A stretch of DNA of 64,000 nt, from NCBI GenBank assembly GCA_963575645.1, contig OY754466.1, positions 33,078,001 to 33,142,000 of the forward strand, read 5' to 3'. Origin of the DNA: Xanthostigma xanthostigma (Eukaryota > Arthropoda > Insecta > Raphidioptera > Raphidiidae). The notes beneath the pieces were generated by a model that saw only the letters and a program-made list of their open reading frames with translations, was not told the DNA's origin and ran no database searches. The position numbers were made by a program, and so were the translations under genes. This document shows, in pieces, positions 1-64,000 of this stretch. How positions within the stretch are numbered: position 1 is the first letter of the stretch; each line of letters opens with the position of its first letter.

Positions 1-550
1 TTAACCATTATTTTAACGCATACAAGCAGTTTTTACATGCTTTATGACAATTAGGGGCAAATAAGTCCTTATAGGCAAAATTGCTATATTTCATGAAGGT
101 AAGTCTATTTCCACTATAACATTCAAGTTTGGATCATTCTCTCATAAGAAAATGCAAACTGCATATTAACAATTATTTTAACGCAGACAAGCAGTTTTTA
201 CATGCTTTACGACAATTAGGTGTAAATGAGTCCTTATAGGCAAAATTGCTTTATTTCATGAGGGTTAGTCTATTTACACTATAACAATTACGTTTGGATC
301 ATTCTCTCATAAGAAAATGCAAACTGCATATTTACTATCATTTTAACGCTATTACAAGCAGTTTTTACATGCTTTATGACAATTAGGTGCAAATTAGTCC
401 TTATAGGCAAAATTGCTTTATTTCTTGAGGGAAAGTCTACTTACACTATAACATTCAGGTTTGGATCATTCTCTCATAAGAAAATGCAAACTGCATATTA
501 ACCATTATTTTAACGCATACAAGCAGTTTTTACATGCTTTATGACAATTA
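1..550 (+). repeat. 165-bp satellite array, left segment
   Basis: Three full monomers start at 1, 166 and 331, and a partial one starts at 498. The first two are 165 bp long. The third is 167 bp because of small insertions near 350. Each monomer begins with a TTAAC-like block and runs through an 'AAGCAGTTTTTACATGCTT' segment, a 'GGCAAAATTGC' segment and a 'TTTGGATCATTCTCTC' segment, ending in 'GCAAACTGCATA'. There is no coding potential. The last monomer is cut after its position 53, where the LINE fragment begins. I do not recognise the satellite as a named family. Confidence 0.97.
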
Positions 551-2094
551 AATTCTTTTGTTGCGTTTGCAATTTTGTTCAGTAATTGGTCTTTAGACTT
601 ATCTGATATAATGATCGTTGTATCGTCTGCATATATTAATACTTTTCCTGAAGTAATATGACTAGGCATATCGTTTATATACAGCAAAAATAGTATCGGT
701 CCCAAATTACTCCCTTGGGGCACCCCAGTGTTGACCTCGAAGGGCTGTGTTTTATATCCATTGATATTCATAACTAAACTGCGATGTTGCAGGTATGATT
801 GCATCCATTCGTAAGCATTGCCTCTTATTCCTGTTTCATTTAATTTTTGTAATAGAAAATTGTGATTGACCGTGTCAAAGGCAGAAGTTAAATCAAAGAA
901 TATTATTGCGACATAATTATACTGGTCCATTTGTTTAGTGACATAGTTTATAGTTTCACAACAAGCACTACAAGTGGAATGTTTAGGTCTGAAACCATGC
1001 TGGCATGATGTTAATAAATTATTCGTTGTAATGAAATTCATTAATCTGTTATACATTGAGGTTTCTAAAATTTTGGCGAGTATACTGATCAGTGATATCG
1101 GTCTGTAGTTTTCGATCGCTGTACAGTCATTTTTCTTATATATTGGAACAACTACAGCTGTTTTTAATTTATTGGGATATTGTCCCTGAGAATATGATAA
1201 ATTGACAATGTGAACAATCACATGTACAATTGTTGTAATAACATATTTTATTACCTTCGATGGCACGTCGTCGTTTCCACATGCTAGTGAATTGTTGAGT
1301 GTTGTGACAATTTTAAGAATTTCCATATCGTCAGTGGGATATAAATACATAGTATTGTTATTTCTTGTCGGTAGTGTACATTGTCTGGATAGTGTTCTAT
1401 AATGACCGTTCAGTTTTGTTTGAGCACTCGTAGTGAAGTATTCTCCGAACATATTTCCAACTTTATTCGGATCTTCAATTTTTTCCCCATTCATATTGCA
1501 GATTGTTATTTTATTATTTTTCCTTTTGGTATTTCCGGTCATGGTTTTGATTGTTTTCCATTTTTCTCGGTTTGTATTGTTTGCGTTAGAAATAATGTTA
1601 GTAATATGCTTATTTTTTGCTTGTCTTATATTTTTTGAATGTTGCTTTTTTTTTGCTTTGTATAAAGTTTCCAGGTCATTATCCTGATACTCCGCCTTCA
1701 AAAGAAATAAATTGTTGAGTTCTTCACCTTCAGCAATTAGTTCATTAGTAATCCATCCATTTTGAGGTGCTATGTTACAGAATTTTCTTGCTATTATCGG
1801 AAAACTAATAGCAAAACAGTGGTTAAAATTTTCCGTAAATAAATTACAAGCAGTTTGTAGATCATCGCTTGCCGTGATATCTTTCCAATCTGTATTTTGT
1901 AATAACCAGTACATGTAATTCATATTTATTTCATTAAATTGTCTTTTGTGTATTGTTTCTTTATTTTTAGTAAATTTTTCCCGATTCTTTACAATTTTCA
2001 TTGGTAGCTTTATTATTACTTTTTGAGCAAGGTGATCGCTGATGTTTAAGTTTATAACCGCACCTTGTATAACTGTCAAGTTTTTATTTAGCAC
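505..2094 (-). pseudogene. LINE reverse transcriptase fragment (ORF2-like), chimeric C-terminus
   Basis: An uninterrupted 529-codon frame. Residues 19-21 are SDH, the catalytic end of APE endonucleases. The same frame is open upstream of the GTG taken as start and reads S-I-D-Y-C before running into satellite, so the 'start' is only where the calling rule stopped. Residues about 305-500 are the reverse transcriptase. They include a YRPISL block near 330, HGFRPKHST at 366-374, motif A FFDLTSAFDTVNH with Asp401, motif B TGVPQGS at 456-462, and motif C YADD at 488-491. In this family the protein copies element RNA into DNA at a nicked target. Here the thumb and all later parts are absent. The last 14 residues before the stop (NCHKAC...) are read from satellite DNA at about 508-549. 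With no proper start, no full endonuclease and no thumb it should be inactive, although the lack of stops suggests that it arrived recently. Confidence 0.9.
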
Positions 2095-2138
2095 ACAATA
2101 GTCGATTGATTTTACTGATTTTTTGTTTATTTTTGTGG
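551..2138 (-). mobile_element. Non-LTR retrotransposon (LINE) fragment, truncated at both ends
   Basis: This 1,588-bp single-copy segment interrupts the satellite. Read on the minus strand it encodes the last part of an APE-type endonuclease (an S-I-D-Y block followed by an SDH motif) and then a reverse transcriptase through catalytic motif C. Both ends of the element are missing: most of the endonuclease on the 5' side (right), and everything after the YADD box plus the 3' UTR and tail on the 3' side (left). No target-site duplication and no poly(A) is visible. Twenty bp of the host monomer (monomer positions 54-73) are missing at the junction. This fits capture of a fragment during break repair or later deletion better than normal target-primed insertion. 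The motif set fits the Jockey/CR1-like APE LINEs; the exact clade is not resolved. Confidence 0.93.
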
Positions 2139-5100
2139 GGCAAAATTGCTTTATTTCATGAAGGTTAGTCTATTTACACTATAACATTCAGGTTTGGATC
2201 ATTCTCTCATAAGAAAATGCAAACTGCATATTAACCATTATTTTAACGCAGCCAAGCAGTTTTTACATGCTTCACGACAATTGCGTGCAAATGAGTCCTT
2301 ATAGGCAAAATTGCTTTTTTTTACAAAGGTAAGTCTATTTTCACTATAACATTCAGGTTTGGATCATTCTCTCATAAGAAAATGCAAACTGCATATTAAC
2401 CATTATTTTAACGCATACAAGCAGTTTTTACATGCTTTATGACAATTAGGGGCAAATGAGTCCTTATAGGCAAAATTGCTTTATTTCATAAAGGGTAAGT
2501 CTATTTACACTATAACATTCAGGTTTGGATCTTTCTCTCATAAGAAAATGCAAACTGCATATTAACCATTATTTAAACGGAGACAAGCAGTTTTTACATG
2601 CTTTACGACAATTAGGTGCAAATGAGTCTTTATAGGCAAAATTGCTTTATTTCATGAAGGTAAGTCTATTTACACTATAACATTTAGGTTTGGATCATTC
2701 TCTCATAAGAAAATGCAAACTGCATATTAACCATTATTTTAACGCATACAAGCAGTTTTTACAAGTTTATGACAATTAGGTGCAAATGAGTCCTTATAAG
2801 CAAAATTGCTTAATTTCATGAGGGTTAGTCTATTTACACTATAACAATTACGTTTGGATCATTCTCTCATAAGAAAATGCAAACTGCATATTTACTATCA
2901 TTTTAACGCTTACAAGCAGTTTTTACATGCTTTAGGACAATTAGGTGCAAATAAGTCCTTATAGGCAAAATTGCTTTATTTCTTGAGGGTAAGTCTATTT
3001 ACACTATAACATTCAGGTTTGGATCATTCTCTCATAAGAAAATGCAAACTGCATATTAACCATTATTTTAACGCATACAAGCAGTTTTTACATGCTTTAT
3101 GACAATTAGGGGCAAATAAGTCCTTATAGGCAAAATTGCTTTATTTCGTGAAGGTAAGTCTATTTACACTATAACATTCAGGTTTGGATCATTCTCTCAT
3201 AAGAAAATGCAAACTGCATATTAACCATTATTTTTACGCAGACAAGCAGTTTTTACATGCTTTACGACAATTAGGTGCAAATGAGTCCTTATAGGCAAAA
3301 TTGCTTTATTTCATGAGGGTTAGTCTATTTACACTATAACATTTAGGTTTGGATCATTCTCTCATAAGGAAATGCAAACTGCATATTAACTATCATTTTA
3401 ACGCTTACAAGCAGTTTTTACATGCTTTATGACAATTAGGGGCAAATGGGTCCTTATAGGCAAAATTGCTTTATTTTACAAATGTTAGTCTATTTTCACT
3501 ATAACATTCAGGTTTGGATCATTCTCTCATAAGAAAATGCAAACTGCCTATTAACCATTATTTTAACGCATACAAGCAGTTTTTACATGCTTTATGACAA
3601 TTAGGGGCACATGAGTCCTTATAGGCAAAATTGCTTTATTTCATGAAGGGTAAGTCTATTTACACTATAACATTCAGGTTTGGATCTTTCTCTCATAAGA
3701 AAATGCAAACTGCATATATACCATTATTTAAACGCAGACAAGCAGTTTTTACATGCTTTACGACAATTAGGTGCAAATGAGTCTTTATAGGCAAAATTGC
3801 TTTATTTCATGAGGGTAAGTCTACTTACACTATAACATTTAGGTTTGGATCATTCTCTCATAAGAAAATGCAAACTGCATATTAACCATTATTTTAACGC
3901 ATACAAGCAGTTTTTACAAGCTTTATGACAATTAGGTGCAAATGAGTCCTTATAGGCAAAATTGCTTAATTTCATGAGGGTTAGTGTATTTACACTATAA
4001 CATTTAGGTTTGGATCATTCTTTCATAAGAAAATGCAAACTGCATATTTACTATCATTATAAAGCATACAAGCAGTTTTTACATGCTTTATGACAATTAG
4101 GTGCAAATGAGTCCTTATAGGCAAAATTGCTTTATTTCATGAGGGTAAGTCTATTTACATTATAACATTCAGGTTTGGATCATTCTCTCATAAGAAAATG
4201 CAAACTGAATATTAACCATTATTTTAACGCATACAAGCAGTTTTTACATGCTTTATGACAATTAGGGGCAAATGGGTCCTTATAGGCAAAATTGCTTTAT
4301 TTCATGAAGGTTAGTCTATTTACACTATAACATTCAGGTTTGGATTATTCTCTCATAAGAAAATGCAAACTGCTTATTAACCATTATTTTAACGCAGACA
4401 AGCAGTTTTTACATGCTTCACGACAATTGCGTGTAAATGAGTCCTTATAGGCAAAATTGCTTTATTTTACAAAGGTAAGTCTATTTACACTATATCATTC
4501 AGGTTTGGATCATTCTCTCATAAGAAAATGCAAACTGCATATTAACCATTATTTTAACGCATACAAGCAGTTTTTACATGCTTTATGACAATTAGGTGCA
4601 AATGAGTCCTTATAGGCAAAATTGCTTTATTTCATGAGGGTAAGTCTATTTACACTATAACATTCAGGTTTGGATCATTCTCTCATAAGAAAATGCAAAC
4701 TGAATATTGACTATCATTTTCACGCAGACAAGCAGTTTTTACATGGTTTACGACAATTAGGTGCAAATAAGTCCCTAAAGGCAAAATTGTTTTATTTCAC
4801 AAAGGTAAGTCTACTTTCACTATAACATTCAGGTTTGGATCATTCTCTCATAAGAAAATGCAAACTGCATATTAACCATTATTTTAACGCAGAGAAGCAG
4901 TTTTTACATGCTTCACGACAATTGCGTGCAAATGAGTCCTTATAGGCAAAATTGCTTTATTTTACAAAGGTAAGTCTATTTACACTATAACATTCAGGTT
5001 TGGATCATTTTCTCATAAGAAAATGCAAACTTCATATAAACCATTATTTTAACGCATACAAGCAGTTTTTACATGCTTTATGACAATTAGGGGCAAATGG

Positions 5101-8100
5101 GTCCTTATAGGCAAAATTGCTTTATTTCATGAAGGTTAGTCTATTTACACTATAACATTCAGGTTTGGATTATTCTCTCATAAGAAAATGCAAACTGCAT
5201 ATTAACCATTATTTTAACGCAGACAAGCAGTTTTTACATGCTTTACGACAATTAGGTGCAAATGAGTCCTTATAAGCGAAATTGCTTTATTTCACAAAGG
5301 TAAGTTTACTTACACTATAACATTCAGGCTTGGATCATTCTCTCACAAGAAAATGCAAACTGCATATTAACTATTATTTTAACGCATACAAGCAGTTTTT
5401 ACATGCTTTATGACAATTAGGTGCAAATGAGTCCTTATAGGCAAAATTGCTTTATTTCATGAGGGTTAGTCTATTTACACTATAACATTTAGGTTTGGAT
5501 CATTCTCTCATAAGAAAATGCAAACTGCATATTAACCATTATTTTAACGCAGACAAGCAGTTTTTACATGCTTCACGACAATTGCGTGCAAATGAGTCCT
5601 TATAGGCAAAATTGCTTTATTTCATGAGGGTTAGTCTATTTACACTATAACATTCAGGTTTGGATCATTCTCTCATAAGAAAATGCAAACTGCATATTAA
5701 CCATTATTTTAACGCATACAAGCAGTTTTTACAAGCTTTATGACAATTAGGTGCAAATGAGTCCTTATAGGCAAAATTGCTTAATTTCATGAGGGTTAGT
5801 CTATTTACACTATAACATTTAGGTTTGGATCATTCTTTCATAAGAAAATGCAAACTGCATATTTACTATCATTATAAAGCATACAAGCAGTTTTTACATG
5901 CTTTATGACAATTAGGTGCAAATGAGTCCTTATAGGCAAAATTGCTTTATTTCATGAGGGTAAGTCTATTTACATTATAACATTCAGGTTTGGATCATTC
6001 TCTCATAAGAAAATGCAAACTGAATATTAACCATTATTTTAACGCATACAAGCAGTTTTTACATGCTTTATGACAATTAGGGGCAAATGGGTCCTTATAG
6101 GCAAAATTGCTTTATTTCATGAAGGTTAGTCTATTTACACTATAACATTCAGGTTTGGATTATTCTCTCATAAGAAAATGCAAACTGCATATTAACCATT
6201 ATTTTAACGCAGACAAGCAGTTTTTACATGCTTCACGACAATTGCGTGTAAATGAGTCCTTATAGGCAAAATTGCTTTATTTTACAAAGGTAAGTCTATT
6301 TACACTATACCATTCAGGTTTGGATCATTCTCTCATAAGAAAAAGCAAACTGCATATTAACCATTATTTTAACGCATACAAGCAGTTTTTACAAGTTTTA
6401 TGACAATTAGGTGCAAATGAGTCCTTAAAGGCAAAATTGCTTTATTTCATGAAGGTTAGTCTATTTACACTATAACATTTAGGTTTGGATCATTCTTTCA
6501 TAAGAAAATGCAAACTGCATATTTACTATCATTTTAACGCATACAAGCAGTTTTTACATGCTTTATGACTATTAGGGGCAAACGAGTCCTTATAGGCAAA
6601 ATTGCTTTATTTCATGAAGGTAAGTCTATTTACACTATAACATTCAGGTTTGGATCATTCTCTCGTAAGGAAATGCAAACTGCATATTAACCATTTTTTT
6701 AACGCTGACAGGCAGTTTTTACATGCTTTACGACAATTAGGTGTAAATGAGTCCTTATAAGCGAAATTGCTTTATTTCACAAAGGTAAGTTTACTTACAC
6801 TATAACATTCAGGTTTGGATCATTCTCTCACAAGAAAATGCAAACTGCATATTAACTATTATTTTAACGCATACAAGCAGTTTTTACATGCTTTATGACA
6901 ATTAGGTGCAAATGAGTCCTTATAGGCAAAATTACTTTATTTCATGAGGGTAAGTCTATTTACACTATAACATTCAGGTTTGGATCATTCTCTCATAAGA
7001 AAATGCAAACTGAATATTGACTATCATTTTCACGCAGACAAGCAGTTTTTACATGGTTTACGACAATTAGGTGCAAATAAGTCCCTAAAGGCAAAATTGT
7101 TTTATTTCACAAAGGTAAGTCTACTTTCACTATAACATTCAGGTTTGGATCATTCTCTCATAAGAAAATGCAAACTGCATATTAACCATTATTTTAACGC
7201 AGAGAAGCAGTTTTTACATGCTTCACGACAATTGCGTGCAAATGAGTCCTTATAGGCAAAATAGCTTTATTTTACAAAGGTAAGTCTATTTACACTATAA
7301 CATTCAGGTTTGGATCATTTTCTCATAAGAAAATGCAAACTTCATATAAACCATTATTTTAACGCATACAAGCAGTTTTTACATGCTTTACGACAATTAG
7401 GTGCAAATGAGTCCTTATAAGCGAAATTGCTTTATTTCACAAAGGTAAGTTTACTTACACTATAACATTCAGGCTTGGATCATTCTCTCACAAGAAAATG
7501 CAAACTGCATATTAACTATTATTTTAACGCATACAAGCAGTTTTTACATGCTTTATGACAATTAGGTGCAAATGAGTCCTTATAGGCAAAATTGCTTTAT
7601 TTCATGAGGGTTAGTCTATTTACACTATAACATTTAGGTTTGGATCATTCTCTCATAAGAAAATGCAAACTGCATATTAACCATTATTTTAACGCATACA
7701 AGCAGTTTTTACATGCTTTATGACAATTAGGGGCAAATAAGTCCTTATAGGCAAAATTGCTTTATTTCGTGAAGGTAAGTCTATTTACACTATAACATTC
7801 AGGTTTGGATCTTTCTCTCATAAGAAAATGCAAACTGCATATTAACCATTATTTTAACGCAGACAAGCAGTTTTTACATGCTTCACGACAATTGCGTGCA
7901 AATGAGTCCTTATAGGCAAAATTGCTTTATTTCATGAGGGTAAGTCTATTTACACTATAACATTCAGGTTTGGATCATTCTCTCATAAGAAAATGCAAAC
8001 TGCATATTAACCATTATTTTAACGCATACAAGCAGTTTTTACATGCTTTATGACAATTAGGGGCAAATAAGTCCTTATAGGCAAAATTGCTTTATTTTGT

Positions 8101-8734
8101 GAAGGTAAGTCTATTTACACTATAACATTCAGGTTTGGATCATTCTCTCATAAGAAAATGCAAACTGCATATTAACCATTATTTTAACGCAGACAAGCAG
8201 TTTTTACATGCTTTACGACAATTAGGTGCAAATGAGCCCTTATAGGCAAAATTGCTTTATTTCATGAGGGTTAGTCTATTTACACTATAACATTTAGGTT
8301 TGGATCATTCTCTCATAAGAAAATGCAAACTGCATATTTACTATCATTTTAACGCTTACAAGCAGTTTTTACATGCTTTATGACAATTAGGTGCAAATAA
8401 GTCCTTATAGGCAAAATTGCTTTATTTCATGAGGGTAAGTCTATTTACACTATAACATTCAGGTTTGGATCATTCTCTCATAAGAAAATGCAAACTGCAT
8501 ATTAACCATTCTTTTAACGCATACAAGCAGTTTTTACATGATTTATGACAATTAGGGGCAAATTGGTCCTTATAGGCAAAATTGCTTTATTTCATGAAAG
8601 GTAAGTCTATTTACACTATAACATTCAGGTTTGGATCTTTCTCTCATAAGAAAATGCAAACTGCATATATACCATTATTTAAACGCAGACAAGCAGTTTT
8701 TACATGCTTTACGACAATTAGGTGCAAATGAGTC

Positions 8735-10504
8735 TTTATAGGCAAAATTGCTTTATTTCATGAGGGTAAGTCTATTAACACTATAACTTTCAGGTTTGGA
8801 TCATTCTCTCATAAGAAAATGCAAACTGCATATTAACCATTATTTTAACGCATACAAGCAGTTTTTACAAGCTTTATGACAATTAGGTGCAAATGAGTCC
8901 TTATAGGCAAAATTGCCTAATTTCATGAGGGTTAGTCTATTTACACTATAACATTTAGGTTTGGATCATTCTTTCATAAGAAAATGCAAACTGCATATTT
9001 ACTATCATTTTAACGAATACAAGCAGTTTTTACATGCTTTATGACAATTAGGTGCAAATGAGTCTTTATAGGCAAAATTGCTTTATTTCATGAGGGTAAG
9101 TCTATTAACACTATAACTTTCAGGTTTGGATCATTCTCTCATAAGAAAATGCAAACTGCATATTAACCATTATTTTAACGCATACAAGCAGTTTTTACAA
9201 GCTTTATGACAATTAGGGGCAAATGGGTCCTTATAGGCAAAATTGCTTTATTTCATTAAGGTAAGTATATTTAGACTATAACATTCAGGTTTGGATCATT
9301 CTCTCATAAGAAAATGCAAACTGCATATTAACCATTATTTTAACGCTGACAAGCAGTTTTTACATGCTTTATGACAATTGGGGGCAAATAAGTCCTTATA
9401 GGCAAAATTGCTTTATTTCATGAAGGTAAGTCTATTTACACTATAACATTCAGGTTTGGATCATTCTCTCATAAGAAAATGCAAACTGCATATTAACTAT
9501 TAGTTTAACGCATACAAGCAGTTTTTACAAGCTTTATGACAATTAGGTGCAAATGAGTCCTTATAGGCAAAATTGCTTTATTTCATGAGGGTTAGTCTAT
9601 TTACACTATAACATTTAGGTTTGGATCATTCTCTCATAAGAAAATGCAAACTGCATATTTACTATCATTTTAACGCATTTAAGCAGTTTTTACATGCTTT
9701 ATGACAATTAGGTGCAAATGAGTCCTTATAGGCAAAATTGCTTTATTTCATGAGGGTAAGTCTATTTACACTATAACATTCAGGTTTGGATTATTCTCTC
9801 ATAAGAAAATGCAAACTGCATATTAACCATTATTTTAACGCATACAAGCAGTTTTTACATGCTTAATGACAATTAGGGGCAAATGAGTCCTTATAGGCTA
9901 AACTGCTTTATTTCATGAAGGTTAGTCTATTTACACTATAACATTCAGGTTTGGATCATTCTCTCATAAGAAAATGCAAACTGCATATTAACCATTATTT
10001 TAACGCAGACAAGCAGTTTTTACATGCTTCACGACAATTGCGTGCAAATGAGTCCTTATAGGCAAAATTGCTTTATTTTAAAAAGGTAAGACTATTTACA
10101 CTATAACATTCAGGTTTGGATCATTCTCTCATAAGAAAATGCAAACTGCATATTAACCATTATTTTAACGCATACAAGCAGTTTTTACAAGCTTTATGAC
10201 AATTAGGTGCAAATGTGTCTATATAGGCAAAATTGCTTAATTTCATGAGGGTTAGTCTATTTACACTATAACATTTAGGTTTGGATCATTCTTTCATAAG
10301 AAAATGCAAACTGCATATTTACTATCATTTTAACGCATACAAGCAGTTTTTACATGCTTTATGACAATTAGGTGCAAATGAGTCCTTATAGGCAAAATTG
10401 CTTTATTTCATGAGGGTAAGTCTATTTACACTATAACATTCAGGTTTGGATCATTCTCTCATAAGAAAATGCAAACTGCATATTAACCATTATTTTAACG
10501 CATA
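8735..10504 (+). repeat. Satellite duplication block, 13-monomer offset (copy 1)
   Basis: This 1,770-bp run of monomers matches 10880-12649 at an offset of 2,145 bp, exactly 13 x 165. Shared private variants include 'TCTATTAACACTATAACTTT', 'CCTAATTTCATGAGGG', 'TTCATTAAGGTAAGTATA' and 'GGCTAAACTGC'. The match starts after an AGTCT/AGTCC difference at 8734/10879 and stops at a CATAC/CATAA difference at 10505/12650. I saw no differences inside. Confidence 0.85.
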
Positions 10505-10879
10505 CAAGCAGTTTTTACATGCTTTATGACAATTAGGGGCAAATGGGTCCTTATAGGCAAAATTGCTTTATTTCATGAAGGTTAGTCTATTTACACTATA
10601 ACATTCAGGTTTGGATTTTTCTCTCAAAAGAAAATGCAAACTGCATATTAACCATTATTTTAACGCAGACAAGCAGTTTTTACATGCTTCACGACAATTG
10701 CGTGCAAATGAGTCCTTATAGGCAAAATTGCTTTATTTTACAAAGGTAAGTCTATTTACACTATAACATTCAGGTTTGGATCATTCTCTCATAAGAAAAT
10801 GCAAACTGCATATTAACCATTATTTTAACGCATAAAAGCAGTTTTTACTAGCTTTATGACAATTAGGGGCAAATGAGTC

Positions 10880-12649
10880 CTTATAGGCAAAATTGCTTTA
10901 TTTCATGAGGGTAAGTCTATTAACACTATAACTTTCAGGTTTGGATCATTCTCTCATAAGAAAATGCAAACTGCATATTAACCATTATTTTAACGCATAC
11001 AAGCAGTTTTTACAAGCTTTATGACAATTAGGTGCAAATGAGTCCTTATAGGCAAAATTGCCTAATTTCATGAGGGTTAGTCTATTTACACTATAACATT
11101 TAGGTTTGGATCATTCTTTCATAAGAAAATGCAAACTGCATATTTACTATCATTTTAACGAATACAAGCAGTTTTTACATGCTTTATGACAATTAGGTGC
11201 AAATGAGTCTTTATAGGCAAAATTGCTTTATTTCATGAGGGTAAGTCTATTAACACTATAACTTTCAGGTTTGGATCATTCTCTCATAAGAAAATGCAAA
11301 CTGCATATTAACCATTATTTTAACGCATACAAGCAGTTTTTACAAGCTTTATGACAATTAGGGGCAAATGGGTCCTTATAGGCAAAATTGCTTTATTTCA
11401 TTAAGGTAAGTATATTTAGACTATAACATTCAGGTTTGGATCATTCTCTCATAAGAAAATGCAAACTGCATATTAACCATTATTTTAACGCTGACAAGCA
11501 GTTTTTACATGCTTTATGACAATTGGGGGCAAATAAGTCCTTATAGGCAAAATTGCTTTATTTCATGAAGGTAAGTCTATTTACACTATAACATTCAGGT
11601 TTGGATCATTCTCTCATAAGAAAATGCAAACTGCATATTAACTATTAGTTTAACGCATACAAGCAGTTTTTACAAGCTTTATGACAATTAGGTGCAAATG
11701 AGTCCTTATAGGCAAAATTGCTTTATTTCATGAGGGTTAGTCTATTTACACTATAACATTTAGGTTTGGATCATTCTCTCATAAGAAAATGCAAACTGCA
11801 TATTTACTATCATTTTAACGCATTTAAGCAGTTTTTACATGCTTTATGACAATTAGGTGCAAATGAGTCCTTATAGGCAAAATTGCTTTATTTCATGAGG
11901 GTAAGTCTATTTACACTATAACATTCAGGTTTGGATTATTCTCTCATAAGAAAATGCAAACTGCATATTAACCATTATTTTAACGCATACAAGCAGTTTT
12001 TACATGCTTAATGACAATTAGGGGCAAATGAGTCCTTATAGGCTAAACTGCTTTATTTCATGAAGGTTAGTCTATTTACACTATAACATTCAGGTTTGGA
12101 TCATTCTCTCATAAGAAAATGCAAACTGCATATTAACCATTATTTTAACGCAGACAAGCAGTTTTTACATGCTTCACGACAATTGCGTGCAAATGAGTCC
12201 TTATAGGCAAAATTGCTTTATTTTAAAAAGGTAAGACTATTTACACTATAACATTCAGGTTTGGATCATTCTCTCATAAGAAAATGCAAACTGCATATTA
12301 ACCATTATTTTAACGCATACAAGCAGTTTTTACAAGCTTTATGACAATTAGGTGCAAATGTGTCTATATAGGCAAAATTGCTTAATTTCATGAGGGTTAG
12401 TCTATTTACACTATAACATTTAGGTTTGGATCATTCTTTCATAAGAAAATGCAAACTGCATATTTACTATCATTTTAACGCATACAAGCAGTTTTTACAT
12501 GCTTTATGACAATTAGGTGCAAATGAGTCCTTATAGGCAAAATTGCTTTATTTCATGAGGGTAAGTCTATTTACACTATAACATTCAGGTTTGGATCATT
12601 CTCTCATAAGAAAATGCAAACTGCATATTAACCATTATTTTAACGCATA
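10880..12649 (+). repeat. Satellite duplication block, 13-monomer offset (copy 2)
   Basis: Second copy of 8735-10504. The next monomer (CATAAAAGCAGTTTTTACTAG) matches 10830-10850, so the copy boundary falls inside a further repeated unit, as expected for unequal exchange between sister arrays. Confidence 0.85.
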
Positions 12650-15600
12650 AAAGCAGTTTTTACTAGCTTTATGACAATTAGGGGCAAATGAGTCCTTATA
12701 GGCAAAATTGCTTTATTTCATTAGGGTAAGTCTATTTACACTATAACATTCAGGTTTCGATCTTTCTCTCATAAGAAAATGCAAACTGCATATTAGCCAT
12801 TATTTAAACGCAGACAAGCAGTTTTTACATGCTTTACGACAATTAGGTGCAAATGAGTCTTTATAGGCAAAATTGCTTTATTTCATGAGGGTAAGTCTAT
12901 TTACACTATAACATTTAGGTTTGGATCATTCTTTCATAAGAAAATGCAAACTGCATATTTACTATCATTTTAACGCATACAAGCAGTTTTTACATGCTTT
13001 ATGACTATTAGGGGCAAACGAGTCCTTATAGGCAAAATTGCTTTATTTCATGAAGGTAAGTCTATTTACACTATAACATTCAGGTTTGGATCATTCTCTC
13101 ATAAGAAAATGCAAACTGCATATTAACCATTTTTTTAACGCTGACAAGCAGTTTTTACATGCTTTATGACAATTAGACGCAAATGAGTCTTTATAGGCAA
13201 AATTGCTTTATTTCATGAAGGTCAGTCTATTTAGACTATAAGATTCAGGTTTGGATCATTCTCTCATAAGAAAATGTAAACTGCATATTAACCATTATTT
13301 AAACGCAGACAAGCAGTTTTTACATGCTTCACGACAATTGCGTGCAAATGAGTCCTTATAGGCAAAATTGCGTTATTTTACAAAGGTAAATCTATTTTTA
13401 CTATAACATTCAGGTTTGGATCGTTCTCTCATAAGAAAATGCAAACTGCATATTAACTATTATTTTAACGCATACAAGCAGTTTTTACATGCTTTATGAC
13501 AATTAGGAACAAATGAGTCCTTATAGGCAAAATTGCTTTATTTCATTAAGGTAAGTATATTTAGACTATAACATTCAGGTTTGGATCATTCTCTCATAAG
13601 AAAATGCTAACTGCATATTAACCATTATTTTAACGCTGACAAGCAGTTTTTACATGCTTTACGACAATTAGGTGCAAATGAGTCCTTATAGGCAAAATTG
13701 CTTTATTTCATGAGGGTAAGTCTATTTACACTATAACATTCAGGTTTAGATCATTCTCTCATAAGAAAATGCAAACTGCATATTAACTATTAGTTTAACG
13801 CATACAAGCAGTTTTTACAAGCATTATGACAATTAGGTGCAAATGAGTCCTTATAGGCAAAATTGCTTTATTTCATGAGGGTTAGTCTATTTACACTATA
13901 ACATTTAGGTTTGGATCATTATCTCATAAGAAAATGCAAACTGCATATTTAGTATCATTTTAAAGCATTTAAGCAGTTTTTACATGCTTTATGACAATTA
14001 GGTGCAAATGAGTCCTTATAGGCAAAATTGCTTTATTTCATGAGGGTAAGTATATTTACACTATAACATTCAGGTTTGGATTTTTCTCTCATAAGAAAAT
14101 GCAAACTGCATATTAACCATTATTTTAACGCATACAAGCAGTTTTTACATGCTTTATGACAATTAGGGGCAAATGAGCCCTTATAGGCTAAACTGCTTTA
14201 TTTCATGAAGGTTAGTCTATTTACACTATAACATTCAGGTTTGGATCATTCTCTCATAAGAAAATGCAAACTGCATATTAACCATTATTTTAACGCAGAC
14301 AAGCAGTTTTTACATGCTTCACGACAATTGCGTGCAAATGAGTCCTTATAGGCAAAATTGCTTTATTTTACAAAGGTAAGACTATTTACACTATAACATT
14401 CAGGTTTGGATCATTCTCTCATAAGAAAATGCAAACTGCATATTAACCATTATTTTAACGCATACAAGCAGTTTTTACATGCTTTATGACAATTAGGGGC
14501 AAATGAGTCCTTATAGGCAAAATTGCTTTATTTTACAAAGGTATGTCTATTTACACTATAACATTCAGGTTTTGATCATTCTCTCATATGAAAATGCAAA
14601 CTGCATATTAACCATTATTTTAACGCATACAAGCAGTTTTTACATGCTTTATGACAATTAGGGGCAAATGAGTCCTTATAGGCAAAATTGCTTTATTTCA
14701 TGTAGGGTAAGTCTATTTACACTATAACATTCAGAGTTGGATCTTTCTCTCATAAGAAAATGCAAACTGCATATTAACCATTATTTAAACGCAGACAAGC
14801 AGTTTTTACATGCTTTACGACAATTAGGTGCAAATGAGTCTTTATAGGCAAAATTGCTTTATTTCATGAGGGTAAGTCTATTAACACTATAACTTTCAGG
14901 TTTGGATCATTCTCTCATAAGAAAATGCAAACTGCATATTAACCATTATTTTAACGCATACAAGCAGTTTTTACAAGCTTTATGACAATTAGGTGCAAAT
15001 GAGTCCTTATAGGCAAAATTTCCTAATTTCATGAGGGTTAGTCTATTTACACTATAACATTTAGGTTTGGATCATTCTTTCATAAGAAAATGCAAACTGC
15101 ATATTTACTATCATTTTAACGAATACAAGCAGTTTTTACATGCTTTATGACAATTAGGTGCAAATGAGTCTTTATAGGCAAAATTGCTTTATTTCATGAG
15201 GGTAAGTCTATTAACACTATAACTTTCAGGTTTGGATCATTCTCTCATAAGAAAATGCAAACTGCATATTAACCATTATTTTAACGCATACAAGCAGTTT
15301 TTACAAGCTTTATGACAATTAGGGGCAAATGGGTCCTTATAGGCAAAATTGCTTTATTTCATTAAGGTAAGTATATTTAGACTATTACATTCAGGTTTGG
15401 ATCATTCTCTCATAAGAAAATGCAAACTGCATATTAACCATTATTTTAACGCATACAAGCAGTTTTTACATGCTTTATGACAATTGGGGGCAAATAAGTC
15501 CTTATAGGCAAAATTGCTTTATTTCATGAAGGTAAGTCTATTTACACTATAACATTCAGGTTTGGATCATTCTCTCATAAGAAAATGCAAACTGCATATT

Positions 15601-18600
15601 AACCATTATTTTAACGCATACAAGCAGTTTTTACATGCTTTATGACAATTAGGTGCAAATGAGTCCTTATAGGCAAAATTGCTTTATTTCATGAGGGTTA
15701 GTCTATTTACACTATAACAATTAGGTTTGGATCATTATCTCATAAGAAAATGCAAACTGCATATTTACTATCATTTTAAAGCATTTAAGCAGTTTTTACA
15801 TGCTTTATGACAATTAGGTGCAAATGAGTCCTTATAGGCAAAATTGCTTTATTTCATGAGGGTAAGTCTATTTTCACTATAACATTCAGGTTTGGATCAT
15901 TCTCTCATAAGAAAATGCAAACTGCATATTAACCATTTTTTTAACGCTGACAAGCAGTTTTCACATGCTTTATGACAATTAGACGCAAATTAGTCTTTAT
16001 AGGCAAAATTGCTTTATTTCATGAAGGTCAGTCTATTTAGACTATAAGATTCAGGTTTGGATCATTCTCTCATAAGAAAATGTAAACTGCATATTAACCA
16101 TTATTTTAACGCAGACAAGCAGTTTTTACATGCTTCACGACAATTGCGTGCAAATAAGTCCTTATAGGCAAAATTGCGTTATTTTACAAAGGTAAGTCTA
16201 TTTTCACTATAACATTCAGGTTTGGATCGTTCTCTCATAAGAAAATGCAAACTGCATATTTACTATCATTTTAAAGCATTTAAGCAGTTTTTACATGCTT
16301 TATGACAATTAGGGGCAAATGGGTCCTTATAGGCAAAATTGCTTTATTTCATGAAGGTTAGTCTATTTGCACTATAACATTCAGGTTTGGATTATTCTCT
16401 CATAAGAAAATGCAAACTGCATATTAACCATTATTTTAACGCAGACAAACAGTTTTTACATGCTTTACGACAATTAGGTGCAAATGAGTCCTTATAAGCG
16501 AAATTGCTTTATTTCACAAAGGTAAGTTTACTTACACTATAACATTCAGGCTTGGATCATTCTCTCACAAGAAAATGCAAACTGCATATTAACTATTATT
16601 TTAACGCATACAAGCAGTTTTTACATGCTTTATGACAATTAGGTGCAAATGAGTCCTTATAGGCAAAATTGCTTTATTTCATGAAGGTTAGTCTATTTAC
16701 ACTATAACATTTAGGTTTGGATCATTCTCTCATAAGAAAATGCAAACTGCATATTAACCATTATTTTAACGCATACAAGCAGTTTTTACATGCTTTATGA
16801 CAATTAGGGGCAAATAAGTCCTTATAGGCAAAATTGCTTTATTTCGTGAAGGTAAGTCTATTTACACTATAACATTCAGGTTTGGATCATTCTCTCATAA
16901 GAAAATGCAAACTGCATATTAACCATTATTTTAACGCAGACAAGCAGTTTTTACATGCTTCACGACAATTGCGTGCAAATGAGTCCTTATAGGCAAAATT
17001 GCTTTATTTCATGAGGGTAAGTCTATTTACACTATAACATTCAGGTTTGGATCATTCTCTCATAAGAAAATGCAAACTGCATATTAACCATTATTTTAAC
17101 GCATACAAGCAGTTTTTACATGCTTTATGACAATTAGGGGCAAATAAGTCCTTATAGGCAAAATTGCTTTATTTTGTGAAGGTAAGTCTATTTACACTAT
17201 AACATTCAGGTTTGGATCATTCTCTCATAAGAAAATGCAAACTGCATATTAACCATTATTTTAACGCAGACAAGCAGTTTTTACATGCTTTACGACAATT
17301 AGGTGCAAATGAGTCCTTATAGGCAAAATTGCTTTATTTCATGAGGGTTAGTCTATTTACACTATAACATTTAGGTTTGGATCATTCTCTCATAAGAAAA
17401 TGCAAACTGCATATTTACTATCATTTTAACGCTTACAAGCAGTTTTTACATGCTTTATGACAATTAGGTGCAAATAAGTCCTTATAGGCAAAATTGCTTT
17501 ATTTCATGAGGGTAAGTCTATTTACACTATAACATTCAGGTTTGGATCATTCTCTCATAAGAAAATGCAAACTGCATATTAACCATTCTTTTAACGCATA
17601 CAAGCAGTTTTTACATGATTTATGACAATTAGGGGCAAATTGGTCCTTATAGGCAAAATTGCTTTATTTCATGAAAGGTAAGTCTATTTACACTATAACA
17701 TTCAGGTTTGGATCTTTCTCTCATAAGAAAATGCAAACTGCATATATACCATTATTTAAACGCAGACAAGCAGTTTTTACATGCTTTACGACAATTAGGT
17801 GCAAATGAGTCTTTATAGGCAAAATTGCTTTATTTCATGAGGGTAAGTCTATTAACACTATAACTTTCAGGTTTGGATCATTCTCTCATAAGAAAATGCA
17901 AACTACATATTAACCATTATTTTAACGCATACAAGCAGTTTTTACAAGCTTTATGACAATTAGGGGCAAATGGGTCCTTATAGGCAAAATTGCTTTATTT
18001 CATTAAGGTAAGTATATTTAGACTATAACATTCAGGTTTGGATCATTCTCTCATAAGAAAATGCAAACTGCATATTAACCATTATTTTAACGCTGACAAG
18101 CAGTTTTTACATGCTTTACGACAATTAGGTGCAAATGAGTCCTTATAGGCAAAATTGCTTTATTTCATGAGGGTAAGTCTATTTACACTATAACATTCAG
18201 GTTTGGATCATTCTCTCATAAGAAAATGCAAACTGCATATTAAAAATTATTTCAACGCATACAAGCAGTTTTTACATGCTTTATGACAATTGGGGGCAAA
18301 TAAGTCCTTATAGGCAAAATTGCTTTATTTCATGAAGGTAAGTCTATTTACACTATAACATTCAGGTTTGGATCATTCTCTCATAAGAAAATGCAAACTG
18401 CATATTAACTATTAGTTTAACGCATACAAGCAGTTTTTACAAGCTTTATGACAATTAGGTGCAAATGAGTCCTTATAGGCAAAATTGCTTTATTTCATGA
18501 GGGTTAGTCTATTTACACTATAACATTTAGGTTTGGATCATTCTCTCATAAGAAAATGCAAACTGCATATTTACTATCATTTTAACGCATTTAAGCAGTT

Positions 18601-21600
18601 TTTACATGCTTTATGACAATTAGGTGCAAATGAGTCCTTATAGGCAAAATTGCTTTATTTCATGAGGGTAAGTCTATTTACACTATAACATTCAGGTTTG
18701 GATTATTCTCTCATAAGAAAATGCAAACTGCATATTAACCATTATTTTAACGCATACAAGCAGTTTTTACATGCTTAATGACAATTAGGGGCAAATGAGT
18801 CCTTATAGGCTAAACTGCTTTATTTCATGAAGGTTAGTCTATTTACACTATAACATTCAGATTTGGATCATTCTCTCATAAGAAAATGCAAACTGCATAT
18901 TAACCATTATTTTAACGCAGACAAGCAGTTTTTACATGCTTCACGACAATTGCGTGCAAATGAGTCCTTATAGGCAAAATTGCTTTATTTTACAAAGGTA
19001 AGACTATTTACACTATAACATTCAGGTTTGGATCATTCTCTCATAAGAAAATGCAAAGTGCATATTAACCATTATTTTAACGCATACAAGCAGTTTTTAC
19101 AAGCTTTATGACAATTAGGTGCAAATGTGTCTATATAGGCAAAATTGCTTAATTTTATGAGGGTTAGTCTATTTACACTATAACATTTAGGTTTGGATCA
19201 TTCTTTCATAAGAAAATGCAAACTGCATATTTACTATCATTTTAACGCATACAAGCAGTTTTTACATGCTTTATGACAATTAGGTGCAAATGAGTCCTTA
19301 TAGGCAAAATTGCTTTATTTCATGAGGGTAAGTCTATTTACACTATAACATTCAGGTTTGGATCATTCTCTCATAAGAAAATGCAAACTGCATATTAACC
19401 ATTATTTTAACGCATACAAGCAGTTTTTACATGCTTTATGACAATTAGGGGCAAATGGGTCCTTATAGGCAAAATTGCTTTATTTCATGAAGGTTAGTCT
19501 ATTTACACTATAACATTCAGGTTTGGATTTTTCTCTCAAAAGAAAATGCAAACTGCAGATTAACCATTATTTTAACGCAGACAAGCAGTTTTTACATGCT
19601 TCACGACAATTGCGTGCAAATGAGTCCTTATAGGCAAAATTGCTTTATTTTACAAAGGTAAGTCTATTTACACTATAACATTCAGGTTTGGATCATTCTC
19701 TCATAAGAAAATGCAAACTGCATATTAACCATTATTTTAACGCATACAAGCAGTTTTTACATGCTTTATGACAATTAGGGGCAAATGAGTCCTTATAGGC
19801 AAAATTGCTTTATTTCATTAGGGTAAGTCTATTTACACTATAACATTCAGGTTTGGATCTTTCTCTCATAAGAAAATGCAAACTGCATATTAGCCATTAT
19901 TTAAACGCAGACAAGCAGTTTTTACATGCTTTACGACAATTAGGTGCAATGAGTCTTTATAGGCAAAATTGCTTTATTTCATGAGGGTAAGTCTATTTAC
20001 ACTATAACATTTAGGTTTGGATCATTCTTTCATAAGAAAATGCAAACTGCATATTTACTATCATTTTAACGCATACAAGCAGTTTTTACATGCTTTATGA
20101 CTATTAGGGGCAAACGAGTCCTTATAGGCAAAATTGCTTTATTTCATGAAGGTAAGTCTATTTACACTATAACATTCAGGTTTGGATCATTCTCTCATAA
20201 GAAAATGCAAACTGCATATTAACCATTTTTTTAACGCTGACAAGCAGTTTTTAAATGCTTTATGAGAATTAGACGCAAATGAGTCTTTATAGGCAAAATT
20301 GCTTTATTTCATGAAGGTCAGTCGATTTAGACTATAAGATTCAGGTTTGGATCATTCTCTCATAAGAAAATGTAAACTGCATATTAACCATTATTTTAAC
20401 GCAGACAAGCAGTTTTTACATGCTTCACGACAATTGCGTGCAAATGAGTCCTTATAGGCAAAATTGCGTTATTTTACAAAGGTAAGTCTATTTTCACTAT
20501 AACATTCAGGTTTGGATCGTTCTCTCATAAGAAAATGCAAACTGCATATTAACTATTATTTTAACGCATAAAAGCAGTTTTTACATGCTTTATGACAATT
20601 AGGGGCAAATGAGTCCTTATAGGCAAAATTGCTTTATTTCATTAAGGTAAGTATATTTAGACTATAACATTCAGGTTTGGATCATTCTCTCATAAGAAAA
20701 TGCAAACTGCATATTAACCATTATTTTAACGCTGACAAGCAGTTTTTACATGCTTTACGACAATTAGGTGCAAATGAGTCCTTATAGGCAAAATTGCTTT
20801 ATTTCATGAGGGTAAGTCTATTTACACTATAACATTCAGGTTTAGATCATTCTCTCATAAGAAAATGCAAACTGCATATTAACTATTAGTTTAACGCATA
20901 CAAGCAGTTTTTACAAGCATTATGACAATTAGGTGCAAATGAGTCCTTATAGGCAAAATTGCTTTATTTCATGAGGGTTAGTCTATTTACACTATAACAT
21001 TTAGGTTTGGATCATTATCTCATAAGAAAATGCAAACTGCATATTTACTATCATTTTAAAGCATTTAAGCAGTTTTTACATGCTTTATGACAATTAGGTG
21101 CAAATGAGTCCTTATAGGCAAAATTGCTTTATTTCATGAGGGTAAGTATATTTACACTATAACATTCAGGTTTGGATTTTTCTCTCATAAGAAAATGCAA
21201 ACTGCATATTAACCATTATTTTAACGCATACAAGCAGTTTTTACATGCTTTATGACAATTAGGGGCAAATGAGCCCTTATAGGCTAAACTGCTTTATTTC
21301 ATGAAGGTTAGTCTATTTACACTATAACATTCAGGTTTGGATCATTCTCTCATAAGAAAATGCAAACTGCATATTAACCATTATTTTAACGCAGACAAGC
21401 AGTTTTTACATGCTTCACGACAATTGCGTGCAAATGAGTCCTTATAGGCAAAATTGCTTTATTTTACAAAGGTAAGACTATTTACACTATAACATTCAGG
21501 TTTGGATCATTCTCTCATAAGAAAATGCAAACTGCATATTAACCATTATTTTAACGCATACAAGCAGTTTTTACATGCTTTATGACAATTAGGGGCAAAT

Positions 21601-22630
21601 GAGTCCTTATAGGCAAAATTGCTTTATTTTACAAAGGTATGTCTATTTACACTATAACATTCAGGTTTTGATCATTCTCTCATAAGAAAATGCAAACTGC
21701 ATATTAACCATTATTTTAACGCATACAAGCAGTTTTTACATGCTTTATGACAATTAGGGGCAAATGAGTCCTTATAGGCAAAATTGCTTTATTTCATGTA
21801 GGGTAAGTCTATTTACACTATAACATTCAGAGTTGGATCTTTCTCTCATAAGAAAATGCAAACTGCATATTAACCATTATTTAAACGCATACAAGCAGTT
21901 TTTACAAGCTTTATGACAATTGGGTGCAAATGAGTCCTTATAGGCAAAATTGCTTTATTTTATGAGGGTTAGTCTATTTACACTATAACATTTAGGTTTG
22001 GATCATTCTTTCATAAGAAAATGCAAACTGCATATTTACTATCATTTTAACGCATACAAGCAGTTTTTACATGCTTTATGACAATTAGGTGCAAATGAGT
22101 CCTTATAGGCAAAATTGCTTTATTTCATGAAGGTTCGTCTATTTACACTATAACATTCAGGTTTGGATTATTCTCTCATAAGACAATGCAAGCTGCATAT
22201 TAACCATTATTTTAACGCAGACAAGCAGTTTTTACATGCTTTACGACAATTAGGTGCACATGAGTCCTTATAGGCGAAATTGCTTTATTTCACAAAGGTA
22301 AGTTTACTTACACTATAACATTCAGGTTTGGATCATTCTCTCACAAGAAAATGCAAACTGCATATTAACTATTATTTTAACGCATACAAGCAGTTTTTAC
22401 ATGCTTTATGACAATTAGGAGAAAATGGGTCCTTATAGGCAAAATTGCTTTATTTCATGAAGGTTAGTCTATTTACACTATAACATTCAGGTTTGGATCA
22501 TTCTCTCATAAGAAAATGCAAACTGCATATTAACCATTATTTTAACGCATACAAGCAGTTTTTACATGCTTTATGACAATTAGGGGCAAATGGGTCCTTA
22601 TAGGCAAAATTGCTTTATTTCATGAAGGTT

Positions 22631-23538
22631 AGTCTATTTACACTATAACATTCAGGTTTGGATCATATTCTCATAAGAAAATGCAAACTGCATATTAACC
22701 ATTATTTTAACGCAGACAAGCAGTTTTTACATGCTTCACGACAATTGCGTGCAAATGAGTCTTTATAGGCAAAATTGCTTTATTTTACAAAGGTATGTCT
22801 ATTTACACTATAACATTTAGGTTTGGATCTGTCTCTCATAAGAAAATGGAAACTGCATATTAACCATTATTTTACCGCAGACAAGCAGTTTTTACATGCT
22901 TTACGACAATTAGGTGCAAATGAGTCCTTATAGACAAAATTGCTTTATTTCATGAGGGTAAGTCTATTTACACTATAACATTCAGGTTTGGATCATTCTC
23001 TCATAAGAAAATGCAAACTGCATATTAACCATTATTTTAACGCATACAAGCAGTTTTTACATGCTTTATGACAATTAGGGGCAAATGGGTCCTTATAGGC
23101 AAAATTGCTTTATTTCATGAAGGTTAGTCTATTTACACTATAACATTCAGGTTTGGATTATTCTCTCAAAAGAAAATGCAAACTGCATATTAACCATTAT
23201 TTTAACGCAGACAAGCAGTTTTTACATGCTTCACGACAATTGCGTGCAAATGAGTCCTTATAGGCAAAATTGCTTTATTTTACAAAGGTAAGTCTATTTA
23301 CACTATAACATTCAGGTTTGGATCATTCTCTCATAAGAAAATGCAAACTGCATATTAACCATTATTTTAACGCATACAAGCAGTTTTTACATGCTTTATG
23401 ACAATTAGGGGCAAATGTTTCCTTATAGGCAAAATTGCTTTAATTCATTAAGGTAAGTATATTTAGACTATTACATTCAGGTTTGGATCATTCTCTCATA
23501 AGAAAATGCAAACTGCATATTAACCATTATTTTAACGC
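22631..23538 (+). repeat. Satellite duplication block, 7-monomer offset (copy 1)
   Basis: A 908-bp run that matches 23786-24693 at an offset of 1,155 bp (7 x 165). It shares the unusual GGATCATATTCTCATAAG and GGATCTGTCTCTC variants, the TTTTACCGCAG variant and TGTTTCCTTATAGG. About three differences are seen. Confidence 0.8.
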
Positions 23539-23785
23539 ATACAAGCAGTTTTTACATGCTTTATGACAATTAGGTGCAAATGAGTCCTTATAGGCAAAAT
23601 TGCTTTATTTCATGAGGGTTAGTCTATTTACACTATAACATTTAGGTTTGGATCATTATCTCATAAGAAAATGCAAACTGCATATTTACTATCATTTTAA
23701 AGCATTTAAGCAGTTTTTACATGCTTTATGACAATTAGGTGCAAATGAGTCCTTATAGGCAAAATTGCTTTATTTTATGAGGGTA

Positions 23786-24693
23786 AGTCTATTTACACTA
23801 TAACATTCAGGTTTGGATCATATTCTCATAAGAAAATGCAAACTGCATATTAACCATTATTTTAACGCAGACAAGCAGTTTTTACATGCTTCACGACAAT
23901 TGCGTGCAAATGAGTCTTTATAGGCAAAATTGCTTTATTTTACAAAGGTATGTCTATTTACACTATAACATTTAGGTTTGGATCTGTCTCTCATAAGAAA
24001 ATGCAAACTGCATATTAACCATTATTTTACCGCAGACAAGCAGTTTTTACATGCTTTACGACAATTAGGTGCAAATGAGTCCTTATAGGCAAAATTGCTT
24101 TATTTCATGAGGGTAAGTCTATTTACACTATAACATTCAGGTTTGGATCATTCTCTCATAAGAAAATGCAAACTGCATATTAACCATTATTTTAACGCAT
24201 ACAAGCAGTTTTTACATGCTTTATGACAATTAGGGGCAAATGGGTCCTTATAGGCAAAATTGCTTTATTTCATGAAGGTTAGTCTATTTACACTATAACA
24301 TTCAGGTTTGGATTATTCTCTCAAAAGAAAATGCAAACTGCATATTAACCATTATTTTAACGCAGACAAGCAGTTTTTACATGCTTCACGACAATTGCGT
24401 GCAAATGAGTCCTTATAGGCAAAATTGCTTTATTTTACAAAGGTAAGTCTATTTACACTATAACATTCAGGTTTGGATCATTCTCTCATAAGAAAATGCA
24501 AACTGCATATTAACCATTATTTTAACGCATACAAGCAGTTTTTACATGCTTTATGACAATTAGGGGCAAATGTTTCCTTATAGGCAAAATTGCTTTGTTT
24601 CATTAAGGTAAGTATATTTAGACTATTACATTCAGGTTTGGATCATTCTCTCATAAGAAAATGCAAACTGCATATTAACCATTATTTTAACGC
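23786..24693 (+). repeat. Satellite duplication block, 7-monomer offset (copy 2)
   Basis: Tandem relative of 22631-23538. Both lie inside the 10.56-kb block and so recur again in 36.8-38.9 kb, which shows nested rounds of duplication. Confidence 0.8.
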
Positions 24694-27600
24694 TGACAAG
24701 CAGTTTTTACATGCTTTACGACAATTAGGTGCAAATGAGTCCTTATAGGCAAAATTGCTTTATTTCATGAGGGTAAGTCTATTTACACTATAACATTCAG
24801 GTTTGGATCATTCTCTCATAAGAAAATGCAAACTGCATATTAACCATTATTTTAACGCATACAAGCAGTTTTTACATGCTTTATGACAATTGGGGGCAAA
24901 TAAGTCCTTATAGGCAAAATTGCTTTATTTCATGAAGGTTAGTCTATTTACACTATAACATTCAGGTTTGGATCATTCTCTCATAAGAAAATGCAAACTG
25001 CATATTAACCATTATTTTAACGCATACAAGCAGTTTTTACATGCTTTATGACAATTAGGTGCAAATGAGTCCTTATAGGCAAAATTGCTTTATTTCATGA
25101 GGGTTAGTCTATTTACACTATAACATTTAGGTTTGGATCATTATCTCATAAGAAAATGCAAACTGCATATTTACTATCATTTTAAAGCATTTAAGCAGTT
25201 TTTACATGCTTTATGACAATTAGGGGCAAATGAGCCCTTATAGGCTAAACTGCTTTATTTTATGAAGGTTAGTCTATTTACACTATAACATTCAGGTTTG
25301 GATCATTCTCTCACAAGAAAATGCAAACTGCATATTAACTATTATTTTAACGCATACAAGCAGTTTTTACATGCTTTATGACAATTAGGAGCAAATGGGT
25401 CCTTATAGGCAAAATTGCTTTATTTCATGAAGGTTAGTCTATTTACACTATAACATTCAGGTTTGGATCATTCTCTCATAAGAAAATGCAAACTGCATAT
25501 TAACCATTATTTTAACGCATACAAGCAGTTTTTACATGCTTTATGACAATTAGGGGCAAATGGGTCCTTATAGGCAAAATTGCTTTATTTCATGAAGGTT
25601 AGTCTATTTACACTATAACATTCAGGTTTGGATCATTCTCTCATAAGAAAATGCAAACTGCATATTAACCATTATTTTAACGCAGACAAGCAGTTTTTAC
25701 ATGCTTCACGACAATTGCGTGCAAATGAGTCTTTATAGGCAAAATTGCTTTATTTTACAAAGGTATGTCTATTTACACTATAACATTTAGGTTTGGATCT
25801 GTCTCTCATAAGAAAATGCAAACTGCATATTAACCTTTATTTTACCGCAGACAAGCAGTTTTTACATGCTTTATGACAATTAGGGGCAAATGGGTCCTTA
25901 TAGGCAAAATTGCTTTATTTTACAAAGGTAAGTCTATTTTCACTATAACATTCGGGTTTGGATCATTCTCTCATAAGAAAATGCAAACTGCATATTTACT
26001 ATCATTTTAACCCTTACAAGCAGTTTTTACATGCTTTATGACAATTAGGTGCAAATAAGTCCTTATAGGCAAGATTGCTTTATTTCATGAGGGTAAGTCT
26101 ATTTACACTATAACGTTCAGGTTTGGATCATTCTCTCATAAGAAAATGCAGTCTGCATATTAACCATTATTTTAACGCATACAAGCAGTTTTTACATGGT
26201 TTATGACAATTAGGGGATAATGAGTAATTATAGGCAAAATTGCTTTATTTCATGAGGGTAAGTCTATTTACACTATAACATTCAGGTTTGGTTCATTCTC
26301 TCATAAGAAATTGCAAACTGCATATTAACCATTATTTTAACGCATACAAGCAGTTTTTACATGCTTTATGACAATTAGGGGCAAATAAGTCCTTATAGGC
26401 AAAATTGCTTTATTTCATGAAGGTAAGTCTATTTACACTATAACATTCAGGTTTGGATCATTCTCTCATAAGAAATTGCAAACTGCATATTAACCATTAT
26501 TTTAACGCAGACAAGCAGTTTTTGCATGCTTTACGACAATTAGGTGCAAATGAGTCCATATAGGCAAAATTGCTTTATTTCATGAGGGTTAGTTTATTTA
26601 CACTATAACATTTAGGTTTGGATCATTCTCTCATAAGAAAATGCAAACTGCATATTTACTATCATTTTAACGCTTACAAGCAGTTTTTACATGCTTTATG
26701 ACAATTAGGTGCAAATAAGTCCTTATAGGCAAAATTGCTTTATTTTATGAGTGTAAGTCTATTTACACTATAACATTCAGGTTTGGATCATTCTCTCATA
26801 AGAAAATGCAAACTGCATATTAACCATTATTTTAACGCATACAAGCAGTTTTTACATGCTTTATGACAATTAGGGGCAAATGGGTCCTTATAGGCAAAAT
26901 TGCTTTATTTCATGAGGGTTAGTCTATTTACACTATAACATTTAGGTTTGGATCATTCTCTCATAAGAAAATGCAAACTGCATATATACTATCATTTTAA
27001 CGCTTACAAGCAGTTTTTACATGCTTTATGACAATTAGGGGCAAATAAGTCCTTATAGGCAAAATTGCTTTATATTATGAGGGTTAGTCTATTTACACTA
27101 TAACATTTAGGTTTGGATCATTCTCTCATAAGAAAATGCAAACTGCATATTAACCATTATTTTAACGCATACAAGCAGTTTTTACATGCTTTATGACAAT
27201 TAGGGGCAAATAAGTCCTTATAGGCAAAATTGCTTTATTTCATGAAGGTAAGTCTATTTACACTATAACATTCTGGTTTGGATCATTCTCTCATAAGAAA
27301 ACGCAAACTGCATATTAGTCATTATTTTAACGCAGACAAGCAGTTTTTACATGCTTTACGACAATTAGGTGCAAATGAGTCCTTATAGGCAAAATTGCTT
27401 TATTTCATGAGGGTTAGTCTATTTACACTATAACATTTAGGTTTGGATCATTCTCTCATAAGAAAATGCAAACTGCATATTTACTATCATTTTAACGCTT
27501 ACAAGCAGTTTTTACATGCTTTATGACAATTAGGTGCAAATAAGTCCTTATAGGCAAAATTGCTTTATTTCATGAGGGTAAGTCTATTTACACTATAACA

Positions 27601-29995
27601 TTCAGGTTTGGATCATTCTCTCATAAGAAAATGCAAACTGCATATCAACCATTATTTTAACGCATACAAGCAGTTTTTACATGCTTTATGACAATTAGGG
27701 GCAAATGGGTCCTTATAGGCAAAATTGCTTTATTTCATGAAGGTTAGTCTATTTACACTATAACATTCAGGTTTGGATTTTTCTCTCATAAGAAAATGCA
27801 AACTGCATATTAACCATTATTTTAACGCATACAAGCAGTTTTTACATGCTTTATGACAATTAGGGGCAAATGAGCCCTTATAGGCTAAACTGCTTTATTT
27901 TATGAAGGTTAGTCTATTTACACTATAACATTTAGGTTTGGATCATTATCTCATAAGAAAATGCAAACTGCATATTTACTATCATTTTAAAGCATTTAAG
28001 CAGTTTTTACATGCTTTATGACAATTAGGTGCAAATGAGTCCTTATAGGCAAAATTGCTTTATTTCATGAGGGTAAGTCTATTTACACTATAACATTCAG
28101 GTTTGGATTTTTCTCTCATAAGAAAATGCAAACTGCATATTAACCATTATTTTAACGCATACAAGCAGTTTTTACATGCTTTATGACAATTAGGGGCAAA
28201 TGAGCCCTTATAGGCTAAACTGCTTTATTTTATGAAGGTTAGTCTATTTACACTATAACATTCAGGTTTGGATCATTCTCTCATAAGAAAATGCAAACTG
28301 CATATTAACCATTATTTTAACGCAGACAAGCAGTTTTTACATGCTTCACGACAATTGCGTGCAAATGAGTCCTTATAGGCAAAATTGCTTTATTTTACAA
28401 AGGTAAGACTATTTACACTATAACATTCAGGTTTGGATCATTCTCTCATAAGAAAATGCAAACTGCATATTAACCATTATTTTAACGCATACAAGCAGTT
28501 TTTACATGCTTTATGACAATTAGGGGCAAATGAGTCCTTATAGGCAAAATTGCTTTATTTTACAAAGGTATGTCTATTTACACTATAACATTCAGGTTTG
28601 GATCATTCTCTCATAAGAAATTGCAAACTGCATATTAACCATTATTTTAACGCATACAAGCATTTTTTACATGCTTTATGACAATTAGGGGCAAATGAGT
28701 CCTTATAGGCAAAATTGCTTTATTTCATGTAGGGTAAGTCTATTTACACTATAACATTCAGAGTTGGATCTTTCTCTCATAAGAAAATGCAAACTGCATA
28801 TTAACCATTATTTAAACGCAGACAAGCAGTTTTTACATGCATTACGACAATTAGGTGCAAATGAGTCTTTATAGGCAAAATTGCTTTATTTCATGAGGGT
28901 AAGTCTATTTACACTATAACATTCAGGCTTGGATCATTCTCTCATAAGAAAATGCAAACTGCATATTAACCATTATTTTAACGCATACAAGCAGTTTTTA
29001 CAAGCTTTATGACAATTAGGTGCAAATGAGTCCTTATAGGCAAAATTGCTTTTTTTATGAGGGTTAGTCTATTTACACTATAACATTTAGGTTTGGATCA
29101 TTCTTTCATAAGAAAATGCAAACTGCATATTTACTATCATTTTAACGCATACAAGCAGTTTTTACATGCTTTATGACAATTAGGTGCAAATGAGTCCTTA
29201 TAGGCAAAATTGCTTTATTTAATGAAGGTTAGTCTATTTACACTATAACATTCAGGTTTGGATTATTCTCTCATAAGAAAATGCAAACTGCATATTAACC
29301 ATTATTTTAACGCAGACAAGCAGTTTTTACATGCTTTACGACAATTAGGTGCAAATGAGTCCTTATAGGCGAAATTGCTTTATTTCACAAAGGTAAGTTT
29401 ACTTACACTATAACATTCAGGTTTGGATCATTCTCTCACAAGAAAATGCAAACTGCATATTAACTATTATTTTAACGCATACAAGCAGTTTTTACATGCT
29501 TTATGACAATTAGGAGCAAATGGGTCCTTATAGGCAAAATTGCTTTATTTCATGAAGGTTAGTCTATTTACACTATAACATTCAGGTTTGGATCATTCTC
29601 TCATAAGAAAATGCAAACTGCATATTAACCATTATTTTAACGCATACAAGCAGTTTTTACATGCTTTATGACAATTAGGGGCAAATGGGTCCTTATAGGC
29701 AAAATTGCTTTATTTCATGAAGGTTAGTCTATTTACACTATAACATTCAGGTTTGGATCATTCTCTCATAAGAAAATGCAAACTGCATATTAACCATTAT
29801 TTTAACGCAGACAAGCAGTTTTTACATGCTTCACGACAATTGCGTGAAAATGAGTCTTTATAGGCAAAATTGCTTTATTTTACAAAGGTATGTCTATTTA
29901 CACTATAACATTTAGGTTTGGATCTGTCTCTCATAAGAAAATGCAAACTGCATATTAACCATTATTTTACCGCAGACAAGCAGTTTTTACATGCT

Positions 29996-31860
29996 TTACG
30001 ACAATTAGGTGCAAATGAGTCCTTATAGGCGAAATTGCTTTATTTCACAAAGGTAAGTTTACTTACACTATAACATTCAGGTTTGGATCATTCACTCACA
30101 AGAAAATGCAAACTGCATATTAACTATTATTTTAACGCATACAAGCAGTTTTTACATGCTTTATGACAATTAGAAGCAAATGGGTCCTTATAGGCAAAAT
30201 TGCTTTATTTCATGAAGGTTAGTCTATTTACACTATAACATTCAGGTTTGGATCATTCTCTCATAAGAAAATGCAAACTGCATATTAACCATCATTTTAA
30301 CCCTTACAAGCAGTTTTTACATGCTTTATGACAATTAGGTGCAAATAAGTCCTTATAGGCAAGATTGCTTTATTTCATGAGGGTAAGTCTATTTACACTA
30401 TAACATTCAGGTTTGGATCATTCTCTCATAAGAAAATGCAGTCTGCATATTAACCATTATTTTAACGCATACAAGCAGTTTTTACATGCTTTATGACAAT
30501 TAGGGGATAATGAGTAATTATAGGCAAAATTGCTTTATTTCATGAGGGTAAGTCTATTTACACTATAACATTCAGGTTTGGATCATTCTCTCATAAGAAA
30601 ATGCAAACTGCATATTAACCATTATTTTAACGCATACAAGCAGTTTTTACATGCTTTATGACAATTAGGGGCAAATAAGTCCTTATAGGCAAAATTGCTT
30701 TATTTCATGAAGGTAAGTCTATTTACACTATAACATTCAGGTTTGGATCATTCTCTCATAAGAAATTGCAAACTGCATATTAACCATTATTTTAACGCAG
30801 ACAAGCAGTTTTTACATGCTTTACGACAATTAGGTGCAAATGAGTCCTTATAGGCAAAATTGCTTTATTTCATGAGGGTTAGTTTATTTACACTATAACA
30901 TTTAGGTTTGGATCATTCTCTCATAAGAAAATGCAAACTGCATATTTACTATCATTTTAACGCTTACAAGCAGTTTTTACATGCTTTATGACAATTAGGT
31001 GCAAATAAGTCCTTATAGGCAAAATTGCTTTATTTCATGAGGGTAAGTCTATTTACACTATAACATTCAGGTTTGGATCATTCTCTCATAAGAAAATGCA
31101 AACTGCATATTAACCATTATTTTAACGCATACAAGCAGTTTTTACATGCTTTATGACAATTAGGGGCAAATGGGTCCTTATAGGCAAAATTGCTTTATTT
31201 CATGAGGGTTAGTCTATTTACACTATAACATTTAGGTTTGGATCATTCTCTCATAAGAAAATGCAAACTGCATATATACTATCATTTTAACGCTTACAAG
31301 CAGTTTTTACATGCTTTATGACAATTAGGGGCAAATAAGTCCTTATAGGCAAAATTGCTTTATTTTATGAGGGTTAGTCTATTTACACTATAACATTTAG
31401 GTTTGGATCATTCTCTCATAAGAAAATGCAAACTGCATATTAACCATTATTTTAACGCATACAAGCAGTTTTTACATGCTTTATGACAATTAGGGGCAAA
31501 TAAGTCCTTATAGGCAAAATTGCTTTATTTCATGAAGGTAAGTCTATTTACACTATAACATTCAGGTTTGGATCATTCTCTCATAAGAAAACGCAAACTG
31601 CATATTAGTCATTATTTTAACGCAGACAAGCAGTTTTTACATGCTTTACGACAATTAGGTGCAAATGAGTCCTTATAGGCAAAATTGCTTTATTTCATGA
31701 GGGTTAGTCTATTTACACTATAACATTTAGGTTTGGATCATTCTCTCATAAGAAAATGCAAACTGCATATTTACTATCATTTTAACGCTTACAAGCAGTT
31801 TTTACATGCTTTATGACAATTAGGTGCAAATAAGTCCTTATAGGCAAAATTGCTTTATTT
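29996..31860 (+). repeat. 1.87-kb satellite duplication block, 78-monomer offset (copy 1)
   Basis: Matches 42866-44730 at an offset of 12,870 bp (78 x 165). Anchors are TTCACTCACAAG at 30091/42961, GTCTGCATAT at 30441/43311 and ACGCAAACTG at 31591/44461. The change from the 86-monomer to the 78-monomer offset means a net eight monomers are missing between the two blocks in the downstream copy. Part of this block is also related to 26.0-27.6 kb at an offset of 4,290 bp (26 monomers). Confidence 0.85.
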
Positions 31861-32031
31861 TACAAAGGTAAGTCTATTTTCACTATAACATTCAGGTTTG
31901 GATCATTCTTTCATAAGAAAATGCAAACTGCATATTAACCATTATTTTAACGCATACAAGCAGTTTTTACATGCTTTATGACAATTAGGGGCAAATAAGT
32001 CCTTATAGGCAAAATTGCTTTATTTCATGAA

Positions 32032-35000
32032 GGTAAGTCTATTAACACTATAACTTTCAGGTTTGGATCATTCTCTCATAAGAAAATGCAAACTACATAT
32101 TAACCATTATTTTAACGCATACAAGCAGTTTTTACAAGCTTTATGACAATTAGGGGCAAATGGGTCCTTATAGGCAAAATTGCTTTATTTCATTAAGGTA
32201 AGTATATTTAGACTATAACATTCAGGTTTGGATCATTCTCTCATAAGAAAATGCAAACTGCATATTAACCATTATTTTAACGCTGACAAGCAGTTTTTAC
32301 ATGCTTTACGACAATTAGGTGCAAATGAGTCCTTATAGGCAAAATTGCTTTATTTCATGAGGGTAAGTCTATTTACACTATAACATTCAGGTTTGGATCA
32401 TTCTCTCATAAGAAAATGCAAACTGCATATTAAAAATTATTTCAACGCATACAAGCAGTTTTTACATGCTTTATGACAATTGGGGGCAAATAAGTCCTTA
32501 TAGGCAAAATTGCTTTATTTCATGAAGGTAAGTCTATTTACACTATAACATTCAGGTTTGGATCATTCTCTCATAAGAAAATGCAAACTGCATATTAACT
32601 ATTAGTTTAACGCATACAAGCAGTTTTTACAAGCTTTATGACAATTAGGTGCAAATGAGTCCTTATAGGCAAAATTGCTTTATTTCATGAGGGTTAGTCT
32701 ATTTACACTATAACATTTAGGTTTGGATCATTCTCTCATAAGAAAATGCAAACTGCATATTTATTATCATTTTAACGCATTTAAGCAGTTTTTACATGCT
32801 TTATGACAATTAGGTGCAAATGAGTCCTTATAGGCAAAATTGCTTTATTTCATGAGGGTAAGTCTATTTACACTATAACATTCAGGTTTGGATTATTCTC
32901 TCATAAGAAAATGCAAACTGCATATTAACCATTATTTTAACGCATACAAGCAGTTTTTACATGCTTAATGACAATTAGGGGCAAATGAGTCCTTATAGGC
33001 TAAACTGCTTTATTTCATGAAGGTTAGTCTATTTACACTATAACATTCAGGTTTGGATCATTCTCTCATAAGAAAATGCAAACTGCATATTAACCATTAT
33101 TTTAACACAGACAAGCAGTTTTTACATGCTTCACGACAATTGCGTGCAAATGAGTCCTTATAGGCAAAATTGCTTTATTTTACAAAGGTAAGACTATTTA
33201 CACTATAACATTCAGGTTTGGATCATTCTCTCATAAGAAAATGCAAAGTGCATATTAACCATTATTTTAACGCATACAAGCAGTTTTTACAAGCTTTATG
33301 ACAATTAGGTGCAAATGTGTCTATATAGGCAAAATTGCTTAATTTCATGAGGGTTAGTCTATTTACACTATAACATTTAGGTTTGGATCATTCTCTCATA
33401 AGAAAATGCAAACTGCATATTTACTATCATTTTAACGCATACAAGCAGTTTTTACATGCTTTATGACAATTAGGTGCAAATGAGTCCTTATAGGCAAAAT
33501 TGCTTTATTTCATGAGGGTAAGTCTATTTACACTATAACATTCAGGTTTGGATCATTCTCTCATAAGAAAATGCAAACTGCATATTAACCATTATTTTAA
33601 CGCATACAAGCAGTTTTTACATGCTTTATGACAATTAGGGGCAAATGGGTCCTTATAGGCAAAATTGCTTTATTTCATGAAGGTTAGTCTATTTACACTA
33701 TAACATTCAGGTTTGGATTTTTCTCTCAAAAGAAAATGCAAACTGCAGATTAACCATTATTTTAACGCAGACAAGCAGTTTTTACATGCTTCACGACAAT
33801 TGCGTGCAAATGAGTCCTTATAGGCAAAATTGCTTTATTTTACAAAGGTAAGTCTATTTACACTATAACATTCAGGTTTGGATCATTCTCTCATAAGAAA
33901 ATGCAAACTGCATATTAACCATTATTTTAACGCATACAAGCAGTTTTTACATGCTTTATGACAATTAGGGGCAAATGAGTCCTTATAGGCAAAATTGCTT
34001 TATTTCATTAGGGTAAGTCTATTTACACTATAACATTCAGGTTTGGATCTTTCTCTCATAAGAAAATGCAAACTGCATATTAGCCATTATTTAAACGCAG
34101 ACAAGCAGTTTTTACATGCTTTACGACAATTAGGTGCAATGAGTCTTTATAGGCAAAATTGCTTTATTTCATGAGGGTAAGTCTATTTACACTATAACAT
34201 TTAGGTTTGGATCATTCTTTCATAAGAAAATGCAAACTGCATATTTACTATCATTTTAACGCATACAAGCAGTTTTTACATGCTTTATGACTATTAGGGG
34301 CAAACGAGTCCTTATAGGCAAAATTGCTTTATTTCATGAAGGTAAGTCTATTTACACTATAACATTCAGGTTTGGATCATTCTCTCATAAGAAAATGCAA
34401 ACTGCATATTAACCATTTTTTTAACGCTGACAAGCAGTTTTTAAATGCTTTATGAGAATTAGACGCAAATGAGTCTTTATAGGCAAAATTGCTTTATTTC
34501 ATGAAGGTCAGTCGATTTAGACTATAAGATTCAGGTTTGGATCATTCTCTCATAAGAAAATGTAAACTGCATATTAACCATTATTTTAACGCAGACAAGC
34601 AGTTTTTACATGCTTCACGACAATTGCGTGCAAATGAGTCCTTATAGGCAAAATTGCGTTATTTTACAAAGGTAAGTCTATTTTCACTATAACATTCAGG
34701 TTTGGATCGTTCTCTCATAAGAAAATGCAAACTGCATATTAACTATTATTTTAACGCATAAAAGCAGTTTTTACATGCTTTATGACAATTAGGGGCAAAT
34801 GAGTCCTTATAGGCAAAATTGCTTTATTTCATTAAGGTAAGTATATTTAGACTATAACATTCAGGTTTGGATCATTCTCTCATAAGAAAATGCAAACTGC
34901 ATATTAACCATTATTTTAACGCTGACAAGCAGTTTTTACATGCTTTACGACAATTAGGTGCAAATGAGTCCTTATAGGCAAAATTGCTTTATTTCATGAG

Positions 35001-38000
35001 GGTAAGTCTATTTACACTATAACATTCAGGTTTAGATCATTCTCTCATAAGAAAATGCAAACTGCATATTAACTATTAGTTTAACGCATACAAGCAGTTT
35101 TTACAAGCATTATGACAATTAGGTGCAAATGAGTCCTTATAGGCAAAATTGCTTTATTTCATGAGGGTTAGTCTATTTACACTATAACATTTAGGTTTGG
35201 ATCATTATCTCATAAGAAAATGCAAACTGCATATTTACTATCATTTTAAAGCATTTAAGCAGTTTTTACATGCTTTATGACAATTAGGTGCAAATGAGTC
35301 CTTATAGGCAAAATTGCTTTATTTCATGAGGGTAAGTATATTTACACTATAACATTCAGGTTTGGATTTTTCTCTCATAAGAAAATGCAAACTGCATATT
35401 AACCATTATTTTAACGCATACAAGCAGTTTTTACATGCTTTATGACAATTAGGGGCAAATGAGCCCTTATAGGCTAAACTGCTTTATTTCATGAAGGTTA
35501 GTCTATTTACACTATAACATTCAGGTTTGGATCATTCTCTCATAAGAAAATGCAAACTGCATATTAACCATTATTTTAACGCAGACAAGCAGTTTTTACA
35601 TGCTTCACGACAATTGCGTGCAAATGAGTCCTTATAGGCAAAATTGCTTTATTTTACAAAGGTAAGACTATTTACACTATAACATTCAGGTTTGGATCAT
35701 TCTCTCATAAGAAAATGCAAACTGCATATTAACCATTATTTTAACGCATACAAGCAGTTTTTACATGCTTTATGACAATTAGGGGCAAATGAGTCCTTAT
35801 AGGCAAAATTGCTTTATTTTACAAAGGTATGTCTATTTACACTATAACATTCAGGTTTTGATCATTCTCTCATAAGAAAATGCAAACTGCATATTAACCA
35901 TTATTTTAACGCATACAAGCAGTTTTTACATGCTTTATGACAATTAGGGGCAAATGAGTCCTTATAGGCAAAATTGCTTTATTTCATGTAGGGTAAGTCT
36001 ATTTACACTATAACATTCAGAGTTGGATCTTTCTCTCATAAGAAAATGCAAACTGCATATTAACCATTATTTAAACGCATACAAGCAGTTTTTACAAGCT
36101 TTATGACAATTGGGTGCAAATGAGTCCTTATAGGCAAAATTGCTTTATTTTATGAGGGTTAGTCTATTTACACTATAACATTTAGGTTTGGATCATTCTT
36201 TCATAAGAAAATGCAAACTGCATATTTACTATCATTTTAACGCATACAAGCAGTTTTTACATGCTTTATGACAATTAGGTGCAAATGAGTCCTTATAGGC
36301 AAAATTGCTTTATTTCATGAAGGTTCGTCTATTTACACTATAACATTCAGGTTTGGATTATTCTCTCATAAGACAATGCAAACTGCATATTAACCATTAT
36401 TTTAACGCAGACAAGCAGTTTTTACATGCTTTACGACAATTAGGTGCAAATGAGTCCTTATAGGCGAAATTGCTTTATTTCACAAAGGTAAGTTTACTTA
36501 CACTATAACATTCAGGTTTGGATCATTCTCTCACAAGAAAATGCAAACTGCATATTAACTATTATTTTAACGCATACAAGCAGTTTTTACATGCTTTATG
36601 ACAATTAGGAGAAAATGGGTCCTTATAGGCAAAATTGCTTTATTTCATGAAGGTTAGTCTATTTACACTATAACATTCAGGTTTGGATCATTCTCTCATA
36701 AGAAAATGCAAACTGCATATTAACCATTATTTTAACGCATACAAGCAGTTTTTACATGCTTTATGACAATTAGGGGCAAATGGGTCCTTATAGGCAAAAT
36801 TGCTTTATTTCATGAAGGTTAGTCTATTTACACTATAACATTCAGGTTTGGATCATATTCTCATAAGAAAATGCAAACTGCATATTAACCATTATTTTAA
36901 CGCAGACAAGCAGTTTTTACATGCTTCACGACAATTGCGTGCAAATGAGTCTTTATAGGCAAAATTGCTTTATTTTACAAAGGTATGTCTATTTACACTA
37001 TAACATTTAGGTTTGGATCTGTCTCTCATAAGAAAATGGAAACTGCATATTAACCATTATTTTACCGCAGACAAGCAGTTTTTACATGCTTTACGACAAT
37101 TAGGTGCAAATGAGTCCTTATAGACAAAATTGCTTTATTTCATGAGGGTAAGTCTATTTACACTATAACATTCAGGTTTGGATCATTCTCTCATAAGAAA
37201 ATGCAAACTGCATATTAACCATTATTTTAACGCATACAAGCAGTTTTTACATGCTTTATGACAATTAGGGGCAAATGGGTCCTTATAGGCAAAATTGCTT
37301 TATTTCATGAAGGTTAGTCTATTTACACTATAACATTCAGGTTTGGATTATTCTCTCAAAAGAAAATGCAAACTGCATATTAACCATTATTTTAACGCAG
37401 ACAAGCAGTTTTTACATGCTTCACGACAATTGCGTGCAAATGAGTCCTTATAGGCAAAATTGCTTTATTTTACAAAGGTAAGTCTATTTACACTATAACA
37501 TTCAGGTTTGGATCATTCTCTCATAAGAAAATGCAAACTGCATATTAACCATTATTTTAACGCATACAAGCAGTTTTTACATGCTTTATGACAATTAGGG
37601 GCAAATGTTTCCTTATAGGCAAAATTGCTTTAATTCATTAAGGTAAGTATATTTAGACTATTACATTCAGGTTTGGATCATTCTCTCATAAGAAAATGCA
37701 AACTGCATATTAACCATTATTTTAACGCATACAAGCAGTTTTTACATGCTTTATGACAATTAGGTGCAAATGAGTCCTTATAGGCAAAATTGCTTTATTT
37801 CATGAGGGTTAGTCTATTTACACTATAACATTTAGGTTTGGATCATTATCTCATAAGAAAATGCAAACTGCATATTTACTATCATTTTAAAGCATTTAAG
37901 CAGTTTTTACATGCTTTATGACAATTAGGTGCAAATGAGTCCTTATAGGAAAAATTGCTTTATTTTATGAGGGTAAGTCTATTTACACTATAACATTCAG

Positions 38001-41000
38001 GTTTGGATCATATTCTCATAAGAAAATGCAAACTGCATATTAACCATTATTTTAACGCAGACAAGCAGTTTTTACATGCTTCACGACAATTGCGTGCAAA
38101 TGAGTCTTTATAGGCAAAATTGCTTTATTTTACAAAGGTATGTCTATTTACACTATAACATTTAGGTTTGGATCTGTCTCTCATAAGAAAATGCAAACTG
38201 CATATTAACCATTATTTTACCGCAGACAAGCAGTTTTTACATGCTTTACGACAATTAGGTGCAAATGAGTCCTTATAGGCAAAATTGCTTTATTTCATGA
38301 GGGTAAGTCTATTTACACTATAACATTCAGGTTTGGATCATTCTCTCATAAGAAAATGCAAACTGCATATTAACCATTATTTTAACGCATACAAGCAGTT
38401 TTTACATGCTTTATGACAATTAGGGGCAAATGGGTCCTTATAGGCAAAATTGCTTTATTTCATGAAGGTTAGTCTATTTACACTATAACATTCAGGTTTG
38501 GATTATTCTCTCAAAAGAAAATGCAAACTGCATATTAACCATTATTTTAACGCAGACAAGCAGTTTTTACATGCTTCACGACAATTGCGTGCAAATGAGT
38601 CCTTATAGGCAAAATTGCTTTATTTTACAAAGGTAAGTCTATTTACACTATAACATTCAGGTTTGGATCATTCTCTCATAAGAAAATGCAAACTGCATAT
38701 TAACCATTATTTTAACGCATACAAGCAGTTTTTACATGCTTTATGACAATTAGGGGCAAATGTTTCCTTATAGGCAAAATTGCTTTGTTTCATTAAGGTA
38801 AGTATATTTAGACTATTACATTCAGGTTTGGATCATTCTCTCATAAGAAAATGCAAACTGCATATTAACCATTATTTTAACGCTGACAAGCAGTTTTTAC
38901 ATGCTTTACGACAATTAGGTGCAAATGAGTCCTTATAGGCAAAATTGCTTTATTTCATGAGGGTAAGTCTATTTACACTATAACATTCAGGTTTGGATCA
39001 TTCTCTCATAAGAAAATGCAAACTGCATATTAACCATTATTTTAACGCATACAAGCAGTTTTTACATGCTTTATGACAATTGGGGGCAAATAAGTCCTTA
39101 TAGGCAAAATTGCTTTATTTCATGAAGGTTAGTCTATTTACACTATATCATTCAGGTTTGGATCATTCTCTCATAAGAAAATGCAAACTGCATATTAACC
39201 ATTATTTTAACGCATACAAGCAGTTTTTACATGCTTTATGACAATTAGGTGCAAATGAGTCCTTATAGGCAAAATTGCTTTATTTCATGAGGGTTAGTCT
39301 ATTTACACTATAACATTTAGGTTTGGATCATTATCTCATAAGAAAATGCAAACTGCATATTTACTATCATTTTAAAGCATTTAAGCAGTTTTTACATGCT
39401 TTATGACAATTAGGGGCAAATGAGCCCTTATAGGCTAAACTGCTTTATTTTATGAAGGTTAGTCTATTTACACTATAACATTCAGGTTTGGATCATTCTC
39501 TCACAAGAAAATGCAAACTGCATATTAACTATTATTTTAACGCATACAAGCAGTTTTTACATGCTTTATGACAATTAGGAGCAAATGGGTCCTTATAGGC
39601 AAAATTGCTTTATTTCATGAAGGTTAGTCTATTTACACTATAACATTCAGGTTTGGATCATTCTCTCATAAGAAAATGCAAACTGCATATTAACCATTAT
39701 TTTAACGCATACAAGCAGTTTTTACATGCTTTATGACAATTAGGGGCAAATGGGTCCTTATAGGCAAAATTGCTTTATTTCATGAAGGTTAGTCTATTTA
39801 CACTATAACATTCAGGTTTGGATCATTCTCTCATAAGAAAATGCAAACTGCATATTAACCATTATTTTAACGCAGACAAGCAGTTTTTACATGCTTCACG
39901 ACAATTGCGTGCAAATGAGTCTTTATAGGCAAAATTGCTTTATTTTACAAAGGTATGTCTATTTACACTATAACATTTAGGTTTGGATCTGTCTCTCATA
40001 AGAAAATGCAAACTGCATATTAACCATTATTTTACCGCAGACAAGCAGTTTTTACATGCTTTATGACAATTAGGGGCAAATGGGTCCTTATAGGCAAAAT
40101 TGCTTTATTTTACAAAGGTAAGTCTATTTTCACTATAACATTCGGGTTTGGATCATTCTCTCATAAGAAAATGCAAACTGCATATTTACTATCATTTTAA
40201 CCCTTACAAGCAGTTTTTACTTGCTTTATGACAATTAGGTGCAAATAAGTCCTTATAGGCAAGATTGCTTTATTTCATGAGGGTAAGTCTATTTACACTA
40301 TAACGTTCAGGTTTGGATCATTCTCTCATAAGAAAATGCAGTCTGCATATTAACCATTATTTTAACGCATACAAGCAGTTTTTACATGGTTTATGACAAT
40401 TAGGGGATAATGAGTAATTATAGGCAAAATTGCTTTATTTCATGAGGGTAAGTCTATTTACACTATAACATTCAGGTTTGGTTCATTCTCTCATAAGAAA
40501 TTGCAAACTGCATATTAACCATTATTTTAACGCATACAAGCAGTTTTTACATGCTTTATGACAATTAGGGGCAAATAAGTCCTTATAGGCAAAATTGCTT
40601 TATTTCATGAAGGTAAGTCTATTTACACTATAACATTCAGGTTTGGATCATTCTCTCATAAGAAATTGCAAACTGCATATTAACCATTATTTTAACGCAG
40701 ACAAGCAGTTTTTGCATGCTTTACGACAATTAGGTGCAAATGAGTCCTTATAGGCAAAATTGCTTTATTTCATGAGGGTTAGTTTATTTACACTATAACA
40801 TTTAGGTTTGGATCATTCTCTCATAAGAAAATGCAAACTGCATATTTACTATCATTTTAACGCTTACAAGCAGTTTTTACATGCTTTATGACAATTAGGT
40901 GCAAATAAGTCCTTATAGGCAAAATTGCTTTATTTTATGAGTGTAAGTCTATTTACACTATAACATTCAGGTTTGGATCATTCTCTCATAAGAAAATGCA

Positions 41001-42594
41001 AACTGCATATTAACCATTATTTTAACGCATACAAGCAGTTTTTACATGCTTTATGACAATTAGGGGCAAATGGGTCCTTATAGGCAAAATTGCTTTATTT
41101 CATGAGGGTTAGTCTATTTACACTATAACATTTAGGTTTGGATCATTCTCTCATAAGAAAATGCAAACTGCATATATACTATCATTTTAACGCTTACAAG
41201 CAGTTTTTACATGCTTTATGACAATTAGGGGCAAATAAGTCCTTATAGGCAAAATTGCTTTATATTATGAGGGTTAGTCTATTTACACTATAACATTTAG
41301 GTTTGGATCATTCTCTCATAAGAAAATGCAAACTGCATATTAACCATTATTTTAACGCATACAAGCAGTTTTTACATGCTTTATGACAATTAGGGGCAAA
41401 TAAGTCCTTATAGGCAAAATTGCTTTATTTCATGAAGGTAAGTCTATTTACACTATAACATTCTGGTTTGGATCATTCTCTCATAAGAAAACGCAAACTG
41501 CATATTAGTCATTATTTTAACGCAGACAAGCAGTTTTTACATGCTTTACGACAATTAGGTGCAAATGAGTCCTTATAGGCAAAATTGCTTTATTTCATGA
41601 GGGTTAGTCTATTTACACTATAACATTTAGGTTTGGATCATTCTCTCATAAGAAAATGCAAACTGCATATTTACTATCATTTTAACGCTTACAAGCAGTT
41701 TTTACATGCTTTATGACAATTAGGTGCAAATAAGTCCTTATAGGCAAAATTGCTTTATTTCATGAGGGTAAGTCTATTTACACTATAACATTCAGGTTTG
41801 GATCATTCTCTCATAAGAAAATGCAAACTGCATATCAACCATTATTTTAACGCATACAAGCAGTTTTTACATGCTTTATGACAATTAGGGGCAAATGGGT
41901 CCTTATAGGCAAAATTGCTTTATTTCATGAAGGTTAGTCTATTTACACTATAACATTCAGGTTTGGATTTTTCTCTCATAAGAAAATGCAAACTGCATAT
42001 TAACCATTATTTTAACGCATACAAGCAGTTTTTACATGCTTTATGACAATTAGGGGCAAATGAGCCCTTATAGGCTAAACTGCTTTATTTTATGAAGGTT
42101 AGTCTATTTACACTATAACATTTAGGTTTGGATCATTATCTCATAAGAAAATGCAAACTGCATATTTACTATCATTTTAAAGCATTTAAGCAGTTTTTAC
42201 ATGCTTTATGACAATTAGGTGCAAATGAGTCCTTATAGGCAAAATTGCTTTATTTCATGAGGGTAAGTCTATTTACACTATAACATTCAGGTTTGGATTT
42301 TTCTCTCATAAGAAAATGCAAACTGCATATTAACCATTATTTTAACGCATACAAGCAGTTTTTACATGCTTTATGACAATTAGGGGCAAATGAGCCCTTA
42401 TAGGCTAAACTGCTTTATTTTATGAAGGTTAGTCTATTTACACTATAACATTCAGGTTTGGATCATTCTCTCATAAGAAAATGCAAACTGCATATTAACC
42501 ATTATTTTAACGCAGACAAGCAGTTTTTACATGCTTCACGACAATTGCGTGCAAATGAGTCCTTATAGGCAAAATTGCTTTATTTTACAAAGGT
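32032..42594 (+). repeat. 10.56-kb satellite segmental duplication (copy 2)
   Basis: Copy of 17842-28404. Private changes on this side include TTATTATC near 32761, AACACAG near 33105, ACTTGC near 40220 and CTATATCA near 39146. Beyond 42594 an extra monomer of the TTCACG...GCGTG type is present, and then the correspondence resumes at a different offset (see 42866-44730). Confidence 0.9.
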
Positions 42595-42865
42595 TAGTCT
42601 ATTTACACTATAACATTCAGGTTTGGATCATTCTCTCATAAGAAAATGCAAACTGCATATTAACCATTATTTTAACGCAGACAAGCAGTTTTTACATGCT
42701 TCACGACAATTGCGTGCAAATGAGTCCTTATAGGCAAAATTGCTTTATTTTACAAAGGTAAGACTATTTACACTATAACATTCAGGTTTGGATCATTCTC
42801 TCATAAGAAAATGCAAACTGCATATTAACCATTATTTAAACGCAGACAAGCAGTTTTTACATGCA

Positions 42866-44730
42866 TTACGACAATTAGGTGCAAATGAGTCCTTATAGGC
42901 GAAATTGCTTTATTTCACAAAGGTAAGTTTACTTACACTATAACATTCAGGTTTGGATCATTCACTCACAAGAAAATGCAAACTGCATATTAACTATTAT
43001 TTTAACGCATACAAGCAGTTTTTACATGCTTTATGACAATTAGAAGCAAATGGGTCCTTATAGGCAAAATTGCTTTATTTCATGAAGGTTAGTCTATTTA
43101 CACTATAACATTCAGGTTTGGATCATTCTCTCATAAGAAAATGCAAACTGCATATTAACCATCATTTTAACCCTTACAAGCAGTTTTTACATGCTTTATG
43201 ACAATTAGGTGCAAATAAGTCCTTATAGGCAAGATTGCTTTATTTCATGAGGGTAAGTCTATTTACACTATAACATTCAGGTTTGGATCATTCTCTCATA
43301 AGAAAATGCAGTCTGCATATTAACCATTATTTTAACGCATACAAGCAGTTTTTACATGCTTTATGACAATTAGGGGATAATGAGTAATTATAGGCAAAAT
43401 TGCTTTATTTCATGAGGGTAAGTCTATTTACACTATAACATTCAGGTTTGGATCATTCTCTCATAAGAAAATGCAAACTGCATATTAACCATTATTTTAA
43501 CGCATACAAGCAGTTTTTACATGCTTTATGACAATTAGGGGCAAATAAGTCCTTATAGGCAAAATTGCTTTATTTCATGAAGGTAAGTCTATTTACACTA
43601 TAACATTCAGGTTTGGATCATTCTCTCATAAGAAATTGCAAACTGCATATTAACCATTATTTTAACGCAGACAAGCAGTTTTTACATGCTTTACGACAAT
43701 TAGGTGCAAATGAGTCCTTATAGGCAAAATTGCTTTATTTCATGAGGGTTAGTTTATTTACACTATAACATTTAGGTTTGGATCATTCTCTCATAAGAAA
43801 ATGCAAACTGCATATTTACTATCATTTTAACGCTTACAAGCAGTTTTTACATGCTTTATGACAATTAGGTGCAAATAAGTCCTTATAGGCAAAATTGCTT
43901 TATTTCATGAGGGTAAGTCTATTTACACTATAACATTCAGGTTTGGATCATTCTCTCATAAGAAAATGCAAACTGCATATTAACCATTATTTTAACGCAT
44001 ACAAGCAGTTTTTACATGCTTTATGACAATTAGGGGCAAATGGGTCCTTATAGGCAAAATTGCTTTATTTCATGAGGGTTAGTCTATTTACACTATAACA
44101 TTTAGGTTTGGATCATTCTCTCATAAGAAAATGCAAACTGCATATATACTATCATTTTAACGCTTACAAGCAGTTTTTACATGCTTTATGACAATTAGGG
44201 GCAAATAAGTCCTTATAGGCAAAATTGCTTTATTTTATGAGGGTTAGTCTATTTACACTATAACATTTAGGTTTGGATCATTCTCTCATAAGAAAATGCA
44301 AACTGCATATTAACCATTATTTTAACGCATACAAGCAGTTTTTACATGCTTTATGACAATTAGGGGCAAATAAGTCCTTATAGGCAAAATTGCTTTATTT
44401 CATGAAGGTAAGTCTATTTACACTATAACATTCAGGTTTGGATCATTCTCTCATAAGAAAACGCAAACTGCATATTAGTCATTATTTTAACGCAGACAAG
44501 CAGTTTTTACATGCTTTACGACAATTAGGTGCAAATGAGTCCTTATAGGCAAAATTGCTTTATTTCATGAGGGTTAGTCTATTTACACTATAACATTTAG
44601 GTTTGGATCATTCTCTCATAAGAAAATGCAAACTGCATATTTACTATCATTTTAACGCTTACAAGCAGTTTTTACATGCTTTATGACAATTAGGTGCAAA
44701 TAAGTCCTTATAGGCAAAATTGCTTTATTT
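42866..44730 (+). repeat. 1.87-kb satellite duplication block, 78-monomer offset (copy 2)
   Basis: Copy of 29996-31860. After 44730 the two regions differ by one inserted monomer and then align again at an offset of 13,035 bp (79 x 165). For example, TATTTTCACTATAAC occurs near 31871 and 44910. Confidence 0.8.
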
Positions 44731-47700
44731 CATGAGGGTTAGTCTATTTACACTATAACATTCAGGTTTGGATCATTCTCTCATAAGAAAATGCAAACTG
44801 CATATTAACCATTATTTTAACGCAGACAAGCAGTTTTTACATGCTTCACGACAATTGCGTGCAAATGAGTCCTTATAGGCAAAATTGCTTTATTTTACAA
44901 AGGTAAGTCTATTTTCACTATAACATTCAGGTTTGGATCATTCTTTCATAAGAAAATGCAAACTGCATATTAACCATTATTTTAACGCATACAAGCAGTT
45001 TTTACATGCTTTATGACAATTAGGGGCAAATAAGTCCTTATAGGCAAAATTGCTTTATTTCATGAAGGTAAGTCTATTTACACTATAACATTCAGGTTTG
45101 GATCATTCTCTCATAAGAAAATGCAAACTGCATATTAACCATTATTTTAACGCCGACAAGCAGTTTTTACATGCTTTACGACAATTAGGTGCAAATGAGT
45201 CCTTATAGGCAAAATTGCTTTATTTCATGAGGGTTAGTCTATTTACACTATAACATTTAGGTTTGGATCATTCCCTCATAAGAAAATGCAAACTGCATAT
45301 TAACCATTATTTTAACGCATACAAGCAGTTTTTACATGCTTTATGACAATTAGGGGCAAATAAGTCCTTATAGGCAAAAGTGCTTTATTTCATGAAGGTA
45401 AGTCTATTTACACTATAACATTCAGGTTTGGATCATTCTCACATAAGAAAATGCAAACTGCATATTAACCATTATTTTAACGCAGACAAGCAGTTTTTAC
45501 ATGCTTTACGACAATTAGGTGCAAATGAGTCCTTATAGGCAAAATTGCTTTATTTCATGAGGGTTAGTCTATTTACACTATAACATTTAGGTTTGGATCA
45601 TTCTCTCATAAGAAAATGCAAACTGCATATTTACTATCATTTTAACGCTTACAAGCAGTTTTTAAATGCTTTATGACAATTAGGTGCAAATAAGTCCTTA
45701 TAGGCAAAATTGCTTTATTTCATGAGGGTAAGTCTATTTACACTATAACATTCAGGTTTGGATCATTCTCTCATAAGAAAATACAAACTGCATATTAACC
45801 ATTATTTTAACGCATACAAGCAGTTTTTACATGCTTTATGACAATTAGGGGCAAATGGGTCCTTATAGGCAAAATTGATTTATTTCATGAAGGTTAGTCT
45901 ATTTACACTATAACATTTAGGTTTGGATCATTCTCTCATAAGAAAATGCAAACTGCATATTTACTATCATTTTAACGCTTACAAGCAGTTTTTACATGCT
46001 TTATGACAATTAGGGGCAAATAAGTCCTTATAGGCAAAATTGCTTTATTTTCTGAGGGTAAGTCTGTTTACACTATAACATTTAGGTTTGGATCATTTTC
46101 TCATAAGAAAATGCAAACTGCATATTAACCATTATTTTAACGCATACAAGCAGTTTTTACATGCTTTATGACAATTAGGGGCAAATGGGTCCTTATAGGC
46201 AAAATTGATTTATTTCATGAAGGTTAGTCTATTTACACTATAACATTTAGGTTTGGATCATTCTCTCATAAGAAAATGCAAACTGCATATTAACCATTAT
46301 TTTAACGCATACAAGCAGTTTTTACATGCTTTATGACAATTAGGGGCAAATGGGTCCTTATAGGCAAAATTGCTTTATTTCATGAAGGTTAGTCTATTTA
46401 CACTATAACATTCAGGTTTGGATCATTTTTGATAAGAAAATGCAAACTGCATATTAACCATTATTTTAACGCAGACAAGCAGTTTTTACATGCTTCACGA
46501 CAATTGCGTGCAAATGAGTCCTTATAAGCAAAATTGCTTTATTTTACAAAGGTAAGTCTATTTTCACTATAACATTCGGGTTTGGATCATTCTCTCATAA
46601 GAAAATGCAAACTGCATATTAACCATTATTTTAACGCATACAAGCAGGTTTTACATGCTTTATGACAATTAGGGGCAAATGAGTCCTTATAGGCAAAATT
46701 GCTTTATTTCATGAAGGGTAAGTCTATTTACACTATAACATTCAGGTTTGGATCTTTCTCTCATAAGAAAATGCAAACTGCATATTAACCATTATTTAAA
46801 CGCAGACAAGCAGTTTTTACATGCTTTACGACAATTAGGTGCAAATAAGTCTTTATAGGCAAAATTGCTTTATATCATGAGGGTAAGTCTATTTACACTA
46901 TAACATTCAGGTTTGTTTCATTCTCTCATAAGAAAATGCAATCTGCATATTAACCATTATTTTAACGCATACAAGCAGTTTTTACATGCTTTATGACAAT
47001 TAGGGGATAATGAGTCCTTATAGGCAAAATTGCTTTATTTCATGAGGTTAAGTCTATTTACACTATAACATTCAGGTTTGGATCATTCTCTCATAAGAAA
47101 ATGCAAACTGCATATTAACCATTATTTTAACGCATACAAGCAGTTTTTACATGCTTTATGACAATTAGGGGCAAATAAGTCCTTATAGGCTAAATTGCTT
47201 TATTTCATGAAGGTTAGTCTATTTACACTATAACATTCAGGTTTGGATCATTCTCTCATAAGAAAATGCAAACTGCATATTAACCATTATTTTAACGCAG
47301 ACAAGCAGTTTTTACATGCTTTACGACAATTAGGTGCAAATGAGTCCTTATAGGCAAAATTGCTTTATTTCATAAGGGTTAGTCTATTTACACTATAACA
47401 TTTAGGTTTGGATCATTCTCTCATAAGAAAATGCAAACTGCATATTTACTATCATTTTAACGCTTACAAGCAGTTTTTACATGCTTTATGACAATGAGGT
47501 GCAAATAAGTCCTTATAGGCAAAATTGCTTTATTTCATGAGGGTAAGTCTATTTACACTATAACATTCAGGTTTGGATCATTCTCTCATAAGAAAATGCA
47601 AACTGCATATTAACCATTATTTTAACGCATACAAGCAGTTTTTACTTGCTTATGACAATTAGGGGCAAATGGGTCCTTATAGGCAAAATTGCTTTATTTC

Positions 47701-47827
47701 ATGAGGGTTAGTCTATTTACACTATAACATTTAGGTTTGGATCATTCTCTCATAAGAAAATGCAAACTGCATATTAACCATTATTCAAACGCAGACAAGC
47801 AGTTTTTACATGCATTACGACAATTAG

Positions 47828-47831
47828 GTGC
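47828..47831. repeat. Target-site duplication, left copy (GTGC)
   Basis: The four satellite bases GTGC lie immediately before the TG of the left LTR and are repeated at 56423-56426 immediately after the CA of the right LTR. Removing the element and one GTGC restores an ordinary monomer (...ACAATTAGGTGCAAATGAG...). Confidence 0.92.
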
Positions 47832-48982
47832 TGCCACGCCGTCACACTGACAGCGCGTGACAAAAGGGATGCTTCGGCCTTCAGTCGGTAGTTAGGGGTG
47901 GGGCGTTAAATGACCACGCAATAATATACCAAAAAAAAACTAGAAGGGAAGAACTTACCGGAATTCCTTTGGTGGCCCACAATACCTCCAGCTGTACGCA
48001 GGTATACGAGAGGTGGGAGAGTCCCACAAAATAGTGATAAATATTTTAGTTAGGCGCCAAAGTCAGATATTGGTACTGCCGGAAAGGGTCGCTGACTTTC
48101 GACTCAGGCAATGAGGGGATGGACCAAAGAAAAGCAATTATAACCACAATTCATCAAACATATACATATATATTCAAAATCAAGAGAAAACAGATACACG
48201 ACCTAGTCGTTACAGTCGGCGCACGGCGCCTTCACAATTATTCGTATAATAAAATCTTTTAAATCCTGAATACAAAAATAAGTCACAAGTCTGTCTAACA
48301 GACAAAATGCAAGAAAATCTGTATAAAAAAAAATATTCGCAGATCGGTAGTTGTTTAGTTAAATTAAAAAAAAAAAAAAATATACCGCGAAAGAATTTGT
48401 ACTGAATTGAATAATATCAATTCGCGACAGGTAATGGCATTATCGGTAAATTTAAACTCAAATGAGAAACCGGCACTTGAATTAAACAGTAAGCTAAAAT
48501 GACCGAAAGAGTCGTAAGACGATTTCGAACGAAATGCACTAAATGAATCAGAGACGCGAAGAATCTAAAATACCATAATTAAGTCAAACGAACAAAGCGT
48601 TACTCCAAAATATAGGATCAACAATAACAAAATTTTATAACCGTATTGCCATCACTTGTACGGATAAATCAAAATATAAACAAAATTAAGTTGCAACGAA
48701 ATTTGTGGCCAATTACCTCAATGAATTGCCATACACAAAATATATACAATCATACATTATATGTGTCTGAAGGACACCCGCAAGAAAAATACCATAAATT
48801 ATTTACATACATAATACAGGACACGTTGGTAGAAGGTAGTGTTGTAACAGTAACCCCAAAAATTTTCTGTCGTCCGTACACGACCAAAGCACAAAGAAAT
48901 CTGAATCGTAAACTTAAAACTTCAGAAATACGCAATAATTTCAATATCACAAAATCATACAACAAAACGCGAGACGATATCT

Positions 48983-49140
48983 GAGGCTATTTAAATCCGT
49001 CTAAGACGTTCCCCAACGTATCGCTCAAAGCAAGTACCCAAAATTGCAAAACACTGCGAGGTTATTTAAATCCGTACTACGACGTTTTTCCCCCAGCGTA
49101 CCGCACAAAACCAAGAAGGTACCAAAATACAAAATACCGT
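48983..49140. repeat. Imperfect ~76-bp tandem repeat in the 3' LTR
   Basis: Two units start GAGGCTATTTAAATCCGT (48983) and GAGGTTATTTAAATCCGT (49058). Each is followed by an ACGTT block and an ACGTA/GCGTACCGC block. A weaker echo (TTCTTCCAGCGTACC) lies near 49235. On the element strand each unit contains ATTTAAATA-like AT-rich DNA that could be promoter sequence, but nothing here proves it. The same pair lies at about 54254-54411 in the other LTR. Confidence 0.65.
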
Positions 49141-49583
49141 ACTCAAAAGATCCGCAATTACATTGACCGAATCATAACGTCAGAATAATTTACATAATAA
49201 TTCAACAAAAGACTTGGTTACTGTAACAAACCTTCTTCCAGCGTACCTAAATCAGTTACATGAAAAATTGGTCATATCTGAACACTTCAAAAAAAAAATT
49301 ACATACTTAAATAGAAAGAAATTAACGTGTATAGTTCATAATTAACTAGACAACAAAATAGCGTGGTACCAGGCTATGTACAACATTTCTTAATACTTGA
49401 ACCAGAGGTTCCAAAACATTATATACATACATACGTCAATGGCAGGCGTAACGATGCCGAGCAACATAATAAATTTAAAGTTGGGTTCAAGCAGACAACA
49501 GCTTGACTAGCAAATTACAGGCTGTTCAAAAAAAAGATTAATAGTAAAAAAAAAAATTAATATTCATAACTAAATGAACTTTC

Positions 49584-49631
49584 TACACTTCGTTTGGCAA
49601 ACAAAATAAAGAACTTCAAACACGAAGTGTA
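49584..49631. repeat. 10-bp inverted repeat in the 3' LTR
   Basis: TACACTTCGT (49584-49593) and its exact reverse complement ACGAAGTGTA (49622-49631) are separated by 28 bp and lie just before the double-hairpin motif at 49645. The counterpart in the 5' LTR is at 54855-54902. The RNA could form a stem; no function is assigned. Confidence 0.6.
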
Positions 49632-49644
49632 ATGCTATTTGGCA

Positions 49645-49726
49645 ACCGCCTTTTACGGTCCGTCAAGAGCAACGGTGGGGGTATTCTCTAAGGTAAATGG
49701 TTGTAGCCCCAACCCCACAGGGCGAC
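49645..49726 (-). other. Double-hairpin motif, LTR copy (3' LTR)
   Basis: First stem ACCG/CGGT around the loop CCTTTTA (49645-49659). After it come a CGGTGGGGGTATTCT block and CCCCAACCCCACAGGGC, in which GTGGGG can pair with CCCCAC as a second stem. The same plan recurs at 52269 and 52497 with different stem bases. I infer a conserved RNA or DNA structure of the element; its role is unknown. Confidence 0.6.
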
Positions 49727-49860
49727 AGTGAAGTGAAGTTACAAAGTTTGTAGCATAACAAAAGAACTAAATTTCAAAACGACTCTAATGAAATGTTGCT
49801 CAGTCAAATATAAATCACACCGGCCATCGGCATTCAGTTTTCTAAGCACAAACGGAGCAT

Positions 49861-49920
49861 CGGAGGTACAAATACTTAATCGGAGGTACAATACTTAATC
49901 GGAGGCATAAATAACTTAAT
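49861..49920. repeat. Three ~20-bp tandem units in the 3' LTR
   Basis: Units of 20, 19 and 21 bp: CGGAGGTACAAATACTTAAT, CGGAGGTACAATACTTAAT and CGGAGGCATAAATAACTTAAT-like (first 20 bases CGGAGGCATAAATAACTTAA). The 5' LTR carries the same triplet at 55132-55191. Confidence 0.8.
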
Positions 49921-51151
49921 TAATCTTATCGTCGACCATTCAGGCAATTGGGCAACGTACCCTATGAATTTTTATTGAGAAAAAAAAATTATTGTGGGAA
50001 GCACAAATCTAACATTTTTTTTTTTATGAATATAATTTAGCACAGATAACTCAAATTCTTACTCGATAGGTCGTCAATACATGAAACGGTGAAGCCAAAA
50101 TTTACATCTACTTAATACAGTCCTGTACAAATTCTACGTATGACTTATTTTTTTTTGTTGCAAAAATTCATGAATAAGCTATTCAATTAAGTAACAGTGG
50201 CATCGTTTTTTACTATATTGAGCTAATATTTAATTAATGATACTCATCGATGCGTTCAAAGAAACATTACGTCTGTCGGATGGACTATCGGAACACAAAC
50301 AAGGCTCCGATGAACGAAGATCTATTCGACAATGAATTAGGGCTTCGATTGATACCCGTAGGAAAGTCAAACGCACGAGAACGAAATTTCAATATGTAGT
50401 CTTCAGTGACAATGAAACTTGCACACACACAAAAGCAAAAATGGAACAACTCACTACTTGTTGATTTCTACTACTTTTACCAAGCTGAGTCGATCTTTCA
50501 GATGAACGTCAGACTGGAAATTCAGTTGATGTGATGAACCCCAGAGCCGGTAGATCCATAAGACAGCAAATAAGAACCAGGTCCTATTTCGTCACCATAC
50601 AGGTTACATTTCCAAATGATTTTCATTCGACAAACTACATCATCGCTATTTCATACCATAATGCGTGGTGTTCCTTCGACTAGGAACCTACAATATTTCC
50701 GTATAATCATCAGAAAAAAACAGATTGACAAAAGTCACACGTGGTCAGAAAATTTTTATGCAAGGCAAAAGATCTTACCAGTAGGAAAATCGAAAAATCC
50801 AGTCGGAAAAACATTCATTATCTTGCAGACAATAATAAACAATCACTTCAGGCTATAAAATTCAAATTTTCGGGCAGATGTTCCAGGATGTACTTTCAGT
50901 CATGTATCATCACCGAAAGCCATTTTAGAAATCCGACGCAATAAGATCCAAGTCGAACAGAACATTGACAGCGTCATTCTATAGCGGAATACCTTACTGG
51001 TAACCTCATCTATTGGCAAAATATCCAACCTACTTCCCAAAAGAAGAGTATCTACACGAATGCAGCGAAATTACTATACTGAATGATAGGTTGCCTACCC
51101 TCAAGGAAACAATGTTACAATACGACAAAATTTCAAAATTTAACCGTAACA

Positions 51152-51167
51152 ACTCCCCCCTTACCCC
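51152..51167 (-). promoter_or_regulatory. Polypurine tract next to the 3' LTR
   Basis: Plus-strand ACTCCCCCCTTACCCC; on the element strand GGGGTAAGGGGGGAGT, directly before the TG of the 3' LTR. In LTR elements the RNase-resistant purine tract primes plus-strand DNA synthesis. There is one T within an otherwise purine run. Position and composition together make this a confident call. Confidence 0.85.
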
Positions 51168-51340
51168 GTCAGGCAGAAAACTCCCTGAGTTTTCTGACGA
51201 CTGATGCCGTCTGAAACCAATCTAACTAAACAGAACTCACATTCCAGAATTCTCGCAAAATCAAAATATCTGCTCCAACAGAGCTCATAAACACAACGAA
51301 TAACGTTAGAGGGAATCATCACCCCTAATCAAACAACACT

Positions 51341-51600
51341 CAAGAAAGGAAAAATTCTTCAAAAGAAAAGAGAAAGTTCGACTATCTCCATTACAATAAC
51401 CAGGAGTTCGTGACATACAAAAGTTGCCAGTCTCCAGGATTATGGTTCTGGGTTCAGAACAAGAAACAACACACAAAAGAAAATTTCTTCAAGGAAAAGA
51501 GAAAGTTCGACTATCTCCATCACAATAACCAGGAGTTCGTGACATACAAAAGTTGCCAATCTCCATGTTCATGGTTATGGGTTCAGAACAAGACTCAAGA
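51341..51600. repeat. 129-bp tandem repeat, about two units, in the internal region
   Basis: AGAAAGTTCGACTATCTCCA occurs at 51371 and 51500, a spacing of 129 bp, followed in both by ACAATAACCAGGAGTTCGTG and ACATACAAAAGTTGCCA. The start of a third unit (ACTCAAGAAA) follows. The period is a multiple of three, so a plus-strand frame (51410-51724) repeats TYKSCQSP and WVQNK. This frame lies antisense to the element and I do not call it a gene. Confidence 0.85.
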
Positions 51601-52268
51601 AAAAAAGAGAAAAAAAAAATACAATAGTATGCTTAACGGTCTCCAGGATATAGAGACGGGTTTGGATATCAAAGATTGTAAGCACACTCGTTTCAAACAC
51701 AACATAAGACATACGACACTATAAATAAGTGGTCAAGGAAAGAAAACATAATTAAATACAAGAACATTCAGCTCCTAAAATCAAGAGCATACGAACGCTC
51801 AAAAAAAAAAAAATAATCTCTAAGCCGGGTATTTGTCAAAATCGGGAAATTCTGTAGATTACCAAGAACAATTTCACTGGATCTAACGCTGATATAGCAC
51901 ACTACTCAGACTCGAGTAAAGCCAAATCCTGAATAATCAGAGTGGAGGTGCCAATAAACTTCAAAGACACTATAGGTACTTCGATCACTTTATTACAACA
52001 CAAACAGATGGGTGAGTTGGAAGAAAGCTTCAAATCCAATATTATATTGTGTTTCTCCAATCACGTCCACCAAACAAAACAAAACACAAAAAGTTGACAT
52101 CTCCTAACGCCACACTAGAGCTTAGGCAAATCCTGCAAAGCAGTAACGGAATTCATCCAAATCCATAAGCAACAAGCGCTCAAATTCAGAGCAATGATTA
52201 CTACGCAACGTCGATCGACAGAGAAAAGAACGGTAACTATCAGGATAATTGTCAACGATCTACGCAAT

Positions 52269-52336
52269 GGCCGCCTCTTACGGCCGGTAAGATCAAACCG
52301 CGGAAGAATTCTTGTACACCCCTTTACCGCAGGGCA
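52269..52336 (-). other. Double-hairpin motif, internal copy 1
   Basis: Stem GGCCG/CGGCC around the loop CCTCTTA (52269-52285). Downstream are ACCGCGGAAGAATTCT and CCCCTTTACCGCAGGGC, where GCGG can pair with CCGC. It aligns with the LTR copy at 49645 and the copy at 52497. Confidence 0.6.
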
Positions 52337-52496
52337 TTTAAAGAAATTATAGAAAAGTCTAAGTCACTTTCGGGAGAGAGAAAAAAAAATTGTCGAAATC
52401 GGGTTAGTCACAATCGAATCTTTAAATCCAACTGAAGTGTATATAGTGGTGTTGTGTAAGTGCAGAAAATGTACTGTGGTGTGTGTGGGTTCACTT

Positions 52497-52560
52497 GATC
52501 GCCTTTTACGATCGGCGGAACGTACCGCGGGACTATTCTTCGCCGGCCCCCGCACGGCTT
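52497..52560 (-). other. Double-hairpin motif, internal copy 2
   Basis: Stem GATCG/CGATC around the loop CCTTTTA (52497-52513). It is followed by ACCGCGGGACTATTCT and CCCCCGCACGGC, where GCGGG can pair with CCCGC. All five stem pairs are intact although two of the pairs differ from those of the copy at 52269. Confidence 0.6.
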
Positions 52561-53077
52561 CTTTTAATAAGTGGGGCCGTAAACGAAACGCAATAACACA
52601 CAACAACGAAGAGATAATTATTCGGCATAATTCTTCATTTCAAAAGTACTACATACAGCGAGACAAAACAACACACAAAAAAAAAGATTACTCAGTATCG
52701 GCAAAATGTCCACTCCGGAATATGCCATAGTGACTATTATTAAATGCCGCAAACAAGTAGTTGAAGTAAGTCTCAATACAGTAACGGCCACACAAAAAAA
52801 ACAACAACAACAAAGAAAAAAAAATACTCGACCAAAATCAATTACACAAGAGAAAGGTCAAGGTCAATCAAGGATAATTCTAGATCGTCCGTTATACTTG
52901 ACACAAAAGGGGTGGTTGGTTCATCAACGAAACCACTAAACAAAACAAAAGGTCGCACAACAAAATATCCGAGCTCGAAGCTCATACGTCACAATATGTA
53001 TATATATATGTATATTTGGGTCACAAAAATCTCATCTAAACAACATCTATCAATACGGAAGGTTTTAATGCAAAGAG

Positions 53078-53095
53078 GCCCCACGTTGGGCGCCA
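53078..53095 (-). promoter_or_regulatory. Primer-binding site, tRNA-Lys(CUU)
   Basis: Plus-strand GCCCCACGTTGGGCGCCA equals the last 18 nt of animal tRNA-Lys(CUU) including the added CCA, as I know that tRNA. The element strand therefore carries its complement, TGGCGCCCAACGTGGGGC, six bases downstream of the 5' LTR. It primes minus-strand DNA synthesis. It fixes the element's orientation and shows that the internal region begins here. Confidence 0.92.
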
Positions 53096-54253
53096 AAATT
53101 TTGCCACGCCGTCACACTGACAGCGCGTGACAAAAGGGATGCTTCGGCCTTCAGTCGGTAGTTAGGGGTGGGGCGTTAAATGACCACGCAATAATATACC
53201 AAAAAAAAACTAGAAGGGAAGAACTTACCGGAATTCCTTTGGTGGCCCACAATACCTCCAGCTGTACGCAGGTATACGAGAGGTGGGAGAGTCCCACAAA
53301 ATAGTGATAAATATTTTAGTTAGGCGCCAAAGTCAGATATTGGTACTGCCGGAAAGGGTCGCTGACTTTCGACTCAGGCAATGAGGGGATGGACCAAAGA
53401 AAAGCAATTATAACCACAATTCATCAAACATATACATATATATTCAAAATCAAGAGAAAACAGATACACGACCTAGTCGTTACAGTCGGCGCACGGCGCC
53501 TTCACAATTATTCGTATAATAAAATCTTTTAAATCCTGAATACAAAAATAAGTCACAAGTCTGTCTAACAGACAAAATGCAAGAAAATCTGTATAAAAAA
53601 AAATATTCGCAGATCGGTAGTTGTTTAGTTAAATTAAAAAAAAAAAAAAAATATACCGCGAAAGAATTTGTACTGAATTGAATAATATCAATTCGCGACA
53701 GGTAATGGCATTATCGGTAAATTTAAACTCAAATGAGAAACCGGCACTTGAATTAAACAGTAAGCTAAAATGACCGAAAGAGTCGTAAGACGATTTCGAA
53801 CGAAATGCACTAAATGAATCAGAGACGCGAAGAATCTAAAATACCATAATTAAGTCAAACGAACAAAGCGTTACTCCAAAATATAGGATCAACAATAACA
53901 AAATTTTATAACCGTATTGCCATCACTTGTACGGATAAATCAAAATATAAACAAAATTAAGTTGCAACGAAATTTGTGGCCAATTACCTCAATGAATTGC
54001 CATACACAAAATATATACAATCATACATTATATGTGTCTGAAGGACACCCGCAAGAAAAATACCATAAATTATTTACATACATAATACAGGACACGTTGG
54101 TAGAAGGTAGTGTTGTAACAGTAACCCCAAAAATTTTCTGTCGTCCGTACACGACCAAAGCACAAAGAAATCTGAATCGTAAACTTAAAACTTCAGAAAT
54201 ACGCAATAATTTCAATATCACAAAATCATACAACAAAACGCGAGACGATATCT

Positions 54254-54411
54254 GAGGCTATTTAAATCCGTCTAAGACGTTCCCCAACGTATCGCTCAAA
54301 GCAAGTACCCAAAATTGCAAAACACTGCGAGGTTATTTAAATCCGTACTACGACGTTTTTCCCCCAGCGTACCGCACAAAACCAAGAAGGTACCAAAATA
54401 CAAAATACCGT
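54254..54411. repeat. Imperfect ~76-bp tandem repeat in the 5' LTR
   Basis: Counterpart of 48983-49140. GAGGCTATTTAAATCCGT and GAGGTTATTTAAATCCGT begin the two units. If the AT-rich part is a promoter element, this is the copy that would act in transcription of the element. Confidence 0.65.
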
Positions 54412-54854
54412 ACTCAAAAGATCCGCAATTACATTGACCGAATCATAACGTCAGAATAATTTACATAATAATTCAACAAAAGACTTGGTTACTGTAACAA
54501 ACCTTCTTCCAGCGTACCTAAATCAGTTACATGAAAAATTGGTCATATCTGAACACTTCAAAAAAAAAATTACATACTTAAATAGAAAGAAATTAACGTG
54601 TATAGTTCATAATTAACTAGACAACAAAATAGCGTGGTACCAGGCTATGTACAACATTTCTTAATACTTGAACCAGAGGTTCCAAAACATTATATACATA
54701 CATACGTCAATGGCAGGCGTAACGATGCCGAGCAACATAATAAATTTAAAGTTGGGTTCAAGCAGACAACAGCTTGACTAGCAAATTACAGGCTGTTCAA
54801 AAAAAAGATTAATAGTAAAAAAAAAAATTAATATTCATAACTAAATGAACTTTC

Positions 54855-54902
54855 TACACTTCGTTTGGCAAACAAAATAAAGAACTTCAAACACGAAGTG
54901 TA
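54855..54902. repeat. 10-bp inverted repeat in the 5' LTR
   Basis: Counterpart of 49584-49631, with the same exact arms TACACTTCGT and ACGAAGTGTA. Confidence 0.6.
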
Positions 54903-54915
54903 ATGCTATTTGGCA

Positions 54916-54997
54916 ACCGCCTTTTACGGTCCGTCAAGAGCAACGGTGGGGGTATTCTCTAAGGTAAATGGTTGTAGCCCCAACCCCACAGGGCGAC
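54916..54997 (-). other. Double-hairpin motif, LTR copy (5' LTR)
   Basis: Identical to the motif at 49645-49726, since the LTRs are copies. It lies in the LTR, so it may sit in the transcribed part of both ends, depending on where the R region lies. Confidence 0.6.
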
Positions 54998-55131
54998 AGT
55001 GAAGTGAAGTTACAAAGTTTGTAGCATAACAAAAGAACTAAATTTCAAAACGACTCTAATGAAATGTTGCTCAGTCAAATATAAATCACACCGGCCATCG
55101 GCATTCAGTTTTCTAAGCACAAACGGAGCAT

Positions 55132-55191
55132 CGGAGGTACAAATACTTAATCGGAGGTACAATACTTAATCGGAGGCATAAATAACTTAAT
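55132..55191. repeat. Three ~20-bp tandem units in the 5' LTR
   Basis: Counterpart of 49861-49920, with no difference between the two LTRs in this stretch. Confidence 0.8.
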
Positions 55192-56422
55192 TAATCTTAT
55201 CGTCGACCATTCAGGCAATTGGGCAACGTACCCTATGAATTTTTATTGAGAAAAAAAAATTATTGTGGGAAGCACAAATCTAACATTTTTTTTTTTATGA
55301 ATATAATTTAGCACAGATAACTCAAATTCTTACTCGATAGGTCGTCAATACATGAAACGGTGAAGCCAAAATTTACATCTACTTAATACAGTCCTGTACA
55401 AATTCTACGTATGACTTATTTTTTTTTGTTGCAAAAATTCATGAATAAGCTATTCAATTAAGTAACAGTGGCATCGTTTTTTACTATATTGAGCTAATAT
55501 TTAATTAATGATACTCATCGATGCGTTCAAAGAAACATTACGTCTGTCGGATGGACTATCGGAACACAAACAAGGCTCCGATGAACGAAGATCTATTCGA
55601 CAATGAATTAGGGCTTCGATTGATACCCGTAGGAAAGTCAAACGCACGAGAACGAAATTTCAATATGTAGTCTTCAGTGACAATGAAACTTGCACACACA
55701 CAAAAGCAAAAATGGAACAACTCACTACTTGTTGATTTCTACTACTTTTACCAAGCTGAGTAGATCTTTCAGATGAACGTCAGACTGGAAATTCAGTTGA
55801 TGTGATGAACCCCAGAGCCGGTAGATCCATAAGACAGCAAATAAGAACCAGGTCCTATTTCGTCACCATACAGGTTACATTTCCAAATGATTTTCATTCG
55901 ACAAACTACATCATCGCTATTTCATACCATAATGCGTGGTGTTCCTTCGACTAGGAACCTACAATATTTCCGTATAATCATCAGAAAAAAACAGATTGAC
56001 AAAAGTCACACGTGGTCAGAAAATTTTTATGCAAGGCAAAAGATCTTACCAGTAGGAAAATCGAAAAATCCAGTCGGAAAAACATTCATTATCTTGCAGA
56101 CAATAATAAACAATCACTTCAGGCTATAAAATTCAAATTTTCGGGCAGATGTTCCAGGATGTACTTTCAGTCATGTATCATCACCGAAAGCCATTTTAGA
56201 AATCCGACGCAATAAGATCCAAGTCGAACAGAACATTGACAGCGTCATTCTATAGCGGAATACCTTACTGGTAACCTCATCTATTGGCAAAATATCCAAC
56301 CTACTTCCCAAAAGAAGAGTATCTACACGAATGCAGCGAAATTACTATACTGAATGATAGGTTGCCTACCCTCAAGGAAACAATGTTACAATACGACAAA
56401 ATTTCAAAATTTAACCGTAACA

Positions 56423-56426
56423 GTGC
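56423..56426. repeat. Target-site duplication, right copy (GTGC)
   Basis: Pairs with 47828-47831. The satellite continues directly as GTGCAAATGAGTCTTTATAG, in phase with the monomer cut at the left side. Confidence 0.92.
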
Positions 56427-59400
56427 AAATGAGTCTTTATAGGCAAAATTGCTTTATTTCATGAGGGTAAGTCTATTTACACTATAACATTCAGGCTTGG
56501 ATCATTCTCTCATAAGAAAATGCAAACTGCATATTAACCATTATTTTAACTCATACAAGCAGTTTTTACAAGCTTTATGACAATTAGGTGCAAATGAGTC
56601 CTTATAGGCAAAATTGCTTTTTTTATGAGGGTTAGTCTATTTACACTATAACATTTAGGTTTGGATCATTCTTTCATAAGAAAATGCAAACTGCATATTT
56701 ACTATCATTTTAACGCATACAAGCAGTTTTTACATGCTTTATGACAATTAGGTGCAAATGAGTCCTTATAGGCAAAATTGCTTTATTTAATGAAGGTTAG
56801 TCTATTTACACTATAACATTCAGGCTTGGATCATTCTCTCATAAGAAAATGCAAACTGCATATTAACCATTATTTTAACTCATACAAGCAGTTTTTACAA
56901 GCTTTATGACAATTAGGTGCAAATGAGTCCTTATAGGCGAAATTGCTTTATTTCACAAAGGTAAGTTTACTTACACTATAACATTCAGGTTTGGATCATT
57001 CTCTCACAAGAAAATGCAAACTGCATATTAACTATTATTTTAACGCATACAAGCAGTTTTTACATGCTTTATGACAATTAGGAGCAAATGGGTCCTTATA
57101 GGCAAAATTGCTTTATTTCATGAAGGTTAGTCTATTTACACTATAACATTCAGGTTTGGATCATTCTCTCATAAGAAAATGCAAACTGCATATTAACCAT
57201 TATTTTAACGCATACAAGCAGTTTTTACATGCTTTATGACAATTAGGGGCAAATGGGTCCTTATAGGCAAAATTGCTTTATTTCATGAAGGTTAGTCTAT
57301 TTACACTATAACATTCAGGTTTGGATCATTCTCTCATAAGAAAATGCAAACTGCATATTAACCAATATTTTAACGCAGACAAGCAGTTTTTACATGCTTC
57401 ACGAAAATTGCGTGCAAATGAGTCTTTATAGGCAAAATTGCTTTATTTTACAAAGGTATGTCTATTTACACTATAACATTTAGGTTTGGATCTGTCTCTC
57501 ATAAGAAAATGCAAACTGCATATTAACCATTATTTTACCGCAGACAAGCAGTTTTTACATGCTTTACGACAATTAGGTGCAAATGAGTCCTTATAGGCGA
57601 AATTGCTTTATTTCACAAAGGTAAGTTTACTTACACTATAACATTCAGGTTTGGATCATTCTCTCACAAGAAAATGCAAACTGCATATTAACTATTATTT
57701 TAACGCATACAAGCAGTTTTTACATGCTTTATGACAATTAGGAGCAAATGGGTCCTTATAGGCAAAATTGCTTTATTTCATGAAGGTTAGTCTATTTACA
57801 TTATAACATTCAGGTTTGGATCATTCTCTCATAAGAAAATGCAAACTGCATATTAACCATCATTTTAACCCTTACAAGCAGTTTTTACATGCTTTATGAC
57901 AATTAGGTGCAAATAAGTCCTTATAGGCAAGATTGCTTTATTTCATGAGGGTAAGTCTATTTACACTATAACATTCAGGTTTGGATCATTCTCTCATAAG
58001 AAAATGCAGTCTGCATATTAACCATTATTTTAACGCATACAAGCAGTTTTTACATGCTTTATGACAATTAGGGGATAATGAGTAATTATAGGCAAAATTG
58101 CTTTATTTCATGAGGGTAAGTCTATTTACACTATAACATTCAGGTTTGGATCATTCTCTCATAAGAAAATGCAAACTGCATATTAACCATTATTTTAACG
58201 CATACAAGCAGTTTTTACATGCTTTATGACAATTAGTGGCAAATAAGTCCTTATAGGCAAAATTGCTTTATTTCATGAAGGTAAGTCTATTTACACTATA
58301 ACATTCAGGTTTGGATCATTCTCTCATAAGAAATTGCAAACTGCATATTAACCATTATTTTAACGCAGACAAGCAGTTTTTACATGCTTTACGACAATTA
58401 GGTGCAAATGAGTCCTTATAGGCAAAATTGCTTTATTTCATGAGGGTTAGTTTATTTACACTATAACATTTAGGTTTGGATCATTCTCTCATAAAAAAAT
58501 GCAAACTGCATATTTGCTATCATTTTAACGCTTACAAGCAGTTTTTACATGCTTTATGACAATTAGGTGCAAATAAGTCCTTATAGGCAAAATTGCTTTA
58601 TTTCATGAGGGTAAGTCTATTTACACTATAACATTCAGGTTTGGATCATTCTCTCATAAGAAAATGCAAACTGCATATTAACCATTATTTTAACGCAGAC
58701 AAGCAGTTTTTACATGCTTCTAGACAATTGCGTGCAAATGAGTCCTTATAGGCAAAATTGCGTTATTTTACAAAGGTAAGTCTATTTACACTATAACATT
58801 CAGGTTTGGATCGTTCTCTCATAAGAAAATGCAAACTGCATATTAACTATTATTTTAACGCATAAAAGCAGTTTTTACATGCTTTATGACAATTAGGGGC
58901 AAATGAGTCCTTATAGGCAAAATTGCTTTATTTCATGAAGGTTAGTCTATTTACACTATAACATTCAGGTTTGGATCTTATTCTCATAAGAAAATGCAAA
59001 CTGCATATTAACCATTATTTTAACGCAGACAAGCAGTTTTTACATGCTTCACGACAATTGCGTGCAAATGAGTCTTTATAGGCAAAATTGCTTTATTTTA
59101 CAAAGGTATGTCTATTTACACTATAACATTTAGGTTTGGATCTGTCTCTCATAAGAAAATGCAAACTGCATATTAACCATTATTTTACCGCAGACAAGCA
59201 GTTTTTACATGCTTTACGACAATTAGGTGCAAATGAGTCCTTATAGACAAAATTGCTTTATTTCATGAGGGTAAGTCTATTTACACTATAACATTCAGAG
59301 TTGGATCTTTCTCTAATAAGAAAATGCAAACTGCATATTAACCATTATTTAAACGCAGACAAGCAGTTTTTACATGCTTTACGACAATTAGGTGCAAATG

Positions 59401-62400
59401 AGTCTTTATAGGCAAAATTGCTTTATTTCATGAGGGTAAATCTATTTACACTATAACATTCAGGTTTGGATCATTCTCTCATAAGAAAACGCAAACTGCA
59501 TATTAACCATTATTTTAACGCATACAAGCAGTTTTTACAAGCTTTATGACAATTGGGTGCAAATGAGTCCTTATAGGCAAAATTGCTTTATTTTATGAGG
59601 GTTAGTCTATTTACACTATAACATTTAGGTTTGGATCATTCTTTCATAAGAAAATGCAAACTGCATATTTACTATCATTTTAACGCATACAAGCAGTTTT
59701 TACATGCTTTATGACAATTAGGTGCAAATGAGTCCTTATAGGCAAAATTGCTTTATTTCATGAAGGTTCGTCTATTTACACTATAACATTCAGGTTTGGA
59801 TTATTCTCTCATAAGACAATGCAAACTGCATATTAACCATTATTTTAACGCAGACAAGCAGTTTTTACATGCTTTACGACAATTAGGTGCAAATGAGTCC
59901 TTATAGGCGAAATTGCTTTATTTCACAAAGGTAAGTTTACTTACACTATAACATTCAGGTTTGGATCATTCTCTCACAAGAAAATGCAAACTGCATATTA
60001 ACTATTATTTTAACGCATACAAGCAGTTTTTACATGCTTTATGACAATTAGGAGCAAATGGGTCCTTATAGGCAAAATTGCTTTATTTCATGAAGGTTAG
60101 TCTATTTACACTATAACATTCAGGTTTGGATCATTCTCTCATAAGAAAATGCAAACTGCATATTAACCATTATTTTAACGCATACAAGCAGTTTTTACAT
60201 GCTTTATGACAATTAGGGGCAAATGGGTCCTTATAGGCAAAATTGCTTTATTTCATGAAGGTTAGTCTATTTACACTATAACATTTAGGTTTGGATCATA
60301 TTCTCATAAGAAAATGCAAACTGCATATTAACCATTATTTTAACGCAGACAAGCAGTTTTTACATGCTTCACGACAATTGCGTGCAAATGAGTCTTTATA
60401 GGCAAAATTGCTTTATTTTACAAAGGTATGTCTATTTACACTATAACATTTAGGTTTGGATCTGTCTCTCATAAGAAAATGCAAACTGCATATTAACCAT
60501 TATTTTACCGCAGACAAGCAGTTTTTACATGCTTTACGACAATTAGGTGCAAATGAGTCCTTATAGACAAAATTGCTTTATTTCATGAGGGTAAGTCTAT
60601 TTACACTATAACATTCAGGTTTGGATCATTCTCTCATAAGAAAATGCAAACTGCATATTAACCATTATTTTAACGCATACAAGCAGTTTTTACATGCTTT
60701 ATGACAATTGGGGGCAAATAAGTCCTTATAGGCAAAATTGCTTTATTTCATGAAGGTAAGTCTATTTACACTATAACATTCAGGTTTGGATCATTCTCTC
60801 ATAAGAAAATGCAAACTGCATATTAACCATTATTTTAACGCATACAAGCAGTTTTTACATGCTTTATGACAATTAGGTGCAAATGAGTCCTTATAGGCAA
60901 AATTGCTTTATTTCATGAGGGTTAGTCTATTTACACTATAACATTTAGGTTTGGATCATTATCTCATAAGAAAATGCAAACTGCATATTTACTATCATTT
61001 TAAAGCATTTAAGCAGTTTTTACATGCTTTATGACAATTAGGTGCAAATGAGTCCTTATAGGCAAATGTGCTTTATTTCATGAGGGTAAGTCTATTTACA
61101 CTATAACATTCAGGTTTGGATCATTCTCTCATAAGAAAATGCAAACTGCATATTAACCATTTTTTTAACGCTGACAAGCAGTTTTTACATGCTTTATGAC
61201 AATTAGACGCAAATGAGTCTTTATAGGCAAAATTGCTTTATTTCATGAAGGTCAGTCTATTTAGACTATAAGATTCAGGTTTGGATCATTCTCTCATAAG
61301 AAAATGTAAACTGCATATTAACCATTATTTTAACGCAGACAAGCAGTTTTTACATGCTTCACGACAATTGCGTGCAAATGAGTCCTTATAGGCAAAATTG
61401 CGTTATTTTACAAAGGTAAGTCTATTTTCACTATAACATTCAGGTTTGGATCGTTCTCTCATAAGAAAATGCAAACTGCATATTAACTATTATTTTAACG
61501 CATAAAAGCAGTTTTTACATGCTTTATGACAATTAGGGGCAAATGAGTCCTTATAGGCAAAATTGCTTTATTTCATTAAGGTAAGTATATTTAGACTATA
61601 ACATTCAGGTTTGGATCATTCTCTCATAAGAAAATGCAAACTGCATATTAACCATTATTTTAACGCTGACAAGCAGTTTTTACATGCTTTACGACAATTA
61701 GGTGCAAATGAGTCCTTATAGGCAAAATTGCTTTATTTTATGAGGGTTAGTCTATTTACACTATAACATTCAGGTTTAGATCATTCTCTCATAAGAAAAT
61801 GCAAACTGCATATTAACTATTAGTTTAACGCATACAAGCAGTTTTTACAAGCATTATGACAATTAGGTGCAAATGAGTCCTTATAGGCAAAATTGCTTTA
61901 TTTCATGAGGGTTAGTCTATTTACACTATAACATTTAGGTTTGGATCATTATCTCATAAGAAAATGCAAACTGCATATTTACTATCATTTTAAAGCATTT
62001 AAGCAGTTTTTACATGCTTTTTGACAATTAGGTGCAAATGAGTCCTTATAGGCAAAATTGCTTTATTTCATGAGGGTAAGTATATTTACACTATAACATT
62101 CAGGTTTGGATTTTTCTCTCATAAGAAAATGCAAACTGCATATTAACCATTATTTTAACGCATACAAGCAGTTTTTACATGCTTTATGACAATTAGGGGC
62201 AAATGAGCCCTTATAGGCTAACTGCTTTATTTCATGAAGGTTAGTCTATTTACACTATAACATTCAGGTTTGGATCATTCTCTCATAAGAAAATGCAAAC
62301 TGCATATTAACCATTATTTTAACGCAGACAAGCAGTTTTTACATGCTTCACGACAATTGCGTGCAAATGAGTCCTTATAGGCAAAATTTCTTTATTTTAC

Positions 62401-64000
62401 AAAGGTAAGACTATTTACACTATAACAATCAGGTTTGGATCATTCTCTCATAAGAAAATGCAAACTGCATATTAACCATTATTTTAACGCATACAAGCAG
62501 TTTTTACATGCCTTATGACAATTAGGGGCAAATGAGTCCTTATAGGCAAAATTGCTTTATTTTACAAAGGTATGTCTATTTACACTATAACATTCAGGTT
62601 TTGATCATTCTCTCATAAGAAAATGCAAACTGCATATTAACCATTATTTTAACGCATACAAGCAGTTTTTACATGCTTTATGACAATTAGGGGCAAATGA
62701 GTCCTTATAGGCAAAATTGCTTTATTTCATGTAGGGTAAGTCTATTTACACTATAACATTCAGAGTTGGATCTTTCTCTCATAAGAAAATGCAAACTGCA
62801 TATTAACCATTATTTAAACGCAGACAAGCAGTTTTTACATGCTTTTTACAATTAGGTGCAAATGAGTCTTTATAGGCAAAATTGCTTTATTTCATGAGGG
62901 TAAGTTTATTTACACTATAACATTCAGGTTTGGATCATTCTCTCATAAGAAAACGCAAACTGCATATTAACCATTATTTTAACGCATACAAGCAGTTTTT
63001 ACAAGCTTTATGACAATTGGGTGCAAATGAGTCCTTATAGGCAAAATTGCTTTATTTTATGAGGGTTAGTCTATTTACACTATAACATTTAGGTTTGGAT
63101 CATTCTTTCATAAGAAAATGCAAACTGCATATTTACTATCATTTTAACGCATACAAGCAGTTTTTACATGCTTTATGACAATTAGGTGCAAATGAGTCCT
63201 TATAGGCAAAATTGCTTTATTTCATGAAGGTTCGTCTATTTACACTATAACATTCAGGTTTGGATTATTCTCTCATAAGAAAATGCAAACTGCATATTAA
63301 CCATTATTTTAACGCAGTTAAGCAGTTTTTACATGCTTTACGACAATTAGGTGCAAATGAGTCCTTATAGGCGAAATTGCTTTATTTCACAAAGGTAAGT
63401 TTACTTACACTATAACATTCAGGTTTGGATCATTCTCTCACAAGAAAATGCAAACTGCATATTAACTATTATTTTAACGCATACAAGCAGTTTTTACATG
63501 CTTTATGACAATTAGGAGCAAATGGGTCCTTATAGGCAAAATTGCTTTATTTCATGAAGGTTAGTCTATTTACACTATAACATTCAGGTTTGGATCATTC
63601 TCTCATAAGAAAATGCAAACTGCATATTAACCATTATTTTAACGCATACAAGCAGTTTTTACATGCTTTATGACAATTAGGGGCAAATGGGTCCTTATAG
63701 GCAAAATTGCTTTATTTCATGAAGGTTAGTCTATTTACACTATAACATTCAGGTTTGGATCATATTCTCATAAGAAAATGCAAACTGCATATTAACCATT
63801 ATTTTAACGCAGACAAGCAGTTTTTACATGCTTCACGACAATTGCGTGCAAATGAGTCTTTATAGGCAAAATTGCTTTATTTTACAAAGGTATGTCTATT
63901 TACACTATAACATTTAGGTTTGGATCTGTCTCTCATAAGAAAATGCAAACTGCATATTAACCATTATTTTACCGCAGACAAGCAGTTTTTACATGCTTTA
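56423..64000 (+). repeat. 165-bp satellite array, right segment
   Basis: About 46 monomers of the same satellite, in the same orientation and phase as the array left of the LTR element. It runs to the window edge. Segments repeat earlier parts: 57.8-58.6 kb resembles 26.0, 30.3, 40.2 and 43.2 kb (GTCTGCATAT with TGAGTAATTATAGG), and 61.1-62.8 kb resembles 13.1-14.8, 20.2-21.9 and 34.4-36.1 kb (AATTAGACGC, GATTCAGG, GCATTATGAC). 59.3-60.3 kb recurs at 62.8-63.8 kb at about 21 monomers. There are no genes. Confidence 0.97.

Follow-up and report, generated by a model that had tools for sequence, protein, structure and literature searches.

In the part of PMC3532108 that defines the two classes, TRIMs measure less than ~1 kb in total with LTRs of ~100-350 bp, and a typical LARD has ~4.4-kb LTRs around a 3.5-kb centre. 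The same text stated in 2012 that LARDs were reported from plants only (PMC3532108). Plant pairs of a LARD and its autonomous element, including Dasheng/RIRE2, are named in PMC1940013. Among insects, LARDs are tabulated with 301 entries in the honey bee, at 3.10% of the genome (PMC4028053), and with 859 copies in six lineages in the whitefly (PMC9143410), and these entries name no autonomous partner. In the pages on Culex quinquefasciatus of a 2012 study, 38 non-autonomous LTR families could be related to no autonomous element (PMC3286476), an example of how gag-pol-less LTR elements of animals can be listed without their source. For the Osvaldo lineage in Culex, the same study reports a primer that is always tRNA-Lys, long LTRs (997-2055 bp in its text, up to 2137 bp in its table rows), 4-bp duplications in most table rows and elements of up to 12.5 kb, and it places Woot of Tribolium as a close relative of some of them (PMC3286476). 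An earlier reading of the locus described below, made from the sequence only, had regarded LARDs as mainly plant elements, which matches the 2012 literature and not the bee, whitefly and Culex entries. Its further view that a LARD in an arthropod is unusual was overstated, as honey bee and whitefly LARDs and gag-pol-less Culex elements have been tabulated. Our literature search, with most subscription papers outside its scope, found no LARD of an arthropod whose partner had been demonstrated and whose LTRs were mosaic; we do not claim absence from print.

We analysed a window of 64,000 nucleotides (G000:C3:33078001-33142000) from a genome of 623 Mb in 28 contigs. The cuticle domain PF00379 had 111 matches in this source genome and 0 in 14 control genomes, which supports an arthropod origin. 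Within the window, an element of 8591 bp occupies positions 47832-56422 on the minus strand (Table 1). Read on that strand, it starts with TGTTACGG and ends with GGCGTGGCA. The primer site TGGCGCCCAACGTGGGGC starts 6 nt past the LTR and, its CCA end aside, is complementary to the 3' end of a tRNA-Lys(CTT) gene in the same genome; the CCA end is put on tRNAs after transcription of the gene. The purine tract GGGGTAAGGGGGGAG adjoins the LTR opposite to that of the primer site. The LTRs account for 77% of the 8591 bp around an interior of 1950 bp (51152-53101), and they differ by one homopolymer A (48365/53636) and one substitution (50491 C, 55762 A).

Our analysis confirmed the structure that the sequence-only reading had described: TG/CA edges, a GTGC duplication, a tRNA-Lys primer site, a polypurine tract and near-identical LTRs. 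Its figures of 77% for the LTRs (3320 + 3321 bp) and 1.95 kb for the interior also stood, as did its two LTR differences in a young insertion, now resolved into one substitution and one A-run indel. The minus-strand orientation and the alignment of the interior in pieces to gag-pol relatives go beyond that reading. The element shows the structural features of LARDs: its long LTRs end in TG/CA, and it has a primer site, a purine tract and a target duplication. We rejected a TRIM, given a total of 8591 bp and LTRs of 3.3 kb.

Table 1. Features of the element and its insertion site in the window.
Feature	Position	Strand	Basis
Target-site duplication GTGC, left copy	47828..47831	.	Sequence; satellite register restored across site
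LTR, 3320 bp (3' LTR in element orientation)	47832..51151	-	Sequence; same ends in same-genome relatives
Polypurine tract region (GGGGTAAGGGGGGAGT adjoining 3' LTR)	51152..51175	-	Sequence
3' non-coding region of autonomous element and end of pol (at 52.7-kb end)	51152..52707	-	Alignment to relatives
129-bp tandem repeat, two copies, inside 3' non-coding region	51331-51593		Sequence
Deletion junction GGACATTTTGCCGATACTGAGTAAT, gag codon 8 joined to end of pol	52687..52711	-	Alignment, 25-mer search
5' leader and first 8 gag codons	52705..53101	-	Alignment to relatives
gag ATG; 36-codon mini-ORF, out of frame with pol	52728	-	Sequence
Primer binding site, tRNA-Lys(CTT), 6 nt from LTR	53078..53095	-	Match to tRNA gene
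LTR, 3321 bp (5' LTR in element orientation)	53102..56422	-	Sequence
Target-site duplication GTGC, right copy	56423..56426	.	Sequence

Relatives were collected from the same genome with the first 1001 bp of the LTR (53 matches; 40 of 42 candidates scored) and with the interior (42 matches; 20 of 20 scored), and 20 stretches were retrieved and mapped. Full-length gag-pol copies lie at C8:24.47 Mb (12,907 bp), C12:13.49 Mb (13,083 bp), C8:30.9 Mb (13,362 bp) and C5:31.65 Mb (14,578 bp). Their LTRs measure 3.3-4.0 kb; great LTR length characterises the whole family and is not peculiar to the window copy. Besides the window copy (8,591 bp), gag-pol-less copies with a common junction lie at C10:14.49 Mb (10,151 bp) and C2:13.17 Mb (8,581 bp). 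We observed perfect 4-bp duplications in 11 of 11 insertion events with both edges read (GTGC, CAAT, ACTT, AAGA, AATT, AACT, AAAT, GGCT, GTGT, GAGT and ATGC, the last counted once for three C7 copies). This count excludes the C4 LTR L055 (gap near its start), L058 (cut by its stretch) and C5:14.78 Mb. The three C7 copies were rejected as independent insertions on the basis of their common ATGC duplication, deletion and defective second LTR, and their satellite flanks.

A 165-bp satellite flanks the element on both sides, in register across the joined site, in line with the satellite setting first proposed. When the 400-bp flanks were joined with a single GTGC, the satellite motifs were spaced at 164, 165 and 164, the middle spacing spanning the site, so the register is kept. 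This position within a satellite array would suit a long tandem repeat, or a higher-order unit of the satellite, that merely resembles LTRs. However, outside this satellite the 3.3-kb unit is seen in pairs, as LTRs that enclose gag-pol, and also singly, as LTRs with 4-bp duplications, and we give the tandem-repeat reading a negligible probability. The check for a plain tandem repeat without element ends, suggested by the sequence-only reading, thus came out in favour of an element, as single units outside the satellite show LTR ends and 4-bp duplications.

The primer sites of the gag-pol copies are for tRNA-Lys, and their target duplications are 4 bp long. In the C8:24.47-Mb copy, gag spans 495 codons from stop to stop and matches Retrotrans_gag (E = 2.3e-10), with a zinc knuckle below cut-off. 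Its pol, searched against Pfam in two pieces, matches RVT_1 (5.7e-40), RNase H (8.8e-40), Integrase_H2C2 (3.3e-19) and rve (8.6e-14); protease matches were weak and below cut-offs. The domains over cut-off in these pieces of one copy follow the Ty3/gypsy order of gag, RT, RNase H and integrase, and among solved structures 4ol8 and 7q5b (Ty3) are the nearest relatives of the first pol piece. We recognised no env in the gag-pol copies. Between pol and the 3' LTR of the C8:24.47-Mb copy, we found no element-strand frame of at least 100 aa. The other three copies have frames at or past the 3' end of pol, of 169 aa in C8:30.9 Mb, of 112 aa in C5 and of 106 aa in C12, where the frame overlaps the last part of pol; in Pfam these gave sub-cut-off matches or none. 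Both gag and pol are open in three of the four full-length copies; in the C12 copy gag is interrupted and pol is open. dN/dS was 0.03-0.22 in 15 of 15 piecewise comparisons with only 1-5 non-synonymous changes each, the interrupted C12 gag being left out. LTR-LTR K2P was 0-0.0003 for the four copies; in addition, the two LTRs of the C8:24.47-Mb copy have a length difference of 58 bp, and those of the C5 copy are separated by four gap events. The sequence-only reading had called for a living autonomous partner in the same genome, and these copies supply candidates with open frames. Judged by their coding sequences, they are the likely partners of the gag-pol-less lineage.

The interior of the window copy aligns over its whole length, piecewise, to the leader, the coding ends and the 3' non-coding part of the gag-pol copies. 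On the element strand, ATGGCATATTCCGGAGTGGACATT (gag codons 1-8) is followed by TTGCCGATACTGAGTAAT, which differs by three substitutions from the end of pol to which it aligns. Compared to the C8:24.47-Mb copy, 4,494 bp of gag-pol are absent, with a 3-nt overlap, ATT, at the junction. Spliced genomic RNA was rejected as the source of this deletion because no placement within the ATT overlap starts the missing segment with GT. Alignment, together with Pfam scans of 6 of the 14 minus-strand frames of at least 45 aa, showed that the coding region is deleted and that the interior has no gag-pol coding capacity; in these six frames, nothing exceeded a curated cut-off (best E = 0.0067). We also rejected a remnant env or other gene in the interior, as the same 6 of 14 frames gave sub-cut-off matches or none. 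Rfam at the gathering threshold had no match in 47600-56600, and ARAGORN found no tRNA in the window. The earlier statement that the interior codes for nothing recognisable is right as to gag-pol capacity and wrong as to recognition, given these alignments. From the mechanism and the criteria examined, we classify the element as a LARD of a Ty3/gypsy element.

In a genome search, the junction 25-mer occurred exactly at three places (C2, C3 and C10; 0 mismatches), with none at one or two mismatches and 0 in the control. When up to three mismatches were allowed, the undeleted gag start was found at 8 places, including the three C7 copies. The junction copies thus occupy three dispersed loci with different flanks and target duplications (GTGC, CAAT and AAAT), and their LTR-LTR K2P values are 0.0003, 0.0003 and 0.0005. 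One and the same junction at three sites, with a separate 4-bp duplication and a nearly identical LTR pair at every site, indicates that one deletion was propagated. Using gap-free columns and one C7 copy to stand for three (as for the recombination counts below), we found six alleles in the 3' part that only the three junction copies possess, half of them beside the junction; any other trio had at most two private alleles. The leader has two private alleles common to the three junction copies, but two other trios have as many. On these allele counts, the junction and the 3' part form one clonal line, and the leader is neutral on the grouping of the three copies.

A deletion that arose in the window copy, or at its birth, and was never propagated is a very improbable account of this pattern. 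The interior clearly derives from a gag-pol element by deletion, and internal deletions do recur: the C7 copies carry a different one, which keeps approximately the first 47 gag codons and the last 142 pol codons. As the C7 deletion is distinct from the junction deletion, such deletions arose at least twice. However, the window junction and the private alleles of the 3' part recur at two other loci that have different flanks and duplications and near-identical LTR pairs. The search for relatives that the sequence-only reading had recommended therefore yielded both gag-pol copies and two further gag-pol-less copies with the same junction, against a deletion product of one copy. The junction is present in three copies only, a modest success that counts against our preferred explanation. 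At its gag start, the C2 sister copy has an extra 113 bp of LTR end and primer site, the kind of trace expected from a faulty strand jump.

The LTR of the window copy is a mosaic. Overall, the window LTR is nearest to that of the C5 gag-pol copy (94 differences in 3312 positions), with a run of 1,030 bp without differences that ends near 50203 (gaps ignored). Between 48632 and 48931, it shows 0 differences in 300 positions from the C2 LTR compared to 29 in 297 from C5, and at ~50132-50631 no LTR is closer to it than a single LTR on C6. Incompatibility of neighbouring informative sites was 0.289 in the LTR compared to 0.480 after shuffling (0 of 1000 shuffles at or below; 243 sites, 10 rows) and 0.256 compared to 0.491 with 8 rows (0 of 1000). 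The 3' non-coding part showed no such clustering, with 963 of 1000 shuffles at or below the observed value for 8 rows and 801 of 1000 for 7 rows. The leader has only 13 informative sites for this statistic.

The mosaic may have arisen by template switching or by gene conversion between genomic copies, the rest of the history being the same. Conversion among repeats is generally known, and it cannot be told from template switching for blocks exchanged before the last jump. The same blocks are in both window LTRs; since this pair is nearly identical, the mosaic is older than the last jump, unless conversion acted later. The C2 copy, with LTR end and primer site at its gag start, fits strand jumping by reverse transcriptase. 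Both observations count against gene conversion while leaving room for it, and we regard it as an unlikely source of the blocks; template switching in mixed particles fits the mosaic LTRs best. With an insect mutation rate of 2.9e-9 per site per generation, the single substitution over 3320 bp gives an age of ~52,000 generations (Poisson range ~1,300-289,000). Conversion after insertion would make such an LTR-based age too young.

Overall, we consider it very probable that this is a non-autonomous, LARD-type Ty3/gypsy LTR retrotransposon that is mobilised in trans and exchanges LTR sequence with its partner. An internal deletion at the 3-nt overlap of gag start and pol end took the coding region out of a gag-pol element of 12.9-14.6 kb. 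It spared both LTRs, the leader (which includes the primer site and the start of gag), the purine tract and the long non-coding stretch at the 3' end. Proteins made by the gag-pol copies would then package RNA of the deleted copy through its leader and reverse-transcribe it, and this mobilisation in trans would have carried the deleted copy to three loci or more. LTR blocks from other lineages of the family would have been acquired by template switching when different RNAs were packaged together. A further and more tentative idea, which we think somewhat less probable than its opposite, is that the parasite lineage repeatedly adopts the current LTR of its partner by template switching in mixed particles while its interior is inherited clonally. 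If true, its LTRs would track both the partner and the host's silencing of older LTRs, and the promoter ends would recombine freely while the body would not.

One genome thus brings together the three loci of a parasite lineage, the copies that are likely to help it, another deletion of independent origin, and LTRs both single and mosaic, so that deletion origin, spread in trans and LTR exchange become testable within one species. The Woot element of Tribolium has LTRs of several kilobases. Relative to the Osvaldo lineage as the Culex text and table present it, the present family is alike, by description only, in its tRNA-Lys primer site and 4-bp duplications; it differs in LTRs of 3.3-4.0 kb, beyond the Culex range, and in elements of 12.9-14.6 kb. 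Similar to Dasheng/RIRE2 and the other plant pairs, as the literature cited above portrays them, a gag-pol-less element has its LTRs in common with an autonomous partner of the same genome, and the typical plant LARD LTR (~4.4 kb) is close in length to those found here. In contrast to plant LARDs, the present element is in an arthropod-like genome, has three junction copies and retains as its interior the remnant of the partner after a simple gag-pol deletion. With the non-autonomous Culex families, as characterised in their published description, it has in common LTRs, primer site, purine tract, target duplication, the lack of coding sequence and internal tandem repeats. Unlike those families, for which that description relates no source, it is linked to its source element.

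We observed that the 165-bp satellite hosts 3 of the 11 LTR-family insertion events with both edges read: the window element at 47832, the insertion carrying LTRs L044/L045, and the C7 copies (LTRs L046-L049), which count as a single event. Compared to the satellite's share of the source genome (~4.0%, scaled 20-mer count), this proportion is high, with ascertainment uncontrolled (P = 0.008, binomial). Within the 165-bp monomer, the insertion points of the window element and the C8:30.9-Mb copy are separated by 6 bp. All three C7 copies have a common target duplication and a shortened second LTR. They apparently multiplied via array duplication rather than transposition.

The satellite in the window also contains an insert that, judged by eye, looks like a non-LTR retrotransposon fragment. 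It has a full-length match at 99% identity on another contig (C1:12391506-12393093) and additional partial matches elsewhere.

Features located within the satellite
Feature	Location	Strand	Size
Internally deleted element, one copy at each position (L046-L049)	C7:31.92, 32.95 and 33.02 Mb		
Insert	window 551-2138	minus	1.6 kb

We searched the source genome for sequences resembling the primer tRNA. The 15-base tRNA-Lys 3' end, the complement of the primer site, occurred 2,225 times (reversed control, 0), a count that may reflect an abundance of elements primed by tRNA-Lys or of repeats derived from tRNA. A 42-base segment of the tRNA-Lys gene gave 8 exact and 51 one-mismatch matches genome-wide. 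An identical single change directly after the anticodon was present in 38 of the 51, and these 38 matches are perhaps an amplified tRNA-derived repeat.

LTRs L050-L053, from the C5:31.65-Mb and C10:14.49-Mb copies, have in common a ~630-640-bp insert that the window LTR lacks. This insert bridges both kinds of element, as one copy carries gag-pol and the other does not, and is a further sign of LTR exchange between them.
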